A stretch of DNA of 64,000 nt, taken from NCBI GenBank assembly GCA_001275005.1, contig JWZX01003318.1:1-64000 (forward strand), written 5' to 3'. The notes below the pieces were generated by a model. It was not told where the DNA came from. It saw only the letters and a list, made by a program, of their open reading frames with translations, and ran no database searches. Each line of letters begins with the position of its first letter. The stretch's first letter is position 1. Origin of the DNA: Chrysochromulina tobinii (taxonomy: Eukaryota > Haptophyta > Prymnesiales > Chrysochromulinaceae). Positions 1 to 64,000 of the stretch are shown piece by piece. Both the position numbers and the translations under genes were made by a program.

Positions 1-3000
1 ATGAATGCACACGCATGCATACGAATGCACATGAATGCGTATGGGAAAAAACAACACCACTTTCGGGAAAAAACAACACTCCACCCCCTGCGTCGATTCG
101 AGCTTGCGCGGTGGCGGCGGCGCGCTCTGCCCGTCGTGCGTCTGCCGCGCGCGACTCTCGTTGGCTCTGCCACCATTGCGTCGGGTTATGCCCTGCGGGG
201 AGCCCAAGGGCGAGGGCGGCCTTGCGGCTCGCTGCGGCGGTGGCCCAGCCGGTTGCGCAGCCGTGTCGTGTCTCCCGGGTCGCGCTTGTAGCTTCCGCGC
301 GCGTTTGCCGTTCGATTTCAATCATCCAGGTTCTGCACATGCTCTCCGTGCAACGAGTCTCGCACATGCGTTCCGTATATCCCGCCGCGAAACCGATCGA
401 GGGGAACATGTGTGGCCTGCGCAGGCACCTGCATGCGGCCTGTACTGCGACGACGATGAGGTGCGCGCTGTTAGGGGGTCGACGGTCGAGTGTGGCGCCC
501 GCACATTCGGCGACCGCGCGCGCTTGGACCGCTATGGCCCACTCAGTTGCCTCGGTTGTGCCGAGGCAGTTCGCCTTTTCATGTTCCCCGATGCGCAGCA
601 TCTCGTCGAGCACGATGAGGAGCTCGAGCATCGGGAGGTGAGCAATCGGCATGTCGCCGGACATGCTGAGGTTGTGCGTCCCGAGGGACGTGTCGTGCGT
701 TGCGAGCCCGTGGTCCGCCTCGGACGTGTTGTCGAGGACGTCCTGCATGAACGCGAGCGCCTCGGCGGGGATGGGAACTTCACGCAGTCGGATGCCCATC
801 GCGGCCGCCAGCGCATACATCACCGTCATCTTGTCGCGCGATCCCGCGTCCGAGAGCGCGTTGGCCCAACCCTTGCAGTGCAAGAGCCACGCGCGTCGCG
901 TCGCCTCCCGGAATGCGCCGATCTCTTCGGCGCGCCGCCGTATGTAGATGAGGTTCTCGGTCATGGCGAGCGCTTGCGCGGAGGCGAGGGACGCCGTGGC
1001 ATCGCTCTCGACGAGCAGCTCGTCGTGCGGGAAGTATCGGGCGAAGATGGTGAGGGCGAGGACGGTGCCGCACGTCTCGGTGATCGTGATGTGCCGCCGC
1101 TGCCACGCGCCGTCGAGGGGGAATCGAAAGAAGAGCCCGTTGCAGACGCCGCAGATGTATGGGTGGTCGACGTCAGAGCATGCGTCGCTGGTGATGCGGG
1201 GCGCGAAGATGATCGCCTCGAAGCCGGCGCCGTCCTCGGCGCCACCGAGGCGCGCGGCTTCGTCGACGCCGCTCCAGAAGCTGGCGGCGTGTCTCGTCTG
1301 CAGAAGCTCGATGATCCTGCGATGCTGCGCGCGCACGCGGTCGCTCAGCGTCGCCCGCTGCTCGGGGGAGCCCGGGAGCTTGAGGGGCGCGGAGAGCCCT
1401 TTGAGCGTGCCCATGGGGAAATCGAGCCATTCGTGCACGTGAACCAGGAAGGAGTTGTGAGACTCGAGCTGCTCGCGAGTGAGGCGGCCGCCGATGGCCG
1501 CCTCCGAATCGGCGATGGCGCGTGCGCGCTTGGAGGGCGAGATGCATCCAAAGCCGCCGTTGAGCACGAGCCTGCCGCCGATGTAGTCTAAGACCGTGCC
1601 CGCGCATGCCTTCTCGGAGAGCCAATAGTTGCACTCGCGGCAGGCCGTGCGCCAAATTCGCGCGCCGGCGGCGAGCAGCTCGGGGCCTACGAATTCGAGC
1701 TTATAGTCGTCGGTGTAGCCGCTCGTGTCGAAGGGCCGCGCTTGTCGCGGGCCGAGCGTGGCCGCTCGCTCGGCGAGGAGCGCTCGCAGCTCAGGGGTCT
1801 GCTTGGGCAGCCACGTGTCGCGCACGTATACGTCAAGGAGCTGGGAGAAGCCCTCGAGGATGCGGTCGGTGAACCGCTGCGCGATCTTGCTCGAGTTGCG
1901 CGAGCCCATGTTCATGCACGTGGCCACGATGAGAGTGAACCAGTGCTCGACGATGACATTGCCGTTCTCGTCGAGGATGGGCTCGCCGGTCTCGTCCATG
2001 AGTGGGAACGGAATCACGGTCGCGAAGCTGCACGTGCGCTCCTCCTCGGGGGCCATCTCGAACTGGAAGAACATGTGTCGTCCGTCGTCCTTGAAGCCCG
2101 CCTTGTACGTCTTATTGACGTGCGCCATGTGGCTCAGGATCGCTCCGTTGCGGTACGAGTGACGCGGTCGCGGCTTGCTTTCCGTGTCGGGCATCGGGTA
2201 GCGCGTCGGGTCGATTGGGTGGCCTCTCGGCGTTGAGCCGGGCGTGGGGCCCATCATGTCGTTCAGGCTGACGACGAGTGGCCCGTCCGGCGTACCGTGA
2301 GGCTGATTGCGCTCGCGCAGCGCTTGTTCGGGGTGCGGGCAGCCCTGATCCCCCACGATCCGCTTCTCGTGCGGGTTGTCGGGCTTGTCGGTGCCGCCCG
2401 TGCCGACGACGTACACCGGGATGGTGATGAAAGGGCCCGGGCCGTCGGGGTCGATCATCTCGTTGACGCGCCGCAGCTTCTTGAATTTGTAGTACAAACC
2501 CTTCTTGAGGAGCTTTGCGAACGCGTCGCCCACGCCTCGCACGCGTTCGTCGAGCCGCTCGAGGTTCGCCGCGATGCGTATTTGCATTGGCGCCTGGACG
2601 CCCCAGCGCACGCCGTCCATCACGAGTGACATGAGCTGCTGGTCGTCGTGGTCGCCGAGGAGCTGCCGGAGCATGTTGAGCACCCAGTGGGTGCGCCCGG
2701 GACGTGCGAAGTCTAGCGCGTCGTATAGGCCCGTCTGCGCGTCGAGCTCCCACACGATCGAGAGGGCGTTGTATGAGCCGATGCCGTCGGCGTGTGGGAT
2801 CATGGAGCCGCCGCCCGGGCCGATGCAGAGGTACCCCGGTCGTCTGCGCGCAGAGGCGCCGGCCGTTAGGCACTCGAAGTCTCGGTCGGCAGTCTGATTG
2901 AGGGCGGCGCAGCATGCGCGTCGCGCCCATGGGCGCAGGATTTCGGTCCACCGACGGGGTTTGAAGCCCGGCGGGACCTGTTGCGGGGGGAGGCGGACAA

Positions 3001-5011
3001 GCCAGCTCGTACTGAGCTGCAGCGGCCTCTCCACGAAGGGCAACGAGCGAAGCGAGTCGCTCGAGAAGTCGGGCAGCCCGTTCACCGGGAACGGGATCTC
3101 CATCCGATAGTCTGCCGCCGTCATCACCTTGTCGGCCATGGCGACAAGTTCGCCGGTGCCTGGGTCGGCCGCGACGAGGAGCGCGCGGATCTCGGCTCCT
3201 CTTGCGGCCTCGAGCGTGAAGAAGGCCGCCCGCTGTCGCTCGAGCTCATCGGGCGCGAGGAGCGGGGGTCCGGTCGACGCCAGGGTGTGGGCGGTGCGCG
3301 CGCGGACCATGGGGCGTGAGGACGCCCACGTGCCGGCGTTCTGCGAGCCGTGTGCGCCGACGGTGGTCAGCGCCGCGATGCGCAGGAAAGCCGCTCCGAC
3401 GGGGAAGTGTGCGATGTGCCCGTCGAGCGCGTCGAGGGTGCACCATGCCGCTCTGTGCCCGGATGCGGCGGCCTCTGCCCGTTGCGTCGTCGAAGTGAGG
3501 ACGCATGCGGGGGGCGTTGCCCAGGGGACCAGAACGACCACGTCCGGCTGTCCGAAGCATTTGACGGTAGCTGCGTAGACGGTTTCGAGGCCCTGGGAGA
3601 TGTTCGTGGCGAGCTCGGCGCTCTGCGCCGCCGCCTCGCGGTGCGCGTCTCGCACCGCGCCGAACAGCTCTTGTGGCTCCTGTAGCGAGATCATGGCGCA
3701 CGAGCCCACCGTTGGGTGATGTGCGATCGGGATCATCAGGAGTGCAGCGTCGCGTGTCGCGAGGTGCAACCAGCCGATTGCTACCGTTGGCGTCGCCCCA
3801 CCGGGGTTGTCCAACAGCACGTGCGGCGGTATTGGAGCGATGTTGAGGGCGCTCCCGTTCTTCTCGCCGGGCTGTCGATCGGCGTTGCCGCGCGACCCGG
3901 TGGCGAGGAAGACCCCTGCTGCGGCGGCGACCGTTGGCTCTTCAGCCGAACGTGCGGGGGGCCGTTTTGGGGTTCCTTCGGCGTTCTCGGCGCCGGCTTG
4001 TTGGCGGCGCGCTTGCCGCGTCCTCGTCGACCCTGCGACGTCGCCGGCGGGGGGGCTCTGCGCGGACCAGTCGTGCGCGCGCCCCGCTGCGATGCGTGCC
4101 GCCGTCGCGGCGGCCGCGCTCATGGCGATCTCGGACTTCGTGGGCGGCGTGAATCTTTCGATACGCCGCCGTTTGCGCACCTCGTCTGCGTCGGGCGTGG
4201 CCGACGCTGCGTGCGGTGCCTGCGGGTTGCGCGCGGCGTCCTCCGCGACGTCGCCTGCCGCCCTTTCGGGGGGTGGCGACGTATGCGGTGGCATCGGGGC
4301 GATGTTGAGGGCGCCCCCGTTCTTCTCGCCGGGTTGTCGAGCGGCGTCGGCGCTCGACCCGGTGGCGAGGAAATCCCCTGCTGCGGCGGCGACCGTTGGC
4401 TCTTCAGCCGAACGTGCGGGGGGCCGTTTTGGGGTTATCCCGGCGCTCTCGGCGCCGATTTGAAGGTGGCGTTTTGGCCGCGTCCGCGTCGACTCTGCGA
4501 CGTCGCCACCTGGGGGGCACTGTGCGGACCAGTCGCGCGCGCGCCCCGCTGCGACGCGTGCCGCCGTCGCGGCGGCCGCGCCCGTGGCGGTTTTGGGCTG
4601 TGTCGGCGGCGTGAATCTGTCGATACGCCGCCGCTTGCGCGCCTCGTCGTCGTCGGGCGTGGCCGACGTTGTCTGAGGCGCCGTAGGGACGTTCGCGGTG
4701 GTGCCGCGGACGTCGTCGGGTTGGTCGACGGCGTCACGCTCATCGATGACGTCAAGCTGATCGACGTCGACGGTCGTGTCGTCATCGGTCGCGGTGCCGT
4801 GGCCAGAAAGCGCCGGCGCGGCGGGAGAGGCGCTTGGCTCGCCGCGGGCGGGGGATCTGGTCTTACGCCGCACTAGCGCGGCTGCCGCTGAAAACCCCGG
4901 CCGCCGCCTTTGCCGCCGTTACGCCCGCCGCCCTTGCCCTTGCCTTTGCCTGCGCCCTTGCCTTTGCCCCTTCCTTGCCGCTGGCCGTCGTCTTCGCGCT
5001 CGCGCTTGCCG
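1..5011 (-). CDS. pol: Retroelement pol polyprotein: reverse transcriptase and RNase H, partial at left edge
   Basis: The minus frame whose codons begin at plus positions congruent to 2 mod 3 has no stop from 5011 down to base 2, about 1,670 codons, and runs off the window. It reads as protein, while the long plus-strand ORFs opposite are its mirror images. Reverse transcriptase motifs appear in order: motif A near 2060-2090 (DDGRHMFFQFEMAPEE), motif B with NMGSRNSSKIAQRF, then the catalytic YTDD at 1706-1717. RNase H follows: ITITET, LLVESDATA (near 1010) and NALSDAGSRDKM (near 830-860). The first in-frame ATG is only at 4294, and the frame overlaps gag from 5011 to 4873, so synthesis as a gag-pol fusion by -1 frameshifting is inferred. 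I see no convincing integrase or protease, so the superfamily (LTR or DIRS-like) is undetermined. The last 30 or so codons at the edge are not protein-like, and the true end is beyond or near the edge. Confidence 0.8.
3838..4669. repeat. 462-bp-offset direct repeat inside pol
   Basis: The stretch from about 3838 to 4207 is repeated at about 4300 to 4669 with strong identity and an offset of 462 bp, that is 154 codons, so the pol frame is kept. Each copy encodes a Pro/Ala/Arg-rich linker with KRRRI(E/D)RFTPPT and PPARSAEEPTVAAAAG. It lies between the gag overlap and the RT domain. Confidence 0.85.
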
Positions 5012-7381
5012 TTAGCGTTGCGTCCGCCGCCCCCTCGATTGGGGGCCGGCGCAACGATCGTGACGGTCATGGCGTTCCAGTCGAGCGGCGGCTGTACGGT
5101 GCCGATGGATTTGGCCTTGCATACGTCTTTGGGGAAGTCGGGGTGCCGCTCGTGCGCTGATTCGCCTCCGCGTTCCCAGCAGAGACCGGGGGTGGGGCAC
5201 CATGAGTGCGTGGAGCCGGCGGGGGCGAAAGCGGGCGGGGCAGTGGGCTTTGAGGTCGGGTGCGGTATCGAAATCGGTGATGCAACTGCCCCATACGATG
5301 CGCTTACCGTCGGCGCTCGTGTAGATGCCGAGTTTGGTGGCGAGGGAGCCCCAGGCCGGTTCCGTCTTATGTTCCGCCCCAAACTCCGACTTCTTGTCCG
5401 GTTTAGCGGGCGAGTCGCCGCCGCTGCGCACGTTGTTGGCCGAGTCCTTGGCGTGCCCGTGCATGCCATCTTCCAGCTCCTGTTGGATGCGCGCGATGTG
5501 CTCGTCGAGCGCGTTGATCGCGTTGAGTGCGTGCCCGTCCGTTACGAAGGTGCCGATGCGCTTGACTGCCGTTGGCGGGGTGGCGAGCATGCACTCCCAC
5601 CGGGCCTGTGGGCAGCGCAGGAGCTTGGGGACCGTATCGAGCAGCCTCTTGCGCAGCCCTGCTTTTGGTAGGCACGTGTCGGGCATGTTTTCGATGGCCG
5701 CCGCCATGCGCATGAGCATGCGCCACATCGCGCTGAACGAGTGCTCGTCAGTGGATGCGAAGCCGATCAGCGCCATGACGGCGCGCACCGGGGCTTCGAG
5801 GAGGCGCAGGGCCTCAGCGTCCGCGAACACGTCGGTGTTCGGGGCGCTGGCGAGGCGCTTGTCGATCTCGTCGACCTTGGTCTTTCCATCGCGCTTGAGA
5901 ACGACCTTCTTGAGGGCGTTCCACCAGTGGATCTCTGCGAACTTGCCGGCGAGGATCGTTTTACCGAGGTCGTCGGGGAGGAGGTTCGTCCAGTCGTCGC
6001 GAGCCTCGCCCTTGGCGTTGCGTGCGACGGCTTTGTTGAAGACGGCCTGAATGGACGACGTCGTCTTTGCGCCGGCGCGCTCCTTGTAGAACGTGCCGTC
6101 GGTTGTCTTCATCAGCCCGTTGAGGAACAGGATGCCCCAGGCCCCATCAGCGCCCATGGCGGTCGCGCAGATGCCGACGTAGTCGTCCGGGCGGTGCTTC
6201 TCGACCGCCGCTTTAAAGGCCTGGTACGGCCTGTGGGCCTGCAGCACCGCCTTGTTGTCCGCGGTGTCCTCCTTGTCGTCGTTCGCGTGCTTGTGCGCGT
6301 GGATGATCTGCGCGGTGCGCTCCTCGTTGGTGTCGGCGGTGGCGAAGGCCGCGTAGTCCTTCATCGCGATGGTGAGGGCGTTCAGGCTCTGCGGGGTGAT
6401 ATGGCCGTCGGCGACGCCGAGGCTGATCATGAGGCCCGCCGTGTCACGGAGGATGTCGTTGACGCTGTATGGCCAGAGCTCGGCGAGGGGCGGGCAGTAC
6501 TCGCGCCAGGCGATGACGAAGATTGGCGCGAAGCGCGTTTGTTCGTCTTTGCCAGCACGTCGCTCGATCTCGAGGTACTTGTTGTGGATGTACAGCGCCA
6601 TGTCGTGCGGGGGGCACGATCTCTTGAACCATTGCGCCGCTGCCGCGGCCTGTGCGATGGGGGGGAGCGCGCTGACATCGCGACCGACCGAACCGATGAT
6701 TTGCGCGATCGCGCTCTTGAATTCCTCGGTGCCGCGTCCGTCCTTGGTGTATCCGTTGGGGATGACCGAGTTGAACTGTGCGACCACGTGCATGTCGCCG
6801 CCGCCCGAGGAGAGCAGGTTGGGCGTGATCTTGTCGAACCACGTGCCCGTTCCGGCGTCCTTTGGGTCCGAGTCGTACAGGAGGTCGGCCGTCGTGACCA
6901 GGCGCTGGTCGTCCGGCAACTTGCGCATGGCCGCCGTGATGGCCAGCGTCGCCTTGGGGAAGGCGACCGCTTCTTCGCCTGTGATTGGCTCCCAGACCAT
7001 GCCGCTGGCGTCGAGGTCTTTGACGAACTTGGCCAGGCGGTTGGGCGTGAGAGAGAAGTGCATGCCCTGGTTGAAGACGGTCCCGTCCATGAGGCAGCCG
7101 CCGATGAACATGGCGAACAAGTCGTCGATGGCGATGCCGACGGCGGGCGCGTAGTCGACGAAGTCGAGTGCGTCCGGGATGAACTTGGCCAGGACGTGGT
7201 CTGTTGCGACGATCATCGTGGCGTCGTCGGTGATAGCTTTGACTTTGCCAGCGGGGGTCGTTGGTGCCGGCGTGCCGACGTATGCGAACGCGAAGCGCGC
7301 GTCGACGGTCGTGGTCGGCGCGGGCGCCGGTGCAGGTGCTGGTGCTGGTGCAGGTGCTGCGGCGCGACGACGTGGTGGCAT
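4873..7381 (-). CDS. gag: Retroelement gag-like protein with a +1 frame break
   Basis: The ATG at 7381 is chosen because it has A at -3 and is followed by a PPRRR and Ala-Pro repeat. An in-frame non-ATG extension to 7546 is less likely. About 700 codons read as an alpha-helical capsid-like protein of no family I recognise. At about 5227 the protein-like reading moves by +1 within TTTCGCCCCC. The original frame then becomes shadow and stops at 5012. The new frame carries a Cys/His-rich stretch (HSWCPTPGLCWERGG) and a Gly-Lys/Arg-rich basic tail, as in nucleocapsid regions, and ends with TAG at 4873-4875. Position directly upstream of pol and the overlap with it support gag. The +1 step may be an indel in a C run or a real frameshift. 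Confidence 0.65.
4891..4897 (-). promoter_or_regulatory. -1 ribosomal frameshift slippery site between gag and pol
   Basis: On the minus strand the heptamer GGGTTTT fits X XXY YYZ exactly in the gag frame (cgG GGT TTT), five sense codons before the gag TAG. A -1 slip puts ribosomes into the open pol frame. Eight bases downstream is a short GC stem, GCCGC-GCTAGT-GCGGC, at a spacing usual for frameshift stimulators. The stem has only five pairs, so any stronger structure or pseudoknot is unproven. Confidence 0.6.
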
Positions 7382-8100
7382 TTTGTTAGCTGACGCGATT
7401 GATTGACTGAGGCGAGAGACGCTGGGCTGACTCCATCGAAAGGGCGGATGAGTCTGATTTTCTGGTCTTCGGTGGCTCTGGTTTCGTCGGCTCTTGAAAC
7501 GGTAAGCGCGAGCGCGGCTTACCGTTACTCCGAACGCGCGAGACATAGCCGCTGGGGGGGGGTCCCGGCAGTCCTGTTAATGTGACCAGAGTGACCTGAG
7601 AGTAGCCCGTTGGGTAGCCTTAGTCGTTTCTCGCCTCCCTCTTCCCTCTCATAACCGCGTTAAGTACTTAACTTTGATTGAGGAATCTCGAACGCTCTCT
7701 TTCCTCAGCGCCATTCATCATTAACATTAAACAACGTTATTCAATGAGGAAGAATGATACATAACGCTTCCTCAACGTTCGAACTCCGATAGAAAGTTTA
7801 AGTTAGCTCCTCTAAGCAGGGGTCCAGCGCTCGCGGTGAGCGCTGTTCGTGAAAGCTGAAACCGTACACGGGAGGCAGGCAGCAGCAGCAGAAGTATAGC
7901 GTTAGTGGACATATGTACGTTGCACGGATGTACCGGGCCCAGTGCGTTGAGTTCACCCTACGCGATACTGTAACGCGGTGCGAGGTCCCCCCGTACAGTC
8001 TTGCAACAAAAGTACAAAACGTCGCTCGTCGGCGTCTCGCTCCTAGCCGCCGAGACCTTATTTGGTTTCGAACCGGCGCGTCTCAGGGCCGGCTTCAGGA
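7382..8100. other. Non-coding gap between retroelement and TDP1-like gene
   Basis: No protein-like frame is visible. The segment holds AT-richer sequence around 7640-7800 and a small perfect hairpin (agcgctcgcggtgagcgct) near 7827. If the element has a terminal repeat, its 5' copy should lie here, but the other end is outside the window so this cannot be tested. Confidence 0.4.
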
Positions 8101-11100
8101 CTACAAATTAATGTGCGGTCTCGCTGGCGAGCGTGGGATTGCCTTCTCCCCCTTCTGGTGCTTAGCCTCTTCGCTGCGCCTCTTCGCTGCAAAGCTGCCG
8201 GGCGCGGTTACTTTCACCGCGGTGCCCGGCCTCACGAGCCGCTCGTGCATGTGCGCGAGCTCGAAGCCACCATCAAAGTGCTCGACGCCCAGGACGTGCT
8301 GCTGGTCCACGTAGTCGACGCCCGCCTTGCTGGCCGCCTCCTGGTCGATAAAGTCGTACCCGATCATGAGCGTGTGGGCGGGGTCGACCTGATGGTGTTT
8401 CATCGCTGCCAGCAGCATGTCTGGGTGCGGCTTGCACCATGACTCGGTCCACTCGCCCTCGCGCGGTGCCGCCCATCGCAACGCCAGCTCCCGCGCATCA
8501 GCGTCCTTGCTTGTGTCCGTCGCCACGTGATGCAGGGTGCCGCCCAGTACGACGCCCAGCGCGGAGCCGGCCGACGTCACGTTGCCGCCCGTGCCGTGTG
8601 CACCGTCGCCAATAACGGTCGCACAGCCGTCGCCAATCGCGCTCACACTGCCGCCGCCGCCGCCCATCACGCTTCCGCTTCCGTCGCCAGGTGCTCCTCT
8701 ACCGTCGCCATGAGCACTCGCGCTGCCGCCGATGGCGTTCACACCGCCGATGGCGTTCACACCGCCGATGGCGTTCACACCTGGTGCTCGATAAGAGATC
8801 CACAAGGATACGCGCTGCTCGAGCAGCTCGGGCTTCACCCCAAGCTCCGACGCAAGCCGACGCAGCACCTTGGCCATGACGAGACGCACCTTGGCCTCGT
8901 TGACAAAATCGGGCTCGCCCGGCCGCCGCTTGCTCGTGAGGTGGCCGAAGTTGGTGACGAAGGCGAGCTGCGGCGCATCCGGTCGGAGCTCGGCCGTGTG
9001 TGGCACGGCGCCATAGGCTGACGTTGGATCATAGCTGTCGCCATCCTCAGGCAGCCGGAGCATGAGGGCGCGAAAAAAGGGGACGCAGGCCGCGTAGAAG
9101 GCGTCGTGGCGGGCCGCGCCGTACATGGAGCGGCGACGCTTGCTCTGAGCGGCCTGCGCATCGTCCACCACGCTCACATTGCACTGCTTCTTGAGCACCC
9201 CTTCGGGCTCGATCAGCAGCAGACGCACCGGCTGGCGCAGAAGCTTGGGTGCCGCCCGCGGACGCGTGCTGCTCCTCGCCTCGACGTGGGCACCGTCGCG
9301 GGCGTCGTCGTGGGCACCATCCTCGCCACTGCCGCGCGCGTCGACGGGCTCACGCATCCAGCTGGCCCCACCGACAGCGCGCTGGCTGCGCGACTCGTGC
9401 GCGCGCCGCCACAAGCTGACAGGTCGACCAGGCAGCTGTTCGCCCGGTTCACCGTTTAGACCCTCCGGTATGGCGATCAACGCGCCGAGTTGGGCTCGCA
9501 GCGCAGCGCCGCCACTCGCGCGCAGCGCCTCGAGCGCCGCCGGTCCCTTGCACGTGAGGAGAGCACTGCTCAGGTCGGCGTTCACAAGCACGAGGGCAGG
9601 CAGCTCGAAGGCTGGCTTGATGCCGAGCTCAAGCGCGAGAAGATCGGCATGCAGCGGTGTGCGATCGAGCGGTGCGCCCGTGTACTGATCGACCGTACAG
9701 CCCGCGAGCTCGCTTGGTTGCAGGCACAGTATGCCCCAGCACGCCGCCTGCACTTCGTCTCGGCACGCGGCCACGAGCAGCAGCAGTGCGTCGTTGAGCG
9801 CCGCTCGGGCGCCCCCGCCGCCGTCGGTAGCGGCCAGGAAGCAAACGAGCACCGCCCGCGGGCCGCGCCGGTCCACCCACAGAGTCGACTTGCGCTCGGC
9901 AAGTGGGCCGTCGTAACGGCGGTCAAAGTCGTCCACGAAGCAGCGGGCAGAGGAGTTTGGCGACGGCCGCGGCGAGAGCACCTCATACGCCGTCAGGATC
10001 GGGTCGCCGTACTGCTTCTCCTCTCCTTCGCCATACGAATAGTCCGCATGGCGCACCGCCCGGAGCTCCGTGCCCACAGGGTACGGGTCCCACTTGGATG
10101 CCGTCGAGTTGAGCAACTCATCCTTTCGCCCTTCCCGACGCTTCAGGTGGCGCGAGCGCTTTCGCGACTCTGAGCCCGGCTGCGGCGGAGTCTCGTACGG
10201 TCGCACGTCGCCGTCCGCGGTGACACGAAGCGTGACGAGCTTGCTCAACTTGCTTAGCTCGACCTCGAACAGAGTGGGCAGCTCGAGCGTCGACTCCGTG
10301 CCCACCACCACGCCGTCGCTGCCGCCATGCCCAACGACGCCGTGGCCGCCGACGCCTTGGCCGAGTATGCGCTTCAACACGCGCCATCTGCTGCGCACAA
10401 GCTCAGCGCCGTCCTGAGCCTGCGCGGCCGGTGTGTGAGCGGTGCGTCCCGTGCTGTACGAGCCGAGCCCGCGCAGGATGGAGAGGTACCGGTTGGTCGA
10501 GAATGGTTTCGTCTCCGTCGGGTCGTACCGAATCGCAGGGCTTCGCCAGGGCAGCGCGAAGCGCCGCGGCGTACGCGGGATGATGAGTACTCCAATCTCG
10601 TAGGACATGATCACGAACTCCTCCTCCTCGACGTCCTCGTCGCTGCTCGCCCCGTCGCTGCCCTCACCGCTCCCATGCACCTTCTCGTGCTTGCCCCAGG
10701 CGGCGCCCGATAAGTTATGCGAGCCGGCGTACACCCACGCGCACAGCGGGGCGCGCGCGCTGCCTTCGCCCTCGGCCGGCACAAGCGCGAGTCTCGAACC
10801 GCCGGGCGCCTCGCTCACGATGCCCGCTGCCATCTTGACGTGGTGAAGCGTCTGCGCGCGCTCAGCCGACTGGACAATGTTGTGTGCGAGGCAGTGCTTC
10901 AGTTGGGCGCAGTTTGGCGTCGCTAGGGCCGGTCATGGTGTTCTTGCCACCGCCGATGGTGAGTAGCCCCGTGCCGCGCGCAAACGCAGGCAACGTCTCG
11001 TTGAGAGACGGCCACACGAGCTTCACGTGCGGCTCGTGTGGCCGGCTGTGGTGCTCGGCGATGGGCGCGAGGCCCTCTTTGAAGGCCGCCGCGCGCGCAC

Positions 11101-13164
11101 GCGCGCGCTCGGCCGCGTTCGCATTGGCTGGGTAGCATCCGAGGAGCGGCTGCATGATATCCTCGAGCACGCCGAGCGACGAGCATGCGTACTCCACGAC
11201 GTTCGGCCGCTCGCTCGGGGGTCGCGCATGCAGTGCGGCGCGCAGGTGGCGGCGCAGAGCGAGCTGCCCATACAGCTCGGCCTCGCAGACGACCGTCGGC
11301 GTCGTGCCGGGCGCGCCGGCCGTGCCAAGCGGCGGCAGCGCGTAGCAGAGCTCCGTCCGAGCTCGATCCGAGCTCTGACGAGATCCGACGAGCTCTGACG
11401 AGATCCGAGCTCGATCCGAGATGAGTCCAGTCTGAGGTTCGGCTCGTGACGTCGAGTATCGTCCGGGTACCGACAGGATCAGATGCGTGCCCAAAGGCGG
11501 ACAGAGCTCATAGTTCGCCAGCGTGTCCTCCCACAGCTTCCACAGCGCGGGCGACACACGCTCGAGCAGTGCACGCACAAAGCGGCGCAGGTCGGCCCCA
11601 AAGTCGGCGGTCGCCGTACGGCGCGCCTCAAGAAGAGCCTGCTGCCACTCGCGTCGCTCACAGCCTCCGCCCAAGTCGACACCATAGTCGTGAATGCACT
11701 CTCTTTTGAGGTCCTTGACAGACAGGCTCGCCAGCGCCTCTTCGGCGTCTTCGCAGCGCACGAAGTCGCACGCCCACACCTGGTTGTTGATCTTGGCGTC
11801 ATACCGGCCGAGGTTGGCCGACGAAATGATGAGCCGCAGGAAGCCTGCACCCAAGCCTGCACCCAAGCCTGCACCCGTGGGCACCGGCCCGCCGCGATCG
11901 AACTCGAGCAACCACAACTTTGGGTGCATCGTGCCGTGGTGCACGCGCGTCCGGTCGGCGGCGGCCGTGTCGGGGCCAAAGAAGGGCGGGAGCACCACAG
12001 AGAAGTGGACGCCCACCGACGCATTCGCGGGCGTGTAGGTACTCTCATCAAGCCCGGGAGGCGTGCGGTGGTGGTCGTAGTTATCGACGACCACCACGCC
12101 ACGTGGCCGGCTCGCTGCGGGTGAGCCACGTACGAGCTCGGACAGGAAGAAGTAGTCGGTACCTGTGGGGCAGAGGCACAGGCGCCGTGATGAGCACGTG
12201 CATGCAAGGCGGGGTCCATGGTAGGTTCGAGGACAGGAAGAAGCGGACCATACGAGGTGAACAGCGCCGAGACGAGCGCCTCGCGCCGCCACAGCAGCTC
12301 GCCGCGACTCACCTCAGGCATGCACTCGGCCCGGGCGAATGCTTCAGAAGCCGCAGAGGCTGCGGCGCCGCCGACGGCCATCTCAAGCTCGGCGTCGAAG
12401 CGATTCTCGGCGGCCGCGGCCACTCCGCACGCAGTGACCATGGCGGCCGATCCCCTCTCCGTCGGCCTCATCAGTCGATTCAGGTAAATGGCGCGCCCGT
12501 CGAAGTGCGTGTACGGCAGCTCGACGTCGAGGTCGGCCGACTCCCGGGTATCCACATCCTCGCGCTCGCCATGCTCGCCGTCGGCCTGTGCCTCCGGTGG
12601 TGCCGCGATCGTCCTCGAGTCATCGAGGAGAGGTTGCGGCGGCGGCAGAGCAAGCAAGGCAGGCACGGGTTCTGGCGTCACGGAGACGTCCTTTGGCGAC
12701 GACCGAGCATGGCACATTGCAGGGGCTAGCAGCGACGTGGCATCCATCGGGTCGGCCGGTGGCGCCCACGGGCCATCCGTTCTAGCAGCAGACGGCGGCT
12801 CCACCTTTTGGCGCTTGCTTGTTTCCTCATCAATGTCGTCCTGCACTAAACTCACTCGCATCATGTAATCCTGCGCCTGAACACCCATGAACACTCGCGC
12901 GCCAGGTAGTAGCAACGCCGTCTGCGTCTTATTCACTGTGCTCAAGCTGCTATCTGGATTCTCTACGCGCACCGGATTTATGCCCAGGCACTCCAAGCGC
13001 ACATCTCCAGTTGCCTCAACGTGAAGCCGGAGATGCTGGCGAGAGATAGTTGGAGGTTGCTGCTTGAAATCTAATCGGCCAATGATCACTTCATCTTTCA
13101 ACTCGGCGATCACCGACCAGCACGGGGCGGTGAGCTGTCTGACCTCGACCGCGTACACAACCAT
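8101..13164 (-). CDS. FHA - tyrosyl-DNA phosphodiesterase - HAD phosphatase-like fusion (DNA end processing)
   Basis: The ATG at 13164 opens an FHA domain like those of PNKP/aprataxin (IGRLDF..ISRQHLRLHVE), then a linker, then TDP1. The first HxK is MHPKLWLL (about 11925), followed by IISSANLG. The second is HHVKM (about 10840), with GSHNLSGAAWG behind it. Known TDP1 releases 3'-phosphotyrosyl and other 3' adducts, leaving 3'-phosphate. The C-terminal part (about 9250-8110) resembles the PNKP 3'-phosphatase: FVTNFGHLTSK, WCKPHPDM and MIGYDFIDQ. Motif I, normally DxDGT, reads IEPEGVL, so both aspartates are Glu. A very short intron (12163-12197, GT..CCACAG, 35 nt) best joins exon 1 to the TDP1 frame. 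A second +1 shift of unclear cause lies near 10880-10900. From memory, plant TDP1-beta proteins also have an FHA domain. An 18-bp unit encoding GVNAIG is repeated three times (about 8728-8783). Confidence 0.75.
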
Positions 13165-13265
13165 CGTGAAATGCGACGGTGTTGAGGCGCGGGATTGGCG
13201 CCGTTGTGGGCGCTTCCCAGTTTTTCGACACCGAAATGGGCGCCTACGATACGAATCCCTATCGT

Positions 13266-13910
13266 CTAATGCCTGTTCCGTTCCTCGAGTTTGTCCGCGA
13301 GCGACACCGCTGTCACAAGAAGGTTTCTCACGTCATCCGCCGTCGCAAAGCTCCTGCCGCCGGGGGTGAGCTGCATCAATCGCGCCTCCAGCGCCTCGAC
13401 GCGCCTCGTGGCCTCCCTAACGTCGTCGCCGAGGGTGCGTGCACCATCACGCACAGCTCGTAGCTCGCGCAACGTCGCAGCCGACGTGCTGAACTCCGAC
13501 GATCGCAGCGCAATCAGATAGAGCACACGCGTGCACAGCGCCTCGACGCCCGACATCTTCTTGGTGATGGCGCGCTGCTCCTCGCAGATGGGCAGCGCCG
13601 CATGCCGCGAAAGCGCAGCGAACTCGCGGCAGAGCAAACTCACGTTGCGCGCATTCAGCTCGGGTAAAACTGAGGACGAGGCCGAGCCAAAGAGGCTACT
13701 CATGGCACTCGGTGTTGCGGAGGAAGGGGCTGAACCAAACAGGCTACTCACGGCTGTCTGCGGCCTCAGCAACGGCGCCACCTGTGGGAGCCGCCTCAGC
13801 GCAGCTAGGTCCGGATCGACTGTCGCAGTCGACACGCGGTGCGAGACGGTCGTGATCCCAGGATCGGCGGCCATTGCTGCTGCTCGGGCGCTGCTTGTCG
13901 ATTGTCCCAT
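13266..13910 (-). CDS. BORCS5-like (BORC complex) protein
   Basis: This is a single 214-residue frame starting MGQSTSS, a good N-myristoylation signal (Gly2, Ser6). BORCS5 (myrlysin) starts similarly and anchors BORC to lysosomes so that Arl8 and kinesin can be recruited. After a Ser/Ala-rich linker, DPDLAALRRLPQVAPLL matches the conserved BORCS5 segment. It is followed by helical heptads (LLCREFAALSRHA, LRELRAVRDGARTL). Length is close to the animal protein of about 196 residues. The gene ends 101 bp before the TDP1-like ATG on the same strand. The family call rests on remembered similarity over the DPD/LP..PLL block and the overall helical order. Confidence 0.6.
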   Translation of the reverse strand: MGQSTSSARAAAMAADPGITTVSHRVSTATVDPDLAALRRLPQVAPLLRPQTAVSSLFGSAPSSATPSAMSSLFGSASSSVLPELNARNVSLLCREFAALSRHAALPICEEQRAITKKMSGVEALCTRVLYLIALRSSEFSTSAATLRELRAVRDGARTLGDDVREATRRVEALEARLMQLTPGGRSFATADDVRNLLVTAVSLADKLEERNRH

Positions 13911-14424
13911 CGTTGGCCCTCGACCAGCCTACGCTACGTTCACGAGAGAGTCCAGACGGAAAAATCTGCTCCGCTGGTGCGCACTGCGGCAGCGCGACTT
14001 GGACTGCATCCTTCCGGCGAGAAAAGTCTGAACTTACCGTGAATGTGGACTGTGAATGGGCTTGGCTAATGACCAACTTCTTGGAGCGCTGAATTCCATT
14101 GTTTGGAAACAAACACAACACACAGCGCGCGCGCTCGACCCTTCGGTCTCGCTGTTCCTTTGCTATTCGCATGTCGCGGTGTGCCTGCTGCTGTGCATGC
14201 TCCTGTGCCGGTTGCTGCCGTGACCGCTCTGCTTGGTGCTGCTCCTGCGCTGCTCCTGCGCTTGCATCGCCGCATCGTGCTGCCATCGCGCGTAGCTTAG
14301 CCTGATGTTGCTGTTGCTGTTGCTGTTGCTGCCTCACTCTGCGCTCCGCCCTCCATGTTGCTTCTGTGCCTAGCTTTCTGGCAACTAGCTTTCTGATGGA
14401 GCTCCATCCCCCCCCTGACGCTGA
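13911..14424. other. Intergenic region with a CAA/CAG run
   Basis: No credible gene is seen between the erlin stop and the BORCS5-like start. A run of tgttgc units at about 14304-14330 would read as polyglutamine on the minus strand, but the frame around it is not protein-like. Confidence 0.4.
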
Positions 14425-15393
14425 TCAAGTCGGAACCTTTCCGGTGGGAAGCAGCGTCGCCGCTGTTCCATCGGCATACACGCTCGGCAGCCGGTCTCCC
14501 CAGAAGATCTTGGTGTTGTTGCTGAGAGCTCGCACAGCCTCGAGCTGGAGGTAGTTAGGCGTGAGGAGGAGGCTGTTGGCCTCAGCTTCACGCTTCAGGC
14601 GGTAAAAGTATGCATCCGCCTCTGCCTTGGAATTGTTGGCAAGCATTTGATTGGAGATCTCGGCGATGGCCTGCTCGCTCTGCTTCTGCTTGAGTTTCAG
14701 CTCCAGCGCAACGGCCTCGACCGCAGCGAGCTTCTCTGCTTCGACAAGCGCTCGCATCTTTTCGGTCTCGGCTTCACGCTTCACGACCGTGTGCTTCTCC
14801 TCGACCACCTTGAGCCGAGTGCGCTCGGCTTCGACCGCCTCGTAGTTGCTCTGGATGGACTTGGGGATCGTTGGTTTCGTCACTCGAATTGCGATGATCC
14901 TAAGACCAGGAACCCACCTGTCGATGTCGCGCTGCAATGCGGCCTGAAGCGTCTCGTCCAGGCTGGAAAACTTGGTGATGTACATCTCTTCCAGCGTGCT
15001 GCTGCTGCAAATCTGGTTGACCTCGTGGTGAATCTTATCGAAGATCCAAGTCTTGTCATACTCTGAAGTGAAGTTCCTCACAGTTTGGAGCACCGCACTG
15101 TAGTCAAGCTGATTCACGACTTCAATGCGCTCAAAGTAGATCAGCGTTCCTCCTTGAGTGCCGCACGGGATGTTTTCGACTCGGTCAGTTTGCACTGTTG
15201 TCTGCACGTACTCGACTCTGGTCACGAGCGGCGTGGATAGGACCAGCCCTGGACCGGCGGTCCGGTCTTGCAATGCGCCACCGCGATAGAAAACCGCCAC
15301 GTGTCCCTCGGGAACGAAGTGAATTGACCCGCTCGAGAGGCTCCATCCTCCGATGGCAGCTGCAAGACTGACGAAAATGGACCATGGGTCCAT
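14425..15393 (-). CDS. Erlin (SPFH/prohibitin-domain ER lipid-raft protein)
   Basis: The frame extends upstream only to a GTG, so the ATG at 15393 (MDPWSIFVSLAAAIGGW) is chosen. It gives 322 residues, close to human ERLIN1/2, and an N-terminal membrane anchor. The SPFH body is almost textbook: HFVPEGHVAVFYRGGAL, TDRVENIPCGTQGG, IYFERIEVVNQL and DKTWIFDKIHHEVNQICS. It ends with the erlin helical region (AEADAYFYRLKREAEAN). Erlins form a large ER-membrane ring that recruits RNF170 and drives ERAD of activated IP3 receptors. It is divergent from the glycosyltransferase gene, with 260 bp between the ATGs. No introns are needed. Confidence 0.93.
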   Translation of the reverse strand: MDPWSIFVSLAAAIGGWSLSSGSIHFVPEGHVAVFYRGGALQDRTAGPGLVLSTPLVTRVEYVQTTVQTDRVENIPCGTQGGTLIYFERIEVVNQLDYSAVLQTVRNFTSEYDKTWIFDKIHHEVNQICSSSTLEEMYITKFSSLDETLQAALQRDIDRWVPGLRIIAIRVTKPTIPKSIQSNYEAVEAERTRLKVVEEKHTVVKREAETEKMRALVEAEKLAAVEAVALELKLKQKQSEQAIAEISNQMLANNSKAEADAYFYRLKREAEANSLLLTPNYLQLEAVRALSNNTKIFWGDRLPSVYADGTAATLLPTGKVPT

Positions 15394-15653
15394 ATGACTC
15401 TCGGTGGCGGTGGCGGCGGCGGTCTGTGCGGTGGCGTCCGCTTGGATAAACGATAAAGCGAGCTGCACGCCCTCCCCGCTTGCTTTTTTCACCCGTTAAA
15501 ATACCGTTAACATGTGAAACATTGCGAGCGCGCGCATGGTCTCTGGGGTCGTGTAAGGTGTGTGTATTCTGATCGGGCAGTACATGGAATCCCTAATATG
15601 ACAGTGCCGTAGCACCGGTTGTCGCATACTCTGTCGAGTAACGTTCACACAAG

Positions 15654-17078
15654 ATGGAGCCGGGACACACAGTAGGCCGGTATTCCTCCCTTGACTCGGC
15701 TGCACGTGGCATTTCCGGTCCTCGGCGCGTCGTTCTGATACCCGGTACTCCAAACTTGCCACATCAAGTCATGGCGGACCTGGCCATTCGAGAGGGGTCA
15801 TGTACACCAACGGGTGGCTTTACGCTCATCCATCGACCAAGCTGGCTGACGCGTGCCCCAGGCGCTGCCGTGACGATGGCATCCGATTTGGTGAAGGCCG
15901 TCACGTGGGGTCCACGTATGGGTGATTTCCAGCCGATTCGGTGCTCAGAGGCCATAAAACGGCAGCCGTTTGATAAGCCGTGGCCTGCGTGGCGGCACGT
16001 GCGCCGCACATACCCCTCGCTCACACCTCCCGCACCGGCGCCGATGCCGGTGCACGCGCAGGTGCTCTTCGTGGGATGTGCGCGCAATTTGGGCGCGTAT
16101 GCACTGACGAGCCGGTTTTTTGTGGGGCAGCTCGGTGAGCAGTTCTCGGACCATCGCGTGCTCCTGTGGGAGGACTCGTCCTCTGACGGCACACGTGCAA
16201 CGCTGCGCGGCTGGGCAGCAAGTGACGCGCGCATGCGCCTTCTGACCGGCGACCCGCCGGCGCTCAGCTGGCGACTGCGCATCCACCGCACGGCGCGCCT
16301 CGCCTTCTGCCGCGACGTGCTCCTGACCGAAGCGCTCAAGGCGATGCCACCTCAACATGGGCAGCGTGCGATGACCGAGGCGCGACCGGCGGCGCCAGCG
16401 ACGTTGGCAGCGATGGCAGCGCTGCCATCGCAGCTGATCATCTCGCTCGATCTCGACTGCCCGCCCACACTCGCGCCGAGTGCACTTGCCGCCGCCGTCC
16501 ATCGCATGGCGACGGCGCACCTGAAGAGACGCGCCGCGCACCACCCTCGCACCGCACGCACAGCGCGCAGAGCAGAACGGACCATAGGCCCTTCGCCGCC
16601 GCCGCCGCCCCCCCCCTCGATGGCACCGCCCACGCGCTTCCACGTAATCACAGGCAATTCGCTCCCAATGTACTATGACCGGTGGGCTTTGCGCAGCCGT
16701 GCACTAGCCATCGATTACGACTGCCTTCAGAACCGAACCGAGGTGGCCCGCCGGGGCCGCTGCGTGGAATATGACATCAACGTAAACCCACGTGCGCCGG
16801 TGCTCGCCGTAGACTCGGCCTTTGGGGGCGTCGCCATCTTCTCCGCCGCCGCGCCGCGCCGAGCGGGTTGCCGGTACGAGGCACGCCCCGACTTGCGTAC
16901 ATGCGAGCACGTCGGCTTCAACTTGTGCCTGCGACGGCGCGGGCTGCGGCTGGGTCTCGACCCTTCGCTCGTGGTCGGCTGTGGGAAGGAGCACTACCAT
17001 CCCGAGACACCGAGCACCAAAGTCGTTCGCGTCTTCGAAAATGGCAGCATTCGCTATGAAGGCGATCTTCATATCTAG
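15654..17078 (+). CDS. Glycosyltransferase, CAP59/GT69-like
   Basis: One uninterrupted 474-residue frame from ATG. The core VLFVGCARNLG, then WEDSSSDGTRATLRGW, then RLRIHRTARLAFCRDVLL, then IISLDLDCP, follows the order seen in CAP59/CMT1 alpha-1,3-mannosyltransferases: Rossmann start, E..S.DGT, R..LA..RN and a DxD-type motif. C-terminal cysteines (CRYE, CEHVGFNLCLRRRG) and GKEHYHPET suggest a Golgi lumenal fold. A Pro/His-rich insertion at about 16520-16620 is low complexity. No clear transmembrane anchor is visible at the N-terminus, so the true start or an upstream exon may differ. Donor sugar is not predictable. Confidence 0.55.
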   Translation: MEPGHTVGRYSSLDSAARGISGPRRVVLIPGTPNLPHQVMADLAIREGSCTPTGGFTLIHRPSWLTRAPGAAVTMASDLVKAVTWGPRMGDFQPIRCSEAIKRQPFDKPWPAWRHVRRTYPSLTPPAPAPMPVHAQVLFVGCARNLGAYALTSRFFVGQLGEQFSDHRVLLWEDSSSDGTRATLRGWAASDARMRLLTGDPPALSWRLRIHRTARLAFCRDVLLTEALKAMPPQHGQRAMTEARPAAPATLAAMAALPSQLIISLDLDCPPTLAPSALAAAVHRMATAHLKRRAAHHPRTARTARRAERTIGPSPPPPPPPSMAPPTRFHVITGNSLPMYYDRWALRSRALAIDYDCLQNRTEVARRGRCVEYDINVNPRAPVLAVDSAFGGVAIFSAAAPRRAGCRYEARPDLRTCEHVGFNLCLRRRGLRLGLDPSLVVGCGKEHYHPETPSTKVVRVFENGSIRYEGDLHI

Positions 17079-17320
17079 ATGAGGATTTGAAACGACCTAG
17101 TAAAGCCGTGGTAATTGATACTGCCCCAAACCTACGATACACACATTCAGCCGTGTACTGAACTGACGGGAACAAACCGAAGTAGGTGGGGCCAAAAGGC
17201 TAGGCCCGTGCGTGACGTGAGCGGCCGCCGCTGTTTTCGACTTTGTACCAGCACAAAATGGCCCCCGACCACCTTCTGTCCTTCCTAGGCCGCCGCCGCG
17301 CTGAAGCCCGCCTCTTGCCT

Positions 17321-20300
17321 TCACGCTTTCGCGCCCGCCTTCTTGAGCTCCTTTGCATACTTCACCTCAGCCTCCTCCAAGATATTCACAAGTTCAGAAT
17401 ACCCTTTCTTTTGCGCGAGCTGCTTAGGCGTGTTGCCGTGCTTGTCCTTGATCACGGGCACCGCACCCTTCTCGAGAAGCATCAAGAGCATCTCCTTATG
17501 CCCCTTCTGGGCCGTCCAGTGCAACGGCACGTAGCCAGAGAGCGCCTTGTCGAGCGTGGACTCTTGCTCATTCACAGAGTACCCATGCTCGATGAGCAAC
17601 TCGGCGACCATCATTTGGTTCTCTTTGGATGCCCAGATGAGCGGCTTCCATGAGTCGCCTGTCTGGTGCGTACCCGAGCGCCGGTTGAGCTGTGAAGACG
17701 CCTTGCCCTTGGCAGCCGAGCCCATGGAGGCCGAGACACCCTCCGCCCAAGCCGACGCCTGGAGCTCCGCGCACATGAGACGCAGGTCGACCCTGTTCAT
17801 GATGCGGGGAATTTCAAGACGGGAGTTGGCGGGCGTGATGCCGTTCAACGAGTGCGCGACCGAGAGGGAAGTCGAGACGTGATAGTGCGACATGCGCTCT
17901 TCGAGAGCCGCGATGCCCTCCTCGGCGAGCGTCTCGTTGCCGCGAAGGTCCAGCGCCGTCAGCTTGGGCACATTCTTCAGGAGGTTGGCGAGGGCAACCC
18001 CTTCCTGCGGCTGCAACTCGACGTCGCGCAGGTCGATCGAGAGATCGACGTGTTTCTCGGCCTGATGACGCGCCATCACCCAGCCGCACACGAGCATGAC
18101 GCGAGCGGGTGAGCGCACGTCCCATGACTTAAGATTGAGTTCCGTCGTCTTCATCGCCTGGTCGAGCCGCTTGATCTCCTTGACGAGGATTCGCTGCAGG
18201 TACAGCGTCTCCTGCATGACCTTGGCGAAGTTATCATCATTGTTGAACCACTCAGGCGAGAAGGAGTACGCGCCATAATCGAGCGCCTTGCGCAGGATGT
18301 TGAGTGCGACCTTAATCAGGCTTTCGGGCAGTGCATCTCGCAAGTCGAGCTCGATGCCGTTCGCCATGTCCCTGAGCATCTTCTTGCGGCGGGAGAGCAC
18401 TTGCTCGAGTGTGAGCGCCGACATGTTCAGCGAGAAGCGCGACATGATCACGAGCATGTTGCCCTCGACGTCCGACTGTAGCGCCTCGACGCCCGTGAGC
18501 GGCGGGAGAAGCACCTCCTTTTCGTGCGGGTACTGCGACAGCCACGTCAAGTCGGCACCGCGATCGACCATTCCCATGCGCATCTCGAAGATCGTCATGG
18601 CGTCGCCCGGCTTGGCGCCGGCTGAAGCATACAGGATCGCCTGCTCCTTGTCGGTGGTCGTCGAGCTGAAACCGTACTCAATGCCGCCTCGAACGCCGAG
18701 TTCGTTAGGCACCTGATGAGGGACGCACTCAGAGGCGCACTCAGAGACGCACTCACAATGGCGCACTCACAGAGGCGTCATCAGAGAGGTCCTCCGCGGC
18801 GCACCCAAAACTCCTTTGGCAGCAGGGCTCCCTGCACGCCGCGCCACACGTTGCACGCCTTCGTGAGCTTGGACAGCTTAAGTACACACGAGTTGATTGC
18901 GTGGATGGTAGTGCAGTAGTCATTGCCAATGCAAAGTTCTTTGGCCACCCCAACCAAATAAGGTACGCGCGACTTGGCGCGAAGCACGGCGTTATACTTG
19001 GCGTACATAGGCCCCGTGTATAGTCGACCGCCAACGACCTCTTCCACGATCAACTCGGAGTGGCCGTCCTTGCGCAGGCGCACATTGCCTTCCTCCTCCA
19101 TCTTCTGCTTGAGCGCGTCGAGCGTCATGGGCTTGCGGCACCACTCAGGGTTGGACTCACCTGCAATCACATCGAGTCACATCGAGTCACATGCAAGCAC
19201 TTGCACGCCCACGCGAGCAGACGCACTCCGGCTTCAGGGATTGACTCATAAGGGATAGGGCTTCGGGGATCGGCTCACGAAGCCCGTCACGCTCCGGGTA
19301 GACCCTCGCGCCCATATTGAACTCGGCCACACGAGGATTGACGATGAACTCCCATTCGGTAGCCGCGACGGCAAGCATGCCGTTGGGGGTCTTGAACTCC
19401 ACGTACGAGTCTGGATACTTGCAGTGGTCATTCTCCATCGCCTTGAGAAGCGTGGCGAGAGCTTCGTCGCCTCCGTTCTCATCCTTAGCCATCTGGGGAG
19501 GTGTGAAGAGCGACTCGTGCATGAGTAGCAATCGACGGCAATCAAGAGGCCATCAAGAGGCCATCAAGAGGCCTTCAAGAGGCCATCAAGAGGCCTTCAA
19601 GTGGCCACATGAGGCCATTAGGCCATCAGGATCCATCAAGAGCAATCACCTGGGGAGATCCGATGAGCGACTCGAGGCCGCCGTAGAAGAGGCTGAGCGA
19701 GCCATAACTCATCTGGAGCTTGCCCGTCGCCTGGAACTTGTCGTTGAGCTGGGCCGAGCCAGAGATCTTCTGCTTCTTGAGCTCATGTAGCCCTTGAATG
19801 AGGCAGTCGGCTAGCCCGCTGAGCTGCGCGGCCTCAAGCTTCGAGCGCACGTCGTCTTCGGACATTGCGCGCACAAAGTCGAAGGCGGGCTTGATAGTGG
19901 CCGAAGGGATGCAGAGCGCACGCGTGATCACCTGGGCCAAGCAGCGACGAGCAGTGGCTTTGAGAGAGGCCATCCGAGGCAATGTGAGAGGCAGCCAGTG
20001 GCGATGAGGGAGGCAGCCCGTGGCAATGTGAGAGTGGCGATGAGGGAGGCAATCGCTGGCGATGATGGAGGCAGCCCGTGGCGATGAAGGAGGCCATCAC
20101 TGAGGACATCAGAGAGGCCATCAGGGGCACTCAGCGCACCTTGGACACTCCGAGAGAGTTGAGCCACTTGGATGCCGCCCAAACGCCCTCCGATGCCTCT
20201 GTCTCCTCATCGTACCTGATGAGGGCGGCAATCAAGTGGTCGTCGGCGGTCATCAGTGGCGAAGTGGCAATCATCGGGCAATCAAGGGCAGAGTCCGCCG

Positions 20301-22875
20301 ATCGTACTCGGGGAATCAGCCTGAAATGAGGGAGGCAATCAGCATGCAATGAGGGAGGCAATCATGGGCAGAGTCCGCCGATCGTACTCGGGGATAGCCT
20401 CGACCACCTCCACCTCCTTCTTTTTCCTCTTTCCACCCTTCCAGGCATCGACCTCGGCCTTCTTCTTCGCCTCGGCCTCCGCAGCCGGGGCTGCTTTCTT
20501 GGGACCGATTGTGCCCGTCATCCGCATGTTGAGGGCCTGCTGGATCTCCTTCGCCTTCGAATGGCCAAACGTCAAGGACGAGGGCAGCTTCGCGGCCCGG
20601 ATCATGCGGTCAAAGTCCTGGAGTACGAGCAATCTCGCGGTCAGGCACACTCAGAGAGGCACACTCGGAGAGGCATACTCAGAGAGGCACGCACCTTGAG
20701 CTCGAGCGATCTCGCGCCGCCCGAGCGCTCGATCAACACGTCGTACACGGCCGAGAGGCTCTCGTCCGTCAGGTGGGGGAAGATGCCGAGGTTCTTGAGC
20801 GCCTTGACGAAATCGGAGCGCTCGAGCGCGAGCTTACCCGCCTCAGCAAAGAGGGTCTGTATCTTAAAGCCCGACTTTTCGATCGCCAGCTTGAGTGTCG
20901 TGGCGACCTCCGACGCGCACTGTTCGGCGTCTTGCATCTTGAGGGCGCGTGCGTACGCAGCTTCGTCCGCGCGCGTCTCAGTCGAGAGCGCCGAGATGGG
21001 CAGCCCGGGCTCGTCGCCTATCACATGGGGCCCCGGCTGCTCTTGCTGCCCCACTTTGCGCTCTGCCGCCAACGCCGCCCCAATGGCCAAGACCTCCACC
21101 ACCGCCGCTTTGGCCGCCTGCGCAGGGGGAAGCTCGGCAACTCGGTAGCCCTCGTTTGGAGCGCCGTGTCGGTAGCCCTCGAGTTGGACGAGAAGTAACG
21201 AATTCTCCTGTTCAAGCTCCAGCACGCGATCTCGCGCTGCGCCGAGCTCGCGTTGCAAGTTGGCTTTCTCGAAGGCTGTCGCCTGGTCAATCGCGCCGCC
21301 GTCGGAAGCCGCCGGCGCCGCCAGCGCAGATTCATGTTCGGGTGTGCTCCTGGGGAGTGTGAACCCGGGCTCGACCGTCGGATGCTCCTTCGTGTGAATC
21401 CGAGGTGTGAACCCGAGGTCGACCGTTAGAGGATGCTTGGCCCGCACATACTGTGCAATCTTGCCCGCCGCCTTGACCTTGACGAGCTCTTGCTTGAGAG
21501 TGCCAATCTCGTCGCGCTGTCGTGCAATCTCGCCGCGCTGTCTCGCAATCTCGAAGATCTGCTGCCCGATCTTCTTGCGCTGCTCCCGAAGATCTTCCTC
21601 CTGGTCGGCGATCCGAATCTCAAGCTCTTCCATGTCCGCCTCACGCTTGACGAGCTCATCGACGGCCATCTGCGCGAGCTCGCCCAAATCTTGCAAGCCC
21701 GCCTCGCGTCGAATGTTCGAAATGTTACGCCCGCGCACCCAGCCCGTCAGGTCAGAGCCGACCCGCCTCACGCTGACGAATCCCGTGTCGTTCCGGATCT
21801 CCATCACCTCAACCTCGTCGTCGTTCAGCACGAACTGGTCCATCATTTCGTCTTCCTGCGATGGCCCGAGGCGCAGCTTGGTGCCGTCCTTAAAGTACGG
21901 GTTCTGCATCCAATAGTGCTGCCCGATGGTAAACTGCTCGTCGAGCCGAAGTTCGCTCTCCTTCTTCATTCGTTCGACCCACGCGGCATCGAGTTCCTTG
22001 CCCGCAAGTGCGCCCGTCTTGGCCACCCACACGTTCTTGCGGTTTGGATCGGCGACGTCGTCCTCCGCCACCTCTGCGCCCCCCTCGGCCACGGCCGCCT
22101 CGGCCGCAGCCACCTCGGCCGCAGCCGCCTCGGCCGCAGCCGCCTCGGCCGCTGCCGCCTCGGCCGCTTCTGCCGCAGCTGTCGCTTCTGCCGCAGCTGT
22201 CGCTGCCTCTGCATCTGCCATCGCCGCCTCTGCCTCCGCACCCCTCGCAGCTTCAAAGGCCTGCAACGCTTCTGCGGGGGCCGCCAGCGCCACCGACGGC
22301 CACATTAACAAGCCGGGATCTACGGCCGCCGGCGCTGAAGATTCCTCAGGCATGTCCTCCGTTGAGAACTGGCTAGCCTCCTCCGCTGCGGCCAGCGCCA
22401 GAGACCGATGTACACTCGCCACGTGCGAGAGGAAGTCGCCGTCGGCCGCGAGATCCTCCGCCCCCGACGGCTCCACCGGAGCCTCAACAGTCGAGTCAGA
22501 CGGCTCCTCGGTAGCCTCCTCGGCAGCTGGCGCGCTCGGCTCCTCCTCCATCTCTACGGCTGGCGGTCCCTCCGGAGCTTGTTTGGGCACCTCGGAAACA
22601 GACTCCAATGGATCACTCGTTGCATCGGACAGAGGATCGCCGGTCTCATCTCTGCCGCTGTCCCCTGCCGAGGGCGCCTTGGCCGGGTCCGGAGATTTCG
22701 GCTTCGCCTTGACGCTGCGCGAGGATGGCTGCTTGGAGTCCGCCCCGGACTTGGATGCGCCTTTGGAGCTGCTTTGGCCCTTGCCCCGTGTGGACCTTTG
22801 GCTTTCGGGACTCTTGGGCCTACTGCCACTCGCCTTGTCGAGGCTGGGCAATTTTTTGCCCTTGCCCTTCTCCAT
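17321..22875 (-). CDS. Coiled-coil / ADP-ribosyltransferase / LRR / ankyrin protein, seven exons
   Basis: Spliced exons: 22875-20695, 20617-20388, 20215-20140, 19931-19650, 19492-19279, 19160-18805 and 18712-17321. All introns are GT-AG and all phases agree, giving about 1,576 residues. Residues 1-280 are Ser/Pro-rich, then Ala/Glu-rich. An SH3-like segment (VSVRRVGSDLTGWVRG) and coiled coils follow. An R-S-E mono-ADP-ribosyltransferase domain lies at about 930-1250: Arg in VWRGVQG (about 1100), FSSTTTD (about 1129) and the ExE motif in HEKEVLLPP (about 1178). This class uses NAD+ to modify arginine side chains. LRRs (LTALDLRGNETLAEEG) and three or so C-terminal ankyrin repeats (GYVPLHWTAQKGHKEML) probably bind partners. 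The substrate is unknown. There is no signal peptide, so an intracellular site is inferred. Confidence 0.8.
19493..20387. repeat. Repeat-rich introns 2, 3 and 4 of the ADP-ribosyltransferase gene
   Basis: Introns 20216-20387, 19932-20139 and 19493-19649 are built from short degenerate repeats such as gaggccatcaa, gaggcagcccgtggc and tgggcaatca. Intron 4 has about six head-to-tail copies of an 11-bp gaggccatcaa-type unit. Exon 3 (76 nt) and exon 4 lie between them and are not repetitive. Intron 2 also carries a second copy, at about 20281-20310, of the exon 2 donor region at about 20361-20390. Confidence 0.8.
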
Positions 22876-23214
22876 GTGCCGCTCCCGTGGCGCCGTTTAA
22901 ACAGGTCTTAGACTCCTCGCAGAAGGCCGGCGCGAGAAGCGCTGAAGGACTCACTGCCGTGCAGCATTTGGAGACTGAACTTCTTTCTGAAGACGAAATC
23001 GGGGATTCGTCAATGGTCCCGTGAGGGCGTATCAATTATGCTTGTGAGAGGTCCCCGCATCCGTCAAGCAATAATCACATGTACTGCTCTACTGCACGAC
23101 ACCGCCGGGCGCTGAGATTCAGATTAGGCGACCACGTGACGTCTAACGAACGCGGAATTCAATACAGCATATCGGACCGGACAAGCATAAGACAACGGCA
23201 TACAATAGTTTACT
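22876..23214. other. Intergenic region
   Basis: This is the upstream region of the ADP-ribosyltransferase gene and downstream region of the lectin-like gene. It is less GC-rich than the neighbouring genes. I see no coding frame or repeat. Confidence 0.4.
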
Positions 23215-25470
23215 TTAAATCACATCTGCCCTCGATTTTACGGCAGGGTACCCGAATGTGCTAGGCTGTACGAGCTCTCCACGGTTTTCGGAACGTGACG
23301 AGCTTGCAATCAGCTGACGGTTCTCGGGCCCTCTCTCGGAACGACTATCATGCCCCCCACCCGCGTGCCCTGCGTCACCGGCCCTTCGTGCAACAGCCGC
23401 AGCATCAGGCAGCACCACGACATGCGGCTCCGACGGTGCGTGCGACGATGATTTCGCTGTTGGCAGCTCAAGCCCTGTGATGGAGACTTCATGAACTCTC
23501 GCCTGCATCCTCGTCCTGGAGGCGTAACGCGTCCTCTTGAGCAGGAAGTAGAGGAGGACGATGATGGCACAGAGAAGTATCAAGAGGAGCGCACCTCCCA
23601 CTTTGAGCATCAGGCTCGCCTCATCGCGGTCATTCCCAGCTCTTGAGTCGAGACGTGACGAGGGCAATTCTGACGACACGATGAGCTGCACCAAGGGAGG
23701 GGCGGTGACGAAGAGGCCCGCTGGCAGCAGCGCCGAGGCACTGGCGACGCTACTCAGAACCGGCGCGAGGGCCGTCTCGACAGTCTGAGCAGCCGCGCGC
23801 GTGGCGGCGGCGACGCTTAGCGCCAGGCGTACGGAGCCCGATGTGACTGTGAGACGAACGGACGAGGCTGGAACGTTGACCGCCGCCGCGAAGGAGTCTA
23901 CGATCGAGTCACACACCGAGGCCGTGTAGTCGCTCACGTCGCCCGAAACCACCAATGTCACCTCAACGACGTAGGGCGGCGGTGAGATCGGGGACGAGAC
24001 GGTGGGAGGCGGCCTTGGCAACGGCGGCGGCGGCGGCGGCGATGGCTCGGGCGGGGATGGAGATGGTGGTGGCGGCGGGGGTGGCGACGACTCGGGCGGC
24101 GATGGCTCGGGCGGAGTTGGAGATGGTGGTGGCGGCGGGGGCGGCGACGGCTCGGGCGAAGGTATCGGCGGCATGCCGGGTGTATTCGGCGGCGCCATGC
24201 CGGGTAGATAGGGCGGCCGAGGCGGCGGCCTGTACGGTCGAGGGCCGCAGTCATAGCAGTCGGTGCCGTAAGTGCAATAGGCGAACTCCGCTCCGGCTCC
24301 GCCGTCATCGCAGTTGCCGTCGTAGATGTAGGGACATGTGGTGTACGTGTAATCGCAAATCGCCGGCGGGGGTGATGTCGGCGGCGGCGGGGGTGGCGGC
24401 GATGGCTCGGGCGGAGTTGGAGATGGTGGTGGCGGCGGGGGCGGCGACGGCTCAGGCGAGGGTAACGGGGGAGACGGCGCCATGCCGGGTGGATAAGGAA
24501 GCGGCGAGGGCGGAGGTGGCGAGGCTGGTGGCAGGTTGGTGGCGGAAAAGATGCGCACCTCTGCCAGGTTGAGAATGCGATCGTCGCCTGGCAGCACGAT
24601 GGTGACGTGCCGACCAGTGATGCCGTGACAGTCGAAGGCAAAGGGACCGATCTCATCAGGGACCATCTGATTGTGAACGCCGCATGCCTCGGAGGTGGCT
24701 GAGTTATGGTCGCCCGGGGACTCGCCGACCCAGATTTGGAAGGGCGAGAGGCGGTCCTGGCAGCAGTCGTCCCGATTGTAGATAACGACGTGCCCGACAT
24801 ACGAGGCGGGCGCAGAGGGTGTGCCTCCTGGTACCCGGATAGACAGCCACTGCGAAGGGCCTGATTGCGTGTGGCAGAAGTTTTGCAAGTTGTCATCGAT
24901 GCATTGGGAGGCCTCGTAATCATCGAGCTGACTGCTCATGATGGCGTTCAGGCGTGGTAGAGGATGCATTGTGTTGATAGGCGGTGCGGGCGAGGGAGGG
25001 GGCGGTGTAGGGGGCTGGGGGGGGACGTGGGGTGGTGAAGGGGGGCACGGCGGCGGCGAGGATGGCGGCGGAGAAGGCGGCGGCGGCCGTGGTGCCATGC
25101 CGGGTGGATAAGGCGGCCTCGAGGGCGGCGAGATCAATGAACAGATAGTGAAGCCGGCTCCATTGATATCGTAGTCGCTCGACCAGGTCACAAGTGTTCC
25201 GGCGGCCACTTCCACATTCATCGGCCCGGTGTCGCCGGAGTACGCGGTGTCTCCAACCGTGATGAGATCCCAGCCCCCCTCGGTTTCAAACTCGATGGTG
25301 GTGATCGTCATCGACATTTCCGCTCGCATCGTGCAAGCCTCGTTGATACCATAGTTTCCGATGCCATCGGTGATGCACAACCCGTCGGACGAGACCGAAC
25401 AATACGATGAGCCCGAAACAATCGTCCAGCGGCATGGTGGCGGCGGCAGGGGCGTTGGGGACGAGGCCAT
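23215..25470 (-). CDS. Proline-rich lectin-like type I membrane protein
   Basis: The frame opens before 25470, and a hydrophobic signal-like stretch (VSKLLLLCAALA) sits in another frame just upstream, so the N-terminus or a first exon is unresolved. From 25470 the order is: a CUB-like Cys domain; a SPPP linker; a discoidin/fucolectin-like domain (ASQCIDDNLQNFCHT, QWLSIRVP, VVIYNRDDCCQDRLSPFQIW); a linker; a small Cys module with CDDGGAG and CTYGTDCYDCG; long P/S linkers; a SEA-like domain (VEVTLVVSGDVSDYTASVC); then a transmembrane helix (VGGALLLILLCAIIVLLYFLL) and a Ser/His-rich cytosolic tail of about 100 residues. Hydroxyproline-rich, multi-lectin surface proteins are typical of algal cell coats. 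Sugar ligand and partners are unknown. Confidence 0.7.
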   Translation of the reverse strand: MASSPTPLPPPPCRWTIVSGSSYCSVSSDGLCITDGIGNYGINEACTMRAEMSMTITTIEFETEGGWDLITVGDTAYSGDTGPMNVEVAAGTLVTWSSDYDINGAGFTICSLISPPSRPPYPPGMAPRPPPPSPPPSSPPPCPPSPPHVPPQPPTPPPPSPAPPINTMHPLPRLNAIMSSQLDDYEASQCIDDNLQNFCHTQSGPSQWLSIRVPGGTPSAPASYVGHVVIYNRDDCCQDRLSPFQIWVGESPGDHNSATSEACGVHNQMVPDEIGPFAFDCHGITGRHVTIVLPGDDRILNLAEVRIFSATNLPPASPPPPSPLPYPPGMAPSPPLPSPEPSPPPPPPPSPTPPEPSPPPPPPPTSPPPAICDYTYTTCPYIYDGNCDDGGAGAEFAYCTYGTDCYDCGPRPYRPPPRPPYLPGMAPPNTPGMPPIPSPEPSPPPPPPPSPTPPEPSPPESSPPPPPPPSPSPPEPSPPPPPPLPRPPPTVSSPISPPPYVVEVTLVVSGDVSDYTASVCDSIVDSFAAAVNVPASSVRLTVTSGSVRLALSVAAATRAAAQTVETALAPVLSSVASASALLPAGLFVTAPPLVQLIVSSELPSSRLDSRAGNDRDEASLMLKVGGALLLILLCAIIVLLYFLLKRTRYASRTRMQARVHEVSITGLELPTAKSSSHAPSEPHVVVLPDAAAVARRAGDAGHAGGGHDSRSERGPENRQLIASSSRSENRGELVQPSTFGYPAVKSRADVI

Positions 25471-25867
25471 CAAAGAATCGAACTCCTGGGCCTGCACCCC
25501 GCTGTGGGGGAGCTAGGGCAGCACACAAGAGTAGAAGTTTGGAAACTCCCAACCAAATGAACCAAATTTGGTAAAAATCGAAGCACGCACTCTCGGCCCC
25601 ACGGGAACCGCACTCCTATCACCCACGTGTACAGACCCGCGGAGCGCCCCGCAAACGTCGGCGCTCACGTCGTTTACACCTCGGTTCCTCGAAGCTTGCG
25701 AGTCGACGGTCGCCGTGAGGGTGGCCGGTGTGGAACGGCGCACCCTCCATCCCATCACCCGGTCGGGCAAGGCGTCGAGCTTCGCGTGCTCGCGTGCCGC
25801 GGCGCGCCGCGCGCCAGATGTGCGCCAGATGCGCGTCAGCCTCGCGTACTCCCGCGTCTGCAGCCGC

Positions 25868-28066
25868 TCAGTCGACCTTGACGGCGCCGTAGATCTGGAG
25901 TACAAACCACCAAGAGGCGAGGAAGCCGACGGTGCCTGTGGAGAGCGCGAACAGCGTTGAGGTGATGAACATGTAGCAGAAGTAGAGCATCGTTGAGACG
26001 ACGCCCATGATCTCGAGCGTGCCCGAGAAGTAGACGAAACTGTAACCGAAAAGGAAGAGGCCGGCCGAGCCCGTGTTGAGGAAGGCGCGCCACTGCCACA
26101 GGTAGTTCTCGTTGCACAGCTGGAAGTAGCAGAGCACGATCGCCATCTCTGCGCACGTGATCACCAAGATGAAGAGCACGAGCGCGAGGAAGCCGAAGAC
26201 GTAGTAGAAGCGCTGCAGCCAGACGGAGCTCATAATGAAGTAGAGCTCGATGAAGACGGCGCCAAAGGGTAGGATGCCGCCCACGACCATGGTGAACAGC
26301 GGGTGGAGGTACCACGCCTGGCTCGGGATGACGCGTGGGACCATGTTGGTCTTCACCGGTGGGTCGGCCAGCGTCTTGCGGTACCCGAGCCACACGCCGA
26401 CCCACACTAGCGGGAATGAGATGATGAACCACATGCACAGGAGCGCGAAGAATGTGCCGATGGGCACCGCACCCGAGGACGCCTTGCCCCAGATGAAGAA
26501 GTTGAGCAGGAAGAAGATGCCGAAGGTGATGCCCGGCCACAGGAAGGCCGTCAGCAGCGTGAGCGCCTTCCATTGCTGGCCCTTAAAGCTCTTGTACGTG
26601 AGCGAGGCCGCGTAGCCCGCGACAGAGCCCATGAGAACAAAGAGGAGCAGCGTGACGGTGAGCATCGAACCGCGGTTGGCGGGCGAGAGGAAGCCGAGCG
26701 CCGCGCACGCAATCGAGATCGCCGACATGCACAGCAGCTGCGAACCCGTGCCGACTGAGCACGCGAGCAGCGTTGCGTTCGGCGGCGTTCGCAGCACATC
26801 AGCGTGCACGAGCTTCCAGCCACTCTCCTCAAGCAGCTCCTCCTTCTCCTCAATCGAGTTGTACTCGGCGAGGTCGCGGCGCAGCGTGCGCACCATGATC
26901 ATCGCCACGATCCCGGAGAGCAGGAAGACGATCACGAGCGAGTTCAGGATCGAGAACCAGTGCACTTGGTCGTCGCCCATGTATAGGTACAGGTCCCAGC
27001 GCGAGGCCCACGCAATGTCCGAGTGTTCCCACACGCAGTCGTATGTGAAGATGACCTCGGGCGACCACGCGGGCATCGGCGGCAGCTCGGGGCGCAGCGG
27101 CACCGACGTCAGCTTCGGTTCCTTGGCGTTCCACTCGCCCGTATACTCGTGCTTGACTGAGTAGGCCTCCACCTCGAAGCCCACGATGCGCGCGCCTGGG
27201 AAGGTGTCACTCTTGTGGTACTTGACGATGAAACGCAGGTGGTTGTTGATGTACGGCTTGTTCGCGTCGGTGCCCGGGATGTCTTTGGAGCCCATGAAGC
27301 CCAGCCGAAAGCCGCGGTCGTACATGTCCTTCTTAGTGCCGTCAGGCATCTCGGCGATCATCTTGGTGGCCGCGGGCAAGTTGTCCATGATCATGTGCAC
27401 GCGGTAGTCCTGCCGCACCTTGGTCGCGAGATTCTGCTTCTGCTTCTTGTCGAGCACCGACCGGCACGCGATCTTGAACTCCGACCGGCCCATGTACAAC
27501 TCGTACGGCGAGTTCTGGATGATCGCGCCCGACATGACCTCGCCCAGGTTTTCGGCCTGACGCGTCACCTCCTCCGGCTTGCAAAAGGGCAGCGAGTAGT
27601 AGTCGTACGGAAGTTGCGTCTTGGGCGAGCTGAGCTTGTGCACCTTGACCTCCACGCGCTCGCCGTCGGCGTACTGCCGCGGCGCCACACCAGGCAGGTA
27701 GAAGGCATTCGCTGCACTCACAAGCAGCACCAGCGACAGCGTTGGTGTGACCTGCGTGACGCACAAAGGAGGACAGCCGTGAGCGAGAGGAACCTTCGCG
27801 AGAACCGGAGGCGCGAGCTATCTGCGTGGCGTAGCGTAGCCGTGCTCACGGCTCGCAGCGAACAGGCTGCGCGCAGAGAGCTCTCTGTTGGCCTGCTGGC
27901 CTGATTGCTGGCGCCGGTGGCTGCCGCCTGCTCCTTGCTGACAGCGCAGCCAGCGTAGCCAGTGTGCAGCCGCTGATGCACGCAAGAGTGTGGGGTGCAG
28001 TACGCGCGCTGCGTGCACGCGTGTGCCGCCGTGGCGAAGCGGCGCCGAGCGTACCGCTTTACGCAT
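25868..28066 (-). CDS. Transmembrane 9 superfamily (TM9SF/EMP70) protein
   Basis: The long frame has no ATG at its 5' end but begins just after an acceptor (27752, ACGCAG|GTC). An ATG at 28066 encodes MRKA and is followed directly by a GTACGC donor. Joining them (intron 27752-28054, 303 bp) gives a clean signal peptide, MRKAVTPTLSLVLLVSAANA, then FYLPGVAP, the usual mature TM9 start. Total is about 631 residues, the family size. The lumenal domain holds CKPEE and ELYMGRSEFKIACR. Nine hydrophobic segments follow (for example HWFSILNSLVIVFLLSGIVA). The end, GAVKVD, is the KxD/E Golgi-retention signal. Family members act in Golgi/endosomal sorting and adhesion. The ATG is 124 bp from the divergent four-TM gene. 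Confidence 0.93.
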
Positions 28067-28190
28067 ATTGCCGGCGCAGCGCAGTATCGCGGAAGGTGTG
28101 AAGGAGCACTACGCCAAGGCCAGCCTAACCGGAAACAGTTTTGCTGTGTTTAAAGTTTGTCACTAGTTTGGCTCGGAACCCTCGGAAAAA

Positions 28191-29635
28191 ATGGACTCCT
28201 CGCGAACGGCTGAGGAGATCGCCAACGGGTTCAGCCTGTTTGACCTCAGTCATAACACCGAAGAAGGGAACAGCTACTTGGATCAGCGCAATGGCCGGCG
28301 CCCACCGAGTTTGCAATCCTATGGCTCCGGTAGTGCGCCTCCTCTGGATCCGAGCGCAGCACCCCCTCGGCCACGAGCGGCGGACCTCCATGTGAATGGA
28401 GTGCCGAATGCGCTGATGACGCTCGGCCGTCAGGAGCTGATGATGCGCGAGGCGGAGGTGAATCGAAAGATTATCGTGCGCTCCAACAATCAGCAACGTG
28501 TTGGGCTCACGGGTGTTGAGCTTTCGCAGTTGCACAACCAGCTGACAGGGATCACGACAACGTGCACTCTCATCATCGGATTTTCGATGGGGGCTCTCTC
28601 GGCCGACCTGCTAAGCGCAATGGGCGACGACAGCTCGCTCTTCTGCATCTACAAGTCGCCTGGCGCCGCAGTGCTCTCCGGTGTGTTCATCCTGTGCACA
28701 ATCACGTGCATCTGCGCGTGCTTCACGATCATCGCATGCGTGCAGATCATCATCTTCCAGAGCGAGTGCGCCCTCTTTTCTCGCTCCATGTCGCACGCCA
28801 TGAACGAGGTCGCCGGCAAGCGCGTCAATCTCACGCAGCAAGTTGTTCGCATGACGCAGCTCCTCATGTACGGCGACGGCGACAGATCTGCTGAGGTGAG
28901 CACCCTCAAGCCGTCGCCGAGCTCGGGGCCCTCGGCGCCCTCGAACATGCGCTGGTTTGGGAGGAAGACCGTTATCTCGACAAGCTTCAACGCTGGCAGC
29001 GTGGACGCTGACACCGGGCTCAGCTTACCGCCCGAGGCTCGGCGGCGCCTCGAGTTGTGGGCTCGGAAGCGTTTGGAGCAGCAGGTGGCTCAACCGGAGC
29101 GTGCAAAGAATCGTAAGTCGAATGGGCTTTCCTTTGGCTTCACCATCTACATGGGCCTCGCCGTCGCGCTCTCGAGCTTCTTCGTGAGCGTCGTCGTCCT
29201 CGTGTGGATCTTTCTGGGCCCGCTAGTCGCGTGGCATCATGTGTCCGTGGCCATGCGTCGCTCTCCGGCGCGAACGAGAACCCCTTCCTCATGCAGACGC
29301 AGGATGGCGAGTGGAAGACTCGCTGCCTCGACCCCACGAACAACGACGATGTCGCCTACATGCAGATGGTTGGCACGGCCATTTCGTCCTGCTCGACGGC
29401 CGTTTTCATCATATATGCCATCATCGGCTCGCGCCTCGCCCGGCAGACGCATCACCGGTACTCCCTGAGCTCGCTGCTCGCGCTCGCGATGAACGACGAG
29501 GCGGGCACGAGTGACGGCAACATGAGCTTTGAGGTCGACGAAACCTCCTTGGATACCTCCGACACGGCCGCCGGGCAATACACGCGAGCAGTCAGGCTTA
29601 ACAGGCGCCCGCATGGTCCAGTGTTAAGCGCGTGA
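28191..29635 (+). CDS. Four-transmembrane protein, unknown family, with one frame break
   Basis: The ATG at 28191 follows an A-rich context. A cytosolic N-terminus of about 120 residues precedes TM1 (TCTLIIGFSMGALSADLL), TM2 (VFILCTITCICACFTIIACV) and, after a loop of about 140 residues, TM3 (IYMGLAVALSSFFVSVVVLV). Near 29205-29270 the protein-like frame moves by -1 (or +2), then continues ASLSGANENPFLMQTQDGEW, TM4 (CSTAVFIIYAIIGSRLA) and an acidic tail to the stop at 29635. No good intron spans the shift, so an indel is likely. The four-helix layout with both ends inside recalls Orai channels, but I see no diagnostic Orai residues, so function is left open. Confidence 0.6.
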
Positions 29636-29791
29636 TGGTCTTGTCGGTGTGGTCTTTGCGGACGCTCAGCTACGGTACCCTGGGGGGCGAGTAGGGATGC
29701 AACTTGGAAAAAGTCGTTCACCAGACGCAACGCCTGAGTGGCCTGCAACGGGTTGCAACCGCGGCGGGCCAACGACGTCGAGTCTCTTTCG

Positions 29792-31419
29792 ATGCCGTCC
29801 ACCTCCGTGCCGAGGCTATCGCTATCCATGCCGGGTTCCCCATCATCGAAAATCGTCTGCGCGTCCGAAGCGCCAACCGCACGCAGCGCGCCGGTGTCCC
29901 GCCAAACGTCGCGCCCGAGCATTCAAGTGCTTGCTCGGCCGACAATGGCGGCTCATGCCAGGCCATCCACCGCGCGCAGTCATTCTGCAGCGACGCGTCC
30001 GGCGTTGAAGGTGCACTCGGCACGTACGCTATCTCATCTGACAAAGGGCGCAATCCCCACCTCGCTCATCGAAGCGCCTCGCAAGAAGCACGTGCCATGC
30101 ACCCATTTCAGCACATCCAGCTCGGGTACGGCAAGATCGTCGCTCCTGTATGGCACGCGCGCGTTGCCTGAGCAGACCGGAGCAGACAACCTTCTCTGTC
30201 GTATCTCAGTCGACCTTGCACAACTCAAGGGTGATCATCAAAAGCTCGAGGCTGTGCGCCAACGCCTGACGCCGCGGCAGCCGCTCACTCTAGCGCTTCG
30301 CTCGCGCGTTGAGGCGCTGAAGAGCCAGCTGCACACCAAGGACGCGCGCATCGCCGAGCTCGAAGCGACTCTACATGGCAGTCGATCGACGACCGCCAGC
30401 AACCACTCGTCGACCACTAGCGGGCCGTGCTCGCCGACCGGAGAGGACGATGCTTCTTCTGAAGCGGAAGCCGAAGCTGTCCCCTCTTGCCAGGCACCCG
30501 TTGGCCAGGCCACGAGGGCCGAAGCCGAGGGTTCATCACACGGTGCGCACGAGGAGGAGCGGGATGAGGCGCTCGACGAGGACTGCGACCGTCTCCTCTC
30601 GTTGGCCTCTTGGGTGCTTGACTTTGACGTCTGTGCGGCGCCACCGCCGCCGCCCGCGCCCGCCCGCGCCACCGCCCGCGCCCGCCAGCGCGACCACAGG
30701 CGCCTCCGCCTCCACCGATCGCCACCGTGCATCCGATCGAGTCAGATGCCCCATGTACCCAAGCTCCCTCACCCGCCATCCTCTCAACTCCGCTCTCATG
30801 GGAGGCGCCCGTCACGGCGCCCGCGCTCGCGTCGCCGGCTATGTCCTCGCCCCGATCGCCCCGATCACCGTGCCGCACGCCGCGGGAGGATCGGGTCTTC
30901 GACTACTTCGCCGGCCAAGCTTACGGACGCACCTCCTTCATCGTCGAGGTGTTCGCCGAGGAGCGCGCGCGCCGCGAGGCGGAGGAGGCGGAGGCGGAGG
31001 CGGCGCGTGCAAGTGCCGCCGAGAGGCGCGCGATCGCCGAGGCGGCGTCCGAGCGGCTGGCAGCGCCGAGGCAGCGCCGAGTTCAGCCTCTTTCCAGCGC
31101 AGCCTTCGAGCGCCGTACGCGAGACGCCGAGAAGGCGAGGCCCGAAGCCGCGCTTGACTTCGTTCGGATCCCCGAGAAGCGCGAGCGTTACAAGACGCCC
31201 GCCACCAGGGCGGCAGAGGCCAAGGCCGCCGCGGCGGCGCAGGTGCAGGCCGAGAGCGCCGAGCACAGCCCACGTTGCAGCAGAGAGCCGCTCAGTGCCC
31301 GTCCCGTTGTTGTGTCTATCGAGGAGCAGGATCAATCAGAGGGAAACGAGACCGAGGATGACGAGGAAGAGATCGAGCGACGGCGCTCCGAGCAACTCTT
31401 GATCCGCCGTCTCTTGTAA
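29792..31419 (+). CDS. Unrecognised Ser/Ala-rich coiled-coil protein with a frame break
   Basis: The first ATG in the protein-like frame is 29792. The N-terminal 130 residues are Ser/Ala/Arg-rich and low in hydrophobics. A coiled coil follows (ISVDLAQLKGDHQKLEAVRQ, RSRVEALKSQLHTKDARIAE) and then an acidic segment (DEALDEDCDRLLSLASWVLD). In the proline run at about 30640-30720 the reading frame changes. Downstream, the frame ending at 31419 gives VFDYFAGQAYGRTSFIVEVF and a charged helix (AEERARREAEEAEAEAARAS), then an acidic C-terminus. The break falls in ccgccgcccgcgcccgcc repeats, which fits an indel in low-complexity sequence. It shares no family I can name. Position between membrane and ciliary genes gives no clear hint. 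Confidence 0.5.
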
Positions 31420-31919
31420 AGATGTAAACGTTTGTAAGAGCATGGTGAGTGATTCTGAGTGCATTGAACGATTGAAGTTATAGTGGAGCCGGACCCTTGG
31501 CCGGACCGTTTGAGATGGTGAGCGCGGGGAGGAACCCGACCGCGACTTTAACTGACTGACTGACTGACTAATTTTATTGAAGAGCTCTACTACATGTAAT
31601 GAAGAGCGTGGATTTCTTTACGAAAAGGTCAGCTCAGAACGACACAGGTCGACGCAACCATACGAAAAGTAACAATCGGCCGCACTAGCCCACTAGCCCA
31701 CCATTGTAGCCCACCTACCCAGAGCCACTACCACACGTAACACTTAACGTAGAACAGTGCCGTAGCACTACCACACGTAACACAGCACTAACTACCACAC
31801 GTAACACGTAACGCTCAGGACGTGTGAACGTTAACACGACAAACGTTGTTGAAAACGCGGTGAACCGAGCGCCTTTGTTCGAAGAGGAGCAGAGGGTCAC
31901 CCGCCAGCTACTCGCGCCG
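31420..31919. other. Intergenic region upstream of CEP164 with short repeats
   Basis: A 17-bp sequence, actaccacacgtaacac, occurs near 31728, 31767 and 31791, with the related tgccgtagcacta between. A gactgactgactgacta run lies near 31551-31569. No gene is seen. Confidence 0.5.
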
Positions 31920-34900
31920 ATGGACCAGGTGCGCAAGCCGCGATTGCTACTCGGTTCCACGCGCCGCCGCTGCTAACTCGCCCTCCCACACTCTGCGACC
32001 GCCGCAGGTCATCCTCGAGGAAGACATCGACGACAACTATGAGCCGACCGAGGCTGAGATCGACGAGTATGCGCAATGGCTGGGCATGACCGATGAGGAT
32101 GCGCCGCTCCGCTGGATCGCGCGCGAGGGGCTCAAGGCGCCCCTGCCCGAAAACTGGAAGCCATGCAAGACCGGCGAAGCAGGCGAGGTCTACTACTTCA
32201 ACTTTGCGACAGGCGAGTCCGTGTGGGACCACCCGTGTGACGAGCACTACCGCAAGCTCTTCGAGGAGGAGAAGCGCAAGCGTGCGCTGGCGCGCGCGGC
32301 GAGCAGCCGTGACCGCCCTGATCCGCATTCGGGCCGGGCGGCCGCCGTGGTCGCCCCCGGCGCGTCGCTCAACAAGCTGATGCCCTCTCGGGCTCGCTAG
32401 GAGGGCCAGACCCTCTTGGCCGTGTGGGTGGCTCGCGCGACCGCACGGCAGCCGCGGCGCCGGCGGTCGGCGGCTCGCGCGACCGGACGGCGGCGCCGGT
32501 GGTTGTGGCCAAGTCGGGAGCCGACCGCCACGAGCGCGAGGACAAGGCCCTCGGCGGGCGCGAGCGCGTCGACGCCTCGGTCTCCTCGGGCAAGGAGAAG
32601 CTGTCAAGCAAGGATGTTAAGTCGAGCAAGGAACGCTCGAGCGCCTCGGGCAACCGCTCGGCCGACTCGTCGGGCGACTACTCGGACGTGCTCTCGAGCT
32701 CGATGCGCTCGCAGGACAGCCCGCGCGACGGCGGTTCGACGACCGAGCTCGAGCGCCGGCACAAGCAGGAGATCAAGGAGAAGGAGCGTGAGCACAAGGT
32801 GGCGCTGCAAGAGCTGGACGCGCAGCACCGCAACGAGCTGCGCCAGATGCGCCAGCGCCTCGCCGCGCAGGCCGAGGAGGAGAAGCAACGGCTCTCAATG
32901 CAGGCAGAGGAGGAGGCCAAGGAAACGGCGCGGCGCATCCGGGAGGAAGGCGACACTGAGGCCGAGCAGCTCGTGGCGAAGGCCAAGGAACGCAAGGAGC
33001 GCCGAGTCAAGGACGCGCGTGAGGAGGCCGAGCGGCTCGAGAAGAAGGGCGAGAGCGAAGCGCGCCAGCTGGAGGAGGATGCGCAGGAGGCGGCCGCCAA
33101 AGCGAGCAAGCGTGCCAAGGAGAAGCGGGAGAGCCTGGAGGCCGAGGCCGAGGCGGAGGCGGAGCGGCTGGTGCGGCAGGCCAAGGCGGCCGCCGACGCC
33201 AAGACCGAGGCGGCCGTAGCCGACGCGAAGGCCGAGGCGGCCGCCAGCCTCAAGCTCGCCGTCGCCAAGGCCGAGGCCGAGGCGGCCGTGGCGCTCGAGG
33301 CGGCGGTGACCGAGGCGAAGTCGGCCGCGAAGGAGCGTCTCCAGGCAGCTCTCAAGGAGGTCGAGGCAGCCCAGGCGCAGCAAGAGGCGGCCGCGCTGCA
33401 GCAGGCGAAGGCGAAGCGCGAGGAAGCCGCGGCGGCGCAGGAGGCTGCGGCGGCGACAGCCAAGGCTATCGCCGACGCTAAGGCTGCCGCAGCGAAGGAG
33501 ACGGCCGCGGCATTGGCGAAGGTGGAGAAGGAGGCGTCCGCCGAAAAGGAGGCAGCCGTGGCGGCGGCGCTGCAGCGTGGTCAGTCGGACAAGGCCACGG
33601 CGGTCGCGGCGGCCACGGACGCGGCCGCGTCGGCCGAGGCGCTGCGCCGGGCGCAAGAGGACAAAGCACGCGCGGAGGCGGAGGCGCAGCAGGCGCGTAA
33701 GGCACTCGAGGAGCTGCGAGCGACGACGCAGGCGCAGGCGGAGATGACGGCCAAGGCGCACGCGCTCGCTCTGGACGATGCCAAACAGGAGGCGGTTGAG
33801 GCGCGCGAGGCGGCGGTGAAGGCACGCGAGGCGGTTAAGGTGGCCGCGTCCGCCACTTCAAGCGACGAGGTGAGGGCGCAAGCGAAGGCGGAGGCACGTG
33901 CGGAGGCCAAGGCCGCGGTCGAGGCTGCCATCGCCATCGAGCGCGCGGCCGCCGAACGTTCGGCGGCGGCAGAAAAGGCCGCCAAGGCCGAGCTGGTGGC
34001 ACTGCGTCTCGACTACGAAGAGGTCAAGACACGCCGCGCGTCCGACCAGAACGAGGTGACGTCGGTGCAGACGCAGCAGCTGCGCGCGCAGCTCACGCAG
34101 TCCCAGCAGGAGACGCGCAAGGCGAGGGCGGCCGCAGAGGCCGGCGAGGAAGCTCTCGCGGAGGCCAAGGCGGAGGCGGAGGCGGCCAGGACGCAGGCGC
34201 AGGCGGCCAAGGCGAAGGCGGAGGCGGCCAATGCGGAGGTAGCCAAGGCCAAGGCGGAGGCGGAGGCGGCCAATGCGGAGGTAGCCAAGGCCAAGGCGGC
34301 CCCGGCGCCTAAGGTGTCGCCTGTGGCGGAGGCCCCGACTGAGGGCGCGGGCTCAGCGGAGCTGCGGCGCCAGCTGCAGCAGGCGGAGGAGCGCGTGGCG
34401 TCTGTCTCCGCGGAGCTGCGCGAGGTGTGGAAAGAGCTCGCCGAGGAGAAGGCAGCCCGTCAGCGGGCCGAGGAGCGCGCGGCCGAGGCGGAGGCGCGTT
34501 CGGGCGCGTCGCTCAAGGAGGCGGAGCGTCAGGCCGCCCGCGCCAAGGAAGCGGCCGCCGCTGCGCTCAAGGCGACCGAGGGTGGCAGCGAAAGCGACCG
34601 ACGGCTGCGCGAGGCCGCGGCGAGCGCGGCCGACGAGGCGGAGGCAGCACGTGTCGAGGCATCGGCCGCTCGCGCCGAGGCGACGGCGTCCAAGCGCGCA
34701 CTGAGCGCCGCGCGCGACGAGAGCGCGCGTGCGGCAGAGGCAGAGGCGCGGCTCACGGGCGAGGTGCGGCGGCTCAAGGCTGAGCTCGCGGCGGCCACTG
34801 CGAGGGCGGACGAGAGCGGCGAACGCGTGGCAGCGCTCGAGGCGGAGAAGCAGCGCGTCAAGGCGAGTGCGAGCAGCGCCGCCGCCGAGGCTGAGGCGGC

Positions 34901-36557
34901 ACACGCGGCGGAGGCGGCGGCGCTCAAGGCCGCCAAGGCTGCCAAGGAGCAGTTGAGCGCCGCCGAGGTGCGCGCGGATGAGGCTGAGCGCAAGGCGAGT
35001 GAGGCGGTGCGCGCCGCCCGCCTCGCAGCGGCCAGCGAGAGCGATGCCGCGGCGGCTGAGCAACTGAGCACCAAGCGGCAGTCGGCTGCCGAGCTTGCGA
35101 GCGCGAAGGTGGAAGCGAAGGCGATTCGAGAGGCGGCGGAGGATGAGGCGCACGCGATGCTCGCGAAGGCGAAGAGCGAACGCGCCACCGCCGCGGCCGA
35201 GGCGGCGGCGCTCAAGGCCGAGGCGGAGGCGATGCTTGTGGCTGCCAAGGATGCGGAGCGGCGAGCGAACTTGCGCGCGGCCGCACGTCTCGAGGACGAC
35301 GCGGCGATGGGCGCGCGCGATGCGGCCGCGCGTGATGCGGAGACGGCCGCTCTGCGACGCACGCACGAGGCGCGCATGGCGACGCTGCGTCGCGAGCAGG
35401 AGGCAGAGGAGGCGGCGGCCGCGGCGGCGGTCGCAGCGGCGTCGGCGCGCGCCGCGGCGGCACGCAACGAGGCCGCCGCGCTTGAGGCGGTGCGCCGCGA
35501 GCACGAGGCGACCTCCAAAGCCCTGAAAACCGGGCTCGAGAACGACGCCGCCGCCGCCGAGCGCTCGGTGCGCGTGGGCCTCGCGGAGCTCGGAAGTGGC
35601 TCTCGTGCTGCTGCGCTCATCAACGCCGCCGCGCCGCCGGCGAGGGGTGATGCATTCAAAAAGGGCGAGCCGGCCGCTCCTGCTTTGGCCGAAGGCGGCA
35701 GCTTCTTCTCTCTCGAGGCGGCGCATGCGGAACACTCCCGGCTCAAGCAGGTTCGCGCCTTTTTGCGCGCACAGGCGCGCATGATTAAGAGTCGGCAGGC
35801 GCAGCTGCATGCGGACCAGCAGGCCTGGAAGCGATCGATGCGCGCGCTCACCACGGCGGCGCACGGCGGGCCCGAGCACGAGCGCATGCATGCGATCATG
35901 CGCAAGCTGCGCCACACCCTCGAGCGGCAGGCGAGCACACTCAACGACGACACGGAGCACCTGCAGAGCTGCTTCCTGTGGATGCGCCAGCTCGAGGCGG
36001 CCGCCAAGGCGCACGTGGCCAACGCCGCCGCGGCCGGCAAGCCGGGCAGCGGAGCGGCCGACGAGCTCGACGACGACGATCTCGACGAGGCAGACGCGCT
36101 TCTCCGGGGAGGCGCTCTGGCAGATCTCGAGGGGGAGGCCGAGATGGCCTCGTACGGCTTTGCGATGCCGCCCTCGCACCTGGCCACGGGCGCGCACCCG
36201 GCGGCCTCGGCGTTTGCCGCGGCGCCCCTCGCCATTGCCCACCACCAGCAGCAGCAGCAGCACAGGTACCGCTCGCCGCGCCAGCGCTCCTCCGCTCGCG
36301 ACCTGCCGCGCCACGCGTCCTTTGAGACCGTCCGAGGCGTCGCTGCGGCGCAGGAGAACCTTCGCGCTGCACAGGCGGCCGCCGCCGCCGCCTCATCGCG
36401 CCATCCGCGGAGCGCGCGCCACCACGGCACGGCCGATCCGTACATGGCCAAGGAGCATGAGATGGGTGCACTGCTTGAGGCGCACGGGCGCTGGCTCCAC
36501 TCGCTTGCGCGCGAGGTGCAGCCGCCACCCCCGGGGATGCCCTCGCACGCGTGGTGA
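31920..36557 (+). CDS. CEP164: CEP164 homologue (centriolar distal-appendage protein)
   Basis: Exon 1 is only nine bases (ATG GAC CAG at 31920), followed by a GT-AG intron at 31929-32007. Exon 2 starts VILEEDIDDNYEPTE, matching the CEP164 N-terminus. Then comes the WW region: LPENWKPCKTGEAGEVYYF, FATGESVWDHPCDEHYRKL. In human CEP164 this part binds TTBK2 to start ciliogenesis at distal appendages. At about 32383-32400 (LNKLMPS) the frame must move by -1/+2 to continue GSLGGPDPLGRVGGSRDRT; the site is a tctc repeat and the other frame stops at once. The rest, about 1,370 residues, is a very Ala/Glu/Lys-rich coiled coil, as in the family. It ends with a less repetitive region (HTLERQASTLNDDTEHLQSC). 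The gene implies the organism builds cilia or flagella. Confidence 0.88.
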
Positions 36558-37293
36558 GAATGAACAAGGACGAGATCGGATCAGATCGAGATCAGATCAG
36601 ATCGAGATCGGATCAGATCGCCTCTGGGGCCCCCCGTCAGCGCGTGTGAGAGGGATGTACGGTGACGGATGTACCGGCAAGGGTAGGGGCAGGCTCCTTC
36701 CGGCGCAGGCGGAGCCGGGTCACGGTCAGTCAGGCCGCAGTCGGGCAGTGGAGGCCCGGCAGTGGTAGCAGCGCTAGCAGCGGTAGCCCCTGGCCCGATG
36801 AGCGATGTGGGTGTGCGATCCAGCGCGGGCAGTGAGATGGGGCGTTGGACATGGCGGTCGCGCGGCCAGTGCCGAGCATGTGACGCGTCGGGTCAGATCC
36901 GAGAGCGAGCAGAGGCCGGGCGCGAGGGTGTGTGCCGTGCGGGGTGTGAGAAGTGAGATCATGTCACTTGTCACTAGCGGGGACCCTGACCCGCTCCTCC
37001 CCTGCCGCCGTGGTCTTCGTGCTGTAAAGGCAAAGCCGAGCGTCCTGTAGGTTTGGTTACGCGGGAGCTCGCGTAAAGTGTTCAGCTATCAAGTGTTACG
37101 TCCTATATAGCCTGAACCTTTTCTTCCGGAGCCGGTGTTCGATATCGACGCCACACGCGCGCGCCGCGCCCCCACAAGCCCACTCTGCCACCCGGCACAT
37201 ACACAAGTCTCATACTACATACACTCTGCCACCCGGCACATACACAAGTCTCATACAAGTCAACCCGACCTCTCCCCACTCGTCCTCAGCTGT
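36558..37293. repeat. Convergent intergenic spacer with repeats
   Basis: It lies between the ends of CEP164 and the EF-hand/LRR gene. A gatcagatcgagatcg array runs at about 36573-36620. A segment of about 40 bp beginning cactctgccacccggcac occurs twice in near-tandem at about 37180 and 37222. No coding frame is convincing. Confidence 0.6.
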
Positions 37294-39825
37294 TCAGCCC
37301 TCTTTCGACTTCGCCTTCGGCACAATGGAGAACCCATCCGAGGACTCGAGTTCAAAGTCGCAGTCGAGGCGTGGACCTTGGAAGGAGCGCATCGCTTGCA
37401 AAACGCCCCTCCTACCCGATTCGGGAATGCGCTCGTTCCCCGACAGGTTGATGTACGCGAGCTTCGGCAGCTGGCCGCTCGTGATCATCTCTGCCAGCTG
37501 CGCGACGCCGATCTCATCCAGATCGTTGCCAGTCATGGAGAGGCTCGTGAGAGGCGTGGGGCAGCTCCGTGCTACCGTCGCGAGCAGCAGCTGCAGGTCC
37601 GAGGAGGTGAGTCCCTTGTTTGGGAGGCTCACAGCCACGCCATTGTCGAGCTCGCCCGTGCTCATCATCCGCCCCTCGCCAAAGTAGCTGAGCCACTTCG
37701 TCGAGCGCTCCGCCAAGAGAGCGCTCGCCGTCCGGTGATCGAAGGGCGCCGGGAGCCCCATATCGAGAGAGCGAAGTTTGGGGGGCGCCCGGGGCGCGCA
37801 ACAGGCCAAGCCGAGAGCGGTGGCGCCTTCGGTGGTGAGCGAGTTCGAGACGAGCGTGAGTGAGGTCAAGTTGGGCAGCTTGCCGCAGTATTCTCCTCGC
37901 AGAGTCGGGCTGGCCATATGGGCGGCGAGCCCCTTGACGAGTGCGTCGGCCGCGGCGGAGGGCACGTTGCTAAAATGGAGTGTGAGCGACTCAACGGTCG
38001 GTGGCAGAGCGTCGGCCAGGTTCTTGGCGAGATAGGCGTCGAGGTCGACGCAGCCCGAGAGATTGGCGCTCAGGTGCGTGAGCGTCGAGGCGCTCAGGGC
38101 GAACAAGCACGTCGTCAGGAGCGTGCCGCCCGTGTCGAAGGCGCGACGGAGCGCCGCGACCGCCACGCGACCGCGCACGGCGGCTGCGAGAGCCTCGGGG
38201 GCCACGCCGGTCTTGTCCATGTGGCCGAGGATGGCGCGCTTGTCGTGCTCGATCGAGGTGTGCGCGTCGTCGACGTTGAGGCTGAGTGCCTGGAAGATGA
38301 GCTCGATGGGGAAGTACGCCTCGCGCTCGGTCTTGTTGGCGGTCTCACCGACGCCATGTGGCCTCACCGCATGTCGGCACGTCGGCCCGAGACCGCGGTC
38401 GATCATCGTCACGCCGTCGGTCAGACCCACGGCATATGTCGGGACCGGCGGCTTGGGCAGACGGCGCTTGCTGAGGTGAGGGTGCGGCGCATACAGGTCG
38501 AGCAGCTTCGGCGGCCGGCCCGGCTGGCGCACGTTGATGGCGAGGAAGAGCTCATAAAGGATCCAAAACCGACGGAAGGCGACGCCGCACCTGTCGACGG
38601 CGACGAGCGTGCCGATTGAGAGCGCCACAGCGCGCGGCATGGCGAAGCGCGCGGGGTCGCTCATCTCGACGGGAGACTCGTCGTGCTGGTTGAGGGCAAA
38701 CGCGGCGATCCAGTACGAGGCCCCGTCCTCAGAGACGCCACGGTCACGCGAATGGCGCTCGAGACATAGAAGCAGGTTGTGGAACGAGTCGCCCCACCAG
38801 TGCACAACTGTCCATGACGGCTGGATCGTAAATTCGGAGCACCGCTCCACGTACGAGCAGTCGCACGAGAGCGTGCACGGCTTGATCACGTACCGCTGCA
38901 GCTCGTACATGTTGAGGCTCGTCGGCTCGAGAAGCTCACCATGAACGTCCATCCAGCCCTCTTGTATGCACCGCTCATTGACGTGGCTCCACAGCTGGCG
39001 TAGCATCGTCAGGGTGATGCCGCGCATCTCGGGCTGCACGATGTGGAGGGGCGCCCGGCCGCAATGCAGCTCCGCCATCTTCGTGGTGACGGCGAAGTTG
39101 GGCTTCACAAGGGAGAGCAGCATGCCGAAGCCCTCGGTACTCTGTCCGACGACCCCACTCCCGTCGAAGCCAGCGGCGTGGAAGCATTTGCGCCACTCGT
39201 CGCAGGAGATCTCGCCGTTGCCGTCCGTGTCGATCTTGCCGAGCAGCTCCTCGACCTTGTCGTTGTCGAGGGGCGAGTGCTTGAAGAACTGGCGTAGCTC
39301 GTCGATGGAAAGTTGCCCACTGCCATCGACGTCGATCACCTTGAAGATGATGTCGGGCGTTGTCCACGAACGGTACGGCAGGTCGACGCCGTAGCTCGTC
39401 CTATATGCAGCAGTTTTGCGCATCCAGTCTTTGGTCACCTTCCTCGTCGCCGGAGGCGAGCCGCTGCGCTCTGAACGTGGTGAACCTTTTGGCGGCACCT
39501 CGATCGTTGCATTGGAAGGGAGCGATGAGCCGCTCGCAGCCGAACCTCGCGGTGAGCGCTGCGTCTCAGCTGCTGCGGCGTGACGGCGCGGTGAGCCGCT
39601 CGCAGCCGAACCTCGAGGCGAACGCGGAGTCTCCATCACTGGGTACCCGACTGCTGTTGGAGGGCGCGGTGACATGTTCGGGCTCTGGCTTGGAAGATGG
39701 GTTGGTCCGTATGGCGGCTTGCGCGGCGATTCCAGCGCGGTGATCGCGTGGATAACACGACCCGGGAGGGCCGGGAGTCGCGGCGATTGGATGCGCGGCG
39801 AGAGCGGCGTTTGGGCGCCTTGCAT
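37294..39825 (-). CDS. EF-hand / protist-type domain / leucine-rich repeat protein
   Basis: The frame continues upstream without ATG, so the ATG at 39825 (MQGAQTPLSPRIQSP) is taken, giving 843 residues. A Ser/Pro-rich head contains duplicated SPRGSAASGS. Two EF-hands follow (DVDGSGQLSIDEL and DTDGNGEISCDEW), both with intact calcium-binding loops. A central domain with SWTVVHWWGDSFHNLLLCLE and ASYWIAAFALNQHD belongs, from memory, to a family common in dinoflagellates and haptophytes and of unknown function. C-terminal LRRs include LTSLSMTGNDLDEIGVAQLA and LAYINLSGNERIPESG. A calcium-regulated scaffold is a reasonable inference, no more. No introns are required. It ends convergently with CEP164, 736 bp away. 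Confidence 0.75.
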   Translation of the reverse strand: MQGAQTPLSPRIQSPRLPALPGRVIHAITALESPRKPPYGPTHLPSQSPNMSPRPPTAVGYPVMETPRSPRGSAASGSPRRHAAAAETQRSPRGSAASGSSLPSNATIEVPPKGSPRSERSGSPPATRKVTKDWMRKTAAYRTSYGVDLPYRSWTTPDIIFKVIDVDGSGQLSIDELRQFFKHSPLDNDKVEELLGKIDTDGNGEISCDEWRKCFHAAGFDGSGVVGQSTEGFGMLLSLVKPNFAVTTKMAELHCGRAPLHIVQPEMRGITLTMLRQLWSHVNERCIQEGWMDVHGELLEPTSLNMYELQRYVIKPCTLSCDCSYVERCSEFTIQPSWTVVHWWGDSFHNLLLCLERHSRDRGVSEDGASYWIAAFALNQHDESPVEMSDPARFAMPRAVALSIGTLVAVDRCGVAFRRFWILYELFLAINVRQPGRPPKLLDLYAPHPHLSKRRLPKPPVPTYAVGLTDGVTMIDRGLGPTCRHAVRPHGVGETANKTEREAYFPIELIFQALSLNVDDAHTSIEHDKRAILGHMDKTGVAPEALAAAVRGRVAVAALRRAFDTGGTLLTTCLFALSASTLTHLSANLSGCVDLDAYLAKNLADALPPTVESLTLHFSNVPSAAADALVKGLAAHMASPTLRGEYCGKLPNLTSLTLVSNSLTTEGATALGLACCAPRAPPKLRSLDMGLPAPFDHRTASALLAERSTKWLSYFGEGRMMSTGELDNGVAVSLPNKGLTSSDLQLLLATVARSCPTPLTSLSMTGNDLDEIGVAQLAEMITSGQLPKLAYINLSGNERIPESGRRGVLQAMRSFQGPRLDCDFELESSDGFSIVPKAKSKEG

Positions 39826-39960
39826 CGGTCTGAGAGAGTCTTCGAAACAGTGAACCGACAAACAACGCAGGAGAAAAAGTGCATGCCACTCGACGAAAGC
39901 CTCGTCCAACCCAAACGAAAACCCCTAATAAGGATCACTACAACCCACCAGTGGGTCGCC

Positions 39961-40836
39961 CTACTTCTTGGCCTTGCCGGCCGGGGGCACCTGCGAGAAG
40001 GCGGCGGCAAAGCCATCGGCAAGCTGCACGTGCGCCGGCGTGGCGGCCGCGCTGTAGCCCACGCGCGACTTGCAGCCCGTCAGCTCAATCTCATCAAACC
40101 CCTCGGCAAACTCGGGCGTGTCAAACTTGAGTTCCTCTCCCTTGACCGGATGGTAGACGGGCCCCGCAATTGCCATGACCGGAGCCGCGCTCGACTGGCC
40201 GCCCTCGAGTTTCTCGAATGCGCCGACGGCGTTGGCTGAGGCGTCGACCTTCTTGGCGCCGACCTGGCCCTTCCCCTTGAGAGGCGGCTTCTCCTTGATG
40301 CGTGGGCCGAAGATGTCTGCCTCGCACTTCTCGAGGACCGCGTACACGTAGTGCGAGAGCAGCAGGATCACGCCGCAGAACGCAAAGAAGGCGGGGAGCA
40401 CGCGATCGGTGAGCGCCCACGCGTGGTCGACGCGCGTGTCCGGGCCGGACATGTATACGTCTGTCTCGGCGTCCTCATTCGTGTCCTCGAGCCGCGCTGG
40501 CCGCCACCGGGCGTCGTAGCCTCCCTGCTGCCACACACCGCCAAGTAGCTCAAGTCGCTTGCACTGACCGAAAATGTCCTCGTACGAGCGCATGTCCCAA
40601 GGTGCGTCCGCCACGAGAACGCACGGAAACGAGCGATCGTCCATCACGGCGAGCAAGTCGAAGCCAAGCACCGAGTGCCTTGCCTGCGCTATCGGCACTT
40701 GCCTCAAGAAACCAATCGCCAAGAGCGACAGGGAGATTGCAAAGCACGTGCGGGAGGCCACGAGAAAGCCATTCTCGTCCCGGCGACCCTCGTCGTCGTA
40801 CATGACCGTGTCCATGGGCGCGAGCGCAGAGTCCAT
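39961..40836 (-). CDS. Two-transmembrane protein of unknown function
   Basis: The ATG at 40836 (MDSALAPMDTVMYDDEG) gives 291 residues. TM1 is TCFAISLSLLAIGFLRQVPI, and TM2 is LPAFFAFCGVILLLSHYVYA. The lumenal or extracellular loop between them has DAPWDMRSYEDIFGQCKRLE. The C-terminal 130 residues are Lys/Pro-rich then acidic and end PPAGKAKK, a possible dilysine-like ER signal (KxKK-COOH form AKK, imperfect). I recognise no family. The ATG is 240 bp from the divergent J-domain gene. Confidence 0.6.
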   Translation of the reverse strand: MDSALAPMDTVMYDDEGRRDENGFLVASRTCFAISLSLLAIGFLRQVPIAQARHSVLGFDLLAVMDDRSFPCVLVADAPWDMRSYEDIFGQCKRLELLGGVWQQGGYDARWRPARLEDTNEDAETDVYMSGPDTRVDHAWALTDRVLPAFFAFCGVILLLSHYVYAVLEKCEADIFGPRIKEKPPLKGKGQVGAKKVDASANAVGAFEKLEGGQSSAAPVMAIAGPVYHPVKGEELKFDTPEFAEGFDEIELTGCKSRVGYSAAATPAHVQLADGFAAAFSQVPPAGKAKK

Positions 40837-41076
40837 TCTTCCGAGGTGGGGACGAGGAAATGACAAATTTGGAAATTAGAGCATGCACCTCGCATGTAAA
40901 TAGACGTGGAGGGAGGCCGGTTGCGCCTGATCGTGGCTGGTGTAGCTGATTGTGCCTGATAATGTGAAATCTTTGAGCCGGTTACAAAACTTGGTGCGCT
41001 TTAACGGAACTCCCATCGACGGCCAACGCAACCGTCCGTCCACAGATGGCATGTAATCGCCCCGAAAGCGACGCTG

Positions 41077-41753
41077 ATGGCCGCGCTCGTGTCGACGCGC
41101 GATGGAACCAACGACCAAGAGATCTGGGATCAGATGGCAGACGAGCTCGTCGAGTGTATCGCTGCATATCTCGTCCCTGGGTCCTTGGAGAGCCCGTGGC
41201 TGTCTCGGCCTCTCAGTGACGTGAGCAGCTACTATGCTCAATCGAGCATCGGCGCTGCACACTGGATGCAGCTCAGCAAGGCTCTCTTCCGGCGTGGGCA
41301 GCGCAACAAATGGGAACTGTCGCTGCAACGCAATCGCCGGTGCCGCATTGAGACTACCGCCTGCTGCCGCATTCTCGAGTGCCAAAGTGCTGGACAATAT
41401 GACTGTGAGATGCCGAACTCAAAGTCTATGCGGTGTCACGCGCCCATGCGCTGACCGTGCCCGGACCTATCGTAATTTACGCAGGGCCACTCGAGGTGCT
41501 CAAGCTGCGCGCGTCGAAGGCCGCGGACAGCGTTCAGCTCAGCCACTCCGTTCCGATTGCACGGCGGACTCTGCGTGCGGCCTTTTGTGCTGTTGCGATG
41601 GAGGTGCACCCGGATCGGCTGAACACCCCGTTGGCGGCGCAGGCAATGATCGTGCTCAATGAGGCGTACAGACAGGCGGTCATCATGTTCGCCGAGCGGG
41701 ACACGAACGACGTCATCCAGCTCGACGCGCTCGGTCTGCAACACGTCGTGTGA
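41077..41753 (+). CDS. Small J-domain-like protein, one probable intron
   Basis: The ATG at 41077 opens a frame with IWDQMADELVECIAAYL (F-box-like in look only) to about 41440. A downstream frame then reads PLEVLKLRASKAAD and TLRAAFCAVAMEVHPDRLNT, followed by AAQAMIVLNEAYRQAV, a helix II-HPD-helix III arrangement of a J-domain near 41571-41680. An intron ending at the acceptor ATTTACGCAG (about 41483) joins the frames if the donor is the GT at about 41433. The HPD motif is what stimulates Hsp70 ATPase. The J-domain is at the C-terminus and lacks the DnaJ G/F and zinc regions, so it is a type III protein. The donor is uncertain. Confidence 0.55.
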
Positions 41754-42354
41754 GGCTGAACGACTACGCCCGACGTCGCTCGCATGCAATCCGCGAGATC
41801 GAGTGCAGTGCCGTAAGGGCCCAGTCGCACATGGTGCTCCGGCCGTGCCTTGCGCCAATGCGGCGCCCACGGTCGCCATGTTGTAGATGTCGAGTACGGA
41901 GTAGAGCCGCGACCGCGTCGCGCGTCGAGCGTGCTCAAGTCGCGCCCGACAGCAGATGCAGCAGCTCAGATATATAGGGCACACTGTAGGGCAGCACGAG
42001 AGGTTCAATCACAGATTACATCACAGGTACAGCAGGAGCGGTCGATCATAAGAAACAGTCTATTAGTTCGGTTTTAAAGCCTGTGACCCCGGTGTCGTGT
42101 GTGTCCGGTCGGGTCTGTTTCGGTTATATCTCTTAATAGTAGTCTATTCCGTCAATCATCATGATCTCTAGCGCGGCAGGTCTAGAAGTTGTGTAATATG
42201 TATAGAAAGATATGTTTGCATCCGAGCGGCCCAGTACGTCGCACCTATCTCTCACTCGTCGCGGGCCAAAGGCACTGGAGCGCGCAGCAAAAGCTCGTCC
42301 GACGTCGGCGGTCTATTACAGTTCATCTTACAGTCAGTGAGCTCTGGTTACTGC
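41754..42354. other. Convergent intergenic region
   Basis: It lies between the J-domain and oxygenase stops. It is AT-richer than its surroundings around 42000-42200. No gene, RNA or clear repeat is seen. Confidence 0.4.
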
Positions 42355-43533
42355 TTATGACGTTGTGGCGCGTCCCACATTCGAGACACCCAACTTCTTG
42401 AGCAGGTGGTCGCCCGCGCTTACAGGCGCGTACTTTGGCGGGTGACCCTCGTCGACGCACGTGGGCATTGCCTCGATAACAGCTTCATCACGCGGTCCCG
42501 TGAAGAAGGGGATGGAGAGGCGCGGCGCGGAGGCGGCGGCGGAGCCGGGCGGAGGTTTCATGACGCGATGCACTGTCGAGCGCCACCGGCCATTCGTCCA
42601 GATCTCGTACAAGTCGCCGATGTTTACCACAAAGGCGCCCGCTGTCGGTGGGACCGCGTGCCACTCTCCTGTTTGCAGTCGCACCTGCAGGCCGCCGGCA
42701 GCCAGGTCGCCGACGTCGGCCTCGTCCTGGTGGAGGATGGTGAAGCCGGTGTAGTCGGTGTGCTCGCCGTAGCGCACCGCCGACGACTCCTGCGCCTCCG
42801 GCGACAGCGGCGGGTAGTACGCTAGCCGGAGAGAGTAATGTCCAGCCGGTGAGTAGAAAGGCTCGAAGAAATCGGCTGGCAGACCTAGGCTGGCGGCGGT
42901 GAGCTTGTGGAGTGTCTCCAGGACGCGAAGGAGCGCCGCGTAGTAAGCCGCGCCAGCCTCCTCCAGCACCGCTGGCTTCGGCTTAGGCGACTCCGGCTTG
43001 AAGATGAATGACTCAACGAGATCGGGCAAGGCGCCAGCATGGTCGGCGCCTCCGTCGGATCCGTGCTTGTCGCGCGTGCGAGATACGGCCTCGGTACCCA
43101 TGCCGGTGAAGCCGCCGAATGGGTTGCCATACGGGCCGTAGTTGTACACGTTCTTCGATGCCAGATCGTCGGCGAAGAAGCCCATTGCACCATCGCGCAA
43201 TGCTGAGATCGTGTGCGGAGGCACGCCATGGCCCGTGATGATGGCAAAGCCGACGTGCATCATCGCCGAATCCCACTGCTCGGCGACTTGACGCCGCGCC
43301 TCGTCGGCATGCGCCGCCTCGTCGACGAAGGGAGAGATGTCCACGATGGGCACCACAGCAGACGTGGTCTGCTTCACTTTATCGCCCGCACACTTGGACA
43401 GGATGTCGCAGATGCCCATGATGGGCTTAGCTGGGCGGGTGCGGAGCACCTCGGACACCGCCGCGGCTAACGCCTCCTGGACGCCGTGCGCAGCAAGATA
43501 GTCGCGCCCCGAAAGTGCCGACGAGACAGCCAT
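42355..43533 (-). CDS. 2-oxoglutarate/Fe(II)-dependent oxygenase, isopenicillin N synthase-like
   Basis: A single 392-residue frame from ATG at 43533. The N-terminal DIOX_N block reads PIVDISPFVDEA, then HVGFAIITGHGVP. The double-stranded beta-helix has the iron ligands His and Asp in GEHTDYTGFTIL and the distal His in TVHRVMKPP, and the 2-oxoglutarate-binding RxS in RLSIPFFTGP. NIGDLYEIWTNGRWRST is typical of the family. Members hydroxylate, desaturate or cyclise small molecules; the substrate cannot be told. The first 60 residues (AVSEVLRTRPAK) are extra. A DNA transposon ends only a few bases upstream of the ATG, so the native promoter and 5' leader have been displaced or the start may differ. 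Confidence 0.85.
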   Translation of the reverse strand: MAVSSALSGRDYLAAHGVQEALAAAVSEVLRTRPAKPIMGICDILSKCAGDKVKQTTSAVVPIVDISPFVDEAAHADEARRQVAEQWDSAMMHVGFAIITGHGVPPHTISALRDGAMGFFADDLASKNVYNYGPYGNPFGGFTGMGTEAVSRTRDKHGSDGGADHAGALPDLVESFIFKPESPKPKPAVLEEAGAAYYAALLRVLETLHKLTAASLGLPADFFEPFYSPAGHYSLRLAYYPPLSPEAQESSAVRYGEHTDYTGFTILHQDEADVGDLAAGGLQVRLQTGEWHAVPPTAGAFVVNIGDLYEIWTNGRWRSTVHRVMKPPPGSAAASAPRLSIPFFTGPRDEAVIEAMPTCVDEGHPPKYAPVSAGDHLLKKLGVSNVGRATTS

Positions 43534-43539
43534 TCTGTA

Positions 43540-43595
43540 CAGTGTTTGTCATAAGTCCTGACCCCCTGGGTGGGGTGGGGTGGGGTGGGGTCCGC
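43540..43595 (+). repeat. Left terminal inverted repeat
   Basis: It begins CAGTGTTTGTCATAAG and includes four GGGGT units (gtggggtggggtggggtg). It pairs with 47828-47882 and differs by one extra G. The TA target site lies just outside. Confidence 0.92.
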
Positions 43596-43641
43596 CGAAG
43601 TGGCCGATCGCGCTCTGCGCCTCTCTCGCCCCGACGTTCTC

Positions 43642-45736
43642 ATGGCGTCGGCTGCCCCGGGCAAGGCTCGATGCGCGGAGCTCTTCCCGCCCGGCAACCG
43701 TCACCTGGTGATCTTGGGCAACTTCGACGAATCGTACCGAGACCCAGCAAATCAGCCAGACCCGCCCGTGGAGTCGCAGTGGGAGGTCGTGCATGTTGCG
43801 ATCAAGTACATCACCATCAAGCGGCGTGAGGCTGAGAACGAGGGGCAGACCATCAAACTGGAGTTCGCCGCCTTCCTCGAGCTCTACGACCTCGTCAACG
43901 CGCGCGTTGTCAAAGCGAGTGTCCCCTCTAAGCCCGACGTGCGCTTGTACGTCTACTGTGATCGTCCAGGCCCGTTCGCCTGCTCGGTCCTCCAAGGTGA
44001 TGTGCTCCCGATCGAGCCACTGCGGTGCTTGCACGAGATGTCCGATGCGGTATCGGCCGTCAAAGAGGTGTTCGATGCGACTTCGGTGCCGAAGCTGAAC
44101 TGGCTGTGCTGCCTGCGTCATGTTCTCGAGGCGAGGGTGTGCCTACACGGCGGCTCCGAGCTGTATGGAGATCGCCCCTGCTCCGTGCAAGTCAAGCCGC
44201 TGGACTTCATAGGCGAGGTCTTGATCCCCGACCTGGGCGCGAAGAAGATGAAGTCTGCGGGCAAGTTCATGCCTGTGGCCACGGCGGATTCTTTGATGCG
44301 GCTACTCACGCGTGCCGAGGTGGAGTCGCTCAACCTCGCGCTCGTTGTTCGCTTCTCGAAGGGGTCCCCACCGAAGCCCGACGTGGTGCCGTCTGCGTGC
44401 GAGACCTTGGTGGACGAGCTCTCTGAGGCCTTTAAGACCACTCGCCCCGACATGATGCTGGACCTGCCGCCCCTGGCGGCTCCGGACACGTACGGTGGTC
44501 TCGGTGAGAAGACGCCGCGCACGGGCATGGGCGCATCACAGGCTCCAGCAGGCAGCAGCGGTGTGAAGGGCCGCGCGAAGCGCTCCAAGTCGGGCGAGAA
44601 GCCGAAGGCGGAGAAGAAGAGCAAGGAGAAGAAGAAGAAGAAGAAGATGGGCAGCGAGGAGCTCGAGCTCCTCGGCCAGGTTCGTGACGAGATTCTCGAC
44701 GTCTCGAAGGCGCATCGGTCGGTGGCCGGTCACTGCTCCATCCTCCTCGAGATCGTGCGCAAAATTCACAACCCCGACCACGTGCTCAAGGGCATCAACG
44801 GCGCGTATGAGAAGTACAAGCACCATCTCGAGTGCCGCATGCGCGCTCTGGACAAGACGGGCATTATGGGGGGCGACGAGAAGACGGAGCACGTCTTCAA
44901 GGCGCCCACCGACTCAAACGGCAAGAACTGCTCGCGTCTCGAGCAGTCAACGCAGGAGTTTCTTTTCCAGTCCACCAAGGTCTTGAAGATCTTCATCGAC
45001 ATCCGCCCCACGCTTTATGCAGCAGGCGCCGCTGCAGCAGCCGCAGCAGGAGCAGCAGATCCAGCAGCCCTGGCAGCAGCAGTTCCAGCAGCAGCAGCAG
45101 CAGTTCCAGCAGCAGCAGCAGCTGCTGCTGATGCAGCTGATGCAGCAGCAGGTGCAACCGGTCTGGCAGCAGCAGGTGCCGCTCTGGCAGCTGCAGCCGC
45201 AGCAGCCGCCGCCGCTGCAGCAGCCGCCGTTCTCGCAGCAGCCCTGGCAGCAGCCCTGGCAGCAGCCCGTGCAGCAGCCCGTGCAGCAGCCCTGGCAGCC
45301 GCCCGTGCAGCAGCCCTGGCAGCCCTGGCAGCCGCCGTCGACACACGAGAAGCGCTTTGGCCGTGATGGAATTGCATACTCCTTCTCGGAGTTCGTACAG
45401 TGGTATGGCGCATCGGCCAAGGATGAGTGGGGGGCTGCCGCGCTTGCCTTTCGGCAGGTTCCGACACCCCAAGATAAGCAGCAGCCGTCTGTCGACGAAG
45501 GACGGGGACAGAGCGCAGGGCCCAGCACTCCTCTGCACGATGAGCCCCCGTCCAAGCCCCCCACGGTCGGAGCCCGCGACGGTGTCGACTCCGATGACTC
45601 CGATGACGACGAGGACGACGAGGACGACGAGGACGACGAGGACGACGAGGACGACGAGGACGACGAGGACGAGTACGAGTACGAGGACGAGGACGAGGGC
45701 GAGGACGAGGACGAGGACGTGGACGAGGACGTGTAG
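43642..45736 (+). CDS. Cargo/accessory protein of the mariner-type element, unknown family
   Basis: The ATG at 43642 lies 102 bp inside the left terminal repeat. About 240 residues form a globular domain with no family I know (VILGNFDESYRDP, VVHVAIKYITIKRREAENEG, VRLYVYCDRPGPFACSVLQG). A Lys-rich, nuclear-signal-like run follows (EKPKAEKKSKEKKKKKKMG), then a helical region (EELELLGQVRDEILDVSKAH). At about 45014 (ACGCTTTATGCAG) the protein-like frame moves by +1. The old frame gives only polyalanine and stops at 45366. The new one reads a long Gln/Pro tract, then KRFGRDGIAYSFSEFVQWYG and an Asp/Glu tail built from gacgacgag units. A role in target binding or transposition is inferred only from location. 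Confidence 0.65.
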
Positions 45737-46674
45737 GACGAGTGGCCCTCATCACTCTGGTCCATTCGCGGCGCACACTCCGGGCTACCCTCGGCGGCGG
45801 CATGGAGCAGACGTCAGCACAGCGGAGGGTGCCTGCATCGAGCGCGCTCGAGGCGCGAGGCGCTCTAACACACCTACACAGTGTTTGTCACTTGTGTAAG
45901 TCATTAAATTTTAAATAGAAGAAAGGATGGTCGGTTTTTGTCGTTTCGGCAAGCCTCCGCTCCAAAAGGACAAGCGTTTGAGGCGCGAAGCCCGGCCTGT
46001 GGGACGTATCGCGGACGCCCGCCGTCTACATTAGCGAAATATAAGAGGACTGTACCCCTTTTTGGATTGGCCGATAATTCCTACAGAGTTCAAATCGTAT
46101 ATCTATTATGTCCCCCGCGCGCTTCTTTTTTGATGACTCTGTGAAATTTTATCCGAGACTTTCGTCTTGGCGCGATTCGCCAGTGGACGGTGGCGGGTGC
46201 TGGTATTGCAGTACGTCTTAGGAGAGCCCGCTGCTACCCTTTGTGGAGCGGTGATGGTCATCCGTAGGCCGAACCTACCAGCAGCCGTGCTGTCCCTAGG
46301 CCAAGGAGAAGGCCGTCGATGGCGGTCGAGACGCCCATCTCGCAGTCCTTCCATCCATCACCTTCCGCAACGCATGCGTGCCGTGCAGGTGAGTGTGATT
46401 GACCAGCTGCAGCACAGATGCACACGTGCACACTGAGTGCCGCCTCCTCTCGGGCGTCTATGATGTCGTGTGTCGTGAGCGCAGCACACGACGGGCAAGA
46501 CAATCATCAATCTAACGTAGGAACTTGAAACTTCAAGTCGCGTCGTCCACTACGTAAACTTCCGAATACTTACCGAATTCTTCTGAACTGAACGCAGAAA
46601 TCCGGCCGGCTGAACCGCCGCGCGTTCACGTCAGCGCTGTTGCAGAATTCAATCCACTTGAGCTCAGAACCACT
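45737..46674. other. Non-coding centre of the transposon
   Basis: Between the convergent stops of the cargo and transposase genes. It is AT-richer than the host genes in parts (45890-46150). No coding frame is convincing. Confidence 0.5.
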
Positions 46675-47791
46675 CTACTGTGAATAAAACCTATACTTAC
46701 AGTTATGGAAGCACATGCGTCCCGCGAGGGCGCCCGCCTCACTGCCGGCGCGGTAGACCCGGAACGCCTTGTCCAGTCCAACGCTGATATGCTGCGTTGC
46801 GAAGTCAGCCGCGTTCTGCTTCAGGAAATCGGCCAGTAGCCCAAACGCACCATTGTCGAGCGGCGAGAGGTGGTAGCAGTACGGCGGGATGAAGCGCACC
46901 TTGATATGCGTGCCGAGGTGGAAGACGTAGTCTGCATCCTTGTGGATGCTCGCATTGTCCATGATCAAGACCTTGAAGTGCGAGGCAAGGGACTGACCGT
47001 CCGCCTGAAGGGTATGGATGAGCATCGCGTCGAGTGACGCCTGCACGGACGAGCAGTACGAGCAGAGGTGTGAGAAGCGGCACGAGAAGTCACAAGAGGT
47101 GGAACAAGGGTGCGTTCGTCTCGCGTACCTGAAACGAATCAGCCTTAAACGTCCCGTCATTGAAACGCCAGTCCTCAAAACCGCGGTGGGAGACGATCGT
47201 GAGCGCGGAGACGCGCCCCCCGCGTGTCCTGAACTCGTCGCGGACTGTGGGTGCCCGACCACGCAGGCCCCAGCCGATCGTGCTACGGTAGGCTCGCCGA
47301 TCCTTGGCCGTCTCGTCGAGTGCCAAGATCTCGTCGGCCGAGAAGAAGGTCACCATCTCCGAGAGCCAGGCGCGCGCTCGATCCTCATCTCGCATAAGAG
47401 CGAGGTGCTGTATGCGCTGGCGGCACAAGTTGTGCGCGTGCAGCACGCGGCATAGCGTGCGCAAGCTCACTACCTCGCCCGAGGCGAGGTAGATAAGGGC
47501 GTGTTGTTTGCCGAGTGTTGTCGTCGGGGAGTCGAGTACACGGTTCACGAGATCGAACTCCTCATCCTTGGTGAGTGCCCTCGGGCGGCCCTGAGCTCCG
47601 CTCTTCGGCGGGAAGACGTCGCCGGTCTTCTTGAAGGTCGATAACCAGCGCTTCTGGCTCGTGTCTGAGACGTGCAGGTGCTCAGTGACCTCCCGGGCCG
47701 TCAGCCCCAGAGTAGTGCGCTTGAAAACAGCGAGCCACCGGATCGCTGCGACGCGCTTGCAGCGTGAGTCGTCGGGGAGAGAGAGAGACAT
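46675..47791 (-). CDS. Tc1/mariner/IS630-type DDE transposase, two exons
   Basis: The ATG at 47791 opens exon 1 (47791-47129, 221 codons). A GT-AG intron of 88 bp (47041-47128, GTACGC...CGTGCAG) leads to exon 2 (47040-46675). The joined protein has 342 residues, the usual size. An N-terminal helix-turn-helix (GLTAREVTEHLHVSDTSQKR) and a second one bind the ends. The catalytic residues are visible: the first Asp in ILALDETAKDRRAY, the second in VLIMDNASIHKD, and the third in PPYCYHLSPLDNGAFG, 33 residues later, so a DD33D-like triad where many relatives have Glu. No stops or frame breaks are seen. Such enzymes cut and paste DNA into TA sites, matching the flanks. Confidence 0.92.
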
Positions 47792-47827
47792 GAGAGCAGA
47801 GCGAGACGAGGAGCGCGTGACGATTTC

Positions 47828-47882
47828 GCGGACCCCACCCCACCCCACCCCACCAGGGGGTCAGGACTTATGACAAACACTG
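47828..47882 (-). repeat. Right terminal inverted repeat
   Basis: Reverse complement of the left end over 55 bp, including the GGGGT units, with TA just outside at 47883-47884. Confidence 0.92.
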
Positions 47883-47884
47883 TA

Positions 47885-48303
47885 CCCCGCCGCGGCAGAC
47901 TTGAAATCTCAAGCCTGTGAAGTTTGGTTTGACGTCCACACAAGTCTGATTACACGTGTCCTCATGTTGCCTCATGGAGCGAGATTCTTTCCATATTAGT
48001 CATAGTTCCATATGAATATGTGGTTTTTTCCTCAATGGCGATTGCTGACGAAGCACCGCTGGCCTATGCTGCGCAGCTAGCAGAAGACGCCGCTGCGAAT
48101 GCGAAGGCGGCGGTCAGCATGCAGGCGGAGGACGCGCCGCGTTAGCATGCAGGCACGCCTCAGTACGTGCTGGGCCAGCTCATTAAACAGGGTATAGACG
48201 CAGTGCCACATCCACGCTTGCAACTGGCGATGGTGCAAGCGTTCACTGAGATGCAGCAGGGCTCGAGCCCTGGCTTCCAGCTGCTGAGAGGTGACACCGG
48301 GCG
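47885..48303. other. Flank of the transposon with possible exon pieces
   Basis: An ATG at about 48034 gives a 36-codon frame (MAIADEAPLAYAAQLAEDAA). Another frame from about 48143 to 48307 reads QYVLGQLIKQGIDAVPHPRL. Both look protein-like and may be 5' exons of the gene below, but I could not fix the splice sites. Confidence 0.35.
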
Positions 48304-49986
48304 TTGAGCGATCTCCCGCCTTTTTGCTCTGCGGCCTGCACTGCCGCTAGTCTCGCGCTGCTGCCACCACTTGGCCGTCTCGTTGCTCCGTCCCCCATCT
48401 GTTCGTTGCTCATCGTCCCCCCTCTGTCTGTGCATCCGCCAGGCTCGGTGTATGAGCCTCTTGCTGAGCTGCTAGTGCAGGGTGACGCCATCCTGCTTCC
48501 CGGGCATGCGTGGTCGGAGCAGCTGCTTCCGTTGTTGATGGACGTGGCGGCCAGCAGCAGCTGCGGCGATGAGCTCCCGATGGTCGAGACCGATGGTGAG
48601 CTCCAGAGCTTCCCGAACACTGTTGCAGGCAGCAGCAACGCCGTGCGTCGCCGCGCGTCGCCGTCGCTGGCGATGCCGCTCGGCTCGCTTAATGCCCACC
48701 CACGCTGACGCATGGTTGGTTCGGCTCCCGTCGGCGAACTTGCCGCAGTGCTGCTCGAAGAGATGATGCAAGAGATGCTGCCCGCCAATCTGCACCAAAC
48801 CCTTGAGGCACTGCACGCGTACGGCGAGTCGCCGCTGCCGGTCGCCAGCGTGGGTCGGGTGCTCGTGCAGCTCGCACACCTCGACGGGCCGCTCAAGCTC
48901 ACAGCGCAGCCGACGCCGTGCGACCCGCAGACCTTTTCGCAGCACCTGCTGGCGCTCACGTCACAGCTCAACATGCTACACGATCAGCAGAACCGTGCGT
49001 ACCTGCACTCGCCTCACTTTAAGCGCTCCAAGTTCGAGCTCTTTGCGCTGCAGCACATGCAATTGCTCACATGGCTGCAGCGCGTGCACACAGCGCTAAT
49101 GCACTCGGTGGGCCTGCAGGGCCCTGATCTGCTGCAGTACATGGTGAAGCTGGGCTTCGCCGCACGCGTGCTCGTCTTCCAGCCGACGCTCCTGCACACG
49201 CTCCACGTAGTGCAGACGTGCATGTCGCTGCCATCCGAGCCGGTGCCCGGCTCGATGCGTGAGGCGATGCCCCACCCCGCTGACAGCGCCACCGATTTCG
49301 ACCGCGTCGAGTGGCTGCAGCTGAACCTGCTGCTCCAGTTCCAGTCGATCTACAAGAAGGCGCTCTGCCAGCCCGACATCTACCAACACCCGCAGGCCTT
49401 TTCGCAGGGTGAGGTGAAACTCGTGCAGGGCTTCCTGCGCCTCGAGGAGATCTACACGCACTTGATCAACCGTTTCCCACAGTGCTGCCACCTCTCCGCT
49501 CAAGAGCAGGCGGTGCTCTCAAATCTGTGCCAGCAGCTCAACAAGTACTTCACCGATGGCCATCGAATCCGGCAGCTGATCGAACAACAGTCGATGATGC
49601 CGCAGTCGATGGGCAAGCATGCGGTGGCGCAATTGGTGAAGCTCAGCAGCTCCTCATCGCAGTTCGCAGTCCGGGACTGGATCCTGCCCTTCATGGTCAC
49701 CTTCTGCGAGTTGCTCAAGATCATCTGGCAATTGTGGACCAACCTGCTGCGGAAGCAGCATGCATTAGATGCGCAGCGGCGTTCGATCGAAATGCTCGCG
49801 CGTCTCGCCGGCTCAGCCATCGTCAAGCAGCTTACCGACCAGGCACATCGCCTTGCGCACACGGCGCCGTCCATGCCGGTCGGCCCCGACCGCTCGCGCG
49901 TTTTCGACCTCGAGGACGACCCACTTACCTTGCCGACGGAAGCGGAGTTGGTGGCAGAAGAAAAGCTCGAGGAGGAGGACGTGTAG
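48304..49986 (+). CDS. Alpha-helical protein of unknown family, upstream part of a possible longer gene
   Basis: The best-supported piece is the ATG frame 48712-49986, 424 residues, rich in Leu/Gln/His and clearly helical (FELFALQHMQLLTWLQRVHT, RDWILPFMVTFCELLKIIWQ). It ends in an acidic EEKLEEEDV followed by TAG. Upstream in the same frame, 48304-48708 also reads as protein (LAELLVQGDAILLPGHAWSE) with only a TGA between, so introns or nonsense changes may lie here. The next frame (KH/RING) begins directly after the TAG and contains the same EEKLEEEDV motif. Whether these are one gene is open. I recognise no family. Confidence 0.5.
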
Positions 49987-51478
49987 GTGGAGCGCGCGGT
50001 GGAGGCGGCGGCCACGGCGAAGCATGCAAAGGCCGACGCTGCGTCCACGGCCTCACCGGCGCCGGCGCCAGCCGAGGTGCGTGCGGCCGAATCGACATCG
50101 ACCGACCTACACGTCCCTGCAGAAGAGTGGCGAAAGTTCCTCACCGGTTCCAAGTTTGGAAAGCTGATCAAGGTGCTGACGTCCAAAGGGCTCTCGCGTA
50201 AGGATCTCGTCATCTCGAAGGCCAAGATTGCCTCCCTCATCGGCTTCTCAGGGAACACCAAGCGTAAGATCGTCGAGCAAACCGGCTGCGAGATCTTCGT
50301 GTTGGATCAAGAGGGCGTGCCTCCAGGACGGATCACCTCCCGGGTGGAAGTGCGCGGGCTCGTGCTTGTCGGCACCGCGGCGCAGGTCGAGGAAGCGCGC
50401 GCCAAGCTTCTTCCGTACGGCCCGATCGGCGATGTCATCTTGAGCGAAAAGGCCAAGGCGGGGACATCGGCACACACGCACGGTGCCGCTAAGGAGGTCA
50501 GGGCGGACACGGCAGCGGCTGCCCAGGCGGAGTCACGCGATTCGGACTCCGCTCCCCAACCGCGTTCCGTCGAGGTAAGAGCCGAAGTGACTCCGAAGGA
50601 GCGCGCGGCGGCGGAGCGCGCAGCGGCGCTGGCCGTGGCAGAAGAGAAGCTCGAGGAGGAGGACGTGGAGGCGACCGCTGCAGCAGGGGCAGCCGCATCA
50701 GAGGCGGTAGCCGAGGAGACGGCCGCGGCGGCCGCGGCTGCGGCGGCTGAGCAGGCGGCGGCTGAGCAGGTGGTGAAGGTGGCCGAGGATGCGGCGGCAC
50801 GGGCAGCAGCGCACGAGGCCGCCGAGGCGGAGGCAGCGCGGGTAGCCAGGGCGCAGGCGGAGGCTAAGGATGCAGAGGCAGAGGCTCAGCGCTTGGCGGT
50901 GCAGAGGGCGGAGGCGGAGAGGGCTGAGGCGGAGAGGGCTGAGGCGGAGAGGGTGTTTGCGGAGAGGGCTGAGGTAGAAAGAGGGCTGGCAGTGGAGAGG
51001 GTGGAGGCGAGGGTCGAGGCGGAGAGGGCGGAGGTGGAGCGCGCGGCGGCGGAGCGGGCAGCGGCGCTGGCCGTGGCAGAGAGCGCTGGCCGCGGCGGGC
51101 GGGGGGGGCGAGGGGGGCGTGGAGGGCGCGGTGGGCGCGGCCCGACTACTGTGCATCCGCCCCCCCCCGTCCCCTGCGCCGCCAAGGGCCCCAGCACCGG
51201 CTGCAGCTTCAATGCCACCGGCTGCAGCTTCAATGCCAGCGGAGAGGCATCTGACGCTCGCCGACGTGGGCAACATCACCGGCCGTGTGCACGACGAGGT
51301 GCCCGAATCGACCATCGGTGGCCAGACCACGTGCATTGTGTGCATGGTGGGGCCCAAGTCGCACCTTGCGGTGCCGTGCGGCCATCAGCTCGCGTGCGAG
51401 CGCTGCGCGGCCGACATGAAGATTTGCCCGTACTGTCGCACGCCCGTCCAGCTTTGGGTGATGGCACGGGTGGTGTGA
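49987..51478 (+). CDS. KH-domain, coiled-coil and RING-finger protein (putative RNA-binding E3 ligase)
   Basis: It follows the TAG of the frame above without a gap and has no ATG at its start, so it is likely part of the same gene or starts from an internal ATG or exon. A KH domain lies near 50200-50420, with the GFSG loop in SLIGFSGNTKRKIVEQTG. A long Ala/Glu coiled coil (AERAEAERAEAERVFAERAE) follows, then Gly-Arg repeats. In the run of eight G (about 51105) or nine C (about 51162) the frame moves by +1. The last part, in the new frame to 51478, is a C3HC4 RING: CIVCMVGPKSHLAVPCGHQL, then ACERCAADMKICPYCRTPV. Proteins with KH plus RING (such as the MEX3 group) bind mRNA and ubiquitinate partners; that role is inferred. 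Confidence 0.65.
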
Positions 51479-51671
51479 CCAAGAACCTTGGGGCGAAACA
51501 TGGGCCGGGCGGGCAGAGGAAGTCGAGTGGAGAGTACGCTGTACGGTAGACTTTTTAAGTGACTACGTTAAGTGCACCGCAGAGTGCACACACACCCGGG
51601 GGCCTAACGCCAACCGCCCGCACTCCACATGAAAGCCCCATGGCCGACGATCTTGGATCTATTTAACTATT

Positions 51672-54069
51672 TTACTTCGTGGCCGCACCAGCGTACCGCT
51701 CATTGTTGAGCAACAAATTGTACAGTGCGAGTGCCCAAAAATCTGTAGGCCCTGGGTAGCAATAGTGGAGGCAATCAATCGGGAAGCCCGTCTTCGTGGG
51801 CCCACTGAACTCGCCCGTCGTGGGCGAGTAGCGCATCGAGCTGGCCACGTGTCCATCGGCGCGCGCGTCCATGAAGGACACGTTGAGGAATGCAAAGCGC
51901 TGCCCGAGTGTCCCGGTCGCGTGCGCAGCGGCGGCCCACTCGTGCTCGAAGAGCGGCGGGCCTCGCCAGTGGTACTTGTCCTTGAACATGTCGGCATGGC
52001 GCACATGTCCTTCGCTGCCCTTGGCGACTTGCCAGCCCCAAATGTCGCGCCCGTGGCTCGTCAACTGCTCCCACGCCTCCTTGCGGCTGCGCAGCGGTCG
52101 GCTCGCGTTCTCGCACGCGTAGTGGCCGATGTTGGTGGTGCGGAATACAAGCTGAGCGCTCGGTTTGAGCACGCGCTCTAGGTGGATCGCCCCCTCCATC
52201 GCAAGGCGTGCGTACTTGGCGAAGGTCTTATCGACTGTGTGGTAGTGGTGCCCCACATTGAGCACCACCACGTCTGCCTCGGCGACGAGACGCTGCCAAA
52301 AGGGTGGCGTGGCGCTCTCGAGAGCTGAGAACTCCTCGACAAGCGCTCCATGTCGCAGTGCCTTGACCAGCCTGCCGCCGCCGCGGAGGGTTGCAATCGA
52401 GAGCCACCCTCCCTCATTGCCCACGCTGGAGGAGCACCGGTCCATTCGACGCTCGACCGGGCCGCCGCCGCCGCCGCCGCCGCCGCTGCCGCTGCTGCTG
52501 CCGCTGCTACTGCCACTGCCGGCGCCGACGCCCTGCGCTATGTCCTCGGGCGCAAGGCCGACCACGTCCTTGTGCTCGACAACGACCTCTCCGAGCAGCC
52601 AGAGGAGCGAGTAGTACGCCTGCGCCTGCAAGGAGCACCCGAGGAGAACGAGGAGGGGAAGGTCATCAGGCGTCATCAAGGTCAATCGGGGGCTCTGATC
52701 CGGGGGCCATTCGCGGCCCATTAGTGGCAATCAGGCGTCATCAAGGTCAGTCGGGGGCTCTGATCCGGGGGCCATTCGCGGCCCAATAGTGGCAATCAGG
52801 CGTCATCAAGGTCAATCGGGGGCTCTGATCCGGGGGCCATTCGCGGCCCAATAGTGGCAATCAGGCGTCATCAAGGTCAATCAGGGGCTCTGATCCGGGG
52901 GCCATTCGCGGCCCATTAGTGGCAATCAGGCGTCATCAAGGTCAATCGGGGGCTCTGATCCGGGGGCCATTCGCGGCCCATTAGTGGCACTCAACCTGCA
53001 ACGAGTCCCCGAGAAGAAGGAGAGTGCGTGTGCCAAGCCAACGATCAAAGGCGGCGCCATCGATGGGCGCGAACGCGCAGCTCTTGGGGCGCCAGCTCCA
53101 GCTGAGCGCCTGCAGGGCGCGCAGACGCTCCGTGGCCGACTGGCGGTAGCACACGCGGTAGTCGTACCAGCCTCTCACCTCGGGCAAAACTCGACCGTAG
53201 GCGAAGTGGTCAGGGCGATGGATCGCACGTGGGTCGCACGTCTGCAGCCAGCGGCCTTCGAGGTGGTCGCCGTCCATGCGGCAGCGTGGGCGTGCTCGAT
53301 GGCCCGCATGCCCCACCTCCGACGTCATGTACTCGCACAGATGCTCGGACCCTCGAAACGGACCCGCCTTAGACACGGCGCCGCCTTGACGAACGCCCTG
53401 CAGCCAGCTGCTGCGCACCGGTTCGACCTCCCCTTGACCGTATGAGGGCGGCCGGTCACCCACGACTAGTGGCCGCGCCGCTGCGATCCACACCTCATCG
53501 AGGAGGAGCTCGAGATGGGCGCAAGGGTTGGGCGTCGTCCTGGGCACGAAGACCACCTCGCCGAAGCCGTCCGAGATACCAAGCAGCGTCGCCAGGGGCA
53601 TGTGCGCCTGCCGCCACTTGTGGCCGGCGCGTGTACTGGTGCCCGTCGTGCTCGTTCCGCACAGGGGCACGAAGCTCGTGTCCTCGCGACGGATGCCATG
53701 ACCGCGCACGCCGACACACACAGCGGCCAGGCAGGTGCCCCTGGTAGCTCGCTGCTGCTGTTCGCAGGCACGCGCACTCGCAAATGAAAAAGCCAACGAC
53801 AGTACGAGTGCACTCGCATTGGGCGTGGCGATCGCCTCGTCGGATTGCAGAACGAGCTCTTGCGCAGACTCATTGAAGGAAGCTCGCAGTGCTTGCCCAC
53901 ATGGCACAGCTTCGCCATTTGCGAGCCGGGTATGTTCCTCGTTTGCGTCGAGAACTAGCGTCGCTCCGCCACGTGTAGTCGACCTCCAACGGTTATGGAG
54001 CGTGTCGTCAAAAATCTGAAGCAGCGCGATGCCGACTCCGTGATGTTTGGCTGCGCCAAGAGTCGGCAT
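51672..54069 (-). CDS. TBL/PC-esterase family polysaccharide O-acyltransferase-like protein, two exons
   Basis: Exon 1 is 54069-52996 (ATG verified) and exon 2 is 52625-51672. The intron (TTGCAG|GTTGAG...TCCTTGCAG|GCG, 370 bp) is in phase 0 and joins LLLLGDSLQ to AQAYYSLLWLLG. Together this is the GDS block of trichome-birefringence-like proteins. The C-terminal DCLHYCYPGPTDFWALAL is the DxxH block, giving the Ser-His-Asp triad. The total is about 675 residues. WSWRPKSCAFAPIDGAAFDR before GDS is also typical. The family adds acetyl or related groups to cell-wall polysaccharides in the Golgi. A glycine/serine linker in exon 2 (GSGSSSGSSSGSGGGGG, from a GCC run) is unusual. No clear N-terminal anchor is seen. 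Confidence 0.82.
52671..52995. repeat. Five 65-bp tandem repeats forming the TBL intron
   Basis: Copies begin with gtca(a/g)tcggg-type sequence at 52681, 52746, 52811, 52876 and 52941, exactly 65 bp apart and nearly identical. The splice donor at 52995 lies in a diverged edge of the last copy. Almost the whole 370-bp intron is the array. Confidence 0.95.
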
Positions 54070-54261
54070 CGGCGACTATCCACAACGCTGTGCCTCATGG
54101 CGAGATTTGTTTGTCGTGATTTGAGAGCGTGATTCGCATGCAAATGGGGGAGAGGGGGGAAGGGGGGATGAGGGGTTATGAGGGGTAAGTGCGGGATTGA
54201 CGCCATTGCCACGCCACCCGACCCTCACCGACACACGGTCAGTCGACTAATCGCAAACAAG

Positions 54262-54355
54262 GTGGGAGCCTCGGAGATCATCACGCGCACCGTCGAGGAC
54301 CTCAAGGAAGTACCGCAAGATGGTCATGGAGATGATTGAGAAGGTCATCAGCAAG
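54262..54355 (+). pseudogene. SF3B1: Fragment of splicing factor SF3B1
   Basis: The frame from 54262 reads VGASEIITRTVEDLKE. After a deletion of about 11 bp, YRKMVMEMIEKVISK follows in another frame. Both pieces match consecutive parts of the highly conserved SF3B1 HEAT-repeat region (VGAAEII and YRKMVMETIEK in animals). Just upstream is an intron-like end with ACTAAT and an acceptor (cgcaaacaag). No further SF3B1 sequence is seen on either side, so this is a relic of one exon, not a gene. Confidence 0.72.
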
Positions 54356-54388
54356 CAGACCACTATCACATTATGTGAAAGCAGACCA

Positions 54389-54784
54389 TTATAGCTCCGA
54401 CGGTGGACCACACATACAAAAAGAACAAGAGAGCGAGACGAGCGGACCCAGAGCTATACACGTACACCGCAGCGTCCACATCAAAAAAGACATTGACGTC
54501 TTTTCGCTCAAAAAATTGTTGGTCATCTTGGTAGCGTTGGTAATGGACTCGTAGTTCATACAGCCAGCTTGCTCTGCAATGCGAGGCTTAAGTAACACGT
54601 CGATGATTAGCTTGTCGAGGTCGCCGACTTCTTTTGGTATTTGTAGATCAGTTTCACTCTTGAAAATCTTAGTCGTGTGTGCCACCCTGCGCCGTTCTAC
54701 TTGAGCTGCAACCAGGCGGTCAAATTCTGTTTCCGCGTGCCTTCCCTCGTTAACTGCACTAGACATGGGGTCCGATAGCTGTGT
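54389..54784 (-). CDS. Hypothetical exon, unknown protein
   Basis: After a possible acceptor (GTGAGTACACAG) near 54783, the minus frame reads MSSAVNEGRHAETEFDRLVA and then PKEVGDLDKLIIDVLLKPRI to a stop at 54389. It has more A and T at third positions than its neighbours. The C-terminal 40 residues look less protein-like. It might be the last exon of the PBZ gene or a separate small gene. I recognise no family. Confidence 0.35.
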   Translation of the reverse strand, partial: TQLSDPMSSAVNEGRHAETEFDRLVAAQVERRRVAHTTKIFKSETDLQIPKEVGDLDKLIIDVLLKPRIAEQAGCMNYESITNATKMTNNFLSEKTSMSFLMWTLRCTCIALGPLVSLSCSFCMCGPPSEL

Positions 54785-55132
54785 ACTCACGCACGCGCGC
54801 TCGCACTCGGTCACACTCATCTCTCATCCTCATCTCGCACTCGGTCACACTCATCTCGCACCGGGCCCACCCCAAGGGCATGCCTCTTCAGAACCGCGAG
54901 CGCCTCACTGCATGGCCCGTCCGAGCACTCCCCAAGGCAGGACTCCTCAGAGGCCTCCTGATGCTTGCCCGCACTCAGCGACTCGCATGCTCATCGATGG
55001 CACTCGTATCGCCATCGAAGCCGCACTCCCATTGATACCGATCTCAGCGAGCGTTGTAGGCCGTCCGAGCGTCTGCAGATTTGAAGACGGCCCGATAGAC
55101 GACGAGGAGCTGATGGTGGGCACATTGGGGCT

Positions 55133-56257
55133 TCACCGTGAAGCCTGGTCGCTTTCTGGCTCAAGCGGCACGCCCAATTGGTCCAAGTGTTCACCTTCGC
55201 CGTGATCACGTAGAAATTTGGTCAGCTCCTCTGCAGAGCTGTTGTGGGGTATTTTGGCCGTAGCTTCTGCCGCCGTTGAGAGTGTTGGAAACCGAGGAGG
55301 CGCTGTAGTAAAGAGAGCCCTCCATCTGGTACACGCATGGTTCGTGGTCGTAAAGGTTGCATCACACCACATGCAGCGGTAGCTCTTCAGCTTCTGCGGC
55401 TCGATGTTCCAAGGCTGGATGTCGACCGGTGTGTGCGTCGATGCTACCTCGAGAAAAGGGGGTGTGAGCGTCATCTTCATACCATTCTTTTTCATGATGA
55501 CCTTAAAGGTCTCGGTCTCGTGCTTGTCGATCTCTTTGACCTGCGTGCGTATTTCTGGAAGCTGCCACACCGACGGGTCAAAGTCGGAGCCAGTTGCGCC
55601 CGAGATGATCTGTGTCATTTGGGGCAAAGAGGTCAGAACAATCCTGGGAGTCAGTGAGGGCACTCTCAAAATCACATCACCTCTTTGAGAGTTGGGGCGT
55701 CCGAATTCCACGACGCCGTCAGCATGTTTAGTGCGAGGCGCATAAGTCTGGCACCGGCAGCAAGTGTGAGGCGTGCGGCCATTGTCGTCGCTAGATTGCG
55801 CTGGTCGGGCGGCGGCTGCGGCAGACTTGTCTTGCTGTGCCGCCATCTCCGCCATCATCGATCCCATCGAAGAACCTTGTACCATCTTGCGCCTCGCAAG
55901 TCTTGGGGACCCGCGGCTGCTCCTCTCATGACACTTAATCCATGGTGAATAGCCATTTGCGATGGCGGCAACGACCAAGCTTCATCCACCTCTTCTCCGT
56001 CGGAGACCAGCGAAATGGGATCACCGCTCCCTCCTGGGAACGCAATGCGCGGGGCCGGCGGTGGCGGAGGCGCGGAAAGAGGGGCCCCGTCCTGGATGAA
56101 CAGTGAATGCTCGGCCGGATGGTCGTACTGTGCAAACTGCAAAGTGCTCCGGGTTCTTGCGGAAGCAGCGGGTCCCGAATTTACAACTTGGCTGACCTGG
56201 GGCACGCGTATAGGGCCATGGCAGCGGCGGCGTGACAGCCGAACCCGGCTCCGCCAT
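55133..56257 (-). CDS. PBZ-finger (poly-ADP-ribose-binding) protein, frame-broken
   Basis: The ATG at 56257 starts MAEPGSAVTPPLPW. SCKFGTRCFRKNPEHF follows, then AQYDHP in another frame, together a PBZ finger with C-x5-C-x6-H-x5-H spacing. Known PBZ fingers (APLF, CHFR) bind poly(ADP-ribose). The frames are separated by an extra 7 bp in ctttgcagtttgcacag near 56137, which looks like a tandem duplication of ttgcagt. The following frame has an acidic stretch (DPISLVSDGEEVDEAW). A second change of frame near 55900-55980 leads to the last 250 residues (to 55133), with a CxxC..H-like patch (YRCMWCDATFTTTNHAC). This may be a pseudogene or a multi-exon gene with splice sites I cannot place. Confidence 0.6.
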
Positions 56258-56810
56258 CCAGAAATGAAGAGATGCGCATCCGGAAAGAATCTAAATGTGC
56301 CGAGAGAGCTCGTTCAGATCACCGCGGACAAAAAGAATTAAATATTTATTCTAAGAATACCTCTCCCTACCCCTTTGGGTCAATCACTCAGACAATTGCA
56401 CTCAGAGTTCAAACAATTGAGTTCAAAATCAGGTGGTGCTGGTGGGGATAGTGTGTGAATCCAGAAAGAATACCTCTCCCTACCCCTTTGGGTCAATCAC
56501 TGAGTTCAAAATCAGGTGGTGGGGATACGGTATTAGTGTGTGCTGAATCCAGCAGAAAGAATACCTCCCGGCTCTCCCTACCGCCCGCTTCGCATGCCGC
56601 TTCGCCCCTCGAGCCTCGTTAACGCCCTTTGGGTCAAAATGGCGCTACACTGTGGCGGCGTCGCTTTTCGCAGCCATGATACTGAGAACGCAAGATACAT
56701 GTAGAGGTGGACACTGCGCCGCGCGGGCGGACCAACGGACGCACACATTGACATTCGCTCCATTGTGGGGTCACCTTGATCGACACGTTGTTTGTTTGCC
56801 CACATCCTCC
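56258..56810. repeat. Spacer with direct repeats
   Basis: A 35-bp sequence, agaatacctctccctacccc and onward through tttgggtcaatcact, occurs at about 56355 and 56467. A third, partial copy interrupted by other sequence is at about 56558-56635. A second unit, gagttcaaaatcaggtggtg, occurs at about 56419 and 56503. No gene is seen. Confidence 0.75.
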
Positions 56811-57476
56811 TCAGTAGACAACCGGGCGCTCGGGCGGCCAGATCTCTTCGCTCTGGACCACGACATCGACGGGCGACTCGAAGATATCTAGGAACTCGGC
56901 GAGCGAGGGCAGGCCCTCGAGCTCGTGGAGCTGCGCGAGGCGCTCGTTTGACGGCATGAAGTCAGCAAAGTGCTTCTCCCAGCTCGCAACGAGCTTGGCC
57001 GCGGAGGCGGGCGACGTGCGATCGGCGGTCAACTTTTTGCCAATCTTGAGCATGGCGACGACAGTGTCGGCGATCAGCTTCGGCAAGCCATCCGCGTCAA
57101 TCTCGGCGTAATTGCTGCGCACCACGACCGCCTGTGCACTCGACCAGTGAGGAAAGTAGCGTGTGCGCACGTCCTCCTGGCACGCGAGGACGGTCGTGCT
57201 GCGAAGCAGCGAGCAGTGGCGGAGCGCCTGCAGAAACGGCGGGATGTCCGCCGCCGGGCCCTCGATGGTCTGAAACCAACCCTCGGGCAGAAGCACCAGC
57301 AGCCCTGTGACACTGTTGCCGGAAGGCAAGAGCGCCTTCTCGCACCAGCTGCTGAAGCTGGGGGCGGTCGTACCCGCCGCGAGCCGGCCCATGAGGCACA
57401 CGCGCGTCATCGTTTGAAGCCCCTTGCCTGAGCTCTCGCGCTGCTCCATCAGCACATCGAGCAGGGTCGCCGGCAT
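56811..57476 (-). CDS. BLUF-like / TEX47-like protein
   Basis: The frame runs upstream without ATG, so the ATG at 57476 (MPATLLDVLMEQRESSGKG) is chosen, giving 221 residues. The core reads TRVCLMGRLAAGTT, SVTGLLVLLPEGWFQTIEGP and AADIPPFLQALRHCSLLRST. This is the BLUF ferredoxin-like fold order, with the GxLL..P......EGP signature. The flavin-contacting Tyr/Gln of light sensors are not evident, as in animal TEX47, which is a BLUF-like testis and sperm protein. It diverges from a coiled-coil gene, with 254 bp between ATGs, and a flagellar role for both is a guess from that pairing. Confidence 0.55.
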   Translation of the reverse strand: MPATLLDVLMEQRESSGKGLQTMTRVCLMGRLAAGTTAPSFSSWCEKALLPSGNSVTGLLVLLPEGWFQTIEGPAADIPPFLQALRHCSLLRSTTVLACQEDVRTRYFPHWSSAQAVVVRSNYAEIDADGLPKLIADTVVAMLKIGKKLTADRTSPASAAKLVASWEKHFADFMPSNERLAQLHELEGLPSLAEFLDIFESPVDVVVQSEEIWPPERPVVY

Positions 57477-57730
57477 CTTTGCGGCTTGACCAACCCCAAC
57501 GGACCGTGCACAGACACAATCACAGCTGTGAACGTTAACACGACACACGCGACGACCGGAGCTACGGCACTGAGAAAGGGTTTCCGTAAACGACCGCCTG
57601 TTCAAAAAAAACAGCCCCACGGGTTGCTGGTTTTGGATGATCCGAAACGACATCCGAAACAAGTCTTGTCCCTCGAAAAAATCGTGTCGATCGTGGCGGT
57701 CTAGGAAAAGGGCGTCGCTGCGCTGGCGCG

Positions 57731-58726
57731 ATGTGGGGTGCCAAGATGCAGCAAACAGCTGACAGCACAGGAAATGCTGTCGGCAAGGCGCTAAGCGTGT
57801 CAGAGGTGACGGCTATCGAGTACAACCGCTGGATGGTCGAGGAGGAGCACAAGAAGCTGGCGGAGGAGAGAAAGGATCAGCACAATGTGGAGCGCAGCCT
57901 CCGCAAGGAGCTGCGCGACAAGTATGTTGGGCTCGGCGCGGAGCACTATAGGGAGGACAAGGAGGCGATGAAGTCGGTGTCGGGTGGGTTGGAGTATCAT
58001 CGCAAGCAGAACCACGACAAGGGCAGCATCGTCAAGGCGGAGGTCGCCGAGCTTACAAAGAAGATGCACGACCAGCAGACGAGCTGGCAGCAGCACGGCT
58101 CGTCCCTCGCGCAGGAGTTCGGCAGCGATCAGAAGCGTAAAGTCAAAGCGTCCTTGACCGCCACGACGGCCCGCAAGCGCGAAAAGGCGCAGGCCGAGCG
58201 CGCCCTGCTCGGCGACCTTGAGAAGTCGCGCACGGAGCGGCGCAACCAGGCCGTCGATAACCGGCGGGAGCTGCGCGAGCTTATCCAGGGGCAGACTTCG
58301 GACGCAGTGACGCAGGAAGCGAAGAACCTTTTCTTTGAGCAGCGCAAGGTCATCGGCGACGACACGCGCTCGGCGATGAAGAAGTGGAAGGAGGAGCGTT
58401 CCAAGCAACAGGAGAAGAAGACGAGCAAGGCGCTCGAGGCGCGTGCGGCGGCCAAGGCGGCCCAGCAGGCAGCCAAGGAGTCGATCGAGACTGTGCGTGC
58501 GCAGCGCTCGCAGTCAGCCAAGGAGATGCGCGAGCGCAAGGCCTTCGTCGAGGGCAGCGGCGCCAAGGGCAAGGCCGAGACGAAGCACAACAACAAGGTA
58601 GTGCACGACATGATGAAGAGCCAAATGTTCGTCAATCCCATTCTCGCTGAGGATATGAAGGCGAAGGCGGGCAAACGCTATGCGGAGCTCACGCGCTCTG
58701 CCCCCGCCACCGGCTCGGCCGAGTGA
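57731..58726 (+). CDS. Coiled-coil protein, unknown family
   Basis: Single frame of 331 residues from an ATG. Almost the whole length is charged helix rich in Lys, Glu, Ala and Gln (YNRWMVEEEHKKLAEERKDQ, KWKEERSKQQEKKTSKALEA). There is no signal or membrane segment. The C-terminal HDMMKSQMFVNPILAEDMKA is less repetitive and might be a binding motif. Such proteins are common among flagellar-associated coiled coils, but no specific match is recalled. Confidence 0.65.
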   Translation: MWGAKMQQTADSTGNAVGKALSVSEVTAIEYNRWMVEEEHKKLAEERKDQHNVERSLRKELRDKYVGLGAEHYREDKEAMKSVSGGLEYHRKQNHDKGSIVKAEVAELTKKMHDQQTSWQQHGSSLAQEFGSDQKRKVKASLTATTARKREKAQAERALLGDLEKSRTERRNQAVDNRRELRELIQGQTSDAVTQEAKNLFFEQRKVIGDDTRSAMKKWKEERSKQQEKKTSKALEARAAAKAAQQAAKESIETVRAQRSQSAKEMRERKAFVEGSGAKGKAETKHNNKVVHDMMKSQMFVNPILAEDMKAKAGKRYAELTRSAPATGSAE

Positions 58727-59560
58727 GCCGCCGCCGCCGCCGCTGTGTGCCTGATGGCAGACGGATGCCGCTCCGAGCAGCGACGTGAGTTGCTCTAGCG
58801 CTCAGTGGTCCTCAGGCGCTGCTGTGCAACAGGCGCCGCGTCGAGTCCAGGGTGCTCGCATCTGAAGGGGGAGTGGAGGGGGTTGGAGTGCGCGTGGCTC
58901 GAGCGATGACTACTACGTGCGGCGCCGATCTCATGTGTCTCATGTTCATGACAGTGTATCTAGTACGGTGCAGTGTATGCACGCGCGGCCCGCGTGCCTA
59001 TCGAACTAGGTGGACGTAAGTGTTAAACAGATGTGTGCGTGTGGTATGTGTTGTGGCTGTTGCTATGCTTTCTGCATGCCTTTTCTTACCACCACGAACG
59101 TCAAGAACCGTGTCCCCGGCCTTATACCGTACCGGCGCGGCCTTACACCCGGCCCCGCCGCGCCCGCGGGGGCGGAACCGGGCGGCCCCCCCGGCACCGC
59201 GCGGCGTCACGTCACCCGACCGCTGTCGTACTCGCCGTGCGCGGCTGTGCACTCCACTAACACTCCACTGTGCTCACCGAGGACCGCCGTAACGCGTACA
59301 TGTAAGCGAGAGCACACCACTCAGCGCACACCCTGACACTCCACCGCCACGCACCAGAGGGGTGATACAGTGCCGCAGGCCCGCAGCCGGCACACCGCAC
59401 CTGCAACTATGCAGCAGTGGTACGTGGTACCTGCAAGAGTACACGAGGAGCCAGAGCTCTGTTCAGGGGCTCAGGCCTCTCACACCAAGCTCTCGGGACA
59501 CGCGGCCTGTCTCTCAAGATGAGCACTCGCTGGCGGCAGCGAGTCGCCTGTGCGAGCCCA
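58727..59560. other. Convergent intergenic region
   Basis: It holds the 3' flanks of the coiled-coil gene and the transporter gene. It includes a very GC-rich stretch at about 59140-59200 (cccggccccgccgcgcccg). No coding or RNA gene is supported. Confidence 0.45.
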
Positions 59561-62284
59561 TCACAGGCCCCGAGTTGAGGCAAGTCGACCGAGGGGCTCT
59601 GGCAAGAGTCCAGAATTGTACGACTGTGCACCCGTGAGCAACTCCTTTTGTCGTTTCCGAGGCCAGAAATTGCCGTCGCCGGGCATGAGAGCCATCGCGC
59701 AGGGGATGATGACCTTGGTCGTGACGAAACAATCGAGCAGCACGCCCATGCACAGCATGTATCCAATCTGGTTGAGCGTTGGGGAATTGCCGAGCACAAG
59801 CGCGCCAAAGGCGACGAACATGATGAGGCCCGCCACGCAGATGATGTTGCCCGTCTGCTCGAGGCCCTTGACTACGGCCGTCTTGCTGTCATGCCCCTCA
59901 TCGTAGAACTCGGCGACCGACTCCATGAAGAAGATGTCGTAGTCGAGGCCCAGGCCGACGACGATCGAGAAGGCGATGCACGGCGACATCCAGAAGAGGC
60001 CGCCGCTCACTGGCTGCAGACTTCCCCAGCCCAAGCCATCGAGCCAGCCGTCCTGGTAGATGCCGACCGCAGAGCCGAACGTGACGACGAGCATCCAGAT
60101 GAGGCAGAGCACAGCACGTAACGGCATGAAGACCGATTTGAACGCGAAGAGGAGCATGATGCACACGATGACGAGCGTCGCTCCTATGACACGCGGGAGC
60201 GAGTTGAATGTGTCCGTCGCTGCATCCATTTGCGAGAGTGGCGTACTCGTGAAGTAGATGGATCCGATCTGGACGCCGTTGAACTCGCCATTTAGGTTGT
60301 TGAGCTGGTCGCGCAGCGCACGAAGCCACGGCTGCCCCGTGCTCGTCGAGAAGGGGTCGAGGAGCGTCGAGACCGAAATTTTGGTCGCAGTGTGTGCCGA
60401 GTTATCGAAGACCCCCTGCAGCGCACCGAGTGCCTGTGCCATCTGCTCAGGCGGGATGGGGATTGGGGGCCCCTGACCCCCGAGCAGCTCTGCGACGCAG
60501 TAGCCTCCGAGAATCATGACGCCCTCGAAGTCAGAGGCCGACATCGTGCACGGATTCCCGTGGACGCTGCATCCTTCGGAAGCCAGCTGCACGGTCACCT
60601 GAGCCGCCACCTCCTGAAGAGCGAGGCAGGTTGCGTTGAGCCACTGCATGTCCGACGTCGAGGTGTTGCTCGGCGGAGTGATGACGAGCTGCTCGGGGAA
60701 GATGCTCGAGACTCCGAAGGCGTTCAGCAGATTGGTGAACGACAGAGTCGTGTAGTCGCCCCGCGGCATGGTCGGCAGCACGCCTTCGACGTAGTTCATT
60801 TGACGCAGGGGAAACGCAAACGGGACGCCGATGGCGACGCACGCGACGAGCAGGACGACGGCGAACAGCGGCGCCTGCGAGACACTGCCGAGACGCGGCC
60901 ATAGCCCCCTAGGGCCCAAGTCGGCCTTCGGCAGGGCCTCCGCCCCCAGCAGCGACTCCGACGAGGCCAGAATGTGACTCTGCCGAGCAGCCGGCGCATC
61001 GTTCGAGCAGCAACAGCCGTTGTCGAAGTTGAGGCCGAAGCGCCGGTTGGCGGTGAAGAAGCGAGGGCAGGTCAGCAGTAGCGTGGGCGTGAGGAGGAGG
61101 GAGAAGAAGATGGCGAACATCACCGTGAGCGCCGCCGCGATGCCCATCGATCGGATCGAGGAGACTGGGATGAGCAGCATGCCGAGGAAGCAGAGGCAGA
61201 GCGTGCTGCCGGACACGAGGACGGTATGCCCGGAGGTTTCGAGGGTCAGCTGGAGGGCACGGTTGAAGTCGCGACGCTGGACGTGCACCTCGACGTTGAA
61301 GCGGGTGAGAAGGAAGAGCGAGTAATCGATCGACATGGCGAGGCCCACCGCCACCATCAGGGCCGGAGCCTGTGAGGACACTTGCATGTTGGCCGCGATC
61401 GGATCCATGATGACGACGGACGCCAGGATGCAGCCGAAGATGTTGGCGAGTGTCAAGAGGAGCTGCCGCACGTTCCTGAGCATGATGCCCAGGAGGGCGA
61501 GGGCGATGGGCGCCGTCATGGTCGACAGCTTCATCGTCTCATCCACGCCTTGCAACGAGGCGGTGACTATGTCAGGAAACGAGATCACTGAGAACTGGAG
61601 GCCACTTGAGGTGCTGCCGGAGGCCGCGTTCGCGTCGTTCGCATAATTCCGAAAGGCCGTCGAAACGGCCGCAATCGGATCGCACCAACTATCCCCCGCG
61701 GACACGCAGTTTTCTTGCACAACTTGTCCATCGCAGGAGGTGACAGCAATCGAGTAAATCGTGCTGCTCGCGTTGACGCAATCTCCGCTACCCGTGTCGT
61801 CGCTGCACACATCAAACAGCTGCCTCTCGAGCACTGCGCCTACCACACTGGCAACACGGGGACCGTCGGACCCTTGTTGCCAAAACGACGTGAAGGTGTA
61901 CACGCACGACGCGTTCAGTTGCTCCGCCGCGATAGCTTCCAGAGCAGCGGAAGCGTTGGAGGCAGCTGCAGTAAGGTATGTGGTTCCATAGGGGGCAAAG
62001 GGCGAGCCAACACGCGTGGTGTTGATGATCGGCGTGCCATCGAGTGAGGTCGCCATGATGGTCAATGTCAACGGACTCTGCCCAAAGTAGTCTGAGTAAA
62101 TGTTTGCCGCCACGGCACTTTGCGAGCCGGCGGGCGCTGAGGATCCTGTGACAAGGTTGTCGTGGAATGGACGGTAGCGCCTTAGGCCGTCAATTATGAA
62201 GAACAGCCAAATCAGGATGACGACGGCTCGCACCCACGCGCGCGACAGCAGGGTGTCGACGAGGAATGCGGGCGCCCCACCCAT
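59561..62284 (-). CDS. RND/MmpL-type membrane transporter
   Basis: One intact 907-residue frame from ATG at 62284. It has the RND plan: TM1 (VRAVVILIWLFFIIDGL), a large extracytoplasmic loop with many Cys and Asn-Ala-Ser/Thr sites, a block of five helices including VGLAMSIDYSLFLLTRF, then a second half of the same design with a loop and VGLGLDYDIFFMESVAEF. The paired GLxxDYxxF motifs carry the aspartates that in relatives take part in proton coupling. MmpL-like and dispatched/patched-like members move lipids or other hydrophobic molecules. The substrate is unknown. The C-terminus (GRLASTRGL) is cytosolic. No introns are needed. Confidence 0.85.
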   Translation of the reverse strand: MGGAPAFLVDTLLSRAWVRAVVILIWLFFIIDGLRRYRPFHDNLVTGSSAPAGSQSAVAANIYSDYFGQSPLTLTIMATSLDGTPIINTTRVGSPFAPYGTTYLTAAASNASAALEAIAAEQLNASCVYTFTSFWQQGSDGPRVASVVGAVLERQLFDVCSDDTGSGDCVNASSTIYSIAVTSCDGQVVQENCVSAGDSWCDPIAAVSTAFRNYANDANAASGSTSSGLQFSVISFPDIVTASLQGVDETMKLSTMTAPIALALLGIMLRNVRQLLLTLANIFGCILASVVIMDPIAANMQVSSQAPALMVAVGLAMSIDYSLFLLTRFNVEVHVQRRDFNRALQLTLETSGHTVLVSGSTLCLCFLGMLLIPVSSIRSMGIAAALTVMFAIFFSLLLTPTLLLTCPRFFTANRRFGLNFDNGCCCSNDAPAARQSHILASSESLLGAEALPKADLGPRGLWPRLGSVSQAPLFAVVLLVACVAIGVPFAFPLRQMNYVEGVLPTMPRGDYTTLSFTNLLNAFGVSSIFPEQLVITPPSNTSTSDMQWLNATCLALQEVAAQVTVQLASEGCSVHGNPCTMSASDFEGVMILGGYCVAELLGGQGPPIPIPPEQMAQALGALQGVFDNSAHTATKISVSTLLDPFSTSTGQPWLRALRDQLNNLNGEFNGVQIGSIYFTSTPLSQMDAATDTFNSLPRVIGATLVIVCIMLLFAFKSVFMPLRAVLCLIWMLVVTFGSAVGIYQDGWLDGLGWGSLQPVSGGLFWMSPCIAFSIVVGLGLDYDIFFMESVAEFYDEGHDSKTAVVKGLEQTGNIICVAGLIMFVAFGALVLGNSPTLNQIGYMLCMGVLLDCFVTTKVIIPCAMALMPGDGNFWPRKRQKELLTGAQSYNSGLLPEPLGRLASTRGL

Positions 62285-62579
62285 CCTTGGGGGGCGTCTG
62301 AAGTCCCGAGGGGTCAGCAGTGCCGAGGAGTGTCAGCTGTGTCACGGCTGGGGCGTGGCCACACAAGACCGTATGGAGCGGGCGACAGTCTTGAAGTATC
62401 GGGAGGTCCGATGCCTGTATTCGATAGGCGAGCTGACCATTTCTCAGAGGGGGGCAGTCGGAAAGACGCCTATGCTGATGCTCCGGAAAGCCGTACATTA
62501 CAGACAGCACGACGCAGACACCGCCGCCCTCTCCACTGAGATACATGTACTCTGATGCACTCAGGCAGACCAGAGGGGC

Positions 62580-63392
62580 TCAGCCGACGAGGCCGTCGTC
62601 GATGGAGCTTGCGCCGCCAAAGATGGCCATCTGAGCGGCGATGCTTCTGGGTCGCGGGGGCACCGCGCTCGCAGCCAACACGGATGACGCTACGACCGAG
62701 GGCGCGGCAACGGCGGGCGCGACGACAGAGAGCGCAGGCGCAGGAGCTGTGATCGCGGCCACGTCGGCATCCGCGTCGTCGTCGTCCTCGTCCTCGTCAT
62801 CGAGCGCTGCGTCGAGGTACGCATCCAGATCTGCCTGCGTCGCGGCGGTGAGTCCTGCAGCAAGAGGCGGTCCCTCGGGGCACGCCTGGACCTCCGCCAC
62901 CGCCGCGGTCCGCCGGTTGGCGAGGCTGCTTGCTCGAGCTCCAAGCGGATGCGACGGCGCATCCCGTGCAATCTGCGGCGGGCACGCCGAAGCCGGGACC
63001 GTCGGTCGCGCCTCCGGGTGCTCGCTCTCCCACTGGTGCAGCTTGCGGCGCCACTCTTTCACGCGCCCATCAAACTGGCGCTTCGAGTCCGGCTCCGTAA
63101 TGTCGGGCGTGCGAGGGTCTCCACGCTGCCGGTTGTGGCGCTTCACATCGCGAGCGTACCGCTCATAGGCCAACGTGTTTTTGCCTAGGTCGATCTGCTT
63201 CTGCCGCTGCTGCAGCTTGTGCGGGTCGGTGATCTTCTCGACCAGCGCAGCGGTGCCGACGGTGCCCGCATCATCTTCGGTGTCGTGGCGTGCGCGCTTG
63301 CCGTCCGATGGGGCCGGAGGCAGCTCCGCCGGTCGCTTGATTGTCGCTGCGCGCTGGGCGGCGCGGAAGGTTTCAGCGGCGGACGAACTCAT
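62580..63392 (-). CDS. SLBP: Histone stem-loop binding protein (SLBP)
   Basis: The ATG at 63392 gives 270 residues. The RNA-binding domain is clear: LQQRQKQIDLGKNTLAYERY, then KRHNRQRGDPRTPDITEPDS and GRVKEWRRKLHQWE. This matches the human domain (RQKQINYGKNTIAYDRY; PxTP; WxxxLHxWE). SLBP binds the 3' hairpin of replication-dependent histone mRNAs and controls their processing and translation. The TP motif (PRTPD) whose phosphorylation strengthens binding is kept. The C-terminal half is Ala/Pro/Val-rich with an acidic DDEDEDDDDADADVAA patch and may be poorly structured. It diverges from the right-edge gene with 233 bp between ATGs. Confidence 0.92.
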   Translation of the reverse strand: MSSSAAETFRAAQRAATIKRPAELPPAPSDGKRARHDTEDDAGTVGTAALVEKITDPHKLQQRQKQIDLGKNTLAYERYARDVKRHNRQRGDPRTPDITEPDSKRQFDGRVKEWRRKLHQWESEHPEARPTVPASACPPQIARDAPSHPLGARASSLANRRTAAVAEVQACPEGPPLAAGLTAATQADLDAYLDAALDDEDEDDDDADADVAAITAPAPALSVVAPAVAAPSVVASSVLAASAVPPRPRSIAAQMAIFGGASSIDDGLVG

Positions 63393-63625
63393 ATTTGCCG
63401 CCAGTTCTGATCTTTTCGTAGTTCATACGTGTGGGAGTTCAAGTGCGTAAAGTTGGGGGGGGGTAGACACACTAAAATGTACATGAACTTAAAGGTGATC
63501 CATGAAGTAAACGATTCACACGTCGTGGGCGGCGCAATGGCAGCGCCGTCGGAATTGAGGCGTCGGTCGGCGACGGACTTCCTTCGGCGCTGGCTTGCTC
63601 GGCGTCTGGCGGCTGGGGCGTCTGG

Positions 63626-64000
63626 ATGACGTTTGTACGCATCCTTTGCGGTCCACCGTGCTCTCGCAAGGCGCACGCTGAGCAGGGCTTCGGCGCGGCC
63701 GCCACGCTCGACTGCAGCCGCGACACACGCACAGCAGTCATCAAACGCGTTCTAGCCCGGCTGAAGTCGAGCTCCGGCCAGTCCACCCTGGTGGACCAGC
63801 CGCATTCGGCGGCAACGCTGAGGCCACAACTGGAACTGAATCAGATGGATGTGGAACTGGTGGACTGCATGCCGGAGGGTGGCCTTTTGCAGTGCGTGTG
63901 GGCAAACGAGTTTGCATTGGCCGACGCTGCCGAGATGTCCAAGAGCTACTTGCCCCTCGCATTCACGGAGGCGGCAGCGGCGCGAGTCTACCCGTTGCAC
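63626..64000 (+). CDS. Unidentified gene, partial at right edge
   Basis: The ATG at 63626 opens a frame that stays open for 125 codons to the window end. It reads as a globular protein (RTAVIKRVLARLKSSSGQST, ELVDCMPEGGLLQCVWANEF). Codon use is like the neighbours. Only the N-terminal part is present and I recognise no family. An alternative ATG at 63537 in another frame ends after 30 codons and is less likely. Confidence 0.5.
   Translation, partial: MTFVRILCGPPCSRKAHAEQGFGAAATLDCSRDTRTAVIKRVLARLKSSSGQSTLVDQPHSAATLRPQLELNQMDVELVDCMPEGGLLQCVWANEFALADAAEMSKSYLPLAFTEAAAARVYPLH

What the first reader, a model, noticed from the sequence alone, without database searches (positions are those of the whole stretch)
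43540..47882. A two-gene Tc1/mariner-type transposon with an inward-facing cargo gene
Simple Tc1/mariner elements carry one gene and are 1.3-2.4 kb. Here a TA-flanked element with 55-bp inverted ends is 4,343 bp. It carries an intact spliced DDE transposase and a second large gene of unknown family with a Lys-rich run, a Gln/Pro tract and an acidic tail. Both genes start about 100 bp inside the ends and converge, so the terminal repeats probably act as promoters. Two-gene layouts are established for PIF/Harbinger and En/Spm elements, not for this superfamily. The cargo may be a mobility co-factor.
Basis: partly seen in the sequence, partly recalled or inferred. Interest (0 to 1): 0.88.

Follow-up and report, generated by a model that had tools for sequence, protein, structure and literature searches.

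The report
Two-gene mariner-like transposon in alga
A haptophyte alga carries a small family of cut-and-paste DNA transposons that carry a second, unfamiliar protein gene beside their transposase; a few other multi-gene transposons of this superfamily are already known, so this is a new variant rather than a new kind.

Summary
A 4,343-bp TA-flanked element (43540-47882) has near-perfect ~60-bp inverted ends and two converging genes: a spliced IS630/Tc1/mariner-type transposase (342 aa, DD33D) and a large unknown gene. The host is Chrysochromulina tobinii. The layout is not a one-off: a second copy with both ends (C2158, 1,209 bp, ~19% diverged on the cargo side) has the same two gene starts. 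Metagenome proteins include a 708-aa full-length cargo homologue (61%), a partial third cargo behind the same left leader, and ten ORFs stopping at the C2158 stop position. Corrections: in this copy the cargo frame shifts by one base near 45,000, so it is not shown to be intact; dN/dS between cargo copies is not significantly below 1; and multi-gene layouts are known in this superfamily (ciliate TBE/Tec, Fanzor1-mariner). New: the cargo's C-terminus carries a short module found in many host proteins; both ends carry a (GGGGT)n quadruplex motif; an internal end-like tip at 45878 suggests the cargo was added to an older ~2-kb element. Best reading: a resident second gene, probably a nuclear accessory protein; function is inferred only. 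New variant of a known kind.

The parts
43538..43539 (.). TA target dinucleotide, left
43540..43599 (+). left terminal inverted repeat (CAGTGTTTGTCATAAGTCCTGACCCCC + GGGGT pentamers)
43572..43590 (+). (GGGGT)3GGGG, strict G-quadruplex motif in the left end
   Evidence: one of only two strict motifs in the window
43642..45009 (+). cargo gene, first reading frame: N-terminal ~300-aa domain, Lys-rich run (about 44599-44650), then a conserved region predicted helical (residues ~338-405); NCBI model Ctob_000452 agrees with its first 434 residues
   Evidence: end coordinate approximate
45010..45736 (+). cargo gene continued, one base out of register: Gln/Pro tract (about 45020-45340), host-type module (45344-45442), acidic tail (about 45587-45733), stop
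   Evidence: the place of the frame change is approximate
45344..45442 (+). 33-residue EKR..DG.AYS..EF..WYG...W.AA module shared with many host proteins
45878..45902 (+). internal end-like tip (13 bases identical to the outer tip, then TAAGTC after 6 bases), same direction as the left end
46318..46408 (+). fragment 87% identical to a place in contig C1705
46675..47040 (-). transposase exon 2 (D249, D283, SPLDNG)
47041..47128 (-). transposase intron, 88 nt, GT-AG (inferred)
   Evidence: P0003 and P0004 end in nearly the same read-in residues
47129..47791 (-). transposase exon 1 (HTH, D159)
47825..47882 (-). right terminal inverted repeat with the same quadruplex motif (47833-47851)
47883..47884 (.). 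TA target dinucleotide, right

Best explanation
A genuine two-gene IS630/Tc1/mariner-type DNA transposon family of Chrysochromulina. The DD33D transposase, read inward from the right end, cuts and pastes the element at TA (inferred from the transposase family, the ends and the TA flanks). The second gene, read inward from the left end, is a resident element gene, not a one-time passenger (supported by copies and homologues). It most likely makes a nuclear accessory protein: a basic run for nuclear entry or DNA contact, Gln/Pro and acidic low-complexity parts, and a host-type module for contact with host machinery. It would act on the element's own ends, expression or silencing. This role is inferred from composition only (my estimate: about 0.35 that it directly helps transposition or expression). 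Internally deleted copies keeping both ends are moved in trans (inferred).
For: Two copies with both ends share the layout despite about 19% (left) and 8% (right) divergence. P0002, 708 aa, 61% identical, keeps the whole architecture in one open frame. P0042, a 267-aa ORF matching 60% of the 300-aa query at 67%, starts in the same left leader. Ten ORFs (P0048-P0057) stop at the C2158 stop position; by eye 9 of 10 contain end-derived residues and 8 have different upstream residues, which suggests one deletion-type copy spread to several sites. No host-gene copy of the N-terminal domain was found in this assembly. The spliced transposase reading has no stop, has near-identical relatives P0003 (98% over 65%) and P0004 (96% over 63%) in 27-member clusters, and its N-terminus shows dN/dS 0.23 against C674.
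Against: Cargo dN/dS is 0.86 (window-C2158), 0.69 (window-C731) and 0.65 (C2158-C731), pN/pS intervals 0.64-1.27, 0.55-1.13 and 0.52-1.07; C2158 is broken and C731 is a relic. The window cargo has a frame change. Four of six end-bearing copies are cut by contig ends 88-359 bp inside the right end, so their left side is unseen, and no matching left ends were found on other contigs. No cargo relative was found outside this element family, while 35 more distant transposases were. No fold: pLDDT 46.9. No convincing Pfam, NCBIfam, PHROGs or PADLOC family.
Confidence: 0.55

Rival explanations
1. Passenger capture: a simple ~2-kb one-gene element (45876-47884) acquired a flanking cargo gene when a second left-end sequence further out was used as the end. 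The cargo hitch-hikes without helping the element.
For: Internal tip at 45878, expected 7e-5 times by chance in the element interior, the only non-terminal one of 5 places in the genome. The intergenic stretch is lower in GC (0.51-0.57 against 0.59-0.68 in the rest of the element) and holds a fragment matching C1705. Host-type module in the cargo C-terminus. dN/dS not significantly below 1.
Against: Layout shared by diverged copies and by P0042; P0002 keeps a 708-aa frame. The N-terminal domain was not found as a host gene in this assembly. The right flank just outside the element is also low in GC (0.53), so low GC alone says little. A capture origin does not exclude a later function.
Confidence: 0.3
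2. Chance neighbours: the outer left end and the transposase unit are separate insertions that only look like one element.
For: Internal end-like tip.
Against: C2158 has the same left and right ends, both gene starts and TA on both sides in 1,209 bp. A metagenome ORF (P0041) carries that copy's right end with a matching host flank.
Confidence: 0.07
3. The cargo is a host-facing regulator (anti-silencing or transcription co-activator) rather than a transposition co-factor.
For: Gln/Pro and acidic low-complexity parts and a module otherwise seen in host proteins of varied function.
Against: No functional data; composition alone cannot separate the two roles.
Confidence: 0.25

Closest known systems
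Fanzor1-carrying Mariner elements (PGv-1, PUl-1; PMC3627910, passages and section 7 seen)
   Same: TA-flanked mariner-type element with a transposase and at least one further protein gene
   Different: The cargo has no convincing Pfam match; it is not recognisable as Fanzor1, endonuclease or methyltransferase
Ciliate TBE and Tec elements (PMC7325037, passages and section 8; PMC4724952, passages)
   Same: Tc1/mariner superfamily with extra ORFs; TBE ends carry telomere-like repeats
   Different: Three ORFs, DD34E, other accessory domains (zinc finger or recombinase); here two genes, DD33D, GGGGT pentamers
PIF/Harbinger two-gene elements (PMC2836001, start of abstract in a search listing only)
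   Same: Two element genes
   Different: That abstract says both proteins are required for movement; other superfamily. Here TA flanks and an IS630/DDE_3-like transposase, and need for the second gene is unknown
Mariner family 'Luffy' of the haptophyte Tisochrysis lutea (PMC5963040, 12 of 21 matching places seen)
   Same: Mariner-type element in a haptophyte
   Different: No second gene mentioned in the passages I saw

Membership tests
IS630/Tc1/mariner superfamily | TA target duplication | tested here: met
   TA on both sides of the window copy and of C2158; an empty site was not sought or seen
IS630/Tc1/mariner superfamily | Terminal inverted repeats beginning CAGT (recalled feature) | tested here: met
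   CAGTG at both ends
IS630/Tc1/mariner superfamily | HTH plus DDE/DDD transposase homologous to IS630/DDE_3 | tested here: met
   IS630 model E 2.1e-16 (60.3 bits, cut-off 100); DDE_3 E 1.2e-5 (25.6 bits, cut-off 28.6) and HTH_23 (21.6, cut-off 24.6): all below the curated cut-offs; 31 of 39 proteins found carry precomputed DDE_3; D159 invariant, D249 and D283 at 90% or more in 10 sequences
mariner (DD34D) proper | 34 residues between second and third catalytic residue | tested here: not met
   33 residues between D249 and D283
Fanzor1-mariner | Fanzor/TnpB protein as cargo | tested here: not met
   no Pfam family at E 1 for the cargo frames and none at E 10 for P0002; the Fanzor motif itself was not scanned
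TBE/Tec | three ORFs with zinc-finger or recombinase accessory | tested here: not met
   two genes recognised; no such domains
PIF/Harbinger, En/Spm | 3-bp target duplications and their own transposase types (recalled) | tested here: not met
   TA flanks and IS630/DDE_3-like transposase
Element with an obligatory second protein | second protein needed for transposition | not testable with these tools
   needs an assay

The most novel reading that the evidence does not exclude
The first Tc1/mariner-type transposon with a dedicated, obligatory second protein of a new family that recognises quadruplex-forming (GGGGT)n ends and docks to host machinery through a host-derived module.
Probability: 0.15. 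Interest if true: 0.8.

Novelty: new variant of a known kind. Interest (0 to 1): 0.5.

Why it matters
If the second gene is needed, it adds a new protein family to the few multi-gene Tc1/mariner elements and gives an algal case for asking why some elements of a superfamily that normally manages with one protein keep a second. The host-type module in an element protein points to an exchange of parts between transposon and host.

Tried and rejected
Viral contigs with P0001, P0002, a 22-bp end pattern and transposase alignment A1: no confirmed relative. Prokaryote genome contigs with the end pattern and with A1: none. Phage records with P0002 and the transposase: none. Structure of cargo 1-460: pLDDT 46.9, so no fold search was made. 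PDB by sequence: nothing for the cargo below E 0.5; Sleeping Beauty E 0.26 for the transposase. Weak library hits set aside: SctB2 E 0.048 and two PHROGs at E 0.24 and 0.45, all for P0001. Rfam on the window at gathering scores: none. The C1468 hit and four acidic-tail hits (C2098, C1993, C1734, C1662) were set aside as low complexity. C1464 holds another DDE_3 match; ORFs were listed only for the 3,183-bp L055 around it, where I saw no cargo-like ORF by eye; L057 (9 kb) was fetched and only scanned for the G4 motif. An intact second gene in this copy was rejected because of the frame change. I know of no published description: paper searches, of which only part of the longer result lists was seen (for example 10 of 629, 10 of 499), and zero occurrences of 'transpos' in the main text of the C. 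tobin genome paper PMC4580454. Supplements were not searched.
Full report
WHAT IS THERE. The element runs from 43540 to 47882 between two TA dinucleotides, with inverted ends alike over about 60 bp apart from two 1-bp indels. It sits 4 bp upstream of the predicted ATG of a 2OG-Fe(II) oxygenase gene on the minus strand. The right-hand gene is a transposase: ATG 47791, 88-nt GT-AG intron, 342 aa, stop 46675. The intron choice, one of four acceptors tried, rests on alignment with relatives. NCBIfam gives IS630 (E 2.1e-16) and Pfam gives HTH_23 and DDE_3, all below the curated cut-offs. In alignment with nine relatives D159 is invariant and D249 and D283 are at 90% or more; 33 residues separate the last two. 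The left-hand gene starts 102 bp inside its end, the transposase 91 bp inside its own.

WHOSE GENOME. The cargo's first 434 residues are those of Ctob_000452 of Chrysochromulina tobinii, whose contig has 68,704 bp like C2159, the window's contig. The genome paper's main text has no occurrence of 'transpos' (PMC4580454, passages).

THE CARGO GENE. Frame one is open for about 460 codons from the ATG before it turns into a poly-Ala reading (N-terminal domain, Lys-rich run, a region predicted helical); the Gln/Pro tract, a short module and the acidic tail lie one base out of register. A homologue from a 3,051-bp ENA contig, P0002, 708 aa, has all these parts in order in a single frame: 59% identity over the first stretch and 39% over the low-complexity rest in my alignment, 61%. 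So the cargo is one long protein in the family, and this copy is either spliced, mis-assembled or frameshifted. The NCBI model stops at 435 aa. No curated family matches convincingly, no solved structure is credible, and the AlphaFold model is too weak to use.

OTHER COPIES. The end pattern has 8 matches in the assembly from 6 copies, 0 in the control. C2158 is complete at 1,209 bp: both ends, TA flanks, the cargo start (81% over 499 bp) and the transposase start (92% over 408 bp) converging, the middle lost, and a stop in the cargo. C2000, C674, C255 and C484 show right ends only, because the contigs stop 88-359 bp inside the element; C484 ends before the transposase ATG. So cargo is present at 2 of 2 visible left ends and cannot be judged in 4 of 6 copies; that no left ends turned up at other contig ends is unexplained. 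C731 holds a cargo relic; the end pattern did not match there. Metagenome proteins widen this. (only the 7,995 candidates sharing most words were scored) lists 17 proteins: P0001 and 16 others, all at E 4.3e-12 or better, though 11 of the 16 cover only 14-15% of the query. They are P0042, which begins inside the left end and leader; four C731-like ORFs (P0043, P0044, P0045, P0047); P0046; and ten short ORFs that all end at the C2158 stop position. By eye, 9 of these ten contain end-derived residues (P0057 does not) and 8 have different upstream residues. They were found because they contain the cargo start, so they do not test how often the cargo is missing. P0041 matches the C2158 right end and the adjoining host flank (86% over 94 and 90% over 106 residues), so the same insertion exists in a related alga. 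I infer a mobile family with trans-moved deletion forms.

SELECTION. Nei-Gojobori dN/dS (own script) for the cargo: 0.86 window-C2158 (139 codons), 0.69 window-C731 (92), 0.65 C2158-C731 (91); bootstrap pN/pS intervals all include 1. Transposase window-C674: 0.23 (87 codons, pN/pS interval 0.09-0.63); C674 too has a stop. The two other planned transposase comparisons did not run. Since C2158 is broken and C731 is a relic, this neither shows nor excludes constraint; the long open frames of P0002 and of the window's first ~460 codons argue for some.

ORIGIN AND PARTS. A 13-base copy of the end tip at 45878, followed after 6 bases by TAAGTC, points the same way as the left end. It is expected 7e-5 times by chance in the element interior, and with TAAGTC it is the only non-terminal one of 5 such places in the genome. 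It would bound a 2.0-kb unit holding only the transposase, the usual size of a simple element (recalled). The stretch between the genes is lower in GC than the rest of the element, but so is the right flank; it holds a fragment 87% identical to C1705 and a short repeat also in C773 and C95. I infer that the cargo was added to an older one-gene element; the C2158 copy shows that this predates their divergence. By eye the tip also lies in a short palindrome, so a regulatory or binding-site role is possible.

HOST MODULE. P0002 residues 556-620 matched two host proteins. Querying with the host form found 26 places in the genome at E 10 or better, 18 at 0.001 or better, with no stop inside any match. 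The cargo itself was not among these 26, so its version is divergent. I scanned 22 motif-bearing ORFs: 14 have a Pfam domain, of varied kinds (RWD/RING/IBR, OTU, kinase, AKAP7-type RNA ligase, helicase, G-patch/R3H and others); 8 have none. A profile from 18 of the 25 modules (7 dropped: duplicates, shorter forms and one blank) hits P0002 (E 1.5e-7) and the window cargo (E 2.6e-7); the best of the other 608 window ORFs has E 0.12. The cargo thus contains a piece common in this host's proteins.

ENDS. The only two strict G4 motifs in the 64-kb window are in the two ends. C674 has GGGGA in place of GGGGT with four G-runs kept; the right end of C2158 fails the strict motif because one run has three G. 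One unrelated strict motif was seen in the other fetched loci, in C1464 (L055, L057). This may reflect quadruplex formation, transposase recognition, or simple repeat slippage.

COMPARISON. Multi-gene Tc1/mariner elements are known: Fanzor1-mariner and three-gene viral mariners (PMC3627910, passages and section 7), and ciliate TBE and Tec (PMC7325037, passages and section 8; PMC4724952, passages, whose abstract reports dN/dS much below 1 for all three TBE genes). This element resembles those in layout but is a member of neither; its cargo matched no library family convincingly. Verdict: real, moderately interesting, new variant of a known kind.

Noticed in passing
45344-45442; L058-L082: A ~33-residue module (ErR.apDGxAYTKxEFxxfFGgtxEWdxA) occurs at 26 places in the C. 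tobinii genome, in proteins of varied domains, and in divergent form in the cargo; I know of no name for it.
   Followed up: partly
43572-43590, 47833-47851: Both ends carry a strict G-quadruplex motif (GGGGT)n, the only two in the window; a related copy (C674) has GGGGA instead.
   Followed up: partly
L021 1036-1612 (C2158): An ENA metagenome ORF (P0041) carries the C2158 right end with matching host flank: the same insertion in a related alga.
   Followed up: partly
43531-43537: The element lies 4 bp upstream of the predicted ATG of a 2OG-Fe(II) oxygenase gene and may alter its expression.
   Followed up: no
46029-46081: Short repeat also in C773 (619-671) and C95 (11029-11082), with TATTTCGCTAATG on one strand in those copies; identity unknown.
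   Followed up: no
L055 / C1464:2783-2965: A different DDE_3 transposase fragment, the only other DDE_3 match in this genome.
   Followed up: partly
C2000, C674, C255, C484: Four right ends at contig ends but no left ends at contig ends: either lost short contigs or copies with two right-type ends.
   Followed up: no
P0002: Listed with precomputed Pfam PF26933, which the library here does not hold.
   Followed up: partly
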